NCBI RefSeq assembly: GCF_004295665.1
Contig: NZ_CP034759.1
Coordinates: 3,968,001 to 4,032,000 of the forward strand
Reading direction: 5' to 3'
Origin: Litorilituus sediminis
GTDB taxonomy: Bacteria > Pseudomonadota > Gammaproteobacteria > Enterobacterales > Alteromonadaceae
Length of the DNA: 64,000 bases
Positions 1 to 64,000 of this stretch are shown here, piece after piece (the first letter of the stretch is position 1; each line of letters opens with the position of its first letter). Under the pieces are notes generated by a model. That model was not told where the DNA came from. It saw only the letters and a list, made by a program, of their open reading frames with translations, and searched no databases. The translations under genes were made by a program, and so were the position numbers.

Positions 1-519
1 ATTATGCCAGGCCAAGCTCAGCGTAAGAAGTCTGTTCGTCAAAAGCTAAATGCAATTAGCGCTGAATTTAAAGGCAAGAATGTACTTTTAGTTGATGACT
101 CGATTGTGCGTGGCACAACATCTGAGCAAATTATAGAGATGGCTCGTGCTTCTGGCGCGAAAAAAGTTTATTTTGCTTCTGCGGCACCTGAAGTTCGCTT
201 CCCGAATGTATATGGTATCGATATGCCGAGTGCGAATGAGCTGGTTGCTCATGGCAGAGAGCTAGATGATATTTGTTCATTAATTGGTGCTGATAAATTA
301 ATTTATCAATCAATTGATGACTTGGTTACTGCTGTGAGTTTAGGAAACCCTGAGATTAAATCATTTGACACTTCTGTATTCGATGGCAATTATGTCACTA
401 ATGATATTGATCAGACCTACTTAGAGCGCCTTGATGCATTGCGTAATAATACAAGCAAAGAAAAATCAGATAAAAACGCAGACTCTATCATTGATATGCA
501 CAACGAAGGTGCAGAATAA
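1..519 (+). CDS. purF: Amidophosphoribosyltransferase, C-terminal part (5' truncated by window edge)
   Basis: This is the C-terminal third of glutamine PRPP amidotransferase, which makes 5-phosphoribosylamine in the first step of de novo purine synthesis. The reading frame is open from base 1, so the start lies outside the window. The PRPP-binding loop is visible at 88-120 ([13 protein letters not shown]), preceded by the conserved [15 protein letters not shown] segment. The C-terminus ends in the MHNEG-type tail seen in the enterobacterial enzyme. A strong terminator follows directly. Identification is by family recognition and is secure; only the truncation limits it. Confidence 0.96.
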
Positions 520-545
520 TCAATTAAGCTTTTGAGTTGATATAC

Positions 546-583
546 AAAAAAGCACTAACTTTGAAAAGGTTAGTGCTTTTTTA
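546..583 (+). terminator. Rho-independent terminator after purF
   Basis: A 9-bp stem (551-559 with 569-577, AGCACTAAC/GTTAGTGCT) is flanked by A-run and T-run, followed by TTTTTT. It lies 27 nt after the purF stop. The symmetric A/T flanks could also serve the convergent gene ending at 614. Confidence 0.85.
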
Positions 584-613
584 TTGCGTGTTATTTATTA
601 CCTATCTAAATTG

Positions 614-1213
614 CTAAGCAACGAATTCAGGGCCAAAGCCCATACTCCACATGATAACGGTAAATGCTAGAATAGCTACTAACAATACCAGTCCACAAGT
701 AACTACTGAGCTAGAGTAGATAAAGCCTTTTTCTTCTGGAATATTCATCATAATAGGTACGCCAGAGTAGAGTAGGTAAACCGAATATGCGACGGCGCAC
801 ATGCCGGCTAAGGCGACAAACCAAAGTACCGGGTATAGCGCAGCAACGCCAATCATTAATACCGGCGTTGCGGTATAGGCTGCTAGCTCTAAACTTTGAA
901 CAAAGTTAGGTGAGGAATCAAAGGTTTTAGCCATCCATTGAATTAAATAAGCTAACGAAAATACCCCAAAAACTAAGGCAAAATACATAGATATTGCCAT
1001 TAAAGTAGCGCTGGATTTACTGATGGTGATTGGGTCGCCTACACCTATAGTCCAACCAATATGTGCTGCGGCATAATAGCCACATATCGATGGAATTAAT
1101 GAAATGGTTAGAATATGCATCAAGCTGTACATTAAGCTTTCATGACGCTTTTCTATAGTATGCCATTCATCTTTCGGGTGAGCGTATAAACCCCAAATGT
1201 GATTTAGTATCAT
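614..1213 (-). CDS. Yip1-family inner membrane protein, YohC-like
   Basis: A roughly 199-residue multi-spanning membrane protein. The N-terminal HIWGLYAHP and the LYPVLWFVAL and YSGVPIMMNIPEEKGF segments match the pattern of E. coli YohC (Yip1 domain). About five hydrophobic segments are visible. The function of the bacterial family is unknown. The start is the ATG at 1213, which has AGAGGAC 7-8 nt upstream; a TTG in frame at 1231 lies before that ribosome binding site and is rejected. The gene is convergent with purF. Confidence 0.82.
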   Translation of the reverse strand: MILNHIWGLYAHPKDEWHTIEKRHESLMYSLMHILTISLIPSICGYYAAAHIGWTIGVGDPITISKSSATLMAISMYFALVFGVFSLAYLIQWMAKTFDSSPNFVQSLELAAYTATPVLMIGVAALYPVLWFVALAGMCAVAYSVYLLYSGVPIMMNIPEEKGFIYSSSVVTCGLVLLVAILAFTVIMWSMGFGPEFVA

Positions 1214-1410
1214 TATTATGTCCTCTTGCAATCCAAATAGCGGAACAACTCAAGCCACTAATAAGTATATCGACTGTAGTATTTTTTTATTGTCGATACT
1301 TAAGTTATGGAATAAAGACGTGCTTTCGTCAAGAATTGACTTAAAAACAATCAATAATTATCTGTTTTTTACACTTTTAATAACTTTAAGTGCTAATAGG
1401 TGCAGGTGAG

Positions 1411-1716
1411 TTAGCTAACTTTAATGCGCACTATGTTCATTACTTCAATCTCAAAACCAGCTACTTCTTCTTTGCTTGGATAGTAAGTAATATTGACCCG
1501 TTGACCATTTAACGATTTATACAGCTGTTTGCGTTTATATTTAAACGGTACATTGATATTTTCCAGCATTAAGGTGTTGATATACCAATCGTCTTGTTCT
1601 CGTTGTACATGAGAGATAACTTTAATACCTTCAGTATGTGTTAACGATTGATGCTTGTAGGCAAGTTTTTTACCTGCAGATGAATTATTAAGCGGTGCTT
1701 TAAAGTTGCCGGCCAT
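1411..1716 (-). CDS. Hypothetical protein, 101 aa
   Basis: I do not recognise this protein. It is basic, with no signal peptide or membrane segment, and is rich in beta-prone stretches such as WYINTLMLENINVPF and the C-terminal EIEVMNIVRIKV. Its arrangement, divergent from miaE with about 97 bp between, and its ordinary codon use suggest a real small cytoplasmic protein. It is probably lineage-restricted. The function is unknown. Confidence 0.6.
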   Translation of the reverse strand: MAGNFKAPLNNSSAGKKLAYKHQSLTHTEGIKVISHVQREQDDWYINTLMLENINVPFKYKRKQLYKSLNGQRVNITYYPSKEEVAGFEIEVMNIVRIKVS

Positions 1717-1813
1717 AAGTTTGATCTTGCCTGGTTAATTGCAATATTTTTCTAGTATCTCAATAAATTCGCTTTTAAAATAGTGGTATTGAAAATATTA
1801 CGCCTTATTTATT

Positions 1814-2581
1814 ATGTCTGAAGCTGAGCAGTTATTAGCACCTATCAATCAATTCCTTCAATGTGAAACGCCTGATTCATGGATAGAAGAAGCGAAAAAG
1901 CCTGAAAATTTGCCTATTATCCTGAAAGATCATTTAGCTTGTGAGCTAAAGGCGGGGCAAACAGCCATGTTTCTTATACGTAAATATGCTGTCGATAAAG
2001 AAAGTGGTCAGCTTTTATTTGATTGGTTTAAGCCGTATGAAGACTATCTTTACCGAAAAAAAGGCTCGCTTGATTCATTGGCAAAGATTAGCTCGCCATC
2101 TAAAGCATTGTTACCTAAAACGGATTCACCTTATAGCCAAGATTTAATCGACAAGATGGTGATGCTAATTAAAGAAGAGCTACACCACTTTTTTCAAGTA
2201 TTAGAGATCATGATAGCTCGCGAGATACCGTATGATGGTATTACTGCTGGGCGTTACGCTAAGGGCATGATGTCGCATGTAAAAACGTATGAGCCGGATG
2301 CCTTAATTGATAAGCTGATTATTGGTGCCTTTATTGAAGCAAGATCTTGCGAACGCTTTGCTAAACTTGCGCCTCACTTAGATGATGAACTAAATAAGTT
2401 TTATATTTCTTTATTGCGTTCAGAAGCTAGGCATTATCAAGATTATATTACCCTAGCTGAGCAAGTTGCTGGTACTTGTATTAAAGACAGAGTGGCGCAT
2501 TTTGCTAAAGTAGAAGCTGAATTGATCTCAAGCCCTGATAGTGACTTTAAGTTTCACAGTGGTGCGCCAGTAGCAAATTAA
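1814..2581 (+). CDS. miaE: tRNA-(ms2io6A)-hydroxylase
   Basis: MiaE hydroxylates the isopentenyl group of 2-methylthio-N6-isopentenyladenosine at tRNA position 37, using a non-heme di-iron centre. The N-terminus LLAPINQFLQCETP and the iron-ligand segments EELHHFFQ, EARSCERF and SEARHYQDY are visible, spaced as in the ferritin-like four-helix family. At 255 residues it is family length. There is no clear Shine-Dalgarno before the ATG, but conservation begins immediately after it. A single gene, divergent from the hypothetical gene at 1411-1716. Confidence 0.95.
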   Translation: MSEAEQLLAPINQFLQCETPDSWIEEAKKPENLPIILKDHLACELKAGQTAMFLIRKYAVDKESGQLLFDWFKPYEDYLYRKKGSLDSLAKISSPSKALLPKTDSPYSQDLIDKMVMLIKEELHHFFQVLEIMIAREIPYDGITAGRYAKGMMSHVKTYEPDALIDKLIIGAFIEARSCERFAKLAPHLDDELNKFYISLLRSEARHYQDYITLAEQVAGTCIKDRVAHFAKVEAELISSPDSDFKFHSGAPVAN

Positions 2582-2665
2582 TGTCGATAGAGAGTAAAGC
2601 CAGAAAACTTCTGGCTAATTATTTTGATGACGATTGAGTTGAAATTGGGTTGAAATTTGGTTGAA

Positions 2666-3415
2666 TTAATTATCAAATGGGCTATTTAATAACACCATAT
2701 CTTCAGGCGTGACTTTAAGCCATGCACCTTGGCTATACCAATCACCTAAGACAATGCGCTGTGCTTCTTGCTGATTAGCCGTTAGTTTATGTACATTCGG
2801 CCTATGGGTGTGGCCATGAATCAGTAGTTGGCAGTGGTATTTTTCTAAGCATTTAATCACTTCATGCTCGGTAACATCCATAATCTCCTGCGATTTCATT
2901 GATGTTGCTGCACTACTTTTTTTTCTATAGTTAGCGGCAATTTTTTTGCGAACAAAAAGCGGTAAGCTTTTTATCATCGTTTGCCACCACCATGAGCGAG
3001 ATTTTACACGGAACTTTTGGTAATCAATATCGCGGGTACATAAGGTATCACCGTGCATAATAACGACTTTTTCTCCGTATAACTCTATTTGCTCAATTTC
3101 ATTGAGTAACTTGATATGAGCTTTTTCAGCGTATTTTTTGCCAAGAAGGAAATCTCGGTTACCGTGAATAAAATAAGTTTCTGTACCGGTTAGACTTAGA
3201 GTTTTTAATGCCTCAGCAATTGTGCTAATAAATTCACTATCATCGTCATCGCCAATCCAAGACTCAAATAAATCGCCTAATATGTAGAGCTTTTCTGCTT
3301 TTACTGCCTCTTGCGCTAAAAACTGAATAAAGCAGGCGGTGATGTCCGGCCTGCTTTGAGTTAAGTGTAAATCGGCAATAAAGTAGGTTAATGCTTGTTT
3401 ATTGCTACTTGGCAT
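2666..3415 (-). CDS. lpxH: UDP-2,3-diacylglucosamine diphosphatase
   Basis: LpxH hydrolyses UDP-2,3-diacylglucosamine to lipid X and UMP in lipid A synthesis, at the inner face of the membrane. The metallophosphoesterase motifs are in order: DLHL (near residue 15), GDLFESWIGDDD, GNRDFLLG, HGDTLC and HGHTHRP. The 249-residue length fits the family. It lies 8 bp downstream of ppiB on the same strand, so the two are probably one transcript, the same order as ppiB-lpxH in E. coli. Confidence 0.95.
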   Translation of the reverse strand: MPSSNKQALTYFIADLHLTQSRPDITACFIQFLAQEAVKAEKLYILGDLFESWIGDDDDSEFISTIAEALKTLSLTGTETYFIHGNRDFLLGKKYAEKAHIKLLNEIEQIELYGEKVVIMHGDTLCTRDIDYQKFRVKSRSWWWQTMIKSLPLFVRKKIAANYRKKSSAATSMKSQEIMDVTEHEVIKCLEKYHCQLLIHGHTHRPNVHKLTANQQEAQRIVLGDWYSQGAWLKVTPEDMVLLNSPFDN

Positions 3416-3423
3416 TGAGTGAC

Positions 3424-3915
3424 TTACTCAACTGTTGCTGCAGTAATAATGATTTCTTCTTTTGGTACATCGCCGTGGCCAAACATATTACCCGTTTCAA
3501 TTAAGGTCATTTTATCAACAACTTCCATACCTTCAACAACTTCGCCAAATACACAGTAACCCCAACCTTGGAGTGATTCGCTGGTAAAGTCTAAGAAGTT
3601 GTTATCTGTTAAGTTAATGAAAAATTGCGCTGAAGCTGAATGTGGCTCTTGAGTTCGTGCCATAGCAATGGTACCGCGTTTGTTGCTTAAACCATTGTTG
3701 GCTTCATTTTTGATGCTTTCGCGGGTTGCTTTTTCTTCTAAACCCGGAGCAAAGCCACCACCTTGCGCCATAAAACCTTTGATTACACGATGAAAAATAG
3801 TGCCATTGTAGAAACCTTCTTCTACATACTGTTTGAAATTCTCTGCAGTAATTGGCGCTTTATCGAAGTTAAGCTCAATTTTAATATCGCCAAGGTTTGT
3901 TTGTAATGTGATCAT
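3424..3915 (-). CDS. ppiB: Peptidyl-prolyl cis-trans isomerase B (cyclophilin)
   Basis: A cytoplasmic cyclophilin of 163 residues. Family signatures visible are [13 protein letters not shown] (catalytic Arg and Phe), a Q-F-F-I-N-L stretch and the [13 protein letters not shown] loop. The start is the ATG at 3915 ([15 protein letters not shown]); a longer reading from 3966 adds 17 residues unlike the family. It is upstream of lpxH in a likely operon and divergent from cysS. Confidence 0.95.
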
Positions 3916-4083
3916 AATGGTCTCTTTAGTTACTATGAATTTGTTAATTGACAAATTGTATCGCAACTTTATGGCAATTTCTTGTGAAAAAAGTGTTTGC
4001 GTTAATGATCATGCTAGATTGTTAAGGTACAATCGCCCTTCATTTGATAAGAATTAACTTTCATATAGGAGTCTATCGACCTC

Positions 4084-5469
4084 ATGTTGCAGATATACAA
4101 CACCTTAACTCGACAAAAAGAGACCTTTACACCAATTAATCCCGGTAAAGTAGGCTTGTATGTATGTGGTTGTACAGTGTATGACTTGTGTCATATTGGT
4201 CATGCAAGAACCTATATTAGTTTCGATAATATTGCGCGTTATCTGCGTTTTTCTGGTTATGACGTTAATTACATCCGTAACATTACTGATGTTGATGATA
4301 AGATTATTAATCGCGCTATTGAAAATAATGAAACTGCTGACGAGTTAACTGAGCGTACTATTGCTGATATGCACCAAGATTTTGATGCACTTAACATGGC
4401 GCGTCCAGACTTAGAGCCTCGTGTTACCACGCATATGGGTGAGATTATCGCTATGATTGAAACCCTGGTTGCTAAAGAACATGCTTATGTTGCTAGCTCA
4501 GGTGACGTATTATTTGATGTATCAAGCTTTGCTGACTATGGCAAATTAAGTGGTCAAAATCTTGAGCAACTGCAAGCAGGATCTCGTGTTGATGTTGATG
4601 AATCAAAGCATAATCCATTAGATTTTGTTTTATGGAAATCAGCCAAACCTGAAGAGCCAAGCTGGCAGTCTCCATGGGGGAATGGTCGCCCGGGCTGGCA
4701 TATTGAATGTTCAGCAATGAATGCCAAAGAGCTTGGCGCTCATTTTGATATTCATGGTGGTGGCTCTGATTTACAGTTTCCACATCATGAGAATGAAGTG
4801 GCACAAAGTTGCTGTGCACTAGACACGCCGTATGTAAATTACTGGATGCATACCGGCATGGTGCAAGTTGATCAAGAAAAGATGTCAAAATCGTTAGGCA
4901 ATTTCTTTACAATTCGTGATGTACTTGCACAGTACGATGCTGAAACGGTACGTTTCTTTTTGACCACAGGACACTATCGTAGTCAATTAAACTACTCAGC
5001 AGATAATTTAAATCAAGCGCGTGCATCACTTGAGCGTATTTATACTGCGCTTCGTGACGTACCAACCTTAAATGGTTTTGAGTTAGATAAAAGCAACTCG
5101 TATGTTCAGCAGTTTTGCCAAGCAATGGATGATGATTTTAATACCCCGCAGGCAATCGCAGTATTATTTGAATTAGCGAAAGAATTAAACTTGGCAAAAA
5201 CGCAAGATGAAGATAAAGCTAAGCAGTTGGCTTCAACCCTTGTTGCCCTTGGTGGCATTATTGGCTTGTTGCAGTTAGAGCCTGCGGCGTTTTTACAAGG
5301 TCAAAATGATGAGGATGAAGTTGCCGTGATTGAAGCGTTAATCGCGCAACGTAATCAAGCGCGTGCAGATAAAAACTGGCCACTTGCTGATGAAGCGCGA
5401 GATAAATTAAATGCCATGAACATAGTGCTAGAAGATAGCGCCGGTAAAACAACATGGCGAAAAGCGTAA
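4084..5469 (+). CDS. cysS: Cysteinyl-tRNA synthetase
   Basis: A class I aminoacyl-tRNA synthetase charging tRNA-Cys, 461 residues. The HIGH signature is at residues 37-40 and KMSKS at 266-270, the same positions as the E. coli enzyme. Cys28 in VCGCTVYD and the GWHIECSAM and HHENE segments supply the catalytic zinc ligands. The C-terminal anticodon-binding region ends in TTWRKA. A Shine-Dalgarno AGGAG lies about 12 nt upstream of the ATG. It is followed by a perfect 12-bp bidirectional terminator shared with folD. Confidence 0.98.
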
Positions 5470-5508
5470 CTTGGTTTACTTTATCTAGGTTTACTTTTCT
5501 CAAGACAT

Positions 5509-5537
5509 AAAAAAAGAGCTATATAGCTCTTTTTTTA
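5509..5537. terminator. Bidirectional terminator between cysS and folD
   Basis: A perfect 12-bp stem (5509-5520 with 5525-5536) with an ATAT loop, A-run on one side and T-run on the other, sits between the convergent cysS and folD genes. It would work in both directions. Confidence 0.88.
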
Positions 5538-5556
5538 GGTCAGTCTTTTGCAAGAA

Positions 5557-6414
5557 TTATTGTTTACCAAACTCTTCGCAGGCAATTAACGTATTTTCAA
5601 TTAGGCTCGCAACTGTCATTGGGCCAACACCACCTGGCACAGGGGTAATATGCGATGCTTTCTCTTTGGCATTGTCAAAATCAACATCACCAATTAACTT
5701 TCCTGATTCTAATCGGTTAATGCCGACATCAATAACAACAGCACCTTCTTTTATCCACTCACCTGGAATAAATGCTGGTTTACCGACAGCAACAACTAAT
5801 AAATCAGCTTTTCTTACTTGTTGCTCTAAATCCTTAGTGAAACGGTGACAGGCCGTTACTGTGCAACCTTTTAAGAGTAATTCTAATATCATTGGGCGAC
5901 CAACAATATTAGAGACACCAATAACAACAGCATTTAAGCCTTTGGTATCAACGCCGGTTGATTGAATTAAGCTTACTATGCCTTTTGGCGTGCATGGTCT
6001 TAAGCCAGGTTGACGTAATAGTAATTTACCGACATTAGATGGATGGAAGCCATCGACATCTTTTTGCGGGTTTATATGCTCTATAATTAAGTCTGAGTTT
6101 AATCCTTCAGGTAACGGCAGCTGTACCAATATACCATCTATTGTATCGTCTTGGTTTAGTTCACTCACTAAAGAAAGTAATTCTTGCTCTGTGGTAGTGC
6201 AGGGTAAGTCATATGAGCGAGAAACAAAGCCTACTTCTTCACATGCTTTACGTTTACTACCAACATATACTTGCGAAGCAGGATCACTGCCTACTAAAAT
6301 AACGGCTAGACCTGGTGCTCTTTGGCCATTTTCAATACGTTGTTGAACTTTTTCTTTAACGGAATTTCGAAGCTGTTTGGCAATATCTTTGCCATCAATC
6401 AATGCTGCTGTCAT
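5557..6414 (-). CDS. folD: Methylenetetrahydrofolate dehydrogenase / methenyltetrahydrofolate cyclohydrolase
   Basis: A bifunctional enzyme of one-carbon metabolism that interconverts 5,10-methylene-, methenyl- and 10-formyl-tetrahydrofolate with NADP. Visible signatures are [14 protein letters not shown] (catalytic Lys and Tyr), [23 protein letters not shown] (dinucleotide fold) and the C-terminal [10 protein letters not shown]. The start at 6414 ([14 protein letters not shown]) matches the family; a reading from 6459 adds 15 unconserved residues. Convergent with cysS. Confidence 0.96.
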
Positions 6415-6634
6415 GAGCTTTGTTGGATCCTGAATGTGGATGGTGGAACACGGCGACATTTTGCCATAAAGCCGTGCTTAGGTGTAGGTATAATTTCATT
6501 AAAGTGTTAAAAGCTTGATCTACTCCAAATCTGCATGTCAGCATGAAAAGTCAGCAATTTATTACTATTATATAAACACTTTTAGCTAACTTGCGTTAAA
6601 AGTGAGCGAACAGATATTTTTTTATAAAAAAGGT

Positions 6635-6663
6635 TTGACTGCACTAAAGCAAGTCGGTAATAT
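6635..6663 (+). promoter_or_regulatory. Sigma70 promoter of the tRNA operon
   Basis: TTGACT (6635-6640), a 17-bp spacer, then TAATAT (6658-6663), followed by the GC-rich discriminator CCGCACCC. This is the arrangement typical of stable-RNA promoters under stringent control. The first tRNA begins 40 nt downstream. Confidence 0.75.
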
Positions 6664-6702
6664 CCGCACCCGTTGAAAGCGACACAGCTTTTAACAATAT
6701 GT

Positions 6703-6779
6703 CGGTGATTAGCGCAGCTTGGTAGCGCACTTGGTTTGGGTCCAAGGGGTCGCAAGTTCGAATCTTGCATCACCGACCA
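6703..6779 (+). tRNA. tRNA-Pro(UGG), copy 1
   Basis: A 77-nt cloverleaf. The acceptor stem CGGTGAT pairs with ATCACCG, the anticodon stem CTTGG/CCAAG encloses loop TTTGGGT with anticodon TGG, the T-loop is TTCGAAT, and CCA is encoded (6777-6779). It is identical to the copy at 7054-7130. Confidence 0.97.
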
Positions 6780-6829
6780 CTTTTCTTACATTTACTTATC
6801 GTAAAAAGAAAAGTACCTGTAGGTAATGT

Positions 6830-6906
<77 letters not shown>

Positions 6907-6928
6907 TACTTATTTATAGGTAATTATG

Positions 6929-7004
6929 GTGGCTATAGCTCAGTTGGTAGAGCCCCGGATTGTGATTCCGGTTGTCGTGGGTTCAAGTCCCATTAGCCAC
7001 CCCA
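6929..7004 (+). tRNA. tRNA-His(GUG)
   Basis: A 76-nt cloverleaf. The acceptor GTGGCTA pairs with TAGCCAC, the anticodon stem closes on ATTGTGATT with anticodon GTG, and CCA is encoded (7002-7004). The G at 6928 and discriminator C at 7001 can form the extra G-1:C73 pair that identifies tRNA-His. Confidence 0.97.
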
Positions 7005-7053
7005 TCTTTTACTTTGTTAGTAATCATGCTAATAAAGTGTCAGAAGATAATGT

Positions 7054-7130
7054 CGGTGATTAGCGCAGCTTGGTAGCGCACTTGGTTTGGGTCCAAGGGG
7101 TCGCAAGTTCGAATCTTGCATCACCGACCA
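7054..7130 (+). tRNA. tRNA-Pro(UGG), copy 2
   Basis: Identical over all 77 nt to the gene at 6703-6779, with short shared flanks (ATGT before, CTT after). It is the last gene of the Pro-Arg-His-Pro cluster. No clear terminator follows before tig. Confidence 0.97.
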
Positions 7131-7410
7131 CTTCTTCAATTTCTTCGTCAATTTTTCTAAATTTACACACTATATTTGCCATTGCTATCTTCTCTAATGC
7201 CAGAATAATTGCGCTTTGTGTGCATATCTCTACATAGATCAAACTTTTTTTGCTCTTGTACTCGACTCTTGTGAAAACCCTAGCTATAATTCCGCGTCAT
7301 TATTTTTGTAATTGTGCATCTTTTGTTGCAAATTTGATAAAAAATTATCAATGCTGGGCGTTATTAGATGTGAAATAAAAGCGTAGTACGCTAAGTTTTG
7401 AGGTATTTAA

Positions 7411-8718
7411 ATGCAAGTTTCAGTTGAGACTACACAAGGTTTGGAACGTCGTTTGACTATTTCTGTTCCTGCCGAAACAGTAGATGTTGAAGTAAAGAAT
7501 CGTCTTCGTCAAATTGGTAAAACACAACGTATTAACGGCTTCCGCCCGGGCAAAGTACCACCATCAGTAATTCAAAAGCGCTATGGTAAGTCTGTACGTC
7601 AAGAAGTGGCTGGTGAATTAATGCAGCGTAACTTTGTTGACGCGATTATCGCTGAGAAAATCAACCCAGCGGGTCGTCCTTCATTTGTAGCAAAAAGCAA
7701 TGAAGAAGGTAAAGAGTTAGAATTTGAAGCGACTTTTGAAGTTTACCCAGAAGTTGAATTAAAAGATTTAGATAAAATCGCTGTTGAGCGTCCTGACGTT
7801 GAAGTAACTGAGTCAGACGTTGATGAAATGTTTGTTACATTGCAAAAGCAACACCAAACATGGAAAGAAAACAAGCGTAAAACTAAGAAAGGCGATAAGT
7901 TAACTATCGACTTTACTGGCCGTGTTGACGGTGAAGAGTTTGAAGGTGGTAAAGCGGAAGGTTTTGAATTAGAACTTGGCGCAGGTCGTATGATCCCAGG
8001 TTTTGAAAAAGAAATCACAGGTATGAAAGTTGGTGAAGAGAAAACTATCAAGGTAACTTTCCCTGAAGATTACCACGCAGAAAACCTAAAAGGTAAAGAT
8101 GCAGAGTTTGATATTGTTGTTCACAAAACTGAAGGTCCAATCCTTCCAGAAATTGACGACGAGTTTGCTAAATTATTCGGCATTGAAGAAGGTGGCGTAG
8201 AAGCCCTTCGTGCAGAAGTGAGCAAAAACATGGCACGTGAATTAACTTCTGCGGTAAAAGCAAAAGTTAAAGAGCAAGTAATTGAAGGCTTATTAGCTGG
8301 TCACGAAGTTGAGTTACCTTCAGCGTTAGTAGCGCAAGAAGTTGATGTATTACGTCAACAAGCTATGCAACGTTTCCAAGGTCAAATGGATCCTAAGAAT
8401 TTACCAGAACTTCCAGCTGAAATGTTCAAAGAGCAAGCTGAAAAGCGTGTTAAAATTGGTTTATTATTAGGCGAAGTTATCAAGGTTAACGAATTAAAAG
8501 TTAACGATGAAAAAGTGAATGAGTTAATCGCTACTGCGGCTTCAGCATATGAAGATCCACAAGAAGTTATCGATTACTACGCAAACAACAAAGAACTTAT
8601 GCAGCAAATGCAAAACGTTGCTTTAGAAGAGCAAGCGGTTGAGTTACTCGTTGAAGGCGCGAAGGTAAGAGATAAAAAAGCTAACTTTAGCGAAATCATG
8701 AATCCTGAAGCTAAGTAG
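7411..8718 (+). CDS. tig: Trigger factor, ribosome-associated chaperone
   Basis: Trigger factor binds the ribosome near the nascent-chain exit and protects emerging proteins. The 435 residues contain the ribosome-binding signature [17 protein letters not shown] (about residues 44-60), an FKBP-type isomerase domain (roughly 150-245, with [16 protein letters not shown] and GRMIPGFE), and a helical C-terminal arm. GAGGT lies before the ATG. It heads the tig-clpP-clpX-lon block but has its own terminator, so clpP-clpX is probably separately transcribed. Confidence 0.98.
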
Positions 8719-8774
8719 TAGTAATACTGCTGTCAATGGCACTTTTCCATTGACAATAGCGTAAGCAATCGATT

Positions 8775-8810
8775 AAATGGCTTGTATGTATTCATACAAG
8801 CCATTTTTTT
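8775..8810 (+). terminator. Rho-independent terminator after tig
   Basis: A 14-bp stem (8775-8788 with 8793-8806) with a 4-nt loop, followed by TTTTTTT. A second inverted repeat without T-run (8731-8739 with 8747-8755) lies between it and the tig stop. Confidence 0.87.
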
Positions 8811-8870
8811 AATAACGATATTATAATCTTTGGTTAATTAAAGCATTTATTTATAAGGGAAGGATTACAC

Positions 8871-9530
8871 TTGTTTAACTCTCAACTTCATTCTCAGATT
8901 AACTCACAAACAACTGCAGCAAGCCAAGCTAATGACATTGAAAGTGCTTTAGTGCCAATGGTGGTAGAGCAAACTTCAAAAGGTGAGCGTTCTTATGATA
9001 TTTATTCACGTTTACTAAAAGAGCGTATCATTTTCTTGTGTGGTCAAGTTGAAGACCATATGGCCAACCTTATCATCGCACAGTTATTATTTCTTGAGTC
9101 TGAAAGCCCTGATAAAGATATTTTCCTTTATATTAACTCTCCTGGTGGCTCTGTTACTGCAGGTATGGCAATTTATGATACCATGAAGTTTATCAAGCCT
9201 AATGTTAGTACCGTTTGTATTGGTCAAGCAGCAAGTATGGGCGCTTTTTTATTGTCGGGTGGAGAGAAGGGCAAGCGTTTTTGTCTGCCAAATGCGCGTG
9301 TAATGATTCATCAGCCTTTAGGCGGTTTCCAAGGTCAAGCATCAGATTTTGAAATCCACGCTAAAGAAATCTTATTTATTAAAGATAAACTGAATAAATT
9401 AATGGCTGAACATACTGGCCAATCGCTTGAGAAAGTTGCCCAAGATACGGACAGAGATAATTTCTTAAGTGCAGAAAGTGCGGTTGAATATGGCTTAGTT
9501 GACTCCATATTAGAACAACGTAACGATTAA
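8871..9530 (+). CDS. clpP: ATP-dependent Clp protease proteolytic subunit
   Basis: The tetradecameric serine protease that pairs with ClpX. The catalytic triad is visible as Ser122 in GQAASMGAF, His147 in VMIHQPLGG, and an Asp near 196 in VAQDTDRD, with the 25-residue Ser-His spacing of the family. The start is a TTG at 8871, supported by AAGGGAAGG 6-8 nt upstream. There is no ATG that would keep the expected N-terminal propeptide. It is 62 bp upstream of clpX. Confidence 0.97.
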
Positions 9531-9592
9531 TAATTTTCCGTGTATACTTACTAGTAACGGAGTACTAGTTTCTTAAAGTTTAGAGGTAAGGC

Positions 9593-10867
9593 ATGACCGA
9601 TATAAAAAAAGGCAGCGATAGTGGTAAATTACTGTATTGCTCATTTTGTGGTAAAAGCCAACATGAAGTACGAAAACTAATTGCCGGTCCATCAGTATTC
9701 ATATGTGATGAATGTGTAGAGCTTTGTAACGATATTATTCGTGAAGAGATCACTGAAATTTCACCAAAAGAAGAGAAAGAGGCATTACCTTCACCGATAG
9801 AGATCCGTGAAAGTCTAGATGATTATGTTATAGGTCAAGAGCACGCTAAGAAGGTGCTTGCTGTTGCAGTGTATAATCACTACAAGCGTTTACGTAACGG
9901 TGACACCCATAATGGCGTTGAATTAGGTAAGAGTAATATCTTACTTATTGGCCCAACGGGTAGTGGTAAAACCTTACTTGCACAAACCTTAGCACGTTTA
10001 CTTGATGTGCCATTTACTATGGCTGATGCAACAACACTTACTGAAGCAGGTTACGTGGGTGAAGATGTTGAAAACATCATTCAGAAGCTATTGCAAAAAT
10101 GTGATTACGATGTTGAAAAGGCACAGCGTGGTATCGTTTACATTGATGAAATTGACAAGATTTCGCGTAAATCTGATAACCCATCTATTACCAGAGATGT
10201 TTCAGGTGAAGGTGTTCAACAAGCATTATTGAAGCTGATTGAAGGTACGGTTGCTTCTGTACCACCTCAAGGTGGTCGTAAACACCCTCAGCAAGAATTC
10301 TTACAGGTAGATACTTCTAAGATCTTGTTTATTTGTGGTGGCGCATTTGCTGGGCTTGATAAGGTGATTGAGCAACGTTGTCATACGGGTGTTGGTATTG
10401 GTTTTGGCGCAGAAGTTCGCGGTAAAGATCAAGAAAAATCCCTTACTGAGCGTTTTGAGAATGTCGAACCAGAAGATCTTGTTAAGTATGGTTTAATTCC
10501 TGAGTTTATTGGTCGTCTGCCTGTTGTAGCGACATTAAGAGAGCTTGATGAAGATGCCCTGATTCAGATCTTGCAAGAGCCTAAAAACGCACTAACTAAA
10601 CAGTTTACCGCTTTGTTTGATATGGAAGACGTTGAGCTTGAGTTTAGAAAAGATGCATTACTTGCAATCGCTCGTAAAGCAATGGAGCGTAAAACAGGTG
10701 CGCGTGGTTTACGTTCTATTGTTGAAGCGGTATTACTGGAAACTATGTACGAACTGCCATCTCTAGAAAATGTCAGTAAAGTTGTGGTGGATGAAAATGC
10801 CATTAAGGGTGAAAGTAAACCTATCGTTATTTACGAAACACAGCAAGAGCAAGCTGCATCTGAATAA
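9593..10867 (+). CDS. clpX: ATP-dependent Clp protease ATP-binding subunit ClpX
   Basis: A hexameric AAA+ unfoldase that feeds substrates to ClpP. The N-terminal zinc-binding domain has Cys16, Cys19, Cys38 and Cys41. The Walker A GPTGSGKT is at 120-127, Walker B is in IVYIDEIDK, and the IGF-type loop for ClpP docking is visible as GIGFGA. The length of 424 is standard. It is probably co-transcribed with clpP and ends at a strong terminator. Confidence 0.98.
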
Positions 10868-10895
10868 TCGTTTTAACGAATAAATATCATTAATG

Positions 10896-10926
10896 AAAAA
10901 AGAACCGAAAGGTTCTTTTTTGTTTT
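10896..10926 (+). terminator. Rho-independent terminator after clpX
   Basis: An 11-bp stem (10896-10906 with 10911-10921) with a GAAA tetraloop and a T-rich tail lies 29 nt after the clpX stop. Confidence 0.88.
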
Positions 10927-10980
10927 TACGCTGACAATAATTTTTTAAACTAAATAATTCAGCTTTTTTTTAGCAAGTTG

Positions 10981-11007
10981 TTGAAAGCGCATTGACCAAC
11001 CCCATAT
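10981..11007 (+). promoter_or_regulatory. Sigma32 (heat-shock) type promoter of lon
   Basis: GTTGAAA (ending 10986), a 13-bp spacer, then CCCCATAT (11000-11007) closely match the RpoH consensus CTTGAAA-N11-15-CCCCATNT. It lies 71 nt upstream of the lon start and downstream of the clpX terminator. lon is a classical RpoH target. Confidence 0.75.
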
Positions 11008-11077
11008 AGTTTCTTATAACTGAAAACTCGTTAATTGATTTTCATGATAACTAACAAAATCCCCAAAAGAGTAACTA

Positions 11078-13429
11078 ATGAGTCAAGAATTATCTACAGT
11101 AAGTGAAATCCCTGTATTAGCATTGCGCGATGTCGTAGTTTATCCACAAATGGTTATTCCATTATTTGTTGGTAGAGAAAAGTCTATTCGTTGTTTAGAT
11201 ATCGCCATGGAAGACGATAAAAAGGTGTTTTTAGTAGCACAAAAGGATGCTGCTATTGATGATCCGCAAGCTGATGATGTTTATAGCACAGGTACCGTTG
11301 CTACCATATTACAAATGCTGAAATTACCAGATGGTACGGTAAAAGTATTAGTAGAAGGCGAACAAAGAGCTAAAGTTACTGAGTTTGTAGAAACTGAGCA
11401 ATATTTTAGTGCCAGCATTGAATACCTTGCTTCAACGAAAAATGATGAAGCTGATATTGATGTGTTAGTGCGCTCGGCCATTTCACAGTTTGAAGGCTAT
11501 GTAAAATTAAATAAAAAGATCCCACCTGAGGTATTAACCTCGGTATCTGGTATTGATGATGCTGAGCAGCTAGCCGATACCATGGCTGCACATATGCCGC
11601 TTAAGCTTGTAGATAAGCAAAAAATACTTGAAATTGACGATGTTAACACGCGCTTAGAGCACCTGATGGCGTTGATGGAAGGAGAGATCGACTTATTACA
11701 GGTTGAAAAGAAAATTCGCACCCGCGTTAAAAAGCAAATGGAGAAGAGTCAGCGTGAGTACTACTTGAATGAGCAAATGAAGGCCATTCAAAAAGAGCTT
11801 AACGATGGTGATGATGCGCCAGATGAACTTGAACAAATGGCAAAGCGCATTGATGAAGCGCAGATGCCAGCCGAAGCAAAAGATAAAACGTTAGCTGAGC
11901 TGCAAAAGCTTAAAATGATGTCGCCTATGTCAGCAGAAGCTACTGTTGTGCGCAGTTACATCGATTGCATGCTTAATGTACCGTGGAAAAAGCGCAGCAA
12001 ATTAAAACGTAACCTTGCCTTAGCGCAAGAGGTACTTGATAAAGACCACTTTGGCTTAGATAAGGTGAAAGAACGCATTCTAGAGTATTTGGCGGTTCAG
12101 CAACGTGTCAGCCAGTTAAAAGGTCCTATTTTGTGTTTAGTCGGGCCTCCAGGTGTTGGTAAAACATCTTTAGGTCAATCTATTGCTAAGTCTACTGGCC
12201 GTAAATATGTTCGTATGGCATTAGGTGGTGTTAGAGATGAAGCTGAAATTAGAGGTCATAGACGAACTTATATTGGCTCATTGCCGGGTAAGTTAATTCA
12301 GAAAATGTCTAAGGTTGGCGTTAAAAACCCATTATTTTTACTTGATGAAATCGATAAGATGGCTTCGGATATGCGCGGCGACCCAGCTTCAGCATTATTA
12401 GAGGTACTTGATCCTGAGCAAAATACTAGCTTTAACGATCACTACCTTGAAGTTGATTATGACTTATCTGATGTTATGTTCGTCGCGACATCAAACAGCA
12501 TGGATATTCCAGGGCCGTTATTAGATCGTATGGAAGTTATTCGTCTGTCTGGCTATACCGAAGATGAAAAGCTTAATATTGCCCGCAATCATTTACTTGA
12601 AAAGCAAATTCAACGTAATGGTTTAAAGGCAAAGGAAATAGAAATAGATGACAGTGCCATTATCGGTATTATTCGTTATTACACCCGTGAAGCCGGCGTA
12701 CGTAGTTTAGAGCGTGAAATTTCTAAGCTGTGCCGTAAAGCGGTTAAAGCAATTTTACTTGATAAAAAGCTTAAGAAAGTCACCATCAATCAAGGTAATC
12801 TAGATGAATATTTAGGTGTGCAACGCTTTGATTACGGTAAAGCGGATGATGAAAACCGGGTTGGTTTAGTTACTGGCTTAGCATGGACACAGGTTGGTGG
12901 TGAGTTATTAACGATAGAAACTGCTTCTGTGCCAGGTAAAGGTAAGCTCACTTATACAGGCTCATTAGGCGATGTTATGCAGGAGTCTATTCAAGCGGCG
13001 ATGACGGTTGTTCGTAGTAGAACAGAAAAATTGCGTATTAATGATGATTTCTATGAAAAGCGTGATATTCATGTGCATGTGCCAGAGGGGGCAACACCTA
13101 AAGATGGCCCAAGCGCAGGTATAGGTATGTGTACTGCGTTAGTATCTAGCCTAACAGGTAACCCAGTGAAAGCTGATGTCGCTATGACAGGTGAAATTAC
13201 ACTACGCGGTGAAGTGTTAGCGATTGGCGGCTTAAAAGAGAAGTTATTAGCTGCACATCGTGGTGGTATTAAAACGGTTGTCATTCCTCATGAGAATGAA
13301 AGAGACTTAAAAGATATACCTGATAATGTTAAAGCTGAGCTAGCAATTCATCCGGTGAAATGGATTGAAGAAGTGTTAGCGATTGCGCTTGAACACCCAG
13401 TAGATAAGTGGCAAGCGGCCGATAAATAG
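11078..13429 (+). CDS. lon: ATP-dependent protease La
   Basis: A homo-oligomeric AAA+ serine protease degrading misfolded and regulatory proteins. At 783 residues it has the LonA layout: an N-terminal substrate domain, Walker A GPPGVGKT at 356-363, Walker [10 protein letters not shown], and a C-terminal protease domain with the Ser679/Lys722-type dyad (Ser in DGPSAGIG). These positions coincide with the E. coli protein. A sigma32-type promoter precedes it. The start is an ATG with AAAGAG upstream. Confidence 0.98.
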
Positions 13430-13730
13430 TGCTTTTGCTAGGCATTTTTTGATGATTTGCATCAAAAAATGCCAAAAAAGACAAATTTTTTAAAAAAAAT
13501 TGCAATTAGAGCTTTTCAAACGCTGAAACTGTGGTAAGTTAACTACGCTTATATCGCTAGACCCCTTGCTACTTATGCAAATAAGCATAAATTGATAGAT
13601 AAGTTGGCTAGTCGAAGTATTATTTTTAAACTCAACGCTTGAGGGATGACAAAGTTCAAAATGAACTTTTGTTGTTACCATAATTAAACAAGGATAGCGT
13701 TGTATAATAACAATTGAAGGGGTAATCACT
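13430..13730 (+). other. lon-hupB intergenic region with two inverted repeats
   Basis: A perfect 14-bp inverted repeat (13441-13454 with 13460-13473) directly follows lon. It ends in an A-run rather than a T-run, so it is not a textbook terminator for lon. A 7-bp inverted repeat (13651-13657 with 13663-13669, AAAGTTC/GAACTTT) lies upstream of hupB and could be in its leader or promoter. The HU start codon is GTG with AAGGGG 8 nt upstream. I see no gene here; a minus-strand ORF has no supporting features. Confidence 0.5.
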
Positions 13731-14003
13731 GTGAATAAATCTCAACTAATCGAGAAAATTGCTGCTGGCGCAGATATTTCAAAAGCTGCTGCGGGTCGTG
13801 CGTTAGATTCATTTATTGGCGCAGTAACTGATGAATTAAAAAATGGCGAGCAAGTAGCTTTAGTAGGTTTTGGTACTTTCTCTGTACGTGATCGTGCAGC
13901 ACGTACAGGCCGTAACCCACAAACTGGCGCAACAATTGAAATTGCTGCGGCTAAAATCCCATCTTTCAAAGCGGGTAAAGCATTAAAAGACGCTTGTAAC
14001 TAA
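13731..14003 (+). CDS. hupB: DNA-binding protein HU-beta
   Basis: A 90-residue nucleoid protein that bends DNA as a dimer. The N-terminus [28 protein letters not shown] and the arm sequence with [12 protein letters not shown] are diagnostic of HU. The start is a GTG with a good Shine-Dalgarno (AAGGGG). The place after lon and before ppiD is the conserved gammaproteobacterial order, supporting the beta subunit. A terminator follows. Confidence 0.97.
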
Positions 14004-14034
14004 TACTTGCTTCTTTATTACCTTAGGTAATTTT

Positions 14035-14059
14035 AAAGACCACCGTTTGGTGGTCTTTT
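14035..14059 (+). terminator. Rho-independent terminator after hupB
   Basis: A 10-bp stem AAAGACCACC/GGTGGTCTTT (14035-14044 with 14049-14058) with a short GTTT loop and a T-tail, 31 nt after the hupB stop. Confidence 0.83.
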
Positions 14060-14208
14060 GCTATCTACCGGCAAGCAAATTTTAAATAAAAAAATAAAAA
14101 TAATTTGTAATTAGTCAATCTTGTGCTTCAAGCAAAGGGCTGCTTCTGCTAAAATCGCGAGCAAGAAAAATTGAGTCTAGACTATTTAGGCGTAAATAAG
14201 AGATAAAG

Positions 14209-16116
14209 ATGTTAGAAGATATTCGAGAAAAATCACAGGGATTAACCGCCAAAATAATACTTGGTTTAATTATCTTGACGTTTGCTGTTGCAGGGGTTGG
14301 TAGTTATACAAACTCAGTAGACACATCAGTTGCTACTGTAAATGGCGAAAGTATTAGCCAGCAAGATTTCAATAAAGCTTATCAGGCGCAAAGAAATCGT
14401 ATGGCACAGCAGTTTGGTGACATGTTCGAAACCTTGTCTAATGACCAGAATTACATGGCCAACTTCCGTCAAGGTGTATTAGATAACTTAATTAATGAAA
14501 AGTTAATTGATCAAGCAAGCAATGACATGGCAATTCGCGTTTCTGATGAGCGTATTAAAGAGACTATTCGTCAGATGCCAGAATTTCAGGTAGATGGTGC
14601 GTTTGATAATAATCGTTATTTAGCCATTATTAATCAAGCGGGCTTTTTTCAGTCTTCTGATTTTAGAGATTACTTAAGAACTGAAATGACTCGTCGTCAA
14701 TTAAGTCAAGCGCTTGTTGCTAGTGAGTTTAATTTGCCTTATCAAGAAAATCTTCAGCAAACATTGCAAAACCAAACACGTGATATTCGTTTTGCTACCA
14801 TTGCCAGTGAGCAATTTAAAAGTGCTATTGAAGTAACGGATGAAGAAATCGAAACTTACTATCAAGAAAACCAAGCACGTTTTGAAAATAAAGAGCAGGT
14901 AAAAGTTGATTATATTAGCTTAAATGTTGCAGACATTGCTAAAAAAATAACTGTAACAGACGAAGACGTTGCTCAGTACTACAAAGAAAATATGACCCAG
15001 TTTACTCAGGCAGAAAAACGTCGTATTTCTCATATTTTGATAGAATTTAATGAAGACGAAGCCGCAGCTGAAAGCGCAGCTAACGATGTTTTAGCTCGTC
15101 TTGAACAAGGTGAAGACTTTGCTACCTTAGCTAAAGAAGTATCACACGATACTTTTAGTGGTGAGAATGGTGGTGATCTTGAGTGGTTAGAGCCAGGCGT
15201 GATGGAATCTAGCTTTGATGATGCAGCACTTGCTTTAGCTAATGTTGGTGATCTTAGCGGTTTAGTAAAAACTAGTTTTGGTTATCACGTTATTAAGTTA
15301 ACGGCGCTTGAAGAAGAGAAAATTCAAACTCTTGATGAAGTTAAAGTTGCGTTGCGTGAAACGGTTAGCAATGAAAAAGCGCAAGATCAGTTTTTTGCAC
15401 TTCAGCAAGAAATGGCACGTATTAGCTTTGAGTACCCTGATAGCTTAGATGATGCGGCAAGTGGAGTAGATGTAGCTATTCAAACATCACCTTGGTTATC
15501 GCGTGCAGGTAATGCAGTACCGTTTAATAACGCACAAGTAATTGAAGCAGCGTTTTCTGATTTAGTTTTAGAAGACAACATGAACTCAGATGTTATTGAA
15601 GTGAATGATGATATTGCCTTAGTTTTACGTTTAAACACTTATCAGCCTGCGAATGTTAAGCCTAAATCTGAAGTTGCTGAGCAAATTAAAAGTATTTTAA
15701 TCGCGCAAAAAGCAACAGAGAAAGCACAAAATACAGTGGATGAGTTATTAGCTAAGCATAAAGCGGGTACTGATATTACAAGTGATTTAGCGAGTTTAAA
15801 TGCAAGCTTTGAAGTAAAAGAAAAGGTCGCTAGATTTGGTGCAGACATTGATCAAAGTGTTACTCGCGCTGCATTTGTATTACCTCATCCAGTCGCTGGT
15901 ACGGTATCGGCCTCAAGTGCCTCATTAAGCAATGGTGATTTAGCAATTGTTGAGGTGACTTCGGTACAGGTTGCAGAAATTAAACCCGATCCGAATTTAG
16001 GCAAGCAGCAAGTATCTCAACTTGCACAGTCAGCTTATCGTGGTTATGTGGACTCATTAAAAGTGGGGGCGAAAATTACCCGCAAAGTCGTTTCTGAGCC
16101 AACGACGGTATACTAA
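14209..16116 (+). CDS. ppiD: Periplasmic folding chaperone PpiD
   Basis: A membrane-anchored parvulin-like chaperone at the Sec translocon exit. The 635 residues start MLEDIREKSQGLTAKIILGL with one transmembrane segment (about 14-33), then a SurA-type N-terminal chaperone region (VNGESISQQDFNKAY), one parvulin domain (about 265-365, with RRISHILIEF and FGYHVIKL), and a C-terminal domain. Its natural terminator has been split by the IS element that starts 50 bp downstream. Confidence 0.95.
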   Translation: MLEDIREKSQGLTAKIILGLIILTFAVAGVGSYTNSVDTSVATVNGESISQQDFNKAYQAQRNRMAQQFGDMFETLSNDQNYMANFRQGVLDNLINEKLIDQASNDMAIRVSDERIKETIRQMPEFQVDGAFDNNRYLAIINQAGFFQSSDFRDYLRTEMTRRQLSQALVASEFNLPYQENLQQTLQNQTRDIRFATIASEQFKSAIEVTDEEIETYYQENQARFENKEQVKVDYISLNVADIAKKITVTDEDVAQYYKENMTQFTQAEKRRISHILIEFNEDEAAAESAANDVLARLEQGEDFATLAKEVSHDTFSGENGGDLEWLEPGVMESSFDDAALALANVGDLSGLVKTSFGYHVIKLTALEEEKIQTLDEVKVALRETVSNEKAQDQFFALQQEMARISFEYPDSLDDAASGVDVAIQTSPWLSRAGNAVPFNNAQVIEAAFSDLVLEDNMNSDVIEVNDDIALVLRLNTYQPANVKPKSEVAEQIKSILIAQKATEKAQNTVDELLAKHKAGTDITSDLASLNASFEVKEKVARFGADIDQSVTRAAFVLPHPVAGTVSASSASLSNGDLAIVEVTSVQVAEIKPDPNLGKQQVSQLAQSAYRGYVDSLKVGAKITRKVVSEPTTVY

Positions 16117-16156
16117 TTAAGACGATATACTAATTAGAATGAGAAACTAAAAAGCT

Positions 16157-16166
16157 GCTTTAGAGC
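16157..16166. repeat. Target site duplication, left copy
   Basis: GCTTTAGAGC directly abuts the left inverted repeat. The same ten bases abut the right end at 17599-17608. The bases beyond differ on each side, so the duplication is exactly 10 bp. Confidence 0.88.
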
Positions 16167-16225
16167 TAACACCGATCAGTTAAGAAAATTATTATGATCG
16201 GTTGAACGATCTTTACAATCTGTCA

Positions 16226-16258
16226 AAATCCAGTGATCACAAGTCACTGGATTTTTTT
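16226..16258 (+). terminator. Hairpin with T-run just inside the IS, before the transposase start
   Basis: An 11-bp stem (16226-16236 with 16244-16254, AAATCCAGTGA/TCACTGGATTT) is followed by TTTTTT and ends only a few bases before the transposase ATG at 16260. It looks like an intrinsic terminator that stops transcription entering from ppiD, or an RNA structure that hides the transposase start in read-through transcripts. Confidence 0.7.
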
Positions 16259-16259
16259 T

Positions 16260-17585
16260 ATGCTTTCAAATTGGTTACTCGATACAGACACTTTTGCTGC
16301 TCCCGAAGATTTATCTGTTTTCCAAAAACATTTGCCAATGGAATGGATAGAGAAGGTACTCGTTGAAACGGATAAAGCCAGTATGAGAAGGCGCAAACTA
16401 CCAGCTGAGCTTGTTGTCTGGCTCATCGTGGGAATAGGCCTTTATCGTAATCGCCCTATTACCGAGGTTGTTGATAAACTTGACCTAATACTGTCAGATA
16501 AACTGGGTGAAACACTTGCTCCCAGTGCAATCCCGCAAGCACGAAAGCGCTTAAGTGACACTCCATTAGCTGAACTATTTAAATTGACGGCGACACATTG
16601 GTCACAACAACAAGATGGGGATGATACTTGGTGTGGGCTATCACTTTTTTCAGTGGATGGCACACAGCTTCGTTGTGCAGACACGCCAGAAACTGCAAGC
16701 GAGTTTGGGTATATCAAGCACCGCCAAGATAAGCACCTTGAATATCCAGTAGTACGATTATGTGCATTAATGTCATTGCGTAGTCGCCTAATAAAAGATG
16801 TCGCATTTGGCTCAAGCCGAGTTGGCGAGGTTAATTATGCGAAACAGTTAATTTCATCAGCATCAGCAAATTCACTCACTATTTTTGATAGGTGCTACCT
16901 AAGCGCAGAACTTATGATGAATTGGCAACGGCATAACCAAGAGCAGCACTGGTTAACCCCCATAAAAAGTAATACCAAATACCGTGTCATTGAACAGTAC
17001 AGTGAACATGATTTTCTCATTGAAATGTCAGTATCAAATCATGCCAGAAAACAAGACCCGAGTTTACCTGAAGTTTGGCAAGCTCGCCTCGTTACTTACC
17101 CAGAAAACAAACAAAGTAATCATATTAAAGGGCTCCTGAGCTCTTTAACTGACATTAATAAATACAAAGCAGAAGATATTCTGGCAGTGTACTTCGAGCG
17201 TTGGGAGATAGAAAATGGCTATGGGGAGTTAAAGCAATTTCAACTTGATAATGCAATATTGCTTAGAAGCCAAACAGTTCAGGGCGTAAAGCAAGAAATA
17301 TGGGGATTATTAATTGCGTATAACCTAATTAGAGCCGAGATAAGCCAAATAGCGACAGAAGCACAAGTCTCTCCGTTACGCATAAGCTTTGTGATGGCAA
17401 TGCGATTTATCCAAGATGAGTTTATGTGGTGTGCAATAGCCTCACCAGGTAGTATTCCTAAAAAGTTGAGGGCGATGCGGGAAAACGTAAAACAATTTAT
17501 ATTGCCAGAGAAACGAAAACGGCCCAAAGCCCGGACCGTTCGTATTTCTAAAACCCGCTACCCTGTCAAATCAAAACATGCTTAA
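16260..17585 (+). CDS. IS4-family transposase
   Basis: A DDE transposase of 441 residues, complete. The predicted catalytic triad is Asp133 (SVDGTQLR), Asp210 (IFDRCYLS) and Glu318. The IS4 signature Y-x2-R-x3-E-x6-K is exact at Tyr311, Arg314, Glu318 and Lys325 (YFERWEIENGYGELK). A basic C-terminus follows. The start is taken as ATG 16260, giving MLSNWLLDTDTF; an in-frame GTG at 16233 lies inside the upstream hairpin. No normal Shine-Dalgarno precedes the ATG, consistent with low expression. It appears functional. Confidence 0.9.
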   Translation: MLSNWLLDTDTFAAPEDLSVFQKHLPMEWIEKVLVETDKASMRRRKLPAELVVWLIVGIGLYRNRPITEVVDKLDLILSDKLGETLAPSAIPQARKRLSDTPLAELFKLTATHWSQQQDGDDTWCGLSLFSVDGTQLRCADTPETASEFGYIKHRQDKHLEYPVVRLCALMSLRSRLIKDVAFGSSRVGEVNYAKQLISSASANSLTIFDRCYLSAELMMNWQRHNQEQHWLTPIKSNTKYRVIEQYSEHDFLIEMSVSNHARKQDPSLPEVWQARLVTYPENKQSNHIKGLLSSLTDINKYKAEDILAVYFERWEIENGYGELKQFQLDNAILLRSQTVQGVKQEIWGLLIAYNLIRAEISQIATEAQVSPLRISFVMAMRFIQDEFMWCAIASPGSIPKKLRAMRENVKQFILPEKRKRPKARTVRISKTRYPVKSKHA

Positions 17586-17598
17586 TTGACATGTGTTA

Positions 17599-17608
17599 GC
17601 TTTAGAGC
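17599..17608. repeat. Target site duplication, right copy
   Basis: The second copy of GCTTTAGAGC, followed by AGCTTTTTTT, the remaining 3' part of the disrupted ppiD terminator. Confidence 0.88.
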
Positions 17609-17684
17609 AGCTTTTTTTATGGGCGTTATTTATGCTAGGACTAGTGTAAAATGCGTTGGCTTAGCAACTCAATTAACAATTCAT

Positions 17685-18473
17685 TTAGCAATGGTGGTGT
17701 TTTAACTGGAAGTTCTGACTCATCATCAGCTTTTTGGTTACTTGGTGTTGAGGTTTGTTCATTACCTCGAGTGTGTTACCTCGCTCAACAACCTTACCAT
17801 GTGACATTACCATCATGGTGTCACTAAAGTGTCTTACGATACCCAGGTTATGGGAAATCAGGATATAGGCCAAGCCCATCTGCTGTTGTAAATCTAATAG
17901 TAAATTAATCATTTGCGAACGCAGGGAAGGGTCAAGCGCTGCTAATGCTTCATCTAAGATAATGACTTGCGGTTGCAATATAATCGCTCTAGCAAGCGAA
18001 ATACGCTGTTTTTGACCACCAGAGAACATATGAGGGTAGAAATTCATATGATCGCCTAATAAGCCGACTTTCTGCAATGTCGTTCGAATAAGTTGCCTTC
18101 TTTGCCCTTCATCAAGTTTAGTGTTGAGCTTTAGTGGCTCATCAAGCAGCTGTAATATGGTTAGGCTCGGGTTTAATGTTGTTCCTGAGTCTTGAAAGAT
18201 CATTCGTATATGTTGACAGCGTTGCTTTAATTTTTGGCTTTGTAGTAGCTGTCCGTTGAGGTAAATTTTGCCGCTCGTGGGTGATTCAGCGCCAACCAGG
18301 ATTTTGGCAAGTGTTGACTTTCCTGAGCCTGTTTCCCCAACAATGGCGAGTGTTTTGTTGGCTTCAACTGAAAATGAAATCGGCGCTAGCGCTTCAAAGG
18401 TATTTTGATTAAACAAAAGCCCTTTTAAGCGAAAACACTTACTAATGTCTTGGACATCAAGGAGGACTGTCAT
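17685..18473 (-). CDS. sapF: Peptide ABC transporter ATP-binding protein SapF
   Basis: One of two ATPases of the Sap peptide importer, linked in enterics to antimicrobial peptide resistance and potassium uptake. Walker A GETGSGKS, signature FSGGQKQRIS, Walker B VIILDEALAALD and the H-loop ILISHNLG are all intact in 262 residues. The ATG at 18473 overlaps the sapD stop (ATGA); a start at 18503 would add ten residues inside sapD. Last gene of pspF-sapABCDF. No terminator is obvious before the IS. Confidence 0.92.
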   Translation of the reverse strand: MTVLLDVQDISKCFRLKGLLFNQNTFEALAPISFSVEANKTLAIVGETGSGKSTLAKILVGAESPTSGKIYLNGQLLQSQKLKQRCQHIRMIFQDSGTTLNPSLTILQLLDEPLKLNTKLDEGQRRQLIRTTLQKVGLLGDHMNFYPHMFSGGQKQRISLARAIILQPQVIILDEALAALDPSLRSQMINLLLDLQQQMGLAYILISHNLGIVRHFSDTMMVMSHGKVVERGNTLEVMNKPQHQVTKKLMMSQNFQLKHHHC

Positions 18474-19462
18474 TGATAAGTATCCTTTAATGAAAAGTGG
18501 CAACTTACTTTGTGGCCATGGTAATTACTAACGCCAGGAGCGATAACACAGGCTTGTTGCGCCCTAGGGCACCTCGGTCCTAAACGACAGCCAATAGGCA
18601 AATGCTGAAGAATTGGAATGCTGCCAGGCAATGTCATTAGCCTTGATTTACTTGGTAGCTGCAGATTCGCTTTAGGACTGCTATCAACTAGTGCTCTGGT
18701 ATATGGGTGTAAAGGGGTTTTGAAAATTTGCTCGGTTGTGCCTGCTTCAACAAATTGACCGCTGTACATCACGGTAATGGTATTAGTCCAATGAGTGATA
18801 TTTTCTAAATCATGGCTGATAAGTAATATCGACATGTTTTTTAATTGATTCAAACTGGCTAGCAACCTAAATATTTGCCCTTGATTGGTACTTTCCATGG
18901 CGGCTGTTGGCTCATCAGCGATAAGTAACATAGGTCTACTTGCTAACGCTATGGCAATCATAACACGTTGGCAGATGGCTTCTGTTAGCTGGTGTGGGTA
19001 GCTTTTAATGCACTGGTTATGCTTTTTGATACCGACTTTATGAAGTAGGGCAATGACTGCAGCTTTGCGCTGTTGTTGTTTTTGCCAAAAGAAGCCTGAA
19101 AGTTGTTTATCATCAATGGCTTCCGCTAATTGTTCACCTATCGTTGTTGTTGGATCTAAACAGGCCATGGGCTCTTGGAAAATCATGGCTATATCCTGAC
19201 AAAGGATCGCTTTGCGCTCTTCAATACTTAAGCGTAGTAAATCAATGCCACGCCAATGAAAGCGATCAGCATGAACGTGCCATTTATCATCCAGCACGCC
19301 CATAATCGCTTGCGCCAGTAATGACTTACCAGAGCCAGATTCACCCACTAAGCCTCTGACTTCACCTTCTTTCATTGATAAACTAACGCGATCAACCGCT
19401 AAGATTTTCTGGTTATTGCTTTCTAATTCAATGGATAGATTTCTAATATCAAGAAGGTTCAT
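18470..19462 (-). CDS. sapD: Peptide ABC transporter ATP-binding protein SapD
   Basis: The partner ATPase of SapF, 330 residues. Walker A GESGSGKS and Walker [13 protein letters not shown] are intact. The ABC signature is degenerate ([12 protein letters not shown] in place of LSGGQ), which also holds for enterobacterial SapD and separates it from DppD/OppD. A C-terminal oligopeptide-transporter motif with a Cys pair ([15 protein letters not shown]) may bind a cofactor. The ATG at 19462 overlaps the sapC stop by one base (TAATG). Confidence 0.92.
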
Positions 19463-20355
19463 TAGCACTCCTTGCGAAGTTTTAACGCATGTCTAATGCC
19501 TTCGCCTACTAAGTTAGTTGCAACAACGGCAAATAATATCGCCAAACCTGGTAAATATACTGTCCAAGGCGCGATATAGAACCTCTCTAGGCCATTAGCT
19601 AATATTGCCCCCCATTCTGGTAACGGGATTTGTGCACCAATGCCTAAAAACCCTAAGGTGGCAATATCGAGAATAGCAGCGGATTGTGCAAGGGTTGCTT
19701 GGCTCATTAATCTTTCGACAATATTTGGGAAGACCGAGTAGTATAAAACGCGAAAGGGGCTGGCACCGTCTAAACGTGAGGCAAGTACATAGTCTTTGCG
19801 AAATTCTTCTTTAACCGCGTAGCGAGTAATATGAATAAACTGCGGTATTAACACAATAACAATAGCCCAGACGGTATTACCAATGCCGGGCCCGAGAATG
19901 GCAACAATAATAATAGCTAATAGTAATGAAGGTATTGATAAAACCACATCAAGAAAGTGGTTCAAAAAACTTGATTTGATGCCTTTAGTTAACGCAGAAA
20001 GAGAGCCAATAACAACGCCAATAACCAGTGAAATAATGACGACAATAAAACTTAGGCCAAAGGTAAGCGATGTGCCGTACATGAGTCGAGATAGCATATC
20101 ACGGCCTAGTTCATCTGTGCCTAGTAAATGGCTAACGTTGCCATCTTCATGCCAAGCAGGCGGTAACAGCGCCATATCTAGTTGACCTTCTACCGGAGAG
20201 TATGGCGCTAAAATGGGAGCAAAGGCCGCTAAAAATATAAGAAACACAAAACAGCCAAAGCCGAGTATGGCAACGGGGGTTTTGCGAAATATTTGCCATA
20301 ATTGCATAAAAGGAGAGGGAAATATCTCCTCTTGATAAATTTTTTCACGCGCCAT
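19462..20355 (-). CDS. sapC: Peptide ABC transporter permease SapC
   Basis: An inner membrane permease of the DppC/OppC type, 297 residues, about six membrane segments. The N-terminal segment WQIFRKTPVAILGFGCF and the TDELGRDMLSRLMYGTS motif are typical. The permease EAA loop is present around ASRLDGASPFRVLYYSVFP. It overlaps sapB by 11 bp and sapD by 1 bp, so translation is coupled. Confidence 0.92.
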   Translation of the reverse strand: MAREKIYQEEIFPSPFMQLWQIFRKTPVAILGFGCFVFLIFLAAFAPILAPYSPVEGQLDMALLPPAWHEDGNVSHLLGTDELGRDMLSRLMYGTSLTFGLSFIVVIISLVIGVVIGSLSALTKGIKSSFLNHFLDVVLSIPSLLLAIIIVAILGPGIGNTVWAIVIVLIPQFIHITRYAVKEEFRKDYVLASRLDGASPFRVLYYSVFPNIVERLMSQATLAQSAAILDIATLGFLGIGAQIPLPEWGAILANGLERFYIAPWTVYLPGLAILFAVVATNLVGEGIRHALKLRKEC

Positions 20356-21373
20356 GCTTTTTACCTCGTGCTAGTGGGTTAAGAGCCGCATAGAAGAAAT
20401 CCGTTAGGATGTGAACAATAAATATAAAGCAAGATAGTACCAATAAACCACTTTGGATAGCGGTGTAATCTCGCTGATAAATGCTTTCAATGAGCCAGCG
20501 GCCAATACCCGGCCAACTGAATATGACTTCAGTGACCATAGCAATCGTTACTAGGTTCGCAAATTGTAAACCGACATGTCGGATAATTTTAATTAAAGCA
20601 TTTCTGATGGCGTGGCGAAAAATAATTTGCTGAGCGCTGAGGCCTTTGGCTCTTGCCGCACGAATATAACTTGTGGCTAAAACTTCAACCATAGAGGCAC
20701 GCGCTAAGCGAATAAAAATGGTAGCAGGAGCTAATGCTACGACACTTGCCGGTAAGATAATATGCATAGTGGCATCTTGAAATGCTTGCCACTTTTCTGG
20801 ACTGTTGCTTAGCAGAATATCAAAAAATAGTATGCCAGTTACCATGTCAATTTCAAATAATAAACTCAGTCTACCTGCTGATGGTAACCAGCCTAGCGTG
20901 ATAGAAAAGAGTAAAATAGCAAGTAAACCAAGCCAAAATACAGGAATGGAATAGCCTAGCATTGCCACAGACAAAATAACATTATCGCTGGTTTTGTTGT
21001 GTCTAATTGCCGCAATGAAACCTAAAGGAATACCGATAAGCATAGCTAACATCAGGGCGACTAGGCTTAATTCTATGGTTGCCGGTAATAGTTTTAAAAC
21101 CTCTGAGCTGATAGGGGTTTGGCTTGACATGGAAAGCCCTAAGTCACCATTGACAATATGGCTTAAATACGCCCAGTATTGCACAATAAAATTCTTATCG
21201 GCCTGGTAGGCATTGTTAAGCTCAGCTAGCTGGGTCGGGGTGGCATGAATTTGTCCAGAGAGATTAATAACCGCATCACCCGGAAATAAAAAGCCCAAAC
21301 TAAAAGAAAGTAAAGTTAACACCAACATGGTGAAAACAAACAGGCTTAATCGTCGAAGTGTAAAAATTAACAT
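20345..21373 (-). CDS. sapB: Peptide ABC transporter permease SapB
   Basis: An inner membrane permease of the DppB/OppB type, 342 residues. The N-terminal LRRLSLFVFTMLVLTLLSF helix, the PGDAVINLSGQ periplasmic segment and the EAA loop (YIRAARAKGLSAQQIIFRHAIRNALI) are visible. It starts 1 bp after the sapA stop and overlaps sapC. Confidence 0.93.
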   Translation of the reverse strand: MLIFTLRRLSLFVFTMLVLTLLSFSLGFLFPGDAVINLSGQIHATPTQLAELNNAYQADKNFIVQYWAYLSHIVNGDLGLSMSSQTPISSEVLKLLPATIELSLVALMLAMLIGIPLGFIAAIRHNKTSDNVILSVAMLGYSIPVFWLGLLAILLFSITLGWLPSAGRLSLLFEIDMVTGILFFDILLSNSPEKWQAFQDATMHIILPASVVALAPATIFIRLARASMVEVLATSYIRAARAKGLSAQQIIFRHAIRNALIKIIRHVGLQFANLVTIAMVTEVIFSWPGIGRWLIESIYQRDYTAIQSGLLVLSCFIFIVHILTDFFYAALNPLARGKKHGA

Positions 21374-21374
21374 G

Positions 21375-23057
21375 TTATTGCTGCTCCTCTAATTGCGTAG
21401 CAGCTGAAGTGGTTGCTTCTGACGGTGCTTGCTTAAATACATGATAAAAGCTGATACCGCCAAAATTAGCTAATATGTTGCCTTTTACATTAACACCGCG
21501 TGCTTGGTATCGTTTAGAGTGAGCAATAGGCAGTAAAGGTTTTTCATCGTGTAATATTTTCATCGCTTGAGCGTAGTAGCTTTTTCTATCAGCAACGTTT
21601 GCCGTTTTCAGCGCTTTTTCAATCAAGTCATCGTATGCTTGATTACACCAGAAGGTTCTATTATTACCTGTTTCTGTGGCTGAGCAGCTCAGCATAGGTG
21701 TGAAGAAATTATCAGGATCAGGATGATCTGCTGACCAGCCTAATAAAAAGCTTTGATGTTCTCCTTGCGCTAGCCTGCGTAAAAAGGTGCTCCATTCATA
21801 ACTGACAATATTCACTTTAATGCCAACTTTCTTTAAATCTGCTTGGATAAGCTTGGCCATAGTTACCGCGTTAGGGTTATAGGCTCGTTGCACAGGCATA
21901 GCCCATAAATCCATGGTAAAACCTTGAGCGTAGCCAGCCACCTCTAACAAGGCTCTAGCCTGATTAGGGTTATATTCATGATGCGGGATATTCTTGTCAT
22001 AGGCCCAAGAGGTTTGCGGTAATATAGAGTGAGCAGTGTCAGCCTCACCTTGATAAACGGTATCAACAAGCGCTTGTTTGTTTATCGCTAAACTGACCGC
22101 TAACCGTACTAGTTTACTGTCAAATGGCGGCTTTTTAGTATTAAAACCATAGTAACCAATGTTTAATGCGGTAACTGCATCAAGCGTTAAATCAGGTCGC
22201 TCAATAATTTTTTTATGGGCGATAGGGTAGCTGCTAACATCACACTCTTTTGCCAAAAGTTTTGTAAGCCGGCTCGTTTTACTTGGTGATATATCGTAAA
22301 CCAATTGTTCAATTTGAGCATTTTCTTGCCAGTAGTTTTCATGACGATAATAGCGAATCAGTGAGCCTACTCGATATTCTTTTAACTTAAACGGCCCTGT
22401 GCCAATTGGGTGGGTATCTATATCATGCATGGTATTGCGTTCGATTAGTTCTTGCGCATATTCAGCAGAGAGGATAATGGCAAAGTCTGTGGCTAAATTC
22501 GCTAAGAATGAGCTATCAGCGCGATTTAGCTGAAATCGTACGGTGTAATCATTTATTTTTTCTATGCTATCGACAAGGTTTTCAAATTCGACACTTTGAA
22601 AGAAAGGGTAAATGCCGCCAGAGATGTTATGAAAAGGGTGATTGGCATCTAAAATACGGTTAAAGCTGAAAATAACATCGTCAGCGTTTAGCTTACGGCT
22701 AGGGGTAAAATAGTCAGTTGCATGAAAACTCACATCTTTTCTTAAATAAAAGGTAATCTTTTTACCATCGCGTGTTACATGCCAAGATTTGGCAAGTGCA
22801 GGGACAATGGTATTGTCTGCTCCTTGATAGGTAATAAGTCGGTCATAGAGCTGGTGTGAGGTCGCATCAATCGTAGTACCTGATGTAACAAGCTGAGGGT
22901 TAAAGGTTTCTGGTGAGCCTTCAGAGCAATAAATGATACTGCGCTGGCTTACCGACTGTGTGTTTTGATCACTACAGGCGGCGAGCATAAAAATTGCTAG
23001 GAAGGCAAAATATAGCTGCAGCCAAGCTTTTGTATGTTTACTTAGATTAAAGTTCAT
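21375..23057 (-). CDS. sapA: Peptide ABC transporter substrate-binding protein SapA, predicted lipoprotein
   Basis: A family 5 extracytoplasmic solute-binding protein, about 560 residues, that captures peptides for the SapBCDF importer. The mature-domain signature IIYCSEGSPETFNPQ and the GTGPFKLKEY and WSADHPDPDNFFTPM stretches are typical of the dipeptide-binding family. The N-terminus has a signal with a lipobox (MLAAC), so it is probably lipid-anchored, unlike the soluble periplasmic E. coli SapA. The ATG at 23057 (MNFNLSKH) lies inside the end of pspF (11-bp overlap). Confidence 0.9.
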   Translation of the reverse strand: MNFNLSKHTKAWLQLYFAFLAIFMLAACSDQNTQSVSQRSIIYCSEGSPETFNPQLVTSGTTIDATSHQLYDRLITYQGADNTIVPALAKSWHVTRDGKKITFYLRKDVSFHATDYFTPSRKLNADDVIFSFNRILDANHPFHNISGGIYPFFQSVEFENLVDSIEKINDYTVRFQLNRADSSFLANLATDFAIILSAEYAQELIERNTMHDIDTHPIGTGPFKLKEYRVGSLIRYYRHENYWQENAQIEQLVYDISPSKTSRLTKLLAKECDVSSYPIAHKKIIERPDLTLDAVTALNIGYYGFNTKKPPFDSKLVRLAVSLAINKQALVDTVYQGEADTAHSILPQTSWAYDKNIPHHEYNPNQARALLEVAGYAQGFTMDLWAMPVQRAYNPNAVTMAKLIQADLKKVGIKVNIVSYEWSTFLRRLAQGEHQSFLLGWSADHPDPDNFFTPMLSCSATETGNNRTFWCNQAYDDLIEKALKTANVADRKSYYAQAMKILHDEKPLLPIAHSKRYQARGVNVKGNILANFGGISFYHVFKQAPSEATTSAATQLEEQQ

Positions 23058-24162
23058 CAGCGTTATTACCATCTAATAAGTTATACTTTTTAAGGTAGCC
23101 TCTTAATTGGTGATAAGTTAACTCTAATGCTTCCGCGGTTTTCTTTTGGTTATATTGACAGTGCGCTAATGCACTTTGGATTAGCTCAATTTCATAATCT
23201 TGCGATAACGACTTAAGTGATTGCGGATATTGCCCGTTGATCGCTTGCGGTGTTGTGGTACTTATTAAGCTGACATCTTCATTCGTTGATGTTTTTTGAG
23301 TTTCTTGTACTTGCTCTTGGCTAGATGTTTCAGCAGGTGCAGTTACTCTATCATTGGTCTTAACTCGCTGGCTTGGCCTATAAGGTGACTCGAATGGGTC
23401 TATCACTAATTCATGTACTGGTAAATGCGGATTGTTGCACCGGTAAACGCTACGCTCAACGACATTTTTAAGCTCGCGAATATTACCCGGCCAGTGGTAA
23501 TCAAGCATGCTACGCTTGGCTTTTTCAGTGAAGCCACTAAATAACTCAAAATCTAATTCACGCGCCATGTTAATGGCAAAGTGCTCGGCGAGCATGATAA
23601 TATCTTCAAGCCTTTCTCGTAAAGGTGGCAAGGTAACTACATCAAAAGCTAGCCTATCAAGTAAGTCAGCTCTAAATTGTCCAGAAGAAGCTAAGCTAGG
23701 TAAATCTTCATTGGTCGCGGCGATAAGGCGAACATCAGTGGCAATGGTTCGTGAGCCACCAACACGCTCAAATTCACCATACTCTACAACACGTAGTAAT
23801 TTTTCTTGAATTAAGCCTGAAGTATTGGCAATTTCATCTAAGAATAATGTGCCTTTATCTGCTCGTTCAAAACGGCCTTCATGGCGTTTACTGGCGCCGG
23901 TAAATGCACCACTGTCATAGCCAAATAGTTCAGTCTCTAAAAGGTTCTCGTTTAATGCTGCACAATTAAGCTTAAGGTAACTTTGCTCCCAACGTTTTGA
24001 CAGGTAATGCAAACGTGCGGCAACCAGCTCTTTACCAGTACCACGCTCACCAATGATAAGTACAGGTTTACTTAAGGGAGCAATTTGCGAAATTTGTTCT
24101 AAAACTTCAAGAAAACTATTTGATTGTCCAAGTAAATTATCTTGCTGATTAAAACGAGCCAT
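23047..24162 (-). CDS. pspF: Phage shock protein operon transcriptional activator
   Basis: A sigma54-dependent AAA+ activator of pspA, held inactive by PspA. It has no receiver domain, as expected. Walker A GERGTGKE is at about 38-45 and the sigma54-contacting GAFTGA loop at 85-90. A Fis-type helix-turn-helix lies at the C-terminus (KKTAEALELTYHQLRGYLKKY). At about 371 residues it is longer than E. coli PspF because of a Q/T/S-rich linker at roughly 250-320. The start is taken as ATG 24162. It is divergent from pspA and overlaps sapA downstream. Confidence 0.94.
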   Translation of the reverse strand: MARFNQQDNLLGQSNSFLEVLEQISQIAPLSKPVLIIGERGTGKELVAARLHYLSKRWEQSYLKLNCAALNENLLETELFGYDSGAFTGASKRHEGRFERADKGTLFLDEIANTSGLIQEKLLRVVEYGEFERVGGSRTIATDVRLIAATNEDLPSLASSGQFRADLLDRLAFDVVTLPPLRERLEDIIMLAEHFAINMARELDFELFSGFTEKAKRSMLDYHWPGNIRELKNVVERSVYRCNNPHLPVHELVIDPFESPYRPSQRVKTNDRVTAPAETSSQEQVQETQKTSTNEDVSLISTTTPQAINGQYPQSLKSLSQDYEIELIQSALAHCQYNQKKTAEALELTYHQLRGYLKKYNLLDGNNADEL

Positions 24163-24287
24163 ATACAACCTATTATTTGGTTTTTTTCACTAACAAATAG
24201 TGTATTTCATTAACTGAGAGGATTAAAGACTTTTTATAAAAATATAATAAGTTCTTAAAAAACAATGTGGTATCATTTTTTTTAAAC

Positions 24288-24303
24288 TTGGCGTAGATAA
24301 TGA
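24288..24303 (+). promoter_or_regulatory. Candidate sigma54 promoter of pspA
   Basis: TTGGCGTAGATAATGA has GG and GA separated by 10 bp, resembling the -24/-12 layout TGGCAC-N5-TTGC. The -12 element is imperfect. Placement in the pspF-pspA divergent region, about 100 nt before pspA, supports it. Confidence 0.45.
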
Positions 24304-24400
24304 ATAGCTTGTAAGTGTACATTAGCTGCAAGTTAAATATAGCTAAGATACATTTTTTGAGCTATTGTCGGTGCAAATTTGCGCCATAGAGGAAGAAGTT

Positions 24401-25063
24401 ATGGGTATTTTTTCAAGATTCACAGATATTGTTAATTCAAACATTAATAGTTTGTTAGATAAAGCAGAAGATCCTGCCAAAATGGTACGTTTGATCATTC
24501 AGGAAATGGAAGATACCTTGGTTGAAGTTCGTTCAAGCTCTGCTAAAACATTAGCAGATAAAAAAGAGCTTTCTAGACAAGTAGTACGTTTTGAAAATGA
24601 AGCAGCGCAGTGGCAAGAAAAAGCTGAGTTAGCCTTAAGTAAAGATAGAGAAGATCTTGCGCGTGCGGCATTAATGGAAAAGAAAAAGTGTAGTGAAAGC
24701 GCACAAGCACTCGTTGATGAGCTGGCACATACAGATGAGCATTTAAGTAAACTGCAAGATGAGATTACGCAATTGCAAGAAAAGCTCGCTGATGCTAAAG
24801 CAAGACAAAAAGCGATAATTATGCGTGAAAAAACAGCAAGTTCTCGCTTGAAAGTTAAGAAAAATATTAACAGTGAACGCGTTAACGATGCACTAAGTCG
24901 CTTTGATCATTATGAGCGTAAAATTGATGATATTGAAGCGCAGGTCGAGTCTTATGACTTAGGTAGTAAATCATTATCTGATGAAATTGCTGAGCTTGAG
25001 TCTGATGAGAAAATTGATGATGAATTAGCGCAATTAAAAGCTAAAATGAAAGAAAATAAATAA
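24401..25063 (+). CDS. pspA: Phage shock protein A
   Basis: A membrane-stress effector and PspF inhibitor of the PspA/IM30/ESCRT-III family. The 220-residue protein is almost entirely coiled coil and begins MGIFSRFTDIVNSNINSLLDKAEDP, the conserved amphipathic helix. The start is ATG 24401 with GAGGAAG upstream; an in-frame start at 24365 adds 12 unconserved residues. First gene of pspABC. Confidence 0.97.
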   Translation: MGIFSRFTDIVNSNINSLLDKAEDPAKMVRLIIQEMEDTLVEVRSSSAKTLADKKELSRQVVRFENEAAQWQEKAELALSKDREDLARAALMEKKKCSESAQALVDELAHTDEHLSKLQDEITQLQEKLADAKARQKAIIMREKTASSRLKVKKNINSERVNDALSRFDHYERKIDDIEAQVESYDLGSKSLSDEIAELESDEKIDDELAQLKAKMKENK

Positions 25064-25131
25064 TACCAACACTAAGATTCATTTGTAGTTATCAGTTATC
25101 GTTCCCTCAGGAACATGTAAGGAGAAGCATA

Positions 25132-25359
25132 GTGCACGATATTATAATGGCACCCGTGATAATTTTCATGGTCATCGTAGCCCCAATTTGGTTAGTTTTA
25201 CACTACAGAAGTAAACGACAAGTAAGCCAAGGTTTGAGCGAAGAAGAATATATTCAGTTATCTGAATTGTCTGAAATGGCTGACAAAATGAGTGAGCGTA
25301 TTCAAACTTTAGAAGCTATTTTAGATGCTGAAACCCCTGATTGGAGAAGCAAGGTATGA
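25132..25359 (+). CDS. pspB: Phage shock protein B
   Basis: A 75-residue inner membrane protein with one N-terminal transmembrane helix (IIFMVIVAPIWLVLHY) and a cytoplasmic coiled coil ending in RIQTLEAILDAETPDW, the PspB signature. It starts at a GTG with GGAGA 6-7 nt upstream. With PspC it senses secretin mislocalisation and relieves PspA inhibition of PspF. Its stop overlaps the pspC start. Confidence 0.95.
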   Translation: MHDIIMAPVIIFMVIVAPIWLVLHYRSKRQVSQGLSEEEYIQLSELSEMADKMSERIQTLEAILDAETPDWRSKV

Positions 25360-25805
25360 GTAAACGACGTGGAGAGTTATTTCGTAACCCCAGTCGTGGA
25401 AAAATAGCCGGGGTTTGTGCTGGGGTTGCTGATTATTTTGGCTGGGAAACATGGCTGGTTAGAATATTGGTTGTTTCTGGTGTACTTTTTGGCATGCCAT
25501 TTTTGATTTTAGTGTATGTGGCAGCTTGGTTTATTTTAGATAAAGATCCTAGCTCTGCTGCTTTTGTTAAAGGCAAGCGAGGACAAAATGTCAGTGGTTA
25601 TGACCGGACAAAGTCCTCTGAAGATGAACTGGCCAGTGAGTCGATTAAAGTAAAAGCCCGAGTTTGGCAATCAGGTGAGCCGCCTAAACAAGCGTTTCAC
25701 GATATTCGCCGAAAGTTTCGAACCTTAGAACATAAGCTACAAAACCTTGAAAAATACGTGACCTCGACGGAGTTTACGGTGTCGCGAGAGATCAATAAGT
25801 TATAG
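25356..25805 (+). CDS. pspC: Phage shock protein C
   Basis: A 149-residue inner membrane sensor. The PspC domain is at the N-terminus (IAGVCAGVADYFGWETWLVRI, then a membrane segment with a G-x-P turn). The C-terminal part ends in KYVTSTEFTVSREINKL, as in other gammaproteobacterial PspC. The ATG overlaps the pspB stop (ATGA). A basic linker of about 50 residues separates the two halves and is longer than in E. coli. Confidence 0.94.
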   Translation: MSKRRGELFRNPSRGKIAGVCAGVADYFGWETWLVRILVVSGVLFGMPFLILVYVAAWFILDKDPSSAAFVKGKRGQNVSGYDRTKSSEDELASESIKVKARVWQSGEPPKQAFHDIRRKFRTLEHKLQNLEKYVTSTEFTVSREINKL

Positions 25806-25811
25806 TGATAG

Positions 25812-25836
25812 AAGCAGGCAAATAGCCTGCTTTTTA
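25812..25836 (+). terminator. Terminator after pspABC
   Basis: Stem AAGCAGGC/GCCTGCTT (25812-25819 with 25825-25832) with a 5-nt loop, followed by TTTA. It suggests ycjX-ycjF has its own promoter or depends on read-through. Confidence 0.7.
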
Positions 25837-25946
25837 TTGCCAGTCTTATCGTAAGAAAGCTAGGGTAGGCACTATGAATTCGCTTTTAAAGCTTATATCA
25901 TCAAGTAGAGTTTTAGTTAAAGTAATAATAAAAATTTCAATAGCCT

Positions 25947-27410
25947 ATGGCAATTATAAAAAAGCAACGTATCGAAAAACTAAAGAATAAGGCCAGCGAA
26001 ATGCTGAGTCGTAGCATTGATCAGCATATTAATTTGGCTGTGACAGGTCTTAGTCGTAGTGGTAAAACAGCTTTTATCACGTCATTGGTCAACCAATTAA
26101 TCAATGAAGGCAATAAGAGTAAATTAAGCTTTTTTGATCCGGTTCATCAAGGAAATTTTATTGCCGCTAAACGTGTTCCTCAAAAAAATTATCAAGTTGC
26201 TAGGTTTGATTATGAGGGCGGGATCACGGCACTTACGGCTAAACAACCACATTGGCCTGAGCCGACACATGGTATTAGTGAGTTGCGTTTAGCGATTAGG
26301 TATCAACCTAAATCGTCATTGCTTAGGTATGCTACCGATATGGCGACACTAACGGTTGATATTACCGATTACCCAGGTGAGTGGTTGCTTGATTTACCTA
26401 TGCTAAAACAAACGTTTGAGCAATGGTCGGATGTAACACTGGCATTATTAAAACAAGCGCCACGTAATAGTTACGCACAAGAGTTTTTGAATAAAATTGC
26501 AGATATAGACCCTTTTGCCCCCGCCAATGAAGAGCAAATTGCGCAATTATCGGCAGAATATACGCAACTATTACATCAGTTTCGCCATGAACTAGGGCTT
26601 TCGGTGATTCAACCGGGTAGATTTATTCTTCCAGGGGAGCTTGCTGGTGCGCCAATACTTGAGTTTTTCCCTTATGCGGGTTTTGATGATATTGATCTTA
26701 ATCGTTATCAAAATGCGGATGATACCAGTTTTATTGGTATGCTCAGAGCACGCTTTATTGAGTACAAAGAAAGCGTTGTCCGTAAGTTTTATCAAAAGCA
26801 TTTTTCTCGCTTTGACCGGCAAATCGTATTGGCTGACTGCTTAAACCCACTGAATAAGGGGGAAGAGAGTTTTGCTGATTTAGAGTTGGCTATCAGTATG
26901 ATTTTAGAAAGTTATCGTTATGGTCAGTCGGGCATATTTTCCCGGGTATTCTCGCCCCGTATTGATAAGTTATTATTTGCGGCAACAAAAGCTGATCATG
27001 TAACGCCTGAACAACACGCGCCATTGGTTTCTTTGTTAAATCAGTTAATCCATCAAAGTAAGCATCATATTAGCTTTGAAGCGATTGAGATCAAAACCCT
27101 TGCTATCGCGTCAGTGAAAGCAACTAGCTCAGGTTTTATTCAACATCAAGGAAAGAAAGTTCCCGTTATTCAAGGTGTTACACAACAGAAATTTGAGCAG
27201 AATGATGACGCTGAAAGCAGCACGAATAAGCAAATAACCTTGTTTCCTGGTGCTGTACCTGAAAAACTACCCACGCAAAGCTACTGGCAAGCGCAAGCGT
27301 TCAATTTTATTAATTTTGCTCCTACGCAAGGTTTAAGCAAGCACGAGTGTTTGCCCCACGTTCGTATGGATCAAGTATTGCAATTTTTATTGGCAGATAA
27401 AATGATATGA
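25947..27410 (+). CDS. ycjX: YcjX-family GTPase/ATPase (DUF463)
   Basis: A P-loop NTPase of 487 residues belonging to the stress-linked YcjX family found next to psp genes in gammaproteobacteria. Walker A is LAVTGLSRSGKTAFITSLVNQL (about residue 33 on), and a DITDYPGEWLLDLP segment looks like a Walker B/G3 region. No membrane segment. It overlaps ycjF by 4 bp. Its exact role is unknown; the context points to envelope stress. Confidence 0.9.
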   Translation: MAIIKKQRIEKLKNKASEMLSRSIDQHINLAVTGLSRSGKTAFITSLVNQLINEGNKSKLSFFDPVHQGNFIAAKRVPQKNYQVARFDYEGGITALTAKQPHWPEPTHGISELRLAIRYQPKSSLLRYATDMATLTVDITDYPGEWLLDLPMLKQTFEQWSDVTLALLKQAPRNSYAQEFLNKIADIDPFAPANEEQIAQLSAEYTQLLHQFRHELGLSVIQPGRFILPGELAGAPILEFFPYAGFDDIDLNRYQNADDTSFIGMLRARFIEYKESVVRKFYQKHFSRFDRQIVLADCLNPLNKGEESFADLELAISMILESYRYGQSGIFSRVFSPRIDKLLFAATKADHVTPEQHAPLVSLLNQLIHQSKHHISFEAIEIKTLAIASVKATSSGFIQHQGKKVPVIQGVTQQKFEQNDDAESSTNKQITLFPGAVPEKLPTQSYWQAQAFNFINFAPTQGLSKHECLPHVRMDQVLQFLLADKMI

Positions 27411-28468
27411 CAAAAGAGACTTCACCAGAGCAACAGCAACAAATTTTATTTTCTGAGCCGAGTTTAATTGATGAGTCAAAACTAGATGAGCCTTCACTTA
27501 AGCAAAGTCAGCAGCAATTATTTGATAACGAAGCCTATTTACCTGATAGCATTGAGGAAATAGAAACGTCTGAGTTGCAAAATGAATTATTGCAGCATGA
27601 TATTGAAGATGTTGAGCAATCAAGTATGCCGTGGATTTGGCGTATTATTTTTGTGTTGCTTATGTCTATTGTTACCATTGAAGCAGTAGACTTCTTTATT
27701 GAAGGCTTTACTACATCTCCCTTTCTAACCAGTTTGTATGGCGCAATTTTGGCGGCTCTTGTTGTCGTCAGTGGTACTGCGTTATTTAAAGAGCTGGTGG
27801 GTCTAAAGCAATTTAAAGCCAGACAGCAGCAAAAGCAACAAGCACTGGCTTTATCTCAGGCGCAATCTGAAGGAAATGTAGAGGACTTATGTAATGCCAT
27901 AAGTAGTACCTTGCCTTGTGATATTGTTTTTAGTCAAGAGCAGGCCTGGCAGCAAGCGCTATCTGATGCGCACTCACAGCAAGAGTTACTGCAACTCTAC
28001 TCCCGCTTAGTTTTAGAGAAGGTTGATGATAAAGCGATAGCTGAAGTGGCGAAGTTCTCATCGGAAGCTGTTGTATTAGTTGCCTTAAGCCCTGTTGCTA
28101 TTATTGATATGTTGATTATTTTATCTAGAAATTTACGGATGATTAATAAAATAGCAGGCTTGTACGGATTAAAATTAGGTTACTGGAGCCGTATTAAATT
28201 AATAAAGCAAGTGTTTGTTAATATGGCTTATGCAGGCGCTAGTGAAATTGTTGCAGATTTAGGGAGTGATGTGCTTGGCGCTGAGTTATTAGGCAAGTTA
28301 TCAACCAAGCTGGCACAAGGTTTAGGGGCAGGTATGTTAACGGCCAGACTCGGCATAAAAACAATGCAGCTTTGTAGGCCATTAGCATTTGACGATAAGC
28401 CTAAGCTGAGCCATGTACGTTCACAAGTTGTCGAGCAAATCAAAGGGCTAATCAAGCCAGCTAAATAA
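27407..28468 (+). CDS. ycjF: YcjF inner membrane protein (UPF0283)
   Basis: A 353-residue inner membrane protein partnered with YcjX. A long acidic N-terminal cytoplasmic region is followed by two adjacent membrane helices (about 80-130, IIFVLLMSIVTIEAVDFF and LYGAILAALVVVSGTALF) and a conserved C-terminal domain with a further hydrophobic hairpin (LVALSPVAIIDMLIIL). The ATG overlaps the ycjX stop. Same order as E. coli psp-ycjXF-tyrR. Confidence 0.9.
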   Translation: MTKETSPEQQQQILFSEPSLIDESKLDEPSLKQSQQQLFDNEAYLPDSIEEIETSELQNELLQHDIEDVEQSSMPWIWRIIFVLLMSIVTIEAVDFFIEGFTTSPFLTSLYGAILAALVVVSGTALFKELVGLKQFKARQQQKQQALALSQAQSEGNVEDLCNAISSTLPCDIVFSQEQAWQQALSDAHSQQELLQLYSRLVLEKVDDKAIAEVAKFSSEAVVLVALSPVAIIDMLIILSRNLRMINKIAGLYGLKLGYWSRIKLIKQVFVNMAYAGASEIVADLGSDVLGAELLGKLSTKLAQGLGAGMLTARLGIKTMQLCRPLAFDDKPKLSHVRSQVVEQIKGLIKPAK

Positions 28469-28581
28469 AACTAATGGTGAATGCTAACGAATAAACGCAG
28501 TTATTATCTGGCTAGTATGAAATGCTAAGTGACTGTCACAGTTATATTTAGTTTCAGCATTATCAACAATGTAAATCACAC

Positions 28582-28599
28582 TGTAAGTTTAGGTGTACA
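28582..28599 (+). promoter_or_regulatory. Candidate TyrR box upstream of phhA
   Basis: TGTAAG-TTTAGG-TGTACA matches 10 of the 12 fixed bases of the TyrR consensus TGTAAA-N6-TTTACA and keeps the essential G and C 14 bp apart. A further TGTAAA half-site starts 12 bp upstream. It lies 116 bp before the phhA start. Confidence 0.55.
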
Positions 28600-28714
28600 A
28601 GAATAGGGTTTGTCTGTTTTTTGACCGTTTGTTTGTGCTTTTAATTCTAGCTTTGCCTGCCTTAAGATTAGGGAAAGCGAAACTTAAAAAAATTATTACA
28701 ACAAGGTTAAGCCA

Positions 28715-29518
28715 ATGACAAAGAAAACAGCTTATGTTTCTAAACTCCCTGATGAAACAGGCAATATTATATGGACAGATGAAGAAAATGCTATCTGGAG
28801 TGAGCTAATTACTCGACAACTTGCCTGCATTGAAGGTAAAGCATGTGATGAGTATATGCACGGTTTGCACAAGTTAAATTTACCTAAAGATCGAGTGCCG
28901 CAACTTGGTGAGGTAAATGAAGTGCTACAAGCTGAAACAGGTTGGCAATGTTATCCTGTTCCTGCATTGATTGGCTTTGGCGAATTTTTTAAGTTGCTTT
29001 CAGAGAAGAAGTTTCCTGTTGCAACCTTCATTAGAACGCGTGAAGAGTTAGATTACCTACAAGAGCCGGATATTTTCCATGAAATATTTGGTCACTGCCC
29101 GCTATTAACAAACCCCTCATTTGCAAATTACACTCAGGCTTATGGAAAAATGGGCTTACAAGCAAGTCATGAGCAGCGCGTGTTTTTAGCAAGGCTTTAC
29201 TGGTTTACCATAGAGTTTGGTTTACTCGATACGCCACAAGGTATAAAGCTTTACGGTGGTGGCATCTTATCTTCTCCGGGCGAAACTGATTATGCTCTGA
29301 ATAATGAGCAGGTAGAGCGCCAACCGTTCAATATTTTAGATGTGCTGAGAACGCCTTATCGAATTGATATTATGCAACCTATATATTATATGATTCCTGA
29401 GCTTGCCTATTTGGATGAGATACGACAGTTTGAAGTAGAAGAGATCATGGAACTGGTTGCCAAAGCACAAATGTTGGGGTTATATCCGGCAAAATATCCA
29501 GCGAAAGAAGCAAGTTAA
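28715..29518 (+). CDS. phhA: Phenylalanine 4-monooxygenase
   Basis: A monomeric pterin-dependent hydroxylase converting phenylalanine to tyrosine, 267 residues, the bacterial single-domain form without the regulatory ACT domain. The iron ligands are visible as the two histidines of HEIFGHCPLL and the glutamate of FTIEFGLL. The WxxxNE-type N-terminus is also typical. A TyrR box precedes the gene. phhB, which recycles the pterin, follows after 57 bp, so the two are likely one operon. Confidence 0.97.
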   Translation: MTKKTAYVSKLPDETGNIIWTDEENAIWSELITRQLACIEGKACDEYMHGLHKLNLPKDRVPQLGEVNEVLQAETGWQCYPVPALIGFGEFFKLLSEKKFPVATFIRTREELDYLQEPDIFHEIFGHCPLLTNPSFANYTQAYGKMGLQASHEQRVFLARLYWFTIEFGLLDTPQGIKLYGGGILSSPGETDYALNNEQVERQPFNILDVLRTPYRIDIMQPIYYMIPELAYLDEIRQFEVEEIMELVAKAQMLGLYPAKYPAKEAS

Positions 29519-29575
29519 GTTCGCAATGAACCTAATAGAATGATTAAGAACAATTAAAATTAAAGGAAATGCACA

Positions 29576-29929
29576 ATGACACAAACATCTTCTGAAAAAT
29601 TATCAATGCAAGTATGTGAGGCTTGCCAAGCGGATGCTCCTAAAGTAAGTGATGAGGAATTAAAAGAGTTACTGGCACAAATTCCAGATTGGATTCCGCA
29701 AGTGCGTGATAATGTTATGATGCTTGAGCGTGAGTATAAATTTAAAAACTTCAAACTTGCTTGGGCCTTCTCTAATAAAGTGGCTGAATTGGCTGAAGAA
29801 GAATTTCACCACCCGTCAATTTTGTTGGAATGGGGTAAAGTGACCATTACTTGGTGGACGCACGCTATCGGTGGTTTACACAAGAATGACTTTATCTGCG
29901 CAGCCAAAACGGATCAGTTATTAGATTAA
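29576..29929 (+). CDS. phhB: Pterin-4a-carbinolamine dehydratase
   Basis: Dehydrates 4a-hydroxytetrahydropterin produced by PhhA, allowing regeneration of tetrahydropterin. The 117 residues include the active-site segment [22 protein letters not shown], with the conserved His-His-Pro and the later Thr-His. A Shine-Dalgarno AAAGGAAAT precedes the ATG. Same operon as phhA, directly upstream of tyrR. Confidence 0.96.
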
Positions 29930-29967
29930 CGAACTTTACGTTAAGGTAAAGTAAACTATTTGAAAGT

Positions 29968-29985
29968 TGTAAAACATAGTTTACA
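29968..29985 (+). promoter_or_regulatory. TyrR box upstream of tyrR (perfect consensus)
   Basis: TGTAAA-ACATAG-TTTACA matches the TyrR operator consensus TGTAAA-N6-TTTACA at all twelve fixed positions. It lies 72 bp before the tyrR start, which suggests autoregulation. Confidence 0.8.
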
Positions 29986-30056
29986 ATGGCCCTTTGTATT
30001 CACTATTGCCAGATTATTTGTGATTAGTTTGGCAACTAGCAAAGAAGGGCCTTATA

Positions 30057-31607
30057 ATGCGTTTGGAAATCACTTGTCATGATCGTGTTGGAATCGGACA
30101 GAAAGTTTTAGAAGTTTTCGTTAAGCACGGTATTAATGTTCGAGGAATTGAGCTTAAAGAAACTGGCCGAATCTTTATTAATATTCCCGATCGTGAATTT
30201 TCAGAGCTACAAAGTTTTATGCCTCAACTTCGCCTTATTGAAGGTGTTGGTGATGTTAAAACTGCCCCTTATATGCCATCTGAGCGAGAGAAAAATGAGC
30301 TCGCGACCCTAATCAAAACATTTCCTGACCCTTTTATCTCTATTGATGCTAAGGGGAATATCAGAATTGCCAATACGGTAGCATCACACCTTATGGGTAG
30401 TGATCAAGAGTCTTTAGTAGGCCAGCATATTAGTTTATGGCTTAAAGGCTTTAATTTTAATCGTTGGTTAGACAGTAATGATGCTTTGGCACAAACGCGT
30501 CGCCTTAAGTTTCAAGGTGAAGATTATGTTGCGGATATTATGCCAATTAATGTCACCGATGAAGGCAATAACCAAGTACTGGCAGGCGCTGTACTAATAC
30601 TCAAGTCAGAAGCGCGCCTTGGTCAGCAAATGAATGCATTTAAGCAGCCGAATGAAAGTACTTTTTTAGGTATTCAGGCGACATCAAGTGCGATGCGTAA
30701 AGTGATCAGAGAAGCTAAGCGCATGTCGCAACTTGACTCTTCTATTTTGATTATGGGCGAAACCGGTACAGGTAAAGAGTTGTTAGCCCGAGCTTGTCAT
30801 GGCGCAAGTGAAAGAGCTGAACACCCTTTTATGACCTTAAACTGTGCGGCATTACCAGATGATGTCGCTGAGTCTGAGCTATTTGGTAAAGGTGAAAAAG
30901 ATCAACAAGATAGTAAACGCGGAATTTTTGAATTGGCTGATGGCGGCACTATATTTCTTGATGAAATAGGGGAAATGTCGGCAAAGCTGCAAAGCAAGCT
31001 GTTACGTGTTATTCAAAATGGTAGCTTTAGACGTGTAGATTCAGAGCAAGAAATGACGGTAAATGTGCGTATTATTAGCTCAACTAACAAAGACTTGCTC
31101 AATTTGGTTTCTATAGGGGAGTTTCGAGAAGATCTTTATTATAGATTAAATGTCTTTGGTTTAACTTTACCAGCCTTAAGAGAGAGGCGTAGCGATATTT
31201 TGCCATTGGCTGAAACCTTTATTGCCCAATCAGCGCAAAAAATTGGCCGTGGTCACTTAACTATGTCTGATGATTGCCGTGATTTTGTTGAGCATTACCC
31301 ATGGCCTGGCAATGTTAGGCAACTTGAGAATGTATTAACGCGTGCCGCTTCTTTATTGGAAGGAGATGAGATTGAAACAAGCCACTTGCAGTTGCCTGCT
31401 TATACAAGAGAGCACGGCTATTTAGAGCAAGAATTTGAAGGTACGCTTGATGCCGCAGTGAAAAATTTTGAAGCTGATCTGCTAAGAAAATTATATCCTG
31501 CTTACCCTAGCACTCGTCAATTAGCGAAAAAGTTAGGTTTAAGTCATACTGCGATCGCTAATAAACTTCGTGAATATGATATCAATAAAAAAACGGTAAA
31601 AATCTAG
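30057..31607 (+). CDS. tyrR: Transcriptional regulator TyrR (aromatic amino acid metabolism)
   Basis: A 516-residue regulator with an ACT domain (about 1-75), a PAS domain (about 80-190), an AAA+ domain (Walker A GETGTGKE at 234-241) and a C-terminal Fis-type helix-turn-helix (STRQLAKKLGLSHTAIANKL). The sigma54-contact loop GAFTGA is missing; the region reads SELFGKGEKDQQDSKRG. That fits TyrR, which acts with sigma70. Its own promoter carries a perfect TyrR box. Likely targets here are phhAB. Confidence 0.95.
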   Translation: MRLEITCHDRVGIGQKVLEVFVKHGINVRGIELKETGRIFINIPDREFSELQSFMPQLRLIEGVGDVKTAPYMPSEREKNELATLIKTFPDPFISIDAKGNIRIANTVASHLMGSDQESLVGQHISLWLKGFNFNRWLDSNDALAQTRRLKFQGEDYVADIMPINVTDEGNNQVLAGAVLILKSEARLGQQMNAFKQPNESTFLGIQATSSAMRKVIREAKRMSQLDSSILIMGETGTGKELLARACHGASERAEHPFMTLNCAALPDDVAESELFGKGEKDQQDSKRGIFELADGGTIFLDEIGEMSAKLQSKLLRVIQNGSFRRVDSEQEMTVNVRIISSTNKDLLNLVSIGEFREDLYYRLNVFGLTLPALRERRSDILPLAETFIAQSAQKIGRGHLTMSDDCRDFVEHYPWPGNVRQLENVLTRAASLLEGDEIETSHLQLPAYTREHGYLEQEFEGTLDAAVKNFEADLLRKLYPAYPSTRQLAKKLGLSHTAIANKLREYDINKKTVKI

Positions 31608-31786
31608 CTTCTAGCACCTGTAATTTTTACCGTAAAGAATTTATTCCGCATTAATTTATTTTTGCGCGGACAATTTCTTGGTAGTTATCAAAAAAATTCG
31701 TACTATGCTTTTCATTAATAGAGCTGGCTTTTGTGATATTTGTATTCATAAAGGCCAGCGTTATATTTTACGTAGAAGGTTATTCG

Positions 31787-32770
31787 ATGAAATTAGCAAC
31801 ATTAAAAAATGATACCCGAGATGGTCAATTAGTCGTAGTAAGCCGTGCTTTAGATACTGCGGTTGTAGTCGCTGATATAGCACCAACATTGCAAGCAGCA
31901 ATAGATAATTGGCAGGTAGTTGCACCGAAACTGGCAGAAGTATATCAAGCACTAAATAATGGCAAGGTTGCTAATAGCATTGCCTTTGAGCAGGCTGATT
32001 GTGAATCTCCATTGCCAAGAGCATATCAGTGGGCAGATGGTAGCGCTTATGTTAATCACGTTGAGCTAGTGCGCAAAGCGAGAAATGCTGAAATGCCAGA
32101 AACTTTCTGGACAGATCCATTAATGTACCAAGGTGGTTCAGATGCCTTTATTGGCCCTCGTGATGAAATCAAAGTTGCATCAGAAGACTTTGGTATTGAT
32201 TTTGAGTCAGAAGTTGCCGTGATCACTGATGATGTACCTATGGGAGCATCACCTGAAGAAGCAGCTGAGCACATTAAGTTACTTATGCTAGTTAATGATG
32301 TTTCCTTGAGAAACTTGATTCCTGGTGAGTTAGCAAAAGGTTTTGGCTTTTTTGCTTCTAAACCATCAAGCGCCTTTTCTCCTGTTGCGGTTACACCTGA
32401 TGAGCTAGGAGAGGCTTGGGACGGTAAAAAGCTGCATCTGCCATTGACGACTCACCTTAATGGCGAATTGTTTGGTCAGCCAAACTGTGGTGTAGATATG
32501 ACCTTTGATTTTCCTACTATAGTAGCTCATGCAGCTAAAACAAGGCCCTTATCGGCTGGTTGTATTGTTGGCTCAGGTACTATTTCTAATTATGATCGTT
32601 CAGCAGGCTCGAGCTGTTTGGCTGAAAAGCGTATGTTAGAAATTATTGCTGATGGTAAGCCAAGCACACCATTTATGTGTTTTGGTGATAGCGTAAGTAT
32701 TGAAATGTTCAATGAAGATGGCGCAAGTATTTTTGGTAAGATTGATCAGCAAGTTGTTCAGTATAAGTAA
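31787..32770 (+). CDS. Fumarylacetoacetate hydrolase family protein
   Basis: Probably fumarylacetoacetase, the last enzyme of tyrosine breakdown, giving fumarate and acetoacetate. The 327 residues contain the FAH catalytic core: MYQGGSDAFIGPRDEI, DFESEVAVITDDVP, the VNDVSLRNLIP segment, and the late GCIVGSGTISNYD with GDSVSIEM. The start is ATG 31787 with AGAAGGTT upstream; the earlier frame start at 31733 adds unconserved residues. The neighbouring maleylacetoacetate isomerase supports this specific activity. Confidence 0.88.
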   Translation: MKLATLKNDTRDGQLVVVSRALDTAVVVADIAPTLQAAIDNWQVVAPKLAEVYQALNNGKVANSIAFEQADCESPLPRAYQWADGSAYVNHVELVRKARNAEMPETFWTDPLMYQGGSDAFIGPRDEIKVASEDFGIDFESEVAVITDDVPMGASPEEAAEHIKLLMLVNDVSLRNLIPGELAKGFGFFASKPSSAFSPVAVTPDELGEAWDGKKLHLPLTTHLNGELFGQPNCGVDMTFDFPTIVAHAAKTRPLSAGCIVGSGTISNYDRSAGSSCLAEKRMLEIIADGKPSTPFMCFGDSVSIEMFNEDGASIFGKIDQQVVQYK

Positions 32771-32832
32771 GTATAGGGTGGCAGGTCGTCTGTTGGCAGA
32801 GCCAATAGACGCAAGCTGCATTAAGGAATGAT

Positions 32833-33474
32833 ATGAAGCTATATGGTTATTGGCGCTCAACGGCCGCCTATCGTGTAAGAATTGCCTTGCACTTAAAAGG
32901 TATTGAGTTTGAATCTGTTCCCGTTCATCTAGTTAAAAATGGTGGCGAGCAGCATTTAAAACAATTTAGTACGCTTAATCCTAACCAACTCGTTCCTTGT
33001 TTGCTTGATGGTGAGTTTACTTTAAATCAATCGTTAGCAATTATTGACTATTTAGAGGATGTCTCGCCGCAAGTTGCTCTTTACCCTGAGGATAAGCAGT
33101 TAAAGGCACAAGTGAAAGCCTTGGCCTTAGATATTGCTTGTGAAATTCACCCTTTAAATAACTTACGTGTACAGCAGTATTTAACAGCTGATTTAGGGTT
33201 ATCTGATGAGAAAAAGCACGATTGGGTTAATTATTGGATGACAAAAGGTTTTTCAGCAATAGAACAGCAATTACAAAAAAACAGTGGTTTATATTGTTTT
33301 GGCGATAAAGTTACTGTTGCAGACATTTGTTTAGTTGCTCAAGTGTATAACGCTGTAAGATTCAATGTTGATATGAGTGAATATACGCTGATTAATGCGA
33401 TAGTTCAGCGTTGTAATGAATTGCCGGCTTTTGATAAGGCAAAACCTGAAAATCAAGCTGATGCAGTAGTGTAA
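32833..33474 (+). CDS. maiA: Maleylacetoacetate isomerase
   Basis: A zeta-class glutathione transferase isomerising 4-maleylacetoacetate to fumarylacetoacetate, the substrate of the enzyme encoded just upstream. The 213-residue protein opens MKLYGYWRSTAAYRVRIALHLKGIEFE, with the zeta-class SSxxxR-type motif region (here RSTAAYRVR). The FSTLNPNQLVPCLLDG and QSLAIIDYLED segments bind glutathione. AGGA precedes the ATG. Likely operon with the FAH gene (62-bp gap). Confidence 0.93.
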   Translation: MKLYGYWRSTAAYRVRIALHLKGIEFESVPVHLVKNGGEQHLKQFSTLNPNQLVPCLLDGEFTLNQSLAIIDYLEDVSPQVALYPEDKQLKAQVKALALDIACEIHPLNNLRVQQYLTADLGLSDEKKHDWVNYWMTKGFSAIEQQLQKNSGLYCFGDKVTVADICLVAQVYNAVRFNVDMSEYTLINAIVQRCNELPAFDKAKPENQADAVV

Positions 33475-33502
33475 ATCTACTTTAGTTAACTAAAGATAAT
33501 GT

Positions 33503-33536
33503 AAAGAGCTAAGAAGAAATTCTTGGCTTTTTTTAT
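33503..33536 (+). terminator. Terminator after maiA
   Basis: A stem of about 10 bp with one G-T pair (33506-33515 with 33520-33529), GAAA loop and a run of seven T. Confidence 0.8.
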
Positions 33537-33676
33537 GTTATTTACATTTCAAAACAAATAATGCGCAAAAAAGTCATTAAAATCTAACCTTCAAGGTTGC
33601 AAGAGTTTAAAAAAAATTGTGCAATGTAGATATGGCTATCGAGCTTTTCTCCATTTCTTAATAAATAAAGGTGACT

Positions 33677-34615
33677 ATGGATAATTCAGATTTATCTCCT
33701 AATAATCAATCAGAGCATGAAGGTGAACAAAGTAACAAGGGGCCTTTGCTACTTTTTATCTCTTCATTAATCTTAGTTATTATCGCTTTTTGGCAGTTCT
33801 CAGGAGGAAAGACGGAAAAGAGGCCTATTGAATTAAGTGAGCTAACAAAGCAGCCTGCTCAAGTGATACCTGAGGTGAAACCTGAGCCTGAGCCAATTAC
33901 GCCAGCAGAGCCAAAAGAAGATATTTTAGAAGCGCCTGAGCCTATTGCCCCAGAAGAAACAGCAGCAACGCCAGAGCCTGAAGTGATAGAGCCTGTACTG
34001 CCTAACTTAGATGAAAGTGACGCTTGGTTACAAACTACTCTTGCAGAGCTTACCTGGCGCAAAGAGCTACTTAAGCTGGTAATTGATGATGATATGATTC
34101 GTCGCTTTGTTGTTTTTACAGATAACTTTGCTCAAGGAACGCTTGCTTATGAACATAGTCCATTTATTTTGCCTAAAGTAAAGTTTTCACCTGATGAAGC
34201 TAATGTTACCGTTGAAGATAAAGAAAATGTTTGGCAGTGGGATGTTAATTCAACGAAACGTTTTAATTTATATATCGATTTATTGCGCTCCCTTGATAGT
34301 AGTGAATTAGTGCAATGGTATTTTGATATTAAGCCTTTAATTGATGAGGCTTATTCAGAGTTAGGCTATGAAGATGACTTCACATTTACCTTACAAGATG
34401 CCATTACACGTGTTTTAGATATGGAACTGCCTAAATCTTCAATGGAGTTAACCAGACCAAGTGTGATGTACAAGTTTAAGGAACAGTCTTTAGAAGAACT
34501 ACCAGATAGTGATAAGTTGCTTTTACGACTGGGTAAAGAAAACCTACTGATAATCAAATCTATCTTATTAGAAATTAATGAAAAGCTTGCGCAACAAAGA
34601 AACGGTGTTAGTTAA
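33677..34615 (+). CDS. DUF3014 domain protein, membrane anchored
   Basis: A 312-residue protein of the uncharacterised DUF3014 family. One N-terminal membrane helix (GPLLLFISSLILVIIAFWQF) is followed by a Pro/Glu-rich linker (about 60-115, repeated PEPE and EAPEPI units) and a conserved C-terminal domain (LAELTWRKELLKLVIDDDMIRRFVVFTDNFAQG). The layout is like a periplasmic domain held on a spacer. The start is ATG 33677 with AAGGTG upstream. Function unknown. Confidence 0.82.
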   Translation: MDNSDLSPNNQSEHEGEQSNKGPLLLFISSLILVIIAFWQFSGGKTEKRPIELSELTKQPAQVIPEVKPEPEPITPAEPKEDILEAPEPIAPEETAATPEPEVIEPVLPNLDESDAWLQTTLAELTWRKELLKLVIDDDMIRRFVVFTDNFAQGTLAYEHSPFILPKVKFSPDEANVTVEDKENVWQWDVNSTKRFNLYIDLLRSLDSSELVQWYFDIKPLIDEAYSELGYEDDFTFTLQDAITRVLDMELPKSSMELTRPSVMYKFKEQSLEELPDSDKLLLRLGKENLLIIKSILLEINEKLAQQRNGVS

Positions 34616-34630
34616 GTTAGTTAATTAGAT

Positions 34631-34659
34631 GAAAAAACAGACAAAGGGTCTGTTTTTCA
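34631..34659 (+). terminator. Terminator after the DUF3014 gene
   Basis: AAAAACAGAC/GTCTGTTTTT stem around a short AAAGG loop with a T-run, just before the SRP RNA promoter. Confidence 0.78.
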
Positions 34660-34669
34660 AAACTATTAC

Positions 34670-34698
34670 TTGCATATGTAAATGCTATTAGCGATAAT
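34670..34698 (+). promoter_or_regulatory. Promoter of the 4.5S RNA gene
   Basis: TTGCAT (34670-34675), 17-bp spacer, GATAAT (34693-34698), then a GC-rich CGCGCGC discriminator typical of stable-RNA promoters. Confidence 0.7.
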
Positions 34699-34734
34699 TC
34701 GCGCGCTCAAAAGTGAATAGCATTGAGCTTTTAT

Positions 34735-34849
34735 GGTGACCCTTTCGGTCCCCTCGCAATGATACTCTGTGAACTCGGCCAGGTCCGGAAGGAAGCAACC
34801 GCAGCAGACGACTCATGTGCCGAGGTGTGGCTGCTTGGGTCGCCACCCA
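34735..34849 (+). ncRNA. ffs: Signal recognition particle 4.5S RNA
   Basis: The conserved domain IV is unmistakable: GGCCAGGTCCGGAAGGAAGC around 34777-34796 with the downstream CAGCAGACGAC arm and TGTGCCGAGG. The outer ends pair, GGTGACCC (34735-34742) with GGGTCGCC (34837-34844). This RNA binds Ffh to target membrane proteins. The ends are approximate to a few bases; processing of a precursor is likely. Confidence 0.94.
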
Positions 34850-35011
34850 ATACTCCCCTGATTAATTTCAAACTTTAATTTTATTCGCGATATATTAATT
34901 CGAGCCTATACCCGCTTTGTTAAATCAGCTATCACTTAATGATTGTTAGTAGTTATTATTTATAGGTCTAGTAAGGGCAGAGGAGTTATTTACTCCTCTA
35001 TGAAGTTGAAT

Positions 35012-35284
35012 CTATTCTGACTGAACTCTTTGTGTTTGCATAAACTCTAGTGCTTTGCTTATTGCTTTTTTAACGTTTGACTCCATTTCAAACCTTTCAG
35101 AAGCAGGAAGGTAGAATGCCATATCAACTTCATGGCGAATATAGCGAGTTGGTAGCTGGTTTAGCACTACACATGTTAAATCTGCTATAAAGTCACTATC
35201 ATATTTTTCATCAAATTTAGCGGTAGCAAAGTGGTGCATAACCAGCTTTTCATAATAGTTATGTATATCGTCTGAAATTTTCAT
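35012..35284 (-). CDS. ComFB-like protein (late competence development family)
   Basis: A 90-residue protein of the ComFB family, recognised by the HNYYEKLV N-terminus, DLTCVVLNQLPTRYIRHEVDM core and helical C-terminus. In Bacillus the family is encoded in a competence operon, and some cyanobacterial members bind cyclic dinucleotides. In gammaproteobacteria the role is not established. Single gene between ffs and priC, with no obvious operon. Confidence 0.75.
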   Translation of the reverse strand: MKISDDIHNYYEKLVMHHFATAKFDEKYDSDFIADLTCVVLNQLPTRYIRHEVDMAFYLPASERFEMESNVKKAISKALEFMQTQRVQSE

Positions 35285-35372
35285 ATTAAACCTCGAAAAG
35301 TACTGTTATATATACCTAATCTTTTAAGGTTACCTTAACCCTGACTAGGTTACTAGGTAAATAAAGAGAGAA

Positions 35373-36044
35373 TTAAGTTTTTCGCTCAGCAAACTCTATT
35401 TCTTTTTCAATCGCCGTTATTGCTTTTCTGCATCGGCCGAGTCGTTGATGCAAAGCTAACACCTCGTTTGATAGTTGTGATGCAGTTTCTGACTGTTTAC
35501 TTTTTTGCCGCTTTATTTCTCTTTCATTAATCATGTCTAGCAGTCGGCGCTCAAACTCATGATGCTCACTAAGTTTCTGATATAATTGATGACTAGAAGC
35601 CATAAAGGTATTGGCGATATCTTGATATTGGCTTTGCTTATTTCTCATTTTCTTATTTTTGTATTCTTTGTAGGCGTTATAGCTGCGCTCGGCAGCTAGA
35701 TGCATAGCATCATTGGCTTTTAATGCATTAACTATTGCCATTATCTGCTGCTCTATATGGAGTAGCTTTGTTTTCGCCAATATTTCGTGATGTGGCTCTG
35801 AGGTAATTTTTGAGCTTAAACGCTGAAACTCTGTTAATCCAGTCTTAACTTCTATTACATAGTGTGAGTATTTATCACTATCGCTTTTAAACAATTGTGG
35901 TGAAAAAAGGTTGTTGTTCTCAATCAGCCAGTGTGATTGTTGCTGAGTATTGTATTGGTCAATTAGACTTGCTTGTTCGGCTAGACTATTTAATAGCGTG
36001 TTTAATCTAGATATTGTTGCTTTTTGAAGATGATTTACAGGCAT
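35373..36044 (-). CDS. priC: Primosomal replication protein PriC
   Basis: The C-terminal half, with HHEFERRLLDMINERE and then LHQRLGRCRKAITAIEKEIEFAER, matches the PriC pattern known from E. coli (xFERRLxxMxxER ... RLxRCRxALxxIE). PriC helps reload DnaB at stalled forks after binding SSB. At 223 residues it is longer than the E. coli protein and Gln/Lys-rich in the middle. Almost all alpha-helical. The N-terminal half is divergent, so the call rests on the C-terminal pattern. Confidence 0.8.
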   Translation of the reverse strand: MPVNHLQKATISRLNTLLNSLAEQASLIDQYNTQQQSHWLIENNNLFSPQLFKSDSDKYSHYVIEVKTGLTEFQRLSSKITSEPHHEILAKTKLLHIEQQIMAIVNALKANDAMHLAAERSYNAYKEYKNKKMRNKQSQYQDIANTFMASSHQLYQKLSEHHEFERRLLDMINEREIKRQKSKQSETASQLSNEVLALHQRLGRCRKAITAIEKEIEFAERKT

Positions 36045-36690
36045 AGTAGAAAACGTGAATCACAAAGTACTGCTAAGTCTAGCATAGTATTTAGGGTTAT
36101 TTCTTTGTTGATGTGTCAACAAAAAATTTAATAGTTCACAATTTTATTACAATTAGAAATGCCTTATTGTACACCTATCTTTACATTTTATGGTGCTAGT
36201 TAATTGTTAACTATCTGTTTTTCTTGTTTTATTTTTTTCCTGTCTAAGTTTATTTAGGAATATTTGCCTCTAAATTTTCTTTCTTTTTATCGTTAAGTGA
36301 CTGAAAATTAGACATCTATTTGTAATTTTCTTGTGAAATACTCACGTTCTAAAAAAAATTTTAGTTGTGCCTCCTTACTTTAACGTCAACTTACCTTTGC
36401 TGTGTTTTGTCTATAACTTATTGATTTATCTTCTTTTAATTGGTTTTCTTGAGTGGGGCGGGGGTTTTGGATGATGTAATTAAGTATGTCTGTTTGTTAA
36501 AAAAATTGCTATTTGGTTATAAATGGTGTTGACGATTCGCTCAGATCCCGTTTACTATCTTACTCGACAGATCAGGTCTTATGACTTGTTTAAGAGTATA
36601 AAAAGCAAGATAGCTTTGACTCTTTAAAGTATAAAAATAATCAAACAAACAAATAAACAACCAATCACAAATGTGATCCAGGGAGTAAAC
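36045..36690 (+). other. AT-rich intergenic region upstream of the TonB-dependent receptor
   Basis: No gene seen. It is strongly AT-rich with several stop-dense frames. A candidate promoter sits at 36529-36558. The predicted leader holds a weak inverted repeat (TTTAAGAGT at 36589-36597 with ACTCTTTAAA at 36619-36628) and a direct repeat of AGTATAAAA. The receptor start has CAGGGAGT 7-8 nt upstream. The length suggests room for regulator sites that I cannot identify. Confidence 0.5.
36529..36558 (+). promoter_or_regulatory. Candidate sigma70 promoter of the receptor gene
   Basis: TTGACG (36529-36534), an 18-bp spacer, then TACTAT (36553-36558). It would leave a leader of about 125 nt before the receptor start at 36691. 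Confidence 0.5.
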
Positions 36691-39312
36691 ATGTATAACA
36701 ATAGTAAAGTAGCTAAGGCTATTCGCCTAGCCATGATGTTTGGTGCGGGTGCAGCAGCAACTATCTCAGCACCAGCTTTTTCAGCAGATGAAGGTGCTGA
36801 AGATGTTGAGCGTATTCAAGTAACTGGTTCTCGTATTAAGAGAACAGACATGGAACAATCTTCACCTGTTCAAGTTATTACTGGCGAAGAAATGGTGAAT
36901 TTAGGGCGTATTAGTGTAGCTGATGCTTTACGTTCATCAACTGCGAACAGCTTTGGTTCAGTTGTTCCTTCTTCAGGTGGTAGCTGGCAATCACAAGCAA
37001 CAGTTGATCTGTTGGGTTTAGGCGCTTCAAGAACATTAGTGTTATTAGATGGTAAACGTTTACCAGGTTCACCTACAATGGGTGGTTCTTCTGTTAACAT
37101 TAACCAAATTCCAATGGCTATTGTTGAAAGAATCGAGATTCTTAAAGGCGGTGCTTCAGCTGTATACGGTTCTGATGCTATTTCTGGTGTTGTAAACATT
37201 ATCTTGAAAAAGAATTATGAAGGCCTTGAAATTAACGCCAACCAAACATTTGCTGATGATGAAGGTGGCGAAAGCAGTGACTTCTCATTTGTAACTGGTA
37301 TTTCTAGTGACAAAGGTAACATTACTTTTGCATATGAACATCAAGAGCAAGATCCTATTTTTGATAGAGACCGTCCATATACAGCACCTTCTTGGGTTGA
37401 TACTGATGGTGATGGTGCTTATGACCAAACAGTTGGTGTGAGTCAATACGGTGCAAGTATCAAAAACCCTAATACAGGTTTATGGGAAGCTTCTCCTGAG
37501 TGTGACAACCTAGCAGCAAATGTTCCAGGTTTTGTCGGCGTTATTGAATCATCTGCAGCATCAGAAAACAGATACTGTGGTTTCGCTTATGCTGGTGTTT
37601 CAGCTAACCAAGCTTCAACAAACAGAGATTCAATTTTTGTTAACGGTACTTATGAAATTAGCGAAAATGTTGAGTTTTTTGCAAGAGCAATCTTCACTCA
37701 TAATGAGTCATTTGGTCGTTATGCTCCACCAGCTGCACCATGGTTAGGTGGCGTGCCTGCAAACTCAACTCATAACCCTTATGATGAGCCTGCAAGCGGT
37801 AAGTTCCGTTGGTACGAAATTGGTAACCGTGATGGTAATGTGTCTGACTACTCTCAAGACTACATTGCTGGTTTAACGGGTACTCTTGGTGATATGTTCG
37901 ATTATGAAGTTTATTATCATCATAATACAACTGACAACAAGTCAGTTGGTGAGTTCTACTTAAGCTATTCAGGTCTTTTCTATAACATCTATGCAGGTAT
38001 TCCACTTGATGAAGGTGTTGACAACATGAAAGCAACTACGTTAACACAAGATTATAACCGTTTTGATCAGTTTTATGCTGGTGTTGGTTTTGAACTTGGT
38101 GACTTAGGTGCTGGTGCAATCGGTCATTACTTTGGTTTTGAAACATTCGATATCAAGTACGCATCAATTGTTGACGCTCAATCTGAAGCTGGTCTAATTG
38201 GTGGTTCTTCTGGTAACTCAGCTGGTAAGTCACGTGATATTAAGGCTGTTTTCTATGAAACAATCATCCCTGTTGTTGATGGTTTAGAATTAGAGTTTGC
38301 AATTCGTTATGATGATTACTCTGACTTCGGTTCAGAAGTATCACCAAAACTAGCCGCGACTTACCGTCCAGTTGATGACTTAATGATTCGTGCATCATGG
38401 GGTAAAGGTTTCCGTGCGCCATCTTTACAGCAATTATCTCAAGCTGATAGCTATGCAGCAGATTATGCAACTGACTATGTTGGTTGTGCATCTGTAGGTG
38501 TTCCGGCATCTGAGTGTACAGAAGAGCAATACGATACAACTCGTCAAGCTAACCCTAACCTAGATGCTGAAACTTCAACATTTATCAACTTAGGTGTTGT
38601 ATGGGATTGGGAAGGCCTGAACTTAACAGCTGACTACTTTGATGTTGAAATTGAAGATGCAATTCGCTTTGTACCAATTCAAGATTTAGTAAATGGTGAG
38701 TATGCAGGTGCGGAAAATCCAGACCCTTCACTACTTAGCATTGACCGTGAAACGAATGGTTTCGAATCGCCAATCTTTAGAACATCAACTATCAATGGTC
38801 CAGGTCTTGATGTTTCAGGTTTAAATGTTAATGTTAATTACTTCCTTGAAACAAATGGTGCGGGTAGCATTCGCTTTAACTCTGAAACAACGTACTTCAT
38901 TGAATGGAACCAAGATAACTACGCTGGTGGCCCAATGCAAGATAAGTCAGGTTGGGAATTACAACCTGAGTACAGAACTCAGTTCACTACAACTTACTTA
39001 ATTGGTGACCATTCAATTGCTTGGAACATCGATTATATCCCAAGTACAAGTGGTTTTGAGTCTCCGGATCCAGAAAATCCAGCTTCAGGTATTTTAGTTA
39101 CTAATGGTAAAAACGACAGCTTCATGACGCATAACTTAACTTATACGTATGATGCAGGTGCTTGGGGTCGTTACCGTTTAGGTGTACGTAACTTAACTGA
39201 TGAAGATCCTATCTTAAACTCTACAGGTGAATATGCTGATGGTTATGATTACCTATACAGCGCAGGTCACATGGGTAGAATGTATAGCATAGGTGGTACT
39301 TGGACTTTCTAA
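36691..39312 (+). CDS. TonB-dependent outer membrane receptor
   Basis: An outer membrane transporter of 873 residues. A signal peptide (about 1-31, ending in AFSA) is followed by a TonB-box/start region ERIQVTGSRIKR, a plug domain (PVQVITGEEMVNLGRISVADAL, and LKGGASAVYGSDAISGVVNIILKK) and a long beta-barrel ending in the aromatic C-terminus TWTF. The substrate cannot be read from the sequence. No Fur box was recognised. The start is ATG 36691 with GGGAGT upstream. Next to it lies an unusual sulfotransferase/methyltransferase gene and then a TonB2 operon. Confidence 0.93.
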   Translation: MYNNSKVAKAIRLAMMFGAGAAATISAPAFSADEGAEDVERIQVTGSRIKRTDMEQSSPVQVITGEEMVNLGRISVADALRSSTANSFGSVVPSSGGSWQSQATVDLLGLGASRTLVLLDGKRLPGSPTMGGSSVNINQIPMAIVERIEILKGGASAVYGSDAISGVVNIILKKNYEGLEINANQTFADDEGGESSDFSFVTGISSDKGNITFAYEHQEQDPIFDRDRPYTAPSWVDTDGDGAYDQTVGVSQYGASIKNPNTGLWEASPECDNLAANVPGFVGVIESSAASENRYCGFAYAGVSANQASTNRDSIFVNGTYEISENVEFFARAIFTHNESFGRYAPPAAPWLGGVPANSTHNPYDEPASGKFRWYEIGNRDGNVSDYSQDYIAGLTGTLGDMFDYEVYYHHNTTDNKSVGEFYLSYSGLFYNIYAGIPLDEGVDNMKATTLTQDYNRFDQFYAGVGFELGDLGAGAIGHYFGFETFDIKYASIVDAQSEAGLIGGSSGNSAGKSRDIKAVFYETIIPVVDGLELEFAIRYDDYSDFGSEVSPKLAATYRPVDDLMIRASWGKGFRAPSLQQLSQADSYAADYATDYVGCASVGVPASECTEEQYDTTRQANPNLDAETSTFINLGVVWDWEGLNLTADYFDVEIEDAIRFVPIQDLVNGEYAGAENPDPSLLSIDRETNGFESPIFRTSTINGPGLDVSGLNVNVNYFLETNGAGSIRFNSETTYFIEWNQDNYAGGPMQDKSGWELQPEYRTQFTTTYLIGDHSIAWNIDYIPSTSGFESPDPENPASGILVTNGKNDSFMTHNLTYTYDAGAWGRYRLGVRNLTDEDPILNSTGEYADGYDYLYSAGHMGRMYSIGGTWTF

Positions 39313-39329
39313 GTCAAACCTAACTATAT

Positions 39330-39360
39330 AAAAAAGGTGGCGAGAGCCACCTTTTTTTTT
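39330..39360 (+). terminator. Terminator after the receptor gene
   Basis: AAAAAGGTGGC/GCCACCTTTTT stem with a GAGA tetraloop and a run of T. It ends 26 bp before the next gene, so the sulfotransferase gene is either read through or separately started. Confidence 0.87.
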
Positions 39361-39386
39361 AGCAATATAAATATGAGGAGATAACA

Positions 39387-41768
39387 TTGGAAGCATTTGA
39401 GCAAAGCTTGCAAAAAGCCAAACAATTTCTGACACAAGGTAACTTTTCAGCAGCAGAAGAGCAGGCTAAATTGGTATTAAGTGATGATGCTAACAATCTT
39501 GATGCACTAAAAATGCTGCGGCAGGTCTATGTAAAACAAGAGCTTCTTTTTGATGCTTATTCAATTATGCAGCAAGTTGTAGCGTTAGAGCCAAGTTTAG
39601 ACATGCAATATGAATTAGCAATTATTTGTACTCAGATAGGTAAACTTACTGAAGCCAAGGATTTACTTGAAAGTTATATCAATCATAATCCTAATAATGG
39701 TTTCGCTTTTTTGAATTTAGGTCATATGCATAAGGCCTTTGGTGACTTTAAGCGAGCAGAAAAGTGTTATTTTAAATTTGTAGCACTAGAGCCAAGAAGA
39801 GTGGGTTATGCCTTATGGAATATTGCCGATTTAAAGGATAGGAAAATAACCGACAAAGATATCGTGACTTGGCAAGAATATGAGAATGATGATAATCAAG
39901 ATTATCTTAGTAAATTGCTTATTCAGTTTTCATTAGGGACGGTACTAGAAAAGCAAAAAAAATATGATGAAGCATTTGAATATTATCAGAAAGCTAATAA
40001 TAGCAAAAATAAGGCATCCCCTTTTAATCAAAATGCATTTCATCAGTTTGTAAATAATATTTTAAAACAAAAAGCTCAAGAGAGTGTCGCTAGGGAAGTG
40101 AATGTAACACCTATATTTATAGTTGGTATGCCACGCTCAGGCTCTACGTTAGTTGAACAAATTTTAGCATCTCATGAGTTAGTTAATGCGACAGATGAAT
40201 TAAATTTTATAGGGCACACTGCCGCAACATTAGAAAGAACAGGGAATTATGCAAAAGCCATTGCCAACCTTAGTGAAGAAGACATTCTAACTCTTAGGCA
40301 GGAATATTTAGCATATGCGAATGAATATCAAACTTCAACTAAGCCATATTTTATTGATAAAAATCCTCTCAACTTTTTGCATATTGGCTTGATTTTAAAA
40401 TTGTTTCCAGAAGCTAAGATTATTCATACTCATAGAAATTTATTAGATAATGCTGCCAGTGTATTTAAGCGTTATTTTTATATAGGACATGATTATTCAT
40501 ATTCATTAGCTAATATTGTTACTTTTATGGAAGGATATGCAGCAATTATGAGACATTGGGAGTTTGAGTATCCAGGAGCGATATTTCACTCTCAATATGA
40601 GGCATTAGTTGAGTCACCTAGAGAAAAAATTAAATCTTTGTTAAGTTTTTGCCAACTTGAAGAGCAAGAAAGCTGTTTTACTTTTCATCGTCAAAAACGC
40701 GCAGTTCTCACCCCGAGTGTAGATCAAGTCAATAAACCAATAAATAGCGCTTCAGTAAATTCTTGGCTTCGCTTTGAAAAGGGGCTCACTCCATATAAAT
40801 CCAAGTTGAACCATATTAATGAAGTATTGCTCTCTCTTGGAAAAGAACCATATAAGTCAGCTTGGGATTCTTATTGGCAACAAGGGAATATTACCTCTTT
40901 CGGAGCAGACTTATCTGATAATTATCAGGGGGAAATAGCCTTATGCTGGAAAGATTTCTTTGCTGTAATTCCTGATAAGCATCGTGTTTTAGATATAGCG
41001 ACTGGCAATGGTGCTGTACTTGAGCTTGGCTTAAAATATATATTGAATGAAAATATCGAGATGGTAGGGGTTGATTCGGCTCAAGTTGCCTCGTCGAACA
41101 AAGGTTATACTTTATTATCTGAAGTTAACGTAGAAAAGTTGCCCTTTGAACATGACCATTTCACAGAAATTACCAGTCAGTTTGGTATTGAATATTCAGA
41201 TCTTGCACAGTCAATGGCAGAAGTTTATAGAGTTTTACAACCCGGAGGAAGGTTTCAATTTATTTGTCATGCTGAAGACTCAAAGATTGTTATGAACAAT
41301 CGTAAAATTGTTGATTGTAGTAGGGAATTATTTAAATTTGGTGGAGCGTTTAGTGCTTTATCTGACATGCTATCTGAATTAAATAGTAAAAAGTTAACCG
41401 GATACATGAATGAGCAAAACGCAGAATCAAAGCGGCATAAGTTAAATAATGAATTAGCAAGATTATTAGAAGCATATGGTGACACGTTGCATGAAACCAG
41501 GATACCAGAATTAATGCGCATGGTATTACAAGCAGATGTTTCTGTGGAAGAACGTGGAGATATTATGAAAAGCTACTTTATTGAGCAAAGTAGAGCGATA
41601 GCGAGACTAGAAGATTTAATGCGTGCAGCTTTAACAGATAAAAAGCTGCACGCATTTAGGAATATTGCACAAGCTTTAGGGTTTACTTCTATCTTATCTA
41701 CTGATTTAGTTGAAGAGAGTTTTGGCAAAATAGGCGTTGTTCTAAGCGGAATAAAACCCTTGCCCTAG
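39387..41768 (+). CDS. Three-domain protein: TPR, sulfotransferase, SAM-dependent methyltransferase
   Basis: A 793-residue protein. Residues about 5-215 form TPR-like helical repeats (AEEQAKLVLSDDANNLDALKML, GFAFLNLGHMHKAFGDFKRAE). About 240-500 is a sulfotransferase domain, with the PAPS 5'-phosphosulfate loop IFIVGMPRSGSTLVEQIL near 242-259 and a 3'-phosphate-type segment IIHTHRNLLDNAASVF near 347. About 510-680 is a class I methyltransferase with RVLDIATGNGAVLELG near 532 and a YRVLQPGGRFQF strand. The C-terminal 110 residues are helical. The start is a TTG with GAGGAG 6 nt upstream. TPR-sulfotransferases next to TonB receptors occur in this order of bacteria; the methyltransferase fusion is unusual. 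Substrate unknown. Confidence 0.85.
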   Translation: MEAFEQSLQKAKQFLTQGNFSAAEEQAKLVLSDDANNLDALKMLRQVYVKQELLFDAYSIMQQVVALEPSLDMQYELAIICTQIGKLTEAKDLLESYINHNPNNGFAFLNLGHMHKAFGDFKRAEKCYFKFVALEPRRVGYALWNIADLKDRKITDKDIVTWQEYENDDNQDYLSKLLIQFSLGTVLEKQKKYDEAFEYYQKANNSKNKASPFNQNAFHQFVNNILKQKAQESVAREVNVTPIFIVGMPRSGSTLVEQILASHELVNATDELNFIGHTAATLERTGNYAKAIANLSEEDILTLRQEYLAYANEYQTSTKPYFIDKNPLNFLHIGLILKLFPEAKIIHTHRNLLDNAASVFKRYFYIGHDYSYSLANIVTFMEGYAAIMRHWEFEYPGAIFHSQYEALVESPREKIKSLLSFCQLEEQESCFTFHRQKRAVLTPSVDQVNKPINSASVNSWLRFEKGLTPYKSKLNHINEVLLSLGKEPYKSAWDSYWQQGNITSFGADLSDNYQGEIALCWKDFFAVIPDKHRVLDIATGNGAVLELGLKYILNENIEMVGVDSAQVASSNKGYTLLSEVNVEKLPFEHDHFTEITSQFGIEYSDLAQSMAEVYRVLQPGGRFQFICHAEDSKIVMNNRKIVDCSRELFKFGGAFSALSDMLSELNSKKLTGYMNEQNAESKRHKLNNELARLLEAYGDTLHETRIPELMRMVLQADVSVEERGDIMKSYFIEQSRAIARLEDLMRAALTDKKLHAFRNIAQALGFTSILSTDLVEESFGKIGVVLSGIKPLP

Positions 41769-42256
41769 CAGTGAGTTAGGCGCAGAAAATTAAAAATTAA
41801 TCATGTTTTTGTTTATTTTATTATAGCTCAGCTTTAGCATGATATTTAGTGGGTTGTGTATGTGTACTATTAGTCAGCGCACTAGCGACTCACTTTTTTT
41901 ATGCAAAAATGGGAGTTATGAAATAGGTACAATTTTAATTAACTTTATGGATTAAATTTGTAAATAAATTTGACTTACTACGAAGTTGTTAGTAAAACAT
42001 ACATTCTACAAAATTTATGTCCCTTAAATTATTTTTATAGTTTGAGTAATTTTGTAAAGATCACGATGCATTGTTTTGATAAAAAACATTAAAGCAATGG
42101 ACCGTGTTTTAAACTCCCATCTTGACAGCTTGCCTGTCATTTGGGATTATTGCTTAGTTGTATTCATAAAAAGTTACATTTTAAAAAACGACAGACTTAT
42201 ATATTTGCGGTAACAAATTCTTGTTATCAAAATTAAATAGCAATTGGTTGGGAACT
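41769..42256 (+). other. Intergenic region upstream of the TonB2 operon
   Basis: No gene seen. The region is AT-rich and holds no transfer RNA or clear terminator for the preceding gene. Its notable part is the strong promoter with an overlapping inverted repeat at 42115-42150, which probably drives the six-gene operon starting at 42257. Confidence 0.6.
42115..42150 (+). promoter_or_regulatory. Sigma70 promoter with overlapping inverted repeat, TonB2 operon
   Basis: TTGACA (42122-42127), exactly 17 bp, then GATTAT (42145-42150). The -35 box overlaps a perfect inverted repeat TGACAG-N5-CTGTCA (42123-42128, 42134-42139), itself inside a longer imperfect dyad TCCCA...TGGGA (42115-42146). The dyad is a plausible operator; the regulator is unknown and it does not look like a Fur box. 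Confidence 0.65.
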
Positions 42257-43036
42257 ATGTCCAAAGTAAGTAAGAAAAGCCTTATCGCGAGCGCGATGGT
42301 AGGTGCATTAGCATTGTCAGGCAGCAATTTCGCTGCAGCCGATGCATTAACAGACCTTCAAAAAGCTGAAGCACAAATCTTCAAAGCATCAGCTAAATCA
42401 CAAGCTAAAATCAACTCTATCTACGAGCAAACTCAAGAGCTTTTAGCTGAGTATCGTAATACTGTAGATGAAGCAGATGTTTTACGTGGTTATAACGATC
42501 ATGTTCAACGTATGGTTGATGATCAAAAAGCAAACATTGCTTCATTACAAAAGCAAATCGACGGTATCGATAAAATCAAGCAAGGTGTTGTACCATTAAT
42601 GTACAAGATGATTGATTCTTTAGAGAAATTCATCGAGCTTGACGTACCTATGAATATTGAACGTCGTAAAGAGCGTGTAGCAAACTTACGCACGGTAATG
42701 GATGATTCTAACGTTACTGTATCTGAGCAGTTCCGCTTAGTGCTAGAAGCTTATGAAATTGAAGCAGGTTACGGTACTATCTTCGATGCATATCAAGGTG
42801 AAATCGATTTAGGTGGTCGTACATTGACTGCTGACTTCGTTCACATGGGTCGTATTGCCTTTGTTGCACAATCACTTGATGCAAAGCATTCTTGGTTATG
42901 GAACAACGAAACACGTTCATGGGAAGAATTAGGTGATGAATACTTAAAACCTGTAACTGACGCTATTCGTATGGCGCGTAAACAACTTCCTATGGACTTA
43001 ACTAAACTTCCAGTATTTGCAGCAGGAGCACAATAA
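42257..43036 (+). CDS. DUF3450 domain periplasmic protein of the TonB2 cluster
   Basis: A 259-residue secreted protein. The signal peptide ends near SNFAAADA, and the mature part is mostly coiled coil (EYRNTVDEADVLRGYNDHVQRMVDDQKANIASLQKQID) followed by a compact C-terminal domain. DUF3450 proteins are encoded directly before ttpC in Vibrio and Shewanella TonB2 operons, but their role is not established. The start is ATG 42257 with GGGA upstream; the frame is open to 42221 without conservation. The stop overlaps the next ATG. Confidence 0.85.
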   Translation: MSKVSKKSLIASAMVGALALSGSNFAAADALTDLQKAEAQIFKASAKSQAKINSIYEQTQELLAEYRNTVDEADVLRGYNDHVQRMVDDQKANIASLQKQIDGIDKIKQGVVPLMYKMIDSLEKFIELDVPMNIERRKERVANLRTVMDDSNVTVSEQFRLVLEAYEIEAGYGTIFDAYQGEIDLGGRTLTADFVHMGRIAFVAQSLDAKHSWLWNNETRSWEELGDEYLKPVTDAIRMARKQLPMDLTKLPVFAAGAQ

Positions 43037-44385
43037 TGAAAAAAGTTATTAATTTTGTAGTGCTAGCTGCATCTATGACTGCAGGTTTTGCGGCAACAAC
43101 TCAAGCTAACACTTTAGATGATTTATTAAAGCAAGTTAAAGCGGATCGTATATCTGAAGCTAAGCTTGATAAAAAACGTGAAGCTGAGTTCTTATCAGAA
43201 CGTGCTGATAAGCAAGCGCTTTTAAATAAAGCTAAGCAAGAACTAGCGAATCAACAAGCGCGTAATAAGCGTTTAACAAAAGAATACGCTGAGAATGAAA
43301 TTGCTTTAGCACAAAAAGAAGTAGAGTTAGATAACGCTACTGGTACTTTAGGTGAAATGTTCGGTGTATCTCGTGCAGCTGCGGCAAATGCATACGGTCA
43401 AATCACTACATCAATTGTTAGTGCTGAATTTCCAAACCGTGGTGAAGCGTTAAATCGCATTGCTAACGCGAAAGAAATCCCTGCATTAGAAGATTTAGAA
43501 GAGTTATGGTTTGCTCTGCAAACTGAAATGACAGAATCAGGTAAAATCTCTAAGTTTAGCGTTGATGTAACAAACTTAGATGGTACTAAGTCTACTGAAA
43601 CTATTTCACGTATTGGTGCTTTTAACTTAGTTTCTGCAAATGGTTATTTAACTTACAACGATGAAGTTGGTCAAGTTCAGCCATTGCCTAAGCAACCAGC
43701 TGGCTTTATTGCTGAAACAGCGGTTAGCTTCTTTGGTAACAGCGCTGGTTACTCTGCAGTTTATGTTGACCCTTCACGTGGTGGTATCTTATCACTAGAG
43801 ACTCGTAAGAAAACTCTTGAAGAATTCTTCCATGAAGGTAAAGAAGTTGGTTATGCAATCACTGTATTACTTATCTTAGGTTGTTTAATTGCTATTGAGC
43901 GTTTAATCGTTCTAGGTGGCATGAGCGCTAAGATCCGTGCTCAAGAGAAGAACCTTGACAAGCCTAACGAAAACAACCCACTTGGTCGTTTATTAAAAGT
44001 TTTCTACGACAACCAGTCTGCAGATGCTGAAACGTTAGAACTTAAACTTGACGAAGCGATTTTACGTGAAACACCAAAAGTTGATCGTGGTGTTAACTTA
44101 ATCAAAATGTTTGCCGCTATTGCTCCATTAATGGGTCTATTAGGTACGGTAATCGGTATGATTATGACTTTCCAAACTATTACCTTATTCGGTACTGGTG
44201 ACCCGAAAATTATGGCGGGTAACATCTCTCTTGCGCTAGTAACAACGGCATTGGGTCTGATTTGTGCATTACCACTAATCCTTATCCACTCTATTGTTGC
44301 AGGTAAGAGTAAGTCTGTATTACAAAAACTAGACGAGCAAAGCGCTGGCTTAATTGCTGCTATTGCTGAGAAGGGGTCTAAATAA
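43036..44385 (+). CDS. ttpC: TonB2-associated MotA/TolQ/ExbB proton channel protein (TtpC type)
   Basis: A 449-residue protein with signal peptide (to about residue 25, ATTQAN), a periplasmic coiled coil (30-105, rich in Lys/Glu/Gln), a beta-rich periplasmic domain, and a C-terminal ExbB-like domain with three membrane helices (YAITVLLILGCLIAIERLIVLGG, IAPLMGLLGTVIGMIMTF, LVTTALGLICALPLILIHSIVAG). This architecture matches TtpC, required by TonB2 systems in Vibrio. TAATG overlaps couple it to both neighbours. Confidence 0.88.
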   Translation: MKKVINFVVLAASMTAGFAATTQANTLDDLLKQVKADRISEAKLDKKREAEFLSERADKQALLNKAKQELANQQARNKRLTKEYAENEIALAQKEVELDNATGTLGEMFGVSRAAAANAYGQITTSIVSAEFPNRGEALNRIANAKEIPALEDLEELWFALQTEMTESGKISKFSVDVTNLDGTKSTETISRIGAFNLVSANGYLTYNDEVGQVQPLPKQPAGFIAETAVSFFGNSAGYSAVYVDPSRGGILSLETRKKTLEEFFHEGKEVGYAITVLLILGCLIAIERLIVLGGMSAKIRAQEKNLDKPNENNPLGRLLKVFYDNQSADAETLELKLDEAILRETPKVDRGVNLIKMFAAIAPLMGLLGTVIGMIMTFQTITLFGTGDPKIMAGNISLALVTTALGLICALPLILIHSIVAGKSKSVLQKLDEQSAGLIAAIAEKGSK

Positions 44386-44909
44386 TGTTATTCCTGATAG
44401 AGCTTTGGGAATCTGTCAGGGGTTTTATTGCGACGGGTGGTAATGTACTTTATGTTGTTGCCTTCGCACTCTTCTTGATGTGGATATTGATGATTGAACG
44501 TTATTGGTTCTTAGCATCAGTATATCCAAAAATGAGAGATGACATCATCGCTCGTTGGGATGCACGACAAGATACTACATCTTGGTATGCACATCGTATT
44601 AGAGAGACTTGGATCTCCGAAGCAGACGAGAAACTTGAAGCGCGCATGATTACCATTAGAACCTTAGTGGCAATGTGTCCTTTAATCGGCCTACTGGGAA
44701 CAGTAACAGGTATGATTGGGGTATTTGAAGTCATGGCTCAACAAGGTACAGGTAATCCGCGTCTAATGGCCGCAGGTATTTCGCAAGCTACTATCCCGAC
44801 AATGGCGGGAATGGTTGCAGCATTATCTGGCGTGTTCTTTAGTTCAAGACTAGACGCTAAAGTTAAACTAGCAAAGGCTAAACTGATTGACAGTTTGCCT
44901 CATCACTAG
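44385..44909 (+). CDS. exbB2: ExbB-like proton channel subunit of the TonB2 system
   Basis: A 174-residue inner membrane protein with three helices: VLYVVAFALFLMWILMIERYWFL, CPLIGLLGTVTGMIGVFEVMA and TIPTMAGMVAALSGVFF. The TVTGMIGVF and P-T-x-x-G segments are conserved in the ExbB/TolQ family. It forms the stator with ExbD and energises TonB by proton flow. It starts within the ttpC stop codon (TAATG). Confidence 0.92.
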   Translation: MLFLIELWESVRGFIATGGNVLYVVAFALFLMWILMIERYWFLASVYPKMRDDIIARWDARQDTTSWYAHRIRETWISEADEKLEARMITIRTLVAMCPLIGLLGTVTGMIGVFEVMAQQGTGNPRLMAAGISQATIPTMAGMVAALSGVFFSSRLDAKVKLAKAKLIDSLPHH

Positions 44910-44921
44910 AGAGATATTTTC

Positions 44922-45323
44922 ATGGCACGTAAAAAAATCCGTGAGGAAGAAGAAGCAGCAATTGATATGACGCCAATGCTGGATATCGTATTTATCATGC
45001 TGATCTTCTTCATTGTAACCACTTCATTTGTTAAAGAAGCAGGTATTGAAGTAAACAAGCCAAAAGCGGCAAACCAAACTAAGCAAAAAAATGCCAACAT
45101 CTTTGTAGCTATCAAAGATAATGGTGAAATTTGGTTAGATAAAGGTCGTGTTGACATCGAACGTGTTGGTGCAAGGATTGAAAAGTTACTTGCAGAACAA
45201 CCTACTGATGTTGTAATCATTCAAGCTGACAAAGATGCTAAACACGGTATCGTTGTTAAAGTAATGGATGCAATTAAAGAGGCTGGCATAGACCGAATTT
45301 CTATCGCGGCTGCGAAGGGGTAA
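44922..45323 (+). CDS. exbD2: ExbD-like stator subunit of the TonB2 system
   Basis: A 133-residue protein with one N-terminal helix, AIDMTPMLDIVFIMLIFFIVTTSF, containing the membrane Asp that carries protons in ExbD/TolR. The periplasmic domain ends in MDAIKEAGIDRISIAAAK, as usual for the family. It lies 12 bp after exbB2 and 4 bp before tonB2. Confidence 0.94.
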   Translation: MARKKIREEEEAAIDMTPMLDIVFIMLIFFIVTTSFVKEAGIEVNKPKAANQTKQKNANIFVAIKDNGEIWLDKGRVDIERVGARIEKLLAEQPTDVVIIQADKDAKHGIVVKVMDAIKEAGIDRISIAAAKG

Positions 45324-45327
45324 TAAT

Positions 45328-45942
45328 ATGGTTCGCTTTTTAGTATCAATACTACTAGGCGCTGGCATAACCTTTGGCTTATTTGCTTTTATGGCCTTCC
45401 TTGTTTCGTCTGGTGACAGAAACAAGGAAGAGCAACAAGAGAATATTATCGTAGAAGTAAATACGACGCCGCCGGAGTCAGCAGCTGAACAGCGTAGACG
45501 TGTACCGCCTCCGCCGCCTCCGCCGCCTAAAGCGCCGCCTAAGCAGCAAGCTCCTGAGCCAGAAGCTAGTAACGATACTGGTGGTTTGAAGTTTAATATG
45601 CCAGGTGTGCAAATGTCTGGTCCATCGACAGGTCTTTCTGCACCAGGTGCTGGTATTGGTCGAGATGGTGATGCAACACCGATTGTACGTATTGAGCCAA
45701 AATACCCAATACAAGCTGCTCGTGACGGTAAAGAAGGTTATGTAATTCTTTCATTTACTATTAATGAAGTAGGTGGTGTAGAAGATGTTAAAGTAATCGA
45801 AGCTCAGCCTAAGCGTGTTTTCAACAAAGAAGCAATGAGAGCGCTTAGAAAGTGGAAGTACAAGCCAAAAGTTGTTGATGGTAAAGCACAACGACGTCCT
45901 GGTTTGACGGTTCAACTAGACTTTAAAATGGGAGGTGAATAA
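45328..45942 (+). CDS. tonB2: TonB2 energy transducer
   Basis: A 204-residue TonB-family protein. A single N-terminal helix (VSILLGAGITFGLFAFMAFLV) is followed by a short proline-rich spacer (RRRVPPPPPPPPKAPPKQQAPEPE) and the C-terminal TonB domain (PIVRIEPKYPIQAARDGKEGYVILSFTINEVGGVEDV ... ALRKWKYKPKVVDG). The short spacer is typical of TonB2 rather than TonB1. Its stop overlaps the start of the TPR gene. Confidence 0.94.
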   Translation: MVRFLVSILLGAGITFGLFAFMAFLVSSGDRNKEEQQENIIVEVNTTPPESAAEQRRRVPPPPPPPPKAPPKQQAPEPEASNDTGGLKFNMPGVQMSGPSTGLSAPGAGIGRDGDATPIVRIEPKYPIQAARDGKEGYVILSFTINEVGGVEDVKVIEAQPKRVFNKEAMRALRKWKYKPKVVDGKAQRRPGLTVQLDFKMGGE

Positions 45943-47204
45943 TGTTTAAACAGTTATCAACTTCTTTGGTAGTCGCTGCTGCTCTTTTAGTTACTCAAGC
46001 GCCATTTGCCGATGTTGCAATGGCTGCTGAAGCTAAAGAAGAGAAGAAGAAAAAGCGTCCTACACAGCTTGTTGGCCCACGTGTTGGTAAAAAAGTTCAG
46101 AAAGCATTTGAAGCTTATAGTGCTGATGATATTCAAGGCGCGTTAGATATTTTGTTGGCAATTGATCCATCAAAAGATTATGACAAGGCTTATGTATCTC
46201 GTTTTATTGCGGTAATGTATGCTACGCTGGGTGATAATGAGCAAAAAACTATTGATTATCTGATTAAGGCAGTTGAGCCTGATATTTTGAATGAGGTTGA
46301 TCATGGTGAAGCGTTAAAGTTATTAGCTGACATGCAAATGCAAGTTAAAAACTATAAAGAAGCGCTTAAGTATTATTACCAATGGATGGAGTTTACTGGT
46401 AAAGAAGACGCTCCAACTTACGTGAAGATAGCTAATGCTTACTATTCTCTTAAGCAATTAGATAAAGTTATTGTACCCGCTGATAAGGCAATTGCGGCAT
46501 TTGGTGATAAGCCAAATCAAAACCCGTATGTTTTGAAAGTTACTTCTTACTATGAGCGTAAGATGTATAAAGAAGCAATTGAAGTGTTAGAAACTGTTGT
46601 GCAAATTTTTCCGGACAATAAGCAATGGTGGACTCAGCTACCAATGTTTTACTTGTTGGTTGAAGATTATGCCAAGGCAGTACAAACTTTAGATTTAGCT
46701 TATAAGCTGGGGCATCTTGATAAGGAAAGCCAAATTAAGACACTGGCTAACTTATACTCATCAAGTGATGCTCCATATAAAGCTGCACGTTTGCTTGAAA
46801 AGCATATTGGCTCAGGTTTAGTTAAGCGTGATGATAAAAACATCACTACATTAGCTAATGCTTGGCACTCAGCTCAGCATATTGATAAGGCCGCCAAATA
46901 TTATGGTGAACTTGCCAAAATGACGAATGAAGCTAAGCACTACCGTAAGCAAGGTATGTTATTAAAGCAGGATGAACAGTTTGCTAAAGCAATTCCAGCA
47001 TTAAATAAGGCATTAGAACTTGGAATAAAGAACCAGGGTCGTATTTATATGAGTATTGCTGAGTCATACTTCTATTTAGAAAACTATAAGCAAGCTTATG
47101 CCGCTATTCAAAAAGCAATGAAAGATCCAAATACTCGTAAGACAGCGAATACTTGGAAAGGCTTTATTGAAGATACAGCTAAGCGTAAGAAAGTGGCTAT
47201 CTAG
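45942..47204 (+). CDS. TPR-repeat periplasmic protein of the TonB2 cluster
   Basis: A 420-residue secreted protein. The signal peptide ends around AMAAEA. It then has a Lys-rich stretch and at least six tetratricopeptide-like helical repeats (for example KDYDKAYVSRFIAVMYATLGDNEQKTIDYLIKAVE, YAAIQKAMKDPNTRK at the end). A TPR protein closes the TonB2 operon in Vibrio as well. It probably scaffolds the complex, but this is inference. A terminator follows. Confidence 0.88.
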   Translation: MFKQLSTSLVVAAALLVTQAPFADVAMAAEAKEEKKKKRPTQLVGPRVGKKVQKAFEAYSADDIQGALDILLAIDPSKDYDKAYVSRFIAVMYATLGDNEQKTIDYLIKAVEPDILNEVDHGEALKLLADMQMQVKNYKEALKYYYQWMEFTGKEDAPTYVKIANAYYSLKQLDKVIVPADKAIAAFGDKPNQNPYVLKVTSYYERKMYKEAIEVLETVVQIFPDNKQWWTQLPMFYLLVEDYAKAVQTLDLAYKLGHLDKESQIKTLANLYSSSDAPYKAARLLEKHIGSGLVKRDDKNITTLANAWHSAQHIDKAAKYYGELAKMTNEAKHYRKQGMLLKQDEQFAKAIPALNKALELGIKNQGRIYMSIAESYFYLENYKQAYAAIQKAMKDPNTRKTANTWKGFIEDTAKRKKVAI

Positions 47205-47223
47205 TCACTTGCTAGCTTGATTT

Positions 47224-47252
47224 AAAAACCAGCACATGTGCTGGTTTTTTTA
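47224..47252 (+). terminator. Terminator of the TonB2 operon
   Basis: A 12-bp nearly perfect palindrome AAAAACCAGCAC/GTGCTGGTTTTT followed by TT, 19 nt after the last stop of the operon. Confidence 0.88.
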
Positions 47253-47304
47253 TGCCTGAAATTTGATTTATTAGGCTATTTAAGAAAATGATTAACATTT
47301 ATTT

Positions 47305-47332
47305 CTGACAGAGTGAAATTTTTATATATACT
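47305..47332 (+). promoter_or_regulatory. Sigma70 promoter of the HvfA-like gene
   Basis: CTGACA (47305-47310), 16-bp spacer, TATACT (47327-47332). Five of six bases match in each box. It would give a leader of about 68 nt before the start at 47407, which is preceded by AGAAGGGA. Confidence 0.6.
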
Positions 47333-47406
47333 TACAGGTCAGTATCTATAGTTAATTTAGTTGGTAAACTTTTGCCGACACATCAAAAAGATAGAAGGGA
47401 AAAAGC

Positions 47407-47946
47407 ATGAATTTATTAAATAAAACTTCAATTGTTGCTCTAGCTGGGCTTATTTCATTAGGCTTGCTTACTGCAAATGTTGCAAAAGCTGAGGTTAACC
47501 CATTTGCTGCCAATGATGTAGTTACATTGGCTGAACAAAAGAAAGATAGCAAGTGCGGTGAAGGTAAATGCGGCGAAGGTAGAATGAAAGCCAAAGGCAA
47601 GTGCGGTGAAGGCAAATGCGGCGAAGGTAAAATGAAAGCCAAAGGCAAGTGCGGTGAAGGCAAATGTGGCGAAGGTAAAATGAAAGCCAAGGGCAAGTGC
47701 GGTGAAGGCAAATGCGGCGAAGGTAAAATGAAAGCCAAGGGCAAGTGCGGTGAAGGCAAATGCGGCGAAGGTAAAATGAAAGCCAAAGGCAAGTGCGGTG
47801 AAGGCAAATGTGGCGAAGGTAAAATGAAAGCCAAAGGCAAGTGCGGTGAAGGCAAATGTGGCGAAGGTAAAATGAAAGCCAAAGGCAAGTGCGGTGAAGG
47901 TAAATGCGGCGAAGGTAAAAGTAAAAGCAAAAAATGTGGTGGTTAG
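47407..47946 (+). CDS. Secreted Cys-rich tandem-repeat protein, HvfA-like RiPP metallophore precursor
   Basis: A 179-residue protein. The signal peptide (1-28, cleavage after AKA) and a short spacer (EVNPFAANDVVTLAEQKKDS) are followed by eight tandem 16-residue units of KCGEGKCGEGKMKAKG type and a final KKCGG. There are 17 cysteines, all in KCG context, and eight EGKCG motifs. EGKCG repeats behind a signal peptide are the hallmark of HvfA-type peptides, in which an HvfB/HvfC (DUF692 iron oxygenase and DUF2063 partner) pair converts the Cys into oxazolone/thioamide copper ligands. No hvfB, hvfC or DoxX gene is in this window, so modification is inference. It has its own promoter and terminator. 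An unmodified metal-binding protein is the alternative. Confidence 0.78.
   Translation: MNLLNKTSIVALAGLISLGLLTANVAKAEVNPFAANDVVTLAEQKKDSKCGEGKCGEGRMKAKGKCGEGKCGEGKMKAKGKCGEGKCGEGKMKAKGKCGEGKCGEGKMKAKGKCGEGKCGEGKMKAKGKCGEGKCGEGKMKAKGKCGEGKCGEGKMKAKGKCGEGKCGEGKSKSKKCGG
47551..47916 (+). repeat. 48-bp tandem repeat, about 7.6 copies
   Basis: Seven full 48-bp units from 47551 to 47886 plus 30 bp of an eighth. Within units 2-7 the only differences are at synonymous Cys (tgc/tgt) and Lys (aaa/aag) codons; units 1 and 8 also differ at a Gly (ggt/ggc) codon, and unit 1 has an Arg codon replacing Lys. Units 2 and 5 are identical, as are 6 and 7, indicating recent duplication or gene conversion. Confidence 0.95.
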
Positions 47947-47979
47947 TTAACTAATATACTCCTCGCAACGTTTTAAGCT

Positions 47980-48008
47980 AAAAAGCCAGCGTAATGCTGG
48001 CTTTTTTT
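47980..48008. terminator. Terminator after the HvfA-like gene, possibly bidirectional
   Basis: AAAAGCCAGC/GCTGGCTTTT stem (47981-47990 with 47996-48005) with a 5-nt loop and T-run; it lies between convergent genes and has A-run on the other side. Confidence 0.87.
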
Positions 48009-48033
48009 ATTTAACTAGTTGAGCTAAAACATT

Positions 48034-48552
48034 TTACTCGACTCTACCAACATAATAGTACACAGACCATTTAGATTTAAATAAGCCGCTATCTGGGACT
48101 AAATGGGTAGAAAGCGTCACTTGTGTTTCTGTATTTGTATATTCAGCTTTTAAACCGTCATCATTACGTCTAGAGCTTTCATTAAGATGCCAGCTAGTGC
48201 CTAAGCATTGAGCAATGGTTGCTTTAGCATTGCTGTAGTACTTACGGGCATCACTTTCGTCGACTTTAATCGTGTTACATGAGTAGGTTGTTTGTGCTTT
48301 TCCCCATGACCATATTCGGCAGTTTTTGCCAATCAGATGGTATTTTGCTTGCCAAATGTTGCTGATACCAGCCTTAATTTTTGTCTGCTTTAAGTCGTTA
48401 AAGCCGTCATCATAAGCCTTAATAAGATAATCAAGCTTTTGACAAGCGTTGCTAACTGGCTCTAGTTGCTGCTGAGCAATCTTATTTTGATTGGCACAAG
48501 AAGCTAACATTAAACTTGAAACAAGTACTGATGCTTTGAAAATATTGTTCAT
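48034..48552 (-). CDS. Hypothetical lipoprotein, 172 aa
   Basis: The N-terminus MNNIFKASVLVSSLMLASCANQN has a signal helix and a lipobox (LASC, lipidated Cys at 19). The mature part has four further cysteines and an aromatic-rich C-terminus (KSKWSVYYYVG). I do not recognise a family. No Asp at +2 after the Cys, so outer membrane sorting is likely. Convergent with the HvfA-like gene; whether the two are related functionally is unknown. Confidence 0.68.
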   Translation of the reverse strand: MNNIFKASVLVSSLMLASCANQNKIAQQQLEPVSNACQKLDYLIKAYDDGFNDLKQTKIKAGISNIWQAKYHLIGKNCRIWSWGKAQTTYSCNTIKVDESDARKYYSNAKATIAQCLGTSWHLNESSRRNDDGLKAEYTNTETQVTLSTHLVPDSGLFKSKWSVYYYVGRVE

Positions 48553-48716
48553 AATTAAAGGATTAACGTCCTGTTACCTTGTTGAGAGTAGATTAAAGCT
48601 ATGGTACAAAATTCTATCGATTATTGGTAGCTTTCATCGTGAAGTTGAACAATTTTTGCGATTGCTTAAGGCGCATCTATACTAAATATGAGAGAAAAAT
48701 AGTGTTGGAGGTTATT

Positions 48717-49196
48717 ATGACTATATCAACCAAACTGACTCGTTATTTGAACGAGAAAAATGTCCCTTACCAGGCTATAGAACATTTCCACAGTAATAGT
48801 TCGATAGGCACTGCTGTTACCGCCAATGTAGCATTAAATGAAATAGCTAAGGCAGTCCTTCTAAAAGATCACGAAGATAGACGCTTAATGGCGATTTTAC
48901 CTGCAAATAATAAAATTAACTTATCTATCCTTAATGAATGTTTGCATGGCTCATATCAGTTACTTAAAGAACAAGAGGTATATCAAGCTTTTTCTGATTG
49001 TGACTTGGGAGCTATTCCACCCGTTCCGGGGGCATATAACATGAATATGATCTGTGAAGAAGAGTTAGACAGACTTGATACTGTTTATTTAGAAGCTGGC
49101 GATCATAAAACGTTACTGCAACTAGATAAGGGCGCTTTTAAGCATATTATGTCAGTAGGAAAGCACTTTCATTTCAGCCAGACTGTTTTTCATTAG
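48717..49196 (+). CDS. YbaK/EbsC-family aminoacyl-tRNA deacylase-like protein
   Basis: A 159-residue single-domain protein of the YbaK/ProX editing family, which removes mischarged amino acids from tRNA. The N-terminus MTISTKLTRYLNEKNVPYQAIEH and the EIAKAVLLKDHEDRRLMAILPANNKINL core, with the conserved catalytic-type lysine, fit the family. The specificity is not readable. The start is ATG 48717 with TTGGAGG upstream; an upstream extension to 48624 is rejected. Confidence 0.85.
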   Translation: MTISTKLTRYLNEKNVPYQAIEHFHSNSSIGTAVTANVALNEIAKAVLLKDHEDRRLMAILPANNKINLSILNECLHGSYQLLKEQEVYQAFSDCDLGAIPPVPGAYNMNMICEEELDRLDTVYLEAGDHKTLLQLDKGAFKHIMSVGKHFHFSQTVFH

Positions 49197-49270
49197 TATC
49201 GTAATAATGATATATCAGTAAAGTGAATTTGTAGGTACAATACCGGGTCATTCTTATACAGGACCACGCT

Positions 49271-49906
49271 TTGATTAACAACGATATACTAAGACGTTTA
49301 CGATATACCTTTAATTACCATGATAAGAAAATGGTTGAGCTGTTTAAATATGGAGGTGTTAGTACTTCTAAGGAGCAGGTTGTAAACTGGTTAAAGAAAG
49401 ATTCAGATGAGGGCTTTCTCCTTTGTCAGGATTTTGAATTGGCAGGCTTTTTAAACGGGTTTATTATTGAAAAACGCGGTAAAAAAGAAGGGACTGAGCC
49501 AGTACTAGAGTCAAAGTTAACTAATAATCTGATCATGGTTAAACTTAAAATAGCCTTGAATTTAAAAGCGGATGATATTATTACCTTATTGGAAAAGGTA
49601 GATTTTAGCTTTTCAAAGTCAGAGCTTAGCGCGCTTTTTAGGCGACCAGAGCATAAGCACTATAGGGTGTGTAAAACTCAAGTGCTTAGAAATTTTTTGA
49701 CTGCAATTGATAAGCAATATCACGTTGCAAGGCCTGGCTCAAAAGCAACAGCAAAAAGTAAGAAAAAGCCAACTCATCATGTCAAAGAGCCTAAGCAACA
49801 AGGGGCTAGAGCAAATATTAGTAGTATTTATCAGAACCCTAATTTGAAAAGTAATGTCGATGATTTGCCAAACAAACCAAAGCGGAAAGTATTGAAATTA
49901 AAATAA
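49271..49906 (+). CDS. DUF1456 family protein (YehS-like)
   Basis: A 211-residue protein with two copies of the DUF1456 module: MINNDILRRLRYTFNYHDKKMVELF (1-65) and NNLIMVKLKIALNLKADDIITLLEKV (85-150), each ending with an LxxFxRxx(E/D)-like stretch. The C-terminal tail of about 55 residues is basic and probably disordered. The start is TTG with AGGA about 8 nt upstream. E. coli YehS has the same two modules; its function is unknown. Confidence 0.85.
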   Translation: MINNDILRRLRYTFNYHDKKMVELFKYGGVSTSKEQVVNWLKKDSDEGFLLCQDFELAGFLNGFIIEKRGKKEGTEPVLESKLTNNLIMVKLKIALNLKADDIITLLEKVDFSFSKSELSALFRRPEHKHYRVCKTQVLRNFLTAIDKQYHVARPGSKATAKSKKKPTHHVKEPKQQGARANISSIYQNPNLKSNVDDLPNKPKRKVLKLK

Positions 49907-50047
49907 TACAGTTATTGTAATAAAGTTGATGTTTAATTTTATCTGTCACTGTCGTAATTCATGGTTATGCGTTAAAATCACCCTCCTTTTTAAAAGTGTC
50001 AATAGCAATGATTTGATTGCTTTTTATTAGAGAAGAAAGTTAATAAA

Positions 50048-50443
50048 ATGAAAATTTTGGTTGTAGATGATAAATTGTCTGTACAAGAGACTTTGACTAA
50101 TCTCTTATGTCAACACGGACATCAAGTCGATGTGTCAACAAATGGTCTTGATGCTTTTGAAAAAGCGCAAAAGAATGATTATCAGCTTTATATCATAGAT
50201 CATTTAATGCCGTTGATGAATGGTGTTCAGTTAGTTAAGAATTTAAAACAAACCGAGCATTGTGCAACTACACCTGTATTATTTATGACAACGCAAGGCA
50301 TATCAGAAGCGGAGTCTTTACCTGAATACACATTATTTAATGATGTGATCACTAAGCCATTAAATAATGAAGCGTTGTTAAAAAAACTGTACTCACTAGG
50401 AGCAGTACCCAGCCCCACAGAGTTCACTATTATAGCTAGTTAA
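50048..50443 (+). CDS. Stand-alone response regulator receiver protein
   Basis: A 131-residue CheY-like protein without an output domain. The acidic pair is Asp7-Asp8 (VVDDK), the phosphoacceptor Asp51 (YIIDHLMPLMNG), the switch Thr region is LFMTTQG and the conserved Lys is in VITKPLN. No histidine kinase is nearby, so its partner is unknown. It precedes dnaX by 137 bp, with an apparent promoter gap. Confidence 0.88.
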   Translation: MKILVVDDKLSVQETLTNLLCQHGHQVDVSTNGLDAFEKAQKNDYQLYIIDHLMPLMNGVQLVKNLKQTEHCATTPVLFMTTQGISEAESLPEYTLFNDVITKPLNNEALLKKLYSLGAVPSPTEFTIIAS

Positions 50444-50580
50444 ATTTCTAGACTTACTTGATTTAAAAAGTAACTAGATTTTTATCTACAGTCGATTACT
50501 ATGTTGCTTGTTGATTTCTACACTCTTGGTCTATTAAATTAGTTTAGGTTTTTTATGTACTTTACATCGAGTAAAAATTT

Positions 50581-52803
50581 ATGAGCTATCAAGTTTTAGC
50601 GAGAAAGTGGCGTCCTAAAAATTTTCAACAGTTAATGGGGCAGGGCCATGTTGTCGATGTATTAGTCAATGCTTTAGAGCAAAAACGTTTACATCATGCC
50701 TACTTGTTTACTGGCACTCGCGGGGTTGGTAAAACAACTATAGCAAGAATCTTTGCCAAAAGTTTAAATTGTGAAGTAGGCATTACTTCTTCTCCTTGTG
50801 GAACCTGTGCTACTTGTGTTGATATTGATGAGGGGCGTTTTATCGATCTTTTAGAGATAGATGCCGCCTCTAAAACCAAAGTAGATGATACGAGAGAAAT
50901 TTTAGATAACGTTCAGTACGCACCAACTCGAGGTCGCTTTAAAGTTTATCTTATCGATGAAGTTCATATGCTATCTAGGCACAGTTTTAATGCCTTATTA
51001 AAAACATTAGAAGAGCCGCCTGAACATGTGAAATTTATTCTAGCAACAACTGATCCGCAAAAGTTACCGGTAACCGTATTATCCCGCTGTTTACAATTCC
51101 ACTTAAAGGCCTTGAGCGTTGCACAAATAGAAGCCAAGTTAACAGAGATACTTATGCATGAACAGGTATCTCATCAACCGGGCTCATTGACTTTTTTAGC
51201 AAAAGCCGCTCGTGGCAGTATGCGAGACTCATTGAGCTTAACAGATCAAGCTATAGCGCAAGGTCAAGGCAATATTCAATTAGCCAATTTACAGCAAATG
51301 TTAGGCGGGGTAGATCAAAACTGGGTATATAAGATTGTTATTTGTTTATTAAAACAAGATAGCGCAGAAATGATGGCTCTGTCACAAACAATAGCTGCGT
51401 ACGCTCCGAGTTATACACGTTTGTATGCCGAGTTGATTCAGTTATTTCATCAAGTTGCCTTATATCAGATTGTTGAACAGCATTTTGATTTGCCAGCTGA
51501 GCACATAGCACTATTAAAGAAATTCTCTCAAGCCATGTCTGCTGATGATGTCCAGTTGTATTATCAAATTGTCTTAAATGGCCGTAAAGATTTACCTTAT
51601 GCCTTTGATGAACAAGCCGCTTTTGATATGACCTTGTTAAGGTTGCTAGCCTTTAAGCCGCTCGCTATTGATCATGCTGTAGAAATAGCCACAAATAACA
51701 ACTCACAGTCAATTCACCTTGATTCTGAGCCGTTAGAAAATACCTTTAGTGCAGAAAGCACTGAAGAGCAAGCAACTATCAATAAAACTCAGGATGAATT
51801 GGTAGAGGAAAAAAATCTTGATTTAGTCTCGAATAAGTCACCTCAAGTTGATGAACAGACACAGTTGCAGGATACTAGTTTACTTATTGATGCCTCGACA
51901 AGCGAAGCTCACTCAGGTGAAAGTCAATTTGATGAAGTTCACCATGCATTATCATCTCAGGCTGAAGCAATAGAGCAACAAGCTGAGCAAATGTCGCAAT
52001 CTCTAGTGAATAAAGACGCCTATACGCAAGAAACGGATGCTAATCCTCCCATTATAGAGAGTCAGCAGCAAGGCCAAGATATAGGCTTAGAGCATCAAAA
52101 CAAAGGGCATCAAAATAAAGAGCAGCCAACACCTAGAGCAGAGGAAAATACCACTCAAACTGAGCTTAATAGCCCTGTAAGTGCTGTGCTTGCGACACGA
52201 AATATGTTGCGGAGTCGGAAAAAGCAACTGGAGCAAAATGCAAAAAAGCCTGATGACGCAGCAATGCGTCATCACACAGCCAATGATAATACAGAACATA
52301 ACTCTGAGAATAATGGAGTAGCTGCTAACGCTTCAGATCATGAAGAAAAACAGCGGTTACCTGAACCGACTATTTCATTTCAAGAAGATGTAATCGACCC
52401 CGCGGTTATTAAAAAAGCCAATCAGGTTGATAAATGGGCACATATGATAGATGCCATGGAGTTAACAGCCCGTATTAGGCAGTTAGCCATTCATGCCACT
52501 ATTAGTGAGGCATCTGATGATGATCATTTAATATTAAAGCTAGATCAAGCGACAAAACATTTAAAAACTGAAGTCGCAGAAAAGCAATTAGAAGAATATA
52601 TCTGTCAGTTTTTATCGCGAAAAGTGAAAGTAACGATTGACTTGGTTGAGCAAACGGTTGCTGACCCTTATCAGATTCAATCACATATCAATGATAAGCG
52701 TTATGATTATGCAAAACAGCTTTTAGCAAGTGATAACATTGTTATCGCCCTTAAAGAGCAGTTTCAAGCAAGTTTAGCTGAAGATACAATTGTCGCGCAT
52801 TAG
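50581..52803 (+). CDS. dnaX: DNA polymerase III subunits tau (full length) and gamma (by frameshift)
   Basis: The clamp-loader ATPase, 740 residues as tau. Walker A GTRGVGKT is at 45-52, the four zinc-binding cysteines are at about 64-79, and the SRC motif is in VLSRCLQFHL. A Gln/Glu-rich linker (about 385-610) precedes the tau-specific domain that binds the polymerase. Inside the linker is a complete -1 frameshift signal at 52230-52274, which would give a 557-residue gamma form. First gene of dnaX-ybaB-recR. Confidence 0.97.
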   Translation: MSYQVLARKWRPKNFQQLMGQGHVVDVLVNALEQKRLHHAYLFTGTRGVGKTTIARIFAKSLNCEVGITSSPCGTCATCVDIDEGRFIDLLEIDAASKTKVDDTREILDNVQYAPTRGRFKVYLIDEVHMLSRHSFNALLKTLEEPPEHVKFILATTDPQKLPVTVLSRCLQFHLKALSVAQIEAKLTEILMHEQVSHQPGSLTFLAKAARGSMRDSLSLTDQAIAQGQGNIQLANLQQMLGGVDQNWVYKIVICLLKQDSAEMMALSQTIAAYAPSYTRLYAELIQLFHQVALYQIVEQHFDLPAEHIALLKKFSQAMSADDVQLYYQIVLNGRKDLPYAFDEQAAFDMTLLRLLAFKPLAIDHAVEIATNNNSQSIHLDSEPLENTFSAESTEEQATINKTQDELVEEKNLDLVSNKSPQVDEQTQLQDTSLLIDASTSEAHSGESQFDEVHHALSSQAEAIEQQAEQMSQSLVNKDAYTQETDANPPIIESQQQGQDIGLEHQNKGHQNKEQPTPRAEENTTQTELNSPVSAVLATRNMLRSRKKQLEQNAKKPDDAAMRHHTANDNTEHNSENNGVAANASDHEEKQRLPEPTISFQEDVIDPAVIKKANQVDKWAHMIDAMELTARIRQLAIHATISEASDDDHLILKLDQATKHLKTEVAEKQLEEYICQFLSRKVKVTIDLVEQTVADPYQIQSHINDKRYDYAKQLLASDNIVIALKEQFQASLAEDTIVAH
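52230..52274 (+). promoter_or_regulatory. Programmed -1 ribosomal frameshift signal in dnaX
   Basis: Three elements are visible. The slippery heptamer A-AAA-AAG (52242-52248) is in the correct reading phase (codons GCA AAA AAG). A Shine-Dalgarno-like GGAG (52230-52233) lies 8 nt upstream. A perfect 10-bp hairpin with GCAA tetraloop (52251-52260 with 52265-52274) starts 2 nt downstream. After slipping, the ribosome reads GCC and then TGA (52251-52253). The layout copies the E. coli dnaX signal, except for the shorter spacer. Confidence 0.87.
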
Positions 52804-52968
52804 CTTGGCAACAAGAAGCGCATAATTTTGCTGCCGTTAGCATTACATCTAGGTATAATGCGCAGTATTGATAAAAATCGCTGGATTGTTTGTCTCGGCG
52901 ATAAAGTATTTAATATAAATTTCGCCAATAAAGCTTTGGCAAGATTAATTTTTAGTTTGGAGAATATT

Positions 52969-53295
52969 ATGATGAAAGGTGGCATGGGCAATTTAATGAA
53001 GCAAGCCCAGCAGATGCAAGCAAAAATGGCTAAAGCACAAGAAGAATTAGCTAATATGGAAGTTGTCGGTGAAGCGGGTGCTGGCATGGTAAAAGTGACC
53101 ATGACAGGTAGCCATAGTGTCCGCCGTGTAGAGCTAGATGATAGCTTGATGGAAGATGATAAGGATATGATTGAAGATTTATTAGCTGCGGCGGTAAATG
53201 ATGCGGTACGTCGTGTTGAAGAGCAAAATAAAGAGAAAATGAGCGCGTTAACTGGTGGCATGCAATTACCGCCGGGTATGAAGATGCCATTTTAA
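52969..53295 (+). CDS. ybaB: YbaB/EbfC nucleoid-associated protein
   Basis: A small dimeric DNA-binding protein (about 108 residues) encoded between dnaX and recR in most bacteria. Signature: [21 protein letters not shown], then [30 protein letters not shown] and the C-terminal LPPGMKMPF. The start is ATG 52969 or the adjacent ATG 52972, both placed behind TTGGAG; a longer frame from 52828 is not conserved. Confidence 0.95.
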
Positions 53296-53324
53296 TTGCC
53301 TTTGGCAATCAAGTATAACGAATA

Positions 53325-53930
53325 ATGAAATTCAGTCCCTTATTACAAGAGCTTATCGATTCTTTTAAATGTTTGCCTGGCATTGGTGCAAAATCTGCCC
53401 AGCGTATGGCATTTCATTTATTAGAGCGCAATCGTCGTGGCGGCAGTAAACTTGCGCATGCATTGTCGACGGCAATGACAGATATTGGTCACTGTCGAGA
53501 TTGTCGAAACTTCACTGAGCAAGAGCTTTGTGAAATATGTCAAAGCCCTAAACGAAAACTGGCGACAAGTCTTTGTATTGTTGAAAGCCCTGGCGATGTT
53601 ATTGCGATAGAGCAAACAGGTGAGTTCACTGGCAAATATTTTGTCTTGATGGGGCATTTATCACCCATAGACGGTATTGGCCCCGAAGATTTGGGGCTAG
53701 ATCGGTTAGCACAGCAATTTGCTAGCGGACAATTTACTGAGGTTATTTTAGCGACTAATCCAACCGTTGAAGGTGAGGCCACAGCGCACTATATTGCCGA
53801 AATAGCTCAAGAGCATGAGGTTAGTATTACTCGAATTGCTCATGGTGTTCCGGTTGGTGGTGAACTCGAGTATGTTGATGGTAATACGCTCTCTCATGCT
53901 TTTTCTGGCCGAAAGCGTTATTCGTTGTAG
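53325..53930 (+). CDS. recR: Recombination protein RecR
   Basis: A ring-forming DNA repair protein that works with RecF and RecO to load RecA. The 201 residues show the helix-hairpin-helix ([18 protein letters not shown]), a C4 zinc finger (CRDC ... CEIC, about 57-72) and the TOPRIM region ([17 protein letters not shown], then [15 protein letters not shown]). The C-terminus has the conserved [21 protein letters not shown]. It lies 29 bp after ybaB. Confidence 0.97.
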
Positions 53931-53937
53931 TTATTGA

Positions 53938-53964
53938 AAAAGCTGCATGGAAGTAGCAGCTTTT
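53938..53964. terminator. Terminator between recR and yciH
   Basis: AAAAGCTGC/GCAGCTTTT stem (53938-53946 with 53956-53964) with a 9-nt loop, overlapping the yciH stop. It probably serves recR and possibly yciH. Confidence 0.7.
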
Positions 53965-54361
53965 AGCCTCCAATAAATTTTACTTTAAAGCCTTCTTTTT
54001 CTAAGACTTCTTTGATTACTTCTCGCTTATCACCTTGAATCTCTATGGTTTCACCAACTACTGTACCGCCAGTTCCACAGGTCTTTTTAAGCTTCTTAGC
54101 TAATGTTTTTAACTCAGATGATGGCAAGCCTAAACCACTAATAGTTACAACGCCTTTACCTTTTCTACCTTTAGTTTCACGTCTGACATGAGCAAAGCCG
54201 TCACTTGCTGTGATCACCTCGGCTTTTTTGTGTTGAATACGGCCAGATTCGGTTGAGTAGACTAAAGAGTCATCATCCACTTTGTTAGTGTTATCATGCT
54301 CTATAGGCGCTTTGCCAAAAGCTCCGGCTAAATCACTTAAACTGGATAAATTTTTTTTCAT
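53963..54361 (-). CDS. yciH: SUI1/eIF1-like translation factor YciH
   Basis: A 132-residue protein with a SUI1 domain in the C-terminal half (GKGVVTISGLGLPSSELKTLAKKLKKTCGTGGTV, then IEIQGDKREVIKEVL and GFKVKFIGG). The N-terminal 55 residues are polar and probably flexible. The start is ATG 54361 (MKKNLSSLSDLAGAFG), as in family members; a frame to 54400 adds 13 residues that overlap a terminator. The family influences initiation fidelity in vitro. Confidence 0.93.
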   Translation of the reverse strand: MKKNLSSLSDLAGAFGKAPIEHDNTNKVDDDSLVYSTESGRIQHKKAEVITASDGFAHVRRETKGRKGKGVVTISGLGLPSSELKTLAKKLKKTCGTGGTVVGETIEIQGDKREVIKEVLEKEGFKVKFIGG

Positions 54362-54390
54362 ATTGTACTCATAGGTGAAATTCAAACAAA

Positions 54391-54427
54391 ATAAAACCAC
54401 GACTTACTTTCATAAGCGTGGTTTTAT
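54391..54427 (-). terminator. Terminator of etfBA
   Basis: ATAAAACCACG/CGTGGTTTTAT stem (11 bp, 54391-54401 with 54417-54427) followed on the minus strand by TTTGTTT, 56 nt after the etfA stop. Confidence 0.8.
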
Positions 54428-54482
54428 TATAACAATATTAGCGCTTGCTTAATACTGCATACAGTCGTAGTTAGAATCTAAC

Positions 54483-55409
54483 TTATAACTTACTTTCTAG
54501 CTCAGGTAGGGCGTCAAATAAGTCGGCAACGATTCCGTAATCAGCTACTTGGAAGATTGGCGCTTCTGGGTCTTTGTTAATAGCAACAATAACTTTCGAG
54601 TCTTTCATACCAGCTAAATGCTGAATTGCACCGCTAATACCTACAGCAATGTATAAGTCTGGCGCAACAATCTTACCTGTTTGGCCAACTTGCATATCAT
54701 TAGGGACAAAACCCGCATCAACAGCAGCACGAGAGGCGCCAATAGCTGCACCTAGCTTATCTGCAATACCTTCAAGTAAGCTGAAGTTCTCACCATTTTG
54801 CATACCACGGCCACCTGAAATTACCACACCAGCTGCGCCTAAGTCTGGACGCTCTGATTCTGTAAATTCATCACTTACATGGCTAGAAGTACCTGCATCA
54901 CAAACGGTATCTAAAGTGATTAACTCTGCATTACCGTCAGTCGCTACGGCATCAAATGCTGTGGCGCGCACGGTAATCACTTTTTTGCTGTCCAGGCTTT
55001 GCACTGTGGCTATGGCATTACCCGCATAGATAGGGCGAACAAAAGTATCGCTACTTTCTACGCCAATAATATCTGAAATTTGTGCCACATCTAAAAGAGC
55101 AGCAACGCGTGGCATAAAGTTTTTGCCAGTTGTTAGCGCTGTAGCGATGATATGCTCGTAATCGCCAGCAAGTTCAGTGACTAGTAAGCTAACATTTTCT
55201 GCAAGTTGATGCTGATAAGCTGCATTATCGCTTACAAGTACCTTGCTAACACCATTAATTTTAGTTGCTGCTTGAGCTACGTCTTGACAGTTAGCGCCGG
55301 CAACTAATAAGGTAATTTCACCACCAATTGCTTGAGCTGCAGCAACGGTTTTTAGCGTTTCAGCTTTTAATGTGCTGTTATCATGTTCTGCAATTACTAA
55401 AATACTCAT
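54483..55409 (-). CDS. etfA: Electron transfer flavoprotein alpha subunit
   Basis: Binds FAD and accepts electrons from acyl-CoA and amino-acid dehydrogenases. The 308 residues have the N-terminal Rossmann-like domain ([14 protein letters not shown]) and the conserved C-terminal FAD region ([65 protein letters not shown]). It overlaps etfB by 4 bp. Confidence 0.97.
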
Positions 55410-56158
55410 GAGATCACCTTAGCTTCGTTCTTTAATTTTTCTACAAGTTCATCAATAGTTTCTACCACTATACCGGCTTGACGCTCAGCAGGTGGTGTTA
55501 CTTTCAGTAATTTAGTGCGAGCGCTTAAATCGATACCAAAATCGGCAGCTGATTTAACATCTAACGGCTTACGCTTAGCTTTCATGATGTTAGGTAATGA
55601 AGCATAACGAGGCTCATTTAGACGAAGATCTGTGGTAACAATGGCTGGTAGGTTAAGTGCAACCGTTTGCAAACCACCGTCTACTTCACGAGTAACATTA
55701 ACTTTATCGCCGTCTACTTTTACTTCTGAAGCGAATGTACCTTGGCCCATACCTGTTAATGCCGCTAACATTTGGCCCGTTTGGTTGTTATCGCCATCAA
55801 TAGACTGCTTACCTAAGATAACCAGTTGAGGTTGCTCTTCCTCTACAACTTTTTGTAGTAACTTAGCAATATTTAATGAATCAAGGTCTGTGTCTGCTTC
55901 AATTTGAATGGCGCGATCTGCACCAAGTGCTAATGCCGTTCTTAATTGCTCTTGGCAAGATTTATCGCCAATTGACACTGCAATGACTTCAGAGGCAGTA
56001 CCTGCTTCTTTTAAGCGTACTGCTTCTTCAACAGCAATTTCACAAAATGGGTTTATTGCCATTTTTACATTGGCTAGATCAACATCAGAATTATCAGGTT
56101 TTACACGTACTTTGACGTTATAGTCAATAACACGCTTTATCGGAACTAGTACTTTCAT
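55406..56158 (-). CDS. etfB: Electron transfer flavoprotein beta subunit
   Basis: The AMP-binding partner of EtfA, 250 residues. The N-terminus [20 protein letters not shown] and the ETF beta signature ([44 protein letters not shown]) are clear. First gene of etfBA, divergent from the ETF-ubiquinone oxidoreductase gene; the shared intergenic region carries candidate LiuR and PsrA sites. Confidence 0.97.
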
Positions 56159-56230
56159 CTTCGCCTCTAATCAGGTTGTAAATAAGTAAATACGTTTTAA
56201 TTTGTTTTAATAGCTAAAAGATACCCTTGG

Positions 56231-56246
56231 TTTACGTAAACGTCAA
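56231..56246. promoter_or_regulatory. Candidate LiuR operator
   Basis: TTTACGTAAACGTCAA resembles the dyad bound by the MerR-type branched-chain amino acid catabolism regulator LiuR of gammaproteobacteria (TTTACGT-AACGT-AA type). It lies 73-88 bp upstream of etfB. Recognition is from memory of the consensus, not a scan. Confidence 0.5.
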
Positions 56247-56347
56247 CGTAATCTTGGTGAAAACTTTTAAACTGAGATACAATCTAGTTTATAGCTTTAA
56301 ATAGCGTCTAAATATCAGCTTGCTTGGCTATCTGTTATGGGATACTA

Positions 56348-56382
56348 TCAAACACCTGTTTGAATATCAAACGCCCGTTTGA
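56348..56382. promoter_or_regulatory. Two tandem PsrA-like operators
   Basis: Two near-identical palindromes, TCAAACACCTGTTTGA (56348-56363) and TCAAACGCCCGTTTGA (56367-56382), are 19 bp apart centre to centre. The AAAC-N4-GTTT core resembles the site of the TetR-type fatty acid regulator PsrA. They lie 46-81 bp before the ETF-QO start. Confidence 0.6.
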
Positions 56383-56428
56383 ATTTTGATGCATTTAATA
56401 GATAAATAAAATAATAGTGGGAGAATTT

Positions 56429-58090
56429 ATGGAACGCGAATCGATGGAATTTGATGTGGTAATCGTCGGTGCAGGCCCTTCTGGGCTGTCTACTGCGTGT
56501 CGGTTAATGCAATTAGCACAAGAAAAACAACAAGAATTAATGGTTTGTGTTGTCGAGAAAGGCTCTGAAGTTGGCGCCCATATATTGTCTGGAGCCGTGT
56601 TTGAACCGAGATCACTAAATGAGCTGTTTCCTGACTGGCAAGAGAAAAATGCGCCTTTGACAACTAAGGTAACAGGAGATGATATTTATTTATTAAATGG
56701 TGAAGACTCAGGTATCAAGTTACCGGGCTTTACTGTGCCTAAGACGATGCATAATGAAGGCAATTATATTGTAAGTATGGGTAATGTTTGTCGCTGGTTA
56801 GCAGAGCAAGCTGAACAGTTAGGTGTGGAAATCTTTCCTGGCTTTCCAGCGCAAGAAGTTATTTATAACGATGATGGTAGCGTCGGAGGCATTATTACCG
56901 GTGATATGGGCTTAGATGCTGAAGGGCAACCAAAAGACTCATTTATGCCAGGCATGGAATTAAGAGCCAAGTACACAGTGTTTGCTGAAGGTTGTCGTGG
57001 CCACTTAGGTAAAGAGTTAATCGAAAAATTTGATTTAGCAGCAGATGCCTCGCCTCAGCATTACGGCATTGGTTTTAAAGAAATTTGGGATATAGATCCT
57101 GAAAAACACCAAGAAGGATTAGTTGTTCATACGGCGGGTTGGCCTTTAGATAAAGATACCAATGGTGGTGGTTACCTTTATCATGCTGAAAATAATCAAG
57201 TATTTGTCGGTTTAATTGTCGATTTAAATTACTCGAATCCGCATTTAAGTCCATTTGATGAATTCCAGCGTTATAAACATCACCCCAAAATTAGTCAGTA
57301 CCTTAAAGGTGGTAAGCGTGTTTCTTACGGAGCTCGTGCTATGGCTAAAGGTGGTTTTAATTCATTACCGAAAATGACTATGCCAGGTGCTTTATTGGTA
57401 GGCTGTGATGCAGGTACGATTAACTTTGCCAAAATTAAAGGTAATCATACCGCAATGAAGTCGGGCATGCTGGCCGCTGAAGCCATTGCTGAAGCCTTGC
57501 TTTTAGAAGGTGCTGTTGCTGAAGAAGGCAAACAGGACTTAACTAACTTCACTGAAAAATATCAGAACTCTTGGTTATATGACGAGTTATATAGTACGCG
57601 TAATTTTGGTCCTGCAATGCATAAGTTTGGCACCTTCTTAGGTGGTGCCTATAACACTATCGACCAAAATATTTTTGGCGGTAAATTGCCGTTTAACTTC
57701 AAGGATGATAGCTTAGATCATCAGCAGTTAAAACTTGCCAGTGAGGCTCCGGTGATAGCGTATCCTAAGCCTGATAATGAACTGAGCTTTGATAAATTAT
57801 CTTCAGTATTTTTATCAAATACAAACCATGAAGAAGAGCAGCCGTGTCACTTAAAGCTCAAAGACAAGGATATTCCAATTAGCGTCAATTTAGCTAAGTA
57901 TGATGAGCCTGCACAGCGTTATTGTCCTGCTGGAGTTTATGAGATAGAGCAAGCAGAAGAGGGCGCTAAGCTGATTATTAATGCGCAGAATTGTATTCAC
58001 TGTAAAACCTGTGACATTAAAGATCCGAGTCAGAATATAACTTGGGTGACGCCAGAAGGTACTGGTGGCCCTAACTACCCGAATATGTAA
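56429..58090 (+). CDS. Electron transfer flavoprotein-ubiquinone oxidoreductase
   Basis: Passes electrons from reduced ETF to the quinone pool (ETF-QO, EtfD type), 553 residues. The FAD-binding motif VVIVGAGPSGLSTACRL lies near the N-terminus, the GAVFEPRSLNEL and VGLIVDLNYSNP segments follow, and the C-terminus has a 4Fe-4S cluster domain (CPAGVYEI, then NAQNCIHCKTCDIKDP). The start is ATG 56429 with GGGAGA upstream; a GTG at 56417 is too close to the ribosome site. Divergent from etfBA. Confidence 0.96.
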   Translation: MERESMEFDVVIVGAGPSGLSTACRLMQLAQEKQQELMVCVVEKGSEVGAHILSGAVFEPRSLNELFPDWQEKNAPLTTKVTGDDIYLLNGEDSGIKLPGFTVPKTMHNEGNYIVSMGNVCRWLAEQAEQLGVEIFPGFPAQEVIYNDDGSVGGIITGDMGLDAEGQPKDSFMPGMELRAKYTVFAEGCRGHLGKELIEKFDLAADASPQHYGIGFKEIWDIDPEKHQEGLVVHTAGWPLDKDTNGGGYLYHAENNQVFVGLIVDLNYSNPHLSPFDEFQRYKHHPKISQYLKGGKRVSYGARAMAKGGFNSLPKMTMPGALLVGCDAGTINFAKIKGNHTAMKSGMLAAEAIAEALLLEGAVAEEGKQDLTNFTEKYQNSWLYDELYSTRNFGPAMHKFGTFLGGAYNTIDQNIFGGKLPFNFKDDSLDHQQLKLASEAPVIAYPKPDNELSFDKLSSVFLSNTNHEEEQPCHLKLKDKDIPISVNLAKYDEPAQRYCPAGVYEIEQAEEGAKLIINAQNCIHCKTCDIKDPSQNITWVTPEGTGGPNYPNM

Positions 58091-58124
58091 TGTCAACCTT
58101 ATTTAGGACGGGTTAAACTAAAGT

Positions 58125-58152
58125 AAAAGCTGCACTAGATGCAGCTTTTTTA
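58125..58152 (+). terminator. Terminator after the ETF-QO gene
   Basis: AAAAGCTGCA/TGCAGCTTTT stem (58125-58134 with 58140-58149), 5-nt loop, T-run; 34 nt after the stop. Confidence 0.87.
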
Positions 58153-58183
58153 TTGTTAATTCTTATATTTAAAAGGGGTTGTT

Positions 58184-58990
58184 TTAATTTTGATTAGATT
58201 GGATCAGATTGTATTTCTTAAGTGGTGTAATTGCTTGCTGCAATTGTGCTTCGATTTGGTCTAACTCAGTCAGCCTTTGGCAAAATTGTGCCGCTTTTTT
58301 ATCAAGTGCTTTAGCACGGTCACTGACTTCAAGTTCAAGCCCTTTACTCATACCATCCATACGCTCATCAAAGCTATCGACACGTGGCTCACCATCAACC
58401 TGCTCAGAATGTTTATTCTCTGATAGCATAGATTGGCCAACGGCTTTTAAGATGGTTCCTACAGAGGTTTGTACAATTTCCTCAATTTCTTGCTCAAATT
58501 CACCGGCAAACATTTCATCAAAGTCATTAAAGTCTTGCGGAGCAATATAGTAGTTATTAGCGCTTTGGTTAAAGCGTGCGCGAATACGCCATTTTAGCTC
58601 TTCAAATTTTGCTTGTATTTTTTGCTGAGAAGCACTGTTTTCACCTGTTAAGCCACCAACCACTTCATTTACCGCTTTTAGGCCAATATCGACACCCTCG
58701 ATAGCGATAGACACTATTTCTGGAATATGAGCACGGATACCAGTTGAAAATTGCGCAATTAATGCTTGTTGCTCAGGAGTAACTTCTTGCTCTATACCGC
58801 GAATAAATAGTTGATCATCACCGTTGATTTGCACTAAGGTTCTGCCATGGTCAATGACTCGAATGTGACTAGGGTCTATGATAACGCCGTAATTTAAATG
58901 TATTGAGCATTGTTGGGCATAAGCGTTATTTGATAGCAGTGTACTGCCAATAATCAAGGTACTGGCGAGTGTTGTTGGTAATTTTTTCAT
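58184..58990 (-). CDS. DUF2884 family periplasmic protein (YggN-like)
   Basis: A 268-residue secreted protein. The signal peptide ends at AYAQ, then CSIHLNYGVIIDPSHIRV and TLVQINGDDQLFIRG form the conserved N-terminal part of the YggN family. The C-terminal half is helical, ending in a coiled coil (LDKKAAQFCQRLTELDQIEAQLQQAI). Function unknown. It starts 8 bp after fapA ends, suggesting co-transcription with it. Confidence 0.83.
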   Translation of the reverse strand: MKKLPTTLASTLIIGSTLLSNNAYAQQCSIHLNYGVIIDPSHIRVIDHGRTLVQINGDDQLFIRGIEQEVTPEQQALIAQFSTGIRAHIPEIVSIAIEGVDIGLKAVNEVVGGLTGENSASQQKIQAKFEELKWRIRARFNQSANNYYIAPQDFNDFDEMFAGEFEQEIEEIVQTSVGTILKAVGQSMLSENKHSEQVDGEPRVDSFDERMDGMSKGLELEVSDRAKALDKKAAQFCQRLTELDQIEAQLQQAITPLKKYNLIQSNQN

Positions 58991-58998
58991 GCTTACTC

Positions 58999-60687
58999 TT
59001 AGCTATGAACGATAGGCTCTATATGAACTTTACGTTCTTGGTATATCATTTTACTTGGCCCATATTCTCTGCGCGATCTATCATTAAAGTCACCGACAAT
59101 TAGCTCAACACCGTGATATAGTTTTTCATTGGCTTCAATATATACGCTGGTCATGTAATCTTGAAGGTTTTTATCAAGCGCTTCCTTTTCAAGTAAAATG
59201 GCGCCCATTGCCTTTGCTTGAGCTTGGTAACTCGCGACAATTTTACTGAGTAGTTCAGGTTTTGCTTTATCTTTCGGTAACTTTTTTAATTTATTGGCAG
59301 CATTCTTAAGCTCATTGGTTTGCTCTGATGCATCTTTAAGGCGCACTTCAATTTCTTGCAGCTCTTCTTTGAATTTTAATATTTTATGCTCGAAATTAAC
59401 GATAGTGTTACTACCTGCAGTAGCACCAACAATGCCGGCCTGTACTGTTGTGCCTGCTTTTATATAGCCACCTATAAGTTTTCCATCCGCTTTTTCTTCT
59501 TTGCCAACCCATAAACGGCCTTTAATATTTAAAATGCTATGTAATAGTTGGTTTTCAATACGTACATCTTTACCACAAGTAATTTGTGCGTACTGAGCAT
59601 ATTTTGCGTAAATACTGCCTTTGGCATTGATATTAACGCTCATCACTACATCGGTAACTTTTGTTTTTTCAACATCGTGCTTTCTACCTATGATGCCGCC
59701 AGAAATAGTAATATCTCCACCTGCTTCAATAGTTGCAGACTCAACAAAGCCACCAACAGTAACATCACCACTGGCAATAACTGTCATACCTTCAGTAACG
59801 TCACCTTCGATAATAACGCTACCCGTAAAGTTGATATTACCGGTTGCCACAGTAACGTCTTTAATTTTATAAACTTCGTCGACTTCCATGCCGTTTTCAA
59901 TGAGTTTGGGCAGGCCTACTTTTTCAGACACCAGTACATTTTCATTTTTCGGGCTAATGCAAGTACCTTCACCGGATATTAGCGGCACATCGTTGCCAGG
60001 CTCTGGTGCAAGCGGTGTTGCTGTGACGGTATAACCTTGGGTGCCAGGTGTAGGAGGGATTTTTTGTGCAAGAGGATCACCTACTTTTACGCAAATAATG
60101 TCACCTAAATCGCGCATATCTACACTGCCATCTTCCCGCTTTTTCGGTTTTAAAATCCGTGTTTGCGCGCTTTCTACCAGAGGTTTAATTACAGCATCTT
60201 TGCCATTAATGGCCACTTTGCCACTGGCAATTTGCATAACGACATGACTGTTAGGTTTTTCTTTGGCTGCTAGCTGGGCTAATTTCACTAAATGCTCTTT
60301 GCTAAAGCCTTTTTTAACACCCGCTTCTTGTGCTGCGTGTAAGATTGCTTTGGCGGTAAGGTGTTTACCACCTTGAGCAGTAGTGATTTCAGCAGATGCC
60401 CCCATTTCATCTGACTCGATAGTCACGGAAATTTTTGCGTCAATTCTTTCGAGAATTTGGTAGCGAATTTCTCTGCCTTGTTGATTGTCTTGTAGAGGCT
60501 TTAGCACGTCATTAAGCTCTGCTACCGCATTCTTAAGATTACTTTCATTGACATACAAGTGGCTATACTCTGAATTAGCTATCAATTCTTTAATAGACAG
60601 GGCGGAAATAGCATCTCCACCTTTAATTGGCTCTAATAGCAAGTCAACATTATTTTTATCGTTGTTTATTAAACTGGCTTTAGTCAT
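58999..60687 (-). CDS. FapA family protein (DUF342)
   Basis: A 562-residue cytoplasmic protein of the DUF342/FapA family. The N-terminal half includes KISVTIESDEMGASAEITTAQGGKHLT; the central part (about 290-400) is a parallel beta-helix of short repeats (ATGNINFTGSVIIEGDVTEGMTVIASGDVTVGGFVESATIEAGGDI); a coiled coil follows (about 430-500). Family members are implicated in polar protein placement or flagellar assembly in some species, but the role here is unknown. A strong AGGAGG precedes the ATG. Confidence 0.85.
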   Translation of the reverse strand: MTKASLINNDKNNVDLLLEPIKGGDAISALSIKELIANSEYSHLYVNESNLKNAVAELNDVLKPLQDNQQGREIRYQILERIDAKISVTIESDEMGASAEITTAQGGKHLTAKAILHAAQEAGVKKGFSKEHLVKLAQLAAKEKPNSHVVMQIASGKVAINGKDAVIKPLVESAQTRILKPKKREDGSVDMRDLGDIICVKVGDPLAQKIPPTPGTQGYTVTATPLAPEPGNDVPLISGEGTCISPKNENVLVSEKVGLPKLIENGMEVDEVYKIKDVTVATGNINFTGSVIIEGDVTEGMTVIASGDVTVGGFVESATIEAGGDITISGGIIGRKHDVEKTKVTDVVMSVNINAKGSIYAKYAQYAQITCGKDVRIENQLLHSILNIKGRLWVGKEEKADGKLIGGYIKAGTTVQAGIVGATAGSNTIVNFEHKILKFKEELQEIEVRLKDASEQTNELKNAANKLKKLPKDKAKPELLSKIVASYQAQAKAMGAILLEKEALDKNLQDYMTSVYIEANEKLYHGVELIVGDFNDRSRREYGPSKMIYQERKVHIEPIVHS

Positions 60688-60702
60688 TAATGCTTTACTC
60701 CT

Positions 60703-60739
60703 CCTAACATCAGTTACTGCTGAGCCTACAAATGTTAGG
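60703..60739 (-). promoter_or_regulatory. Leader hairpin upstream of fapA
   Basis: CCTAACAT (60703-60710) pairs with ATGTTAGG (60732-60739) around a 21-nt loop. On the minus-strand mRNA the 3' arm ends in the AGG that begins the AGGAGG ribosome binding site, so the stem partly covers it. A regulatory role is speculative. Confidence 0.35.
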
Positions 60740-60795
60740 AAATCGTGCTCTCTTTAAGGGGATTACTTGGTTTGTTGATTTAACAGCTAATTGTT

Positions 60796-61122
60796 CTATA
60801 TGTAATGCGTTTGATGAATTTTAATAAAGCTATTTGTACCTTCTTTACTGTAGTCAATCTTATATTCAACCCCATCAAGTGCTTGGACAAACAGCAGGGT
60901 TTTTTCTTCACCAAATAACTCGGCAGAGGTGATATCGACAATATCTTGATAGGCTTTTTTGGCAATAGAGCGTTTCGCCGGAATTTCTCCTTTGTATATA
61001 CCTATACCTCGGTGACTGACAATCACCACGGGTTTGTCGCCATTAATGATAAGTAGATCGAATTTTTTTATTTTATGTATAACAGTGTTTCGGCCACTGG
61101 TGATGTAGTTTTTTTCAATCAA
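60796..61122 (-). CDS. Hypothetical protein, 108 aa
   Basis: I do not recognise this protein. It is basic and beta-rich (KKFDLLIINGDKPVVIVSHRGIGIYKG), with no signal or membrane segment. The start is TTG 61122 with CTGGAG 7 nt upstream; there is no ATG in the N-terminal half. Another frame on the same strand (60780-60965) has lower-quality composition. It lies between cinA and fapA on the same strand but with gaps of about 150 and 110 bp. Probably real, function unknown. Confidence 0.55.
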   Translation of the reverse strand: MIEKNYITSGRNTVIHKIKKFDLLIINGDKPVVIVSHRGIGIYKGEIPAKRSIAKKAYQDIVDITSAELFGEEKTLLFVQALDGVEYKIDYSKEGTNSFIKIHQTHYI

Positions 61123-61274
61123 AATATGCTCCAGATTTGATGAGTGTATTTAGGCTCATCTACATTGAATTCAATATATAAATTTTTTTCACACTGCGCA
61201 ATAACTATCCTAGTATTATATTAGACAGTTAAAGGGGATTATCTTTATTCTAGCTCAAATTTTAGCTTATTGTT

Positions 61275-62582
61275 TTAGTTACGCTTTATGGGTTTAAATG
61301 CTCGTTCTTTGACATAGTTTGGTGTCTCTTTACTTTGAATTAATTGTCGACGTATTAAGTCTAAAGCTATGTTTGCTACGTAATGTTGAAAATATTTACG
61401 TTTAAAAGGCAGTAACAAGCATTGAGTTTGTACATTGTTTGCTGTTCCCCAGGCCAACCACACTGTGCCGTTGGGCTTTTCTGCGCTACCGCCACTTGGG
61501 CCAGCTATACCCGTAACGGCAATGACCATATCAGCTTTTGCTTTTGTTAATGCACCTTCTGCCATGGCAAGCGCAACAGGCTCACTAACGGCACCATGTT
61601 CTATCAGTAGTTCTTCAGGAACAGAAATCATCGCTGTTTTCATGTTATTGCTGTAAGTGACAAAGCCGGCCTCAAAGCTTTGCGATGAGCCGCTAATTTC
61701 AGTTAGTTTACTTGCTATAAGGCCACCGGTGCATGATTCAGCTGTTGTGATTGTTAAATTTTGCTGTTGTAGTAGAGATAAAACATGCTCAGCTAATTCA
61801 AGTGGTTTGTCATTAATTGTTGCAACATAATGAGCTGAAAGTAGTGATATAAGGCGTTGTTGCCAATGATCTAAACTGCTTTGGGCTATTTTAGTTTTAC
61901 TAGTTAGCTTGACTTCTAACAGTGGCGTGCCTGCGCGAAAGCCTAATTCAATATCCTGTGGCCAATGACTTAAGTTATCGTCAATCATTTGCTGTAGCTT
62001 AGCTTCGCCAAGACCAAAGACTTGCATCTTGATGGTTTGTTTATCAGCTTGTAATGAATATTGTTGACTTATTTGTGGCAAAATTTCTTTTGCTAGCATT
62101 GTTTCTAGCTCATGAGGAACTCCAGGTGTGCAGTAAACTTGACAGCCAAGCAGCTGACATAAGAAACCCGGAGCACTGCCACTATGATTTTTTATTACGG
62201 TGCTACCTTTGGGTAATAATGCCTGCTTTAAATTAGCTTGATTTAGCTCGCTTCCTCGTTGTTGGCACCAAGTGCTTAATTGTGAAAGTGCCTCTGGGTG
62301 CTCTGCTAACTCTGTCGCCATCGCTTTTGATAACGCCAATGCGGTTAAATCATCTACGGTTGGTCCTAAGCCACCATTTACGATTAAAATATCGGTTTGC
62401 GAGGCCATGTGCTTAAGCTCATTGACTAAGACCGCTAAGTCGTCACCTAGTGTAACTTTGCGAGCAATGCTAAGGCCATATTCATTTAACTGCTGAGCTA
62501 TCATGGCTGAGTTGGAGTCAACTATATCGCCTGCCATCAGTTCGTTGCCCGTTAATAGTACTTGGATGCTTGGTTTTTTCAT
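61275..62582 (-). CDS. CinA family protein (NMN amidohydrolase / competence-damage protein)
   Basis: A full-length CinA of 435 residues with both domains: an N-terminal molybdopterin-binding-like domain (about 1-170, with LLTGNELMAGDIVDSN and VNGGLGPTVDDLTALAL) and a C-terminal PncC domain (about 270-420, with TTAESCTGGLIASKLTEISGSS and VTGIAGPSGGSAEKPNGTVW). The PncC part deamidates nicotinamide mononucleotide. E. coli has these as separate or shorter proteins. Single gene with an ATG start; divergent from the DUF4097 gene. Confidence 0.93.
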   Translation of the reverse strand: MKKPSIQVLLTGNELMAGDIVDSNSAMIAQQLNEYGLSIARKVTLGDDLAVLVNELKHMASQTDILIVNGGLGPTVDDLTALALSKAMATELAEHPEALSQLSTWCQQRGSELNQANLKQALLPKGSTVIKNHSGSAPGFLCQLLGCQVYCTPGVPHELETMLAKEILPQISQQYSLQADKQTIKMQVFGLGEAKLQQMIDDNLSHWPQDIELGFRAGTPLLEVKLTSKTKIAQSSLDHWQQRLISLLSAHYVATINDKPLELAEHVLSLLQQQNLTITTAESCTGGLIASKLTEISGSSQSFEAGFVTYSNNMKTAMISVPEELLIEHGAVSEPVALAMAEGALTKAKADMVIAVTGIAGPSGGSAEKPNGTVWLAWGTANNVQTQCLLLPFKRKYFQHYVANIALDLIRRQLIQSKETPNYVKERAFKPIKRN

Positions 62583-62742
62583 AAGTTAATCATGAAGCTA
62601 GAATATTTATTTTTAATTTAAACCTTTTTAAATCCAGTTACATCTAATTATTTAAATTTAGTGCAGTTGAGCAGTAAATTAATTTTTTATTAGCTAGAAA
62701 AAGCAAAATATTATTACATTAAGAAGAACACAAGGAATCAAT

Positions 62743-63507
62743 ATGAAAACGACTTTAAAGCAATCATTAATCACTATGAGCTTAGCAATGACAATGGCAT
62801 TACCTGTGTATGCCGATGTGGAAGATGTCGTCGAGAAATCATTTTCAGTCAATGATGACAGCACATTCACTTTATCAAACATTAATGGTGAAGTTGAAAT
62901 TACTAGTTGGCAGCAAGCAAAAATTAAAGTTATCGCGACAATTAAAGCCGATGATCAAGAAAGCAGAGATCGTATTGAAGTTAAAATGAAACAGCAGGGT
63001 GACCAAGTTAATGTTGCCACTCAGTATGAGAAATCATTTAATTACAAAAATAGCAATTCGGGGCAGGTGAGCTATCAAGTGTGGCTGCCGGCATCGACTA
63101 ATTTATCAGATATTGAATTAGTTAATGGCAGCCTAACCATAGAGGGGGTACAAGGCGAAGTAGAAGCAGAGCTGGTTAATGGTTCTATTGTGGCAAAAGG
63201 GCTAAGTCATAATAGTGACATTAGCTCCGTTAATGGCAGTATCAAAGCCTATTATCAATCGCTTGATCAAAATTTAGATGATATTGAAATAGAAACAGTT
63301 AATGGCAGCATTAAACTTTATCTACCTGAAGAGGTTAATGCCGCATTAGATATTGAGACTATGCATGGCAGCATCAACACAGATTTTGGCTTAAAGGCGA
63401 AGAAAAATAGCTATGTAGGTCGTAGCTTAAACGGCAATATTGGTCGTGGTGGCACTAAAATTAACTTAGAAAGCGTCAATGGTAGTATTAAAGTGTTAAA
63501 AAACTAG
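62743..63507 (+). CDS. DUF4097 family secreted beta-repeat protein
   Basis: A 254-residue exported protein. The signal peptide ends near PVYA. The mature part has repeating short beta-strand units around a recurring NG(S/E/N) turn: SNINGEVEI, VNGSLTIEG, LVNGSIVAKG, SVNGSIKAYY, TVNGSIKLYL, MHGSINTDF, SVNGSIKVL, which would form a right-handed beta-solenoid or trefoil-like stack. This is the DUF4097 adhesin-like family of unknown function. AAGGAATC precedes the ATG. Confidence 0.82.
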   Translation: MKTTLKQSLITMSLAMTMALPVYADVEDVVEKSFSVNDDSTFTLSNINGEVEITSWQQAKIKVIATIKADDQESRDRIEVKMKQQGDQVNVATQYEKSFNYKNSNSGQVSYQVWLPASTNLSDIELVNGSLTIEGVQGEVEAELVNGSIVAKGLSHNSDISSVNGSIKAYYQSLDQNLDDIEIETVNGSIKLYLPEEVNAALDIETMHGSINTDFGLKAKKNSYVGRSLNGNIGRGGTKINLESVNGSIKVLKN

Positions 63508-63565
63508 CGAATTAACCAAGAGAATTTCGATATTCGCATTGGCAATAGTGTGAATTGTTATTAGA

Positions 63566-63606
63566 ATAATGCGACTTTGTTTTGGCAAAGTCGCATTATT
63601 TTTTTA
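63566..63606 (+). terminator. Terminator after the DUF4097 gene
   Basis: A 15-bp stem AATAATGCGACTTTG/CAAAGTCGCATTATT around TTTTGG, followed by TTTTTTA. Confidence 0.9.
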
Positions 63607-63653
63607 TGCTTTCAATATGAACAATTAGCCCAGCTAGCAAGGCGTTTTGCTGT

Positions 63654-64000
63654 ATGAACTATGCAAGAGACTTACTTATTGGTCGTTGGTATCGTAATGA
63701 TACCAATGAGCAAGGCATTCGAACGGTAGAGTATGCAGAATTACTCGCAGATGGTAGTTTTGAATTTACCTTTGTTTGCTCTGATAGCGCAAGTAAACAT
63801 CAAGAGCAAATAATAGAACTTGGTGATTGGGGCTTAGTTGGCGATATTCATTTTACCATCACTAAGAATGAAGTGGTTGAGCAAGAAGTCTTTGCCGCAG
63901 ACTTAAATAATGCAGATAACTATCAAGCATATAAAGTTTTGCAGTTAACACACGATGTATTTAAATACCAACATGTTGTTAGCAAAGAAGAGTTTACTAT
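63654..64000 (+). CDS. Hypothetical protein, N-terminal part (truncated by window edge)
   Basis: From ATG 63654 the frame stays open to the end of the window (115 residues seen). It begins MNYARDLLIGRWYRNDT, with VEYAELLADGSFEFTF and GLVGDIHFTITKNEVV; the pattern of GxW and short strands suggests a lipocalin-like or META-like beta-barrel fold, but this is only an impression. It has no signal peptide. AAGGCG lies about 9-10 nt upstream of the ATG. Function unknown. Confidence 0.6.
   Translation, partial: MNYARDLLIGRWYRNDTNEQGIRTVEYAELLADGSFEFTFVCSDSASKHQEQIIELGDWGLVGDIHFTITKNEVVEQEVFAADLNNADNYQAYKVLQLTHDVFKYQHVVSKEEFT

Follow-up and report, generated by a model that had tools for sequence, protein, structure and literature searches.

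Within the window (the whole 64-kb stretch of DNA analysed here), a short gene related to hvfA lies between a TonB2-type operon and a group of genes that runs to dnaX. The features of the locus are given below.

42221..47204, + strand: TonB2-type operon forming the upstream flank of the hvf site (from sequence features)
about 47225..47251, + strand: hairpin and T-run closing the upstream operon (seen on direct inspection, absent from the output of the hairpin scan)
47314..47344, + strand: promoter-like block, TGAAATTTTT-N13-GGTCAGTA, common to other orphans and to MNIO-linked hvfA genes of other genera
47407..47946, + strand: orphan hvfA, encoding a Cys-rich protein of 179 aa that has a putative signal peptide, eight KCGEGKCGEGKMKAKG-type units of 16 residues and 17 Cys
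47407..47490, + strand: Sec signal peptide, M1-A28 (AKA followed by E), judged by eye
47497..47505, + strand: NPF motif close to the mature N-terminus, also present in many MNIO-linked HvfA proteins
47549..47932, + strand: repeat array, 8 x 48 bp (Tandem Repeats Finder)
47980..48006, + strand: intrinsic-terminator-like hairpin 3' of hvfA (from a hairpin scan that is weak alone, shuffles of the region averaging 1.0)
48034..52803, no single strand: downstream flank of hvfA, from a 172-aa gene (- strand) through dnaX (from site comparison)

The hvfA open reading frame starts with ATG, 5' of which lies a purine-rich stretch. By eye, the N-terminus of the product, MNLLNKTSIVALAGLISLGLLTANVAKA followed by E, resembles a Sec signal peptide with K near the start, a hydrophobic core and AKA at its end; in an alignment of 20 orphan sequences A28 is invariant. 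Tandem Repeats Finder resolved the array into 8.0 copies with a period of 48 and 96% matches (score 689). Each 16-residue unit carries two Cys, the array closes with KCGG, and 17 of 17 Cys lie in KCG. The initial annotation had described just such a secreted-type protein and had called it HvfA-like; the reading frame, the repeat finder and the Cys count confirm the description, and the homology is borne out by NF050137, the NCBIfam model of the KCGExKCG repeat domain, which matched eight stretches and scored 110.4 bits (cut-off 19.5), placing the repeat protein beyond chance. The HvfA equivalog model NF050188 gave 71.5 bits, under its cut-off of 95 bits. Pfam searches with the protein returned no match up to E=10, DUF2282 included, and a sequence search of the PDB returned none either. 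An AlphaFold model based on 20 orphan sequences had a mean pLDDT of 43.4 and a pTM of 0.21, with residues 35-179 below 50, and showed short strands every 16 residues at a confidence too low to carry weight. This result neither supports nor contradicts the beta-helix model published for a relative of HvfA (PMC12452194, section 15).

Searches of the 64-kb window returned no match to hvfB, hvfC or a DoxX-type (HvfX) gene, and inspection of both site and window agrees with the initial annotation that the gene is an orphan. From sequence features, we take the genes at 42221-47204 to be those for DUF3450, TtpC/ExbB, ExbB2, ExbD, TonB and TPR proteins; four of the six products are 94-100% identical to their counterparts in Colwellia sp. 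RSH04, and the window is assigned to this genus by inference. The downstream flank presumably holds genes for the 172-aa protein (- strand) and ybaK-like, proQ-like and cheY-like products, followed by dnaX. The 172-aa gene (48034-48552, - strand) is lipoprotein-like, and some members of the genus have relatives of it at this position (L065, L067, L118, L119, L132 and others). Rfam gave four matches in the hvfA flanks, with E values up to 0.07, all under the gathering scores and to unrelated families; we took these as chance and rejected an RNA element there.

The initial annotation had proposed that the enzymes might act in trans from elsewhere. The genome of the window is complete (one contig of 4,275,717 bases), and profile searches of it gave no match to PF05114 (MNIO/DUF692) or PF09836 (DUF2063), for which 2 of 14 and 1 of 14 control genomes, respectively, were positive. 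A tblastn search of the same genome with HvfB of a sister genus yielded nothing at E<=1 in a run that held no positive control of its own; the query gives matches in 30 of 30 MNIO-linked loci (E<=0.01). With HvfC the sole tblastn match had an E value of 0.19, spanned 46 residues and contained an internal stop. Enzymes in trans are therefore rejected for this genome, and the lack of both DUF692 and DUF2063 genes is the genomic half of what the initial annotation held to speak against a RiPP; the homology and the orphan status in its interpretation stand. We also considered remnants of hvfBC hidden near hvfA, and rejected them: tblastn at E<=0.01 found neither hvfB nor hvfC in 47 MNIO-less loci (44 orphans and three that bear the GY motif described below), and both genes score in 30 of 30 linked loci at this threshold.

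Among 147 genomes of the family, NF050137 matched in 110 and PF05114 in 107; 87 genomes have both, 23 the repeat protein only, 20 the MNIO only and 17 neither. In Colwellia, hvfA is found in 35 of 39 genomes, 33 through the NF050137 search and two (G186 and G208, the latter with the gene at a contig end) by reading the site. The site could not be judged in G192 and G214, which are among the four genomes without a found hvfA; in G200 and G206 it was read and holds no hvfA, so the gene is dispensable. PF05114 matched in 20 of the 39 Colwellia genomes, and the 35 hvfA carriers divide into 19 without such a match and 16 with an MNIO of another type. We take the Colwellia MNIOs to adjoin Buf1-like or Buf2-like precursors or no clear precursor, and there was no EGKCG reading frame within about 1.5 kb of the MNIO in any of 30 loci (30 of 33 MNIO places). 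An MNIO profile built from 14 of 30 loci detects an MNIO in all 30. In some Colwellia genomes an apparently Buf2-like precursor with HCYGVNKCNGHNDCK repeats lies directly 5' of the MNIO, and presumably DUF2282-like precursors precede other Colwellia MNIOs (L098-L100 and L149-L151 for the two kinds together). These Colwellia loci look like separate bufferin-type clusters.

To follow the history of the site, we compared it across the family. In the MNIO-bearing genera, 21 of the stretches fetched carry hvfA-hvfB-hvfC and then apt-dnaX-ybaB-recR, with a cheY-like gene before apt in two of them. The hvfABC genes directly follow the TonB2 operon and the TPR gene in 11 stretches (L204-L214), and the operon is nearby in L232 and L233. 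In Ferrimonas sediminicola (L075), which belongs to another family, the order is hvfA-hvfB-hvfC-cheY-apt-dnaX. The Colwellia site reads TonB2 operon-TPR-hvfA and, hvfB and hvfC being absent, continues with variable genes and then dnaX; the variable genes are, by our naming, ybaK-, proQ-, cheY- and apt-like in various combinations. The TonB2 side is visible in 24 of a set of 36 loci and in the window. In four of these 24 loci the gap between TPR and hvfA is about 1.2 kb, and the gap gene in the two that were read (L083 and L089) is presumably dusC-like. A divergent dusC-like gene also stands before hvfA in most of the orphan loci of other genera that were read (not in L219, L235 or L237) and in the linked locus L233. 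There is a second class of orphan (MKLIKKSSIAALLGLFALT...NPFA), with no TonB2 neighbour (L001, L016, L023, L029, L068, L073, L078, L080, L240 and L241); a dusC-like gene lies upstream in all four of its loci that were read (L068, L073, L240 and L241).

For 32 loci that have hvfA and lack hvfBC, the fetched stretch also covers dnaX. These 32 group together as a clade (SH-aLRT 100) in a 54-row DnaX tree, and the tree requires no more than one change of state. Rooting with Ferrimonas as the outgroup places the root among the rows with hvfBC, which favours loss over gain; under a gain, Ferrimonas would likewise have had to acquire hvfBC at this very position. With the labels as given, a tree of TtpC and ExbB2 (39 rows) implies two changes, and L215 accounts for one of them; when L215, which ends at a contig edge, is left out, one change remains, with a support of 100. 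Both trees are quick searches without bootstrap. Among the loci compared, some represent one genome twice (for example L089 and L223). We infer that the hvfA gene of Colwellia and its kin is what remains, at the ancestral site, of an hvfABC cluster from which hvfBC was lost in what appears to have been a single event.

The orphan proteins also differ from the linked ones between the signal peptide and the repeats. We compared 101 distinct EGKCG reading frames, 35 of them linked (with an MNIO within 1.2 kb) and 66 others. The motif L-x(0-4)-G-Y, a feature found in the present comparison and no published criterion, occurs in 32 of the 35 linked frames, the remaining three having MAYQ or GSFQ. 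Six of the 66 unlinked frames have it and 60 do not (two of the 60 are artefacts, one the second frame of a masked locus and one truncated). All six belong to MNIO-bearing genomes: L093, L095 and L096 have the MNIO 2.3-2.5 kb away, L008 and L082 have it elsewhere in the genome, and locus L030 ends at a contig edge. None of the readable frames of MNIO-less genomes has the motif (0/18 in one set and 0/22 in a second of 23 genomes, one of which was unreadable), and it is absent from the orphan frames of MNIO-bearing Colwellia. The window protein has AANDVVTLAEQKKDS after NPF and no L-x-G-Y. Counted from the NPF-type anchor, the 38 linked or GY-bearing proteins have G at +10 in 82% and Y at +11 in 87%; the 58 orphans have V at +8 in 71% and T at +9 in 78%. 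In vitro, FonBC tolerates every single pre-core change, with no residue essential (PMC13097082, section 12), so the loss of GY is a sign of released constraint and no proof of lost substrate quality. HvfBC is reported to act much better on HvfA that carries its signal sequence (PMC13419390).

Signs of selection on the coding sequence were sought within and outside the array, in a set that omits five of the 101 frames (L002, L013, L019, L139 and the second frame of L088). Across seven of the eight units of the window array, the 21 pairs sum to 28 synonymous and six nonsynonymous differences (pS 0.147, pN 0.007). For the N-termini of the orphans the median dN/dS is 0.38, and 77% of 493 non-independent pairs fall below 0.5. 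Orphan HvfA appears to evolve under constraint; gene conversion can likewise homogenise arrays.

Upstream of the orphans lies a promoter-like block with the consensus TGAAATTTTT-N13-GGTCTATG. At a level of at least 14 of 18 positions and within 150 nt of the start, the block precedes 30 of the 33 Colwellia orphans, a circular count, as the 18-position consensus derives from these genes. It also precedes 19 of the 25 orphans from other genera and, among linked or GY-bearing genes, 19 of 38; neither of these counts is circular. The respective expectations per dinucleotide shuffle are 0.0024, 0.0036 and 0.0016; 6 of the 25 other-genus orphans and 19 of the 38 linked genes fall below this level. 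A looser core, TGAAA[TG]-N17-GGTC[TA], picked post hoc after viewing all rows, is present in 28/33, 15/25 and 25/38 of the same groups, against 0.0003, 0.0004 and 0 per shuffle. The form TGAAAT-N17-GGTC has one match in the window, at hvfA, with 0.09 expected. The block resembles ECF/sigma-E promoters, and is a candidate of this kind. A sigma-70 promoter was given no weight: one match is well placed, but the region holds two against 1.6 expected. That a switch shared with hvfABC has persisted after the loss of hvfBC argues for a live, regulated gene.

A search of the genus for the block with at most one mismatch returned 47 matches spread over 32 of the 39 genomes; judged by coordinates, 29 lie at the hvfA site. 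A control search with the pattern reversed gave 20 matches, and the 18 off-site matches lie within this background and do not exceed it, so no regulon can be named. In the genome of the window there was no match at this stringency, the second half of its block differing at two positions. A further block match, identical in two genomes (G109:C23:304229 and G197:C41:278694), may mark another target. In G206, the genome without hvfA at the site, an exact copy (G206:C19:99766-99794) lies about 6 kb from an MNIO on the same contig, which may be chance.

Taken together, these data suggest, with a probability of roughly 0.6, that the gene encodes a former RiPP precursor that has been kept and acts without modification as a thiol protein, probably buffering soft metals in the periplasm. 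This reading draws on what comparison of sequences has established, namely the homology and the common site, the missing enzymes, the retention across the clade, the sharing of the promoter and the loss of the motif. An ancestor of Colwellia and its kin would have lost hvfB, for the MNIO, and hvfC, for its DUF2063 partner, and hvfA, its promoter and its signal peptide would have stayed under selection. HvfA would be exported by Sec and function as translated, free of thiooxazoles. Its numerous Cys, closely spaced in C-x4-C pairs, would serve as free thiols and, once the gene is on, most likely bind periplasmic Cu(I) or a different soft metal. Since the modifying enzymes are missing, the product is very probably unmodified in the cell. 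That it binds metal, by analogy with its relatives, is somewhat probable; for copper as that metal, an extrapolation from the modified relatives, the odds are about even. We lean towards a 'de-RiPPed' precursor: a clade that lost the modifying enzymes once may have re-used the precursor and its older promoter for an unmodified secreted thiol protein.

An unlikely alternative is a disulfide/redox or envelope-structural protein, in which the Cys pairs would be oxidised and the Lys/Glu-rich array would buffer redox changes or bind surfaces rather than chelate metal. Oxidation is the normal fate of free thiols in the periplasm, as this alternative would have it, and the ECF/sigma-E likeness of the block would fit envelope stress. 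However, the KCGEGKCG core is that of the copper-binding relatives, and across 58 orphans 625 of 626 Cys lie in KCG (407 of 412 in linked or GY-bearing proteins) and 57 of the 58 have the C-x4-C pair. It seems quite improbable that an enzyme other than an MNIO, or a highly diverged MNIO, modifies HvfA from another locus. Such an enzyme could be beyond the reach of homology searches, but profile and tblastn searches returned no MNIO from the window's own genome, and no conserved new neighbour replaces hvfBC among the ybaK-, proQ-, cheY-, apt-like or variable genes between hvfA and dnaX.

The MNIOs of another type in 16 of the 35 Colwellia carriers could act on HvfA in those strains. Modification in trans by such bufferin-type enzymes wherever they are present, with the window strain a recent loser, is less probable still. 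It would gain from the presence of an MNIO in about half of the Colwellia genomes (20/39), near apparently Buf1-like or Buf2-like precursors or near none. There is, however, no positive association between the two genes: all 19 MNIO-less Colwellia genomes keep hvfA, and an MNIO is present in each of the four genomes where no hvfA was detected. The GY motif is, moreover, missing from the readable frames of MNIO-less genomes and from the orphan frames of MNIO-bearing Colwellia alike. A wide substrate range would also help this alternative, and FonBC accepts varied substrates in vitro (PMC13097082). Finally, a vestigial gene, retained by chance and with repeat homogenisation mimicking selection, would fit the disappearance of hvfA from the site in two genomes and the near-identical repeat copies that gene conversion would leave, but it is very hard to reconcile with the clade-wide presence, the 58 distinct orphan genes, the synonymous excess outside the array as well and the retention of the promoter-like block.

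Orphan HvfA can be compared with several known systems. Like HvfA/oxazolin (Buf_EGKCG, of the Haemophilus influenzae hvfABCX cluster), it has repeated EGKCG and, as judged by eye, a Sec-type signal peptide, it shares with many HvfA relatives the NPF near the cleavage site, and it occupies the chromosomal site of hvfABC in the MNIO-bearing genera of the family. It differs in that both its site and its whole genome lack hvfB and hvfC, that L-x-G-Y is missing and that its score falls below the equivalog cut-off. The initial annotation's idea of a modified Cys ligand is kept for HvfA, but the oxazolone/thioamide it named gives way to the 5-thiooxazole assigned in two papers (PMC13419390, PMC13097082). 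The fontiphorin and captophorin precursors FonA and NgoA have EGKCG 5-mer repeats as orphan HvfA does, but their systems include an MNIO with a DUF2063-type partner and make 5-thiooxazoles (PMC13097082). The bufferins Buf1 and Buf2 are, like HvfA, exported Cys-rich substrates of MNIOs; orphan HvfA has no match to DUF2282, the domain of Buf1. Metallothioneins, likewise short and rich in Cys, use thiolates to bind soft metals, a comparable mode of working; orphan HvfA differs in being exported, and has no Pfam match.

Precursors in MNIO-less genomes, as in the genome of the window, have been tallied before: Antoine et al. (2025) counted 67 of 2583 Buf_EGKCG genomes without an MNIO and suggested a PTM-free activity or a loss of expression or function (PMC12452194). 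In the accessible part of that paper the treatment is a tally; the present analysis follows a single clade at a single site, with one probable loss, a promoter-like block in common and a motif that has disappeared. Within the same part, no word begins with TonB, Alteromonad- or Colwell-, and Cognaticolwellia occurs in the legend of a figure, for a Buf2 model. A literature search, with most subscription journals outside its scope, returned nothing on HvfA in Colwellia, on a clade-wide loss of hvfBC, on the site or on the promoter. What is new is that the orphan EGKCG genes of one clade can be traced to what was probably a single loss of hvfBC, most of Colwellia having retained hvfA. This offers a natural experiment on what the thiooxazole contributes, with the presumably unmodified Colwellia protein set against the modified HvfA of sister genera at the same site. 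If the precursor is indeed de-RiPPed, the thiooxazole would be dispensable for the basic function of the family, and metallophore names based on repeat content alone need not imply modification.

Such naming already affects database entries. Among the 120 matches listed, the UniRef name 'HvfA family oxazolone/thioamide...' stands on two rows, both from Colwellia (P0048 and P0054), and the other named rows read hypothetical or low-complexity protein. No MNIO match was obtained for BRX10-3, from which P0054 comes, nor any PF05114 match for C. ponticola or C. marinimaniae. The name attached through NF050137 claims more than has been established for genomes that lack an MNIO.

The shared promoter-like block provides a handle on the regulator of the hvf cluster. 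The TonB2-type operon adjoins hvfA upstream in many genera, MNIO-bearing and MNIO-less alike, and this recurring neighbour hints at a possible link between the hvf products and TonB-dependent transport.
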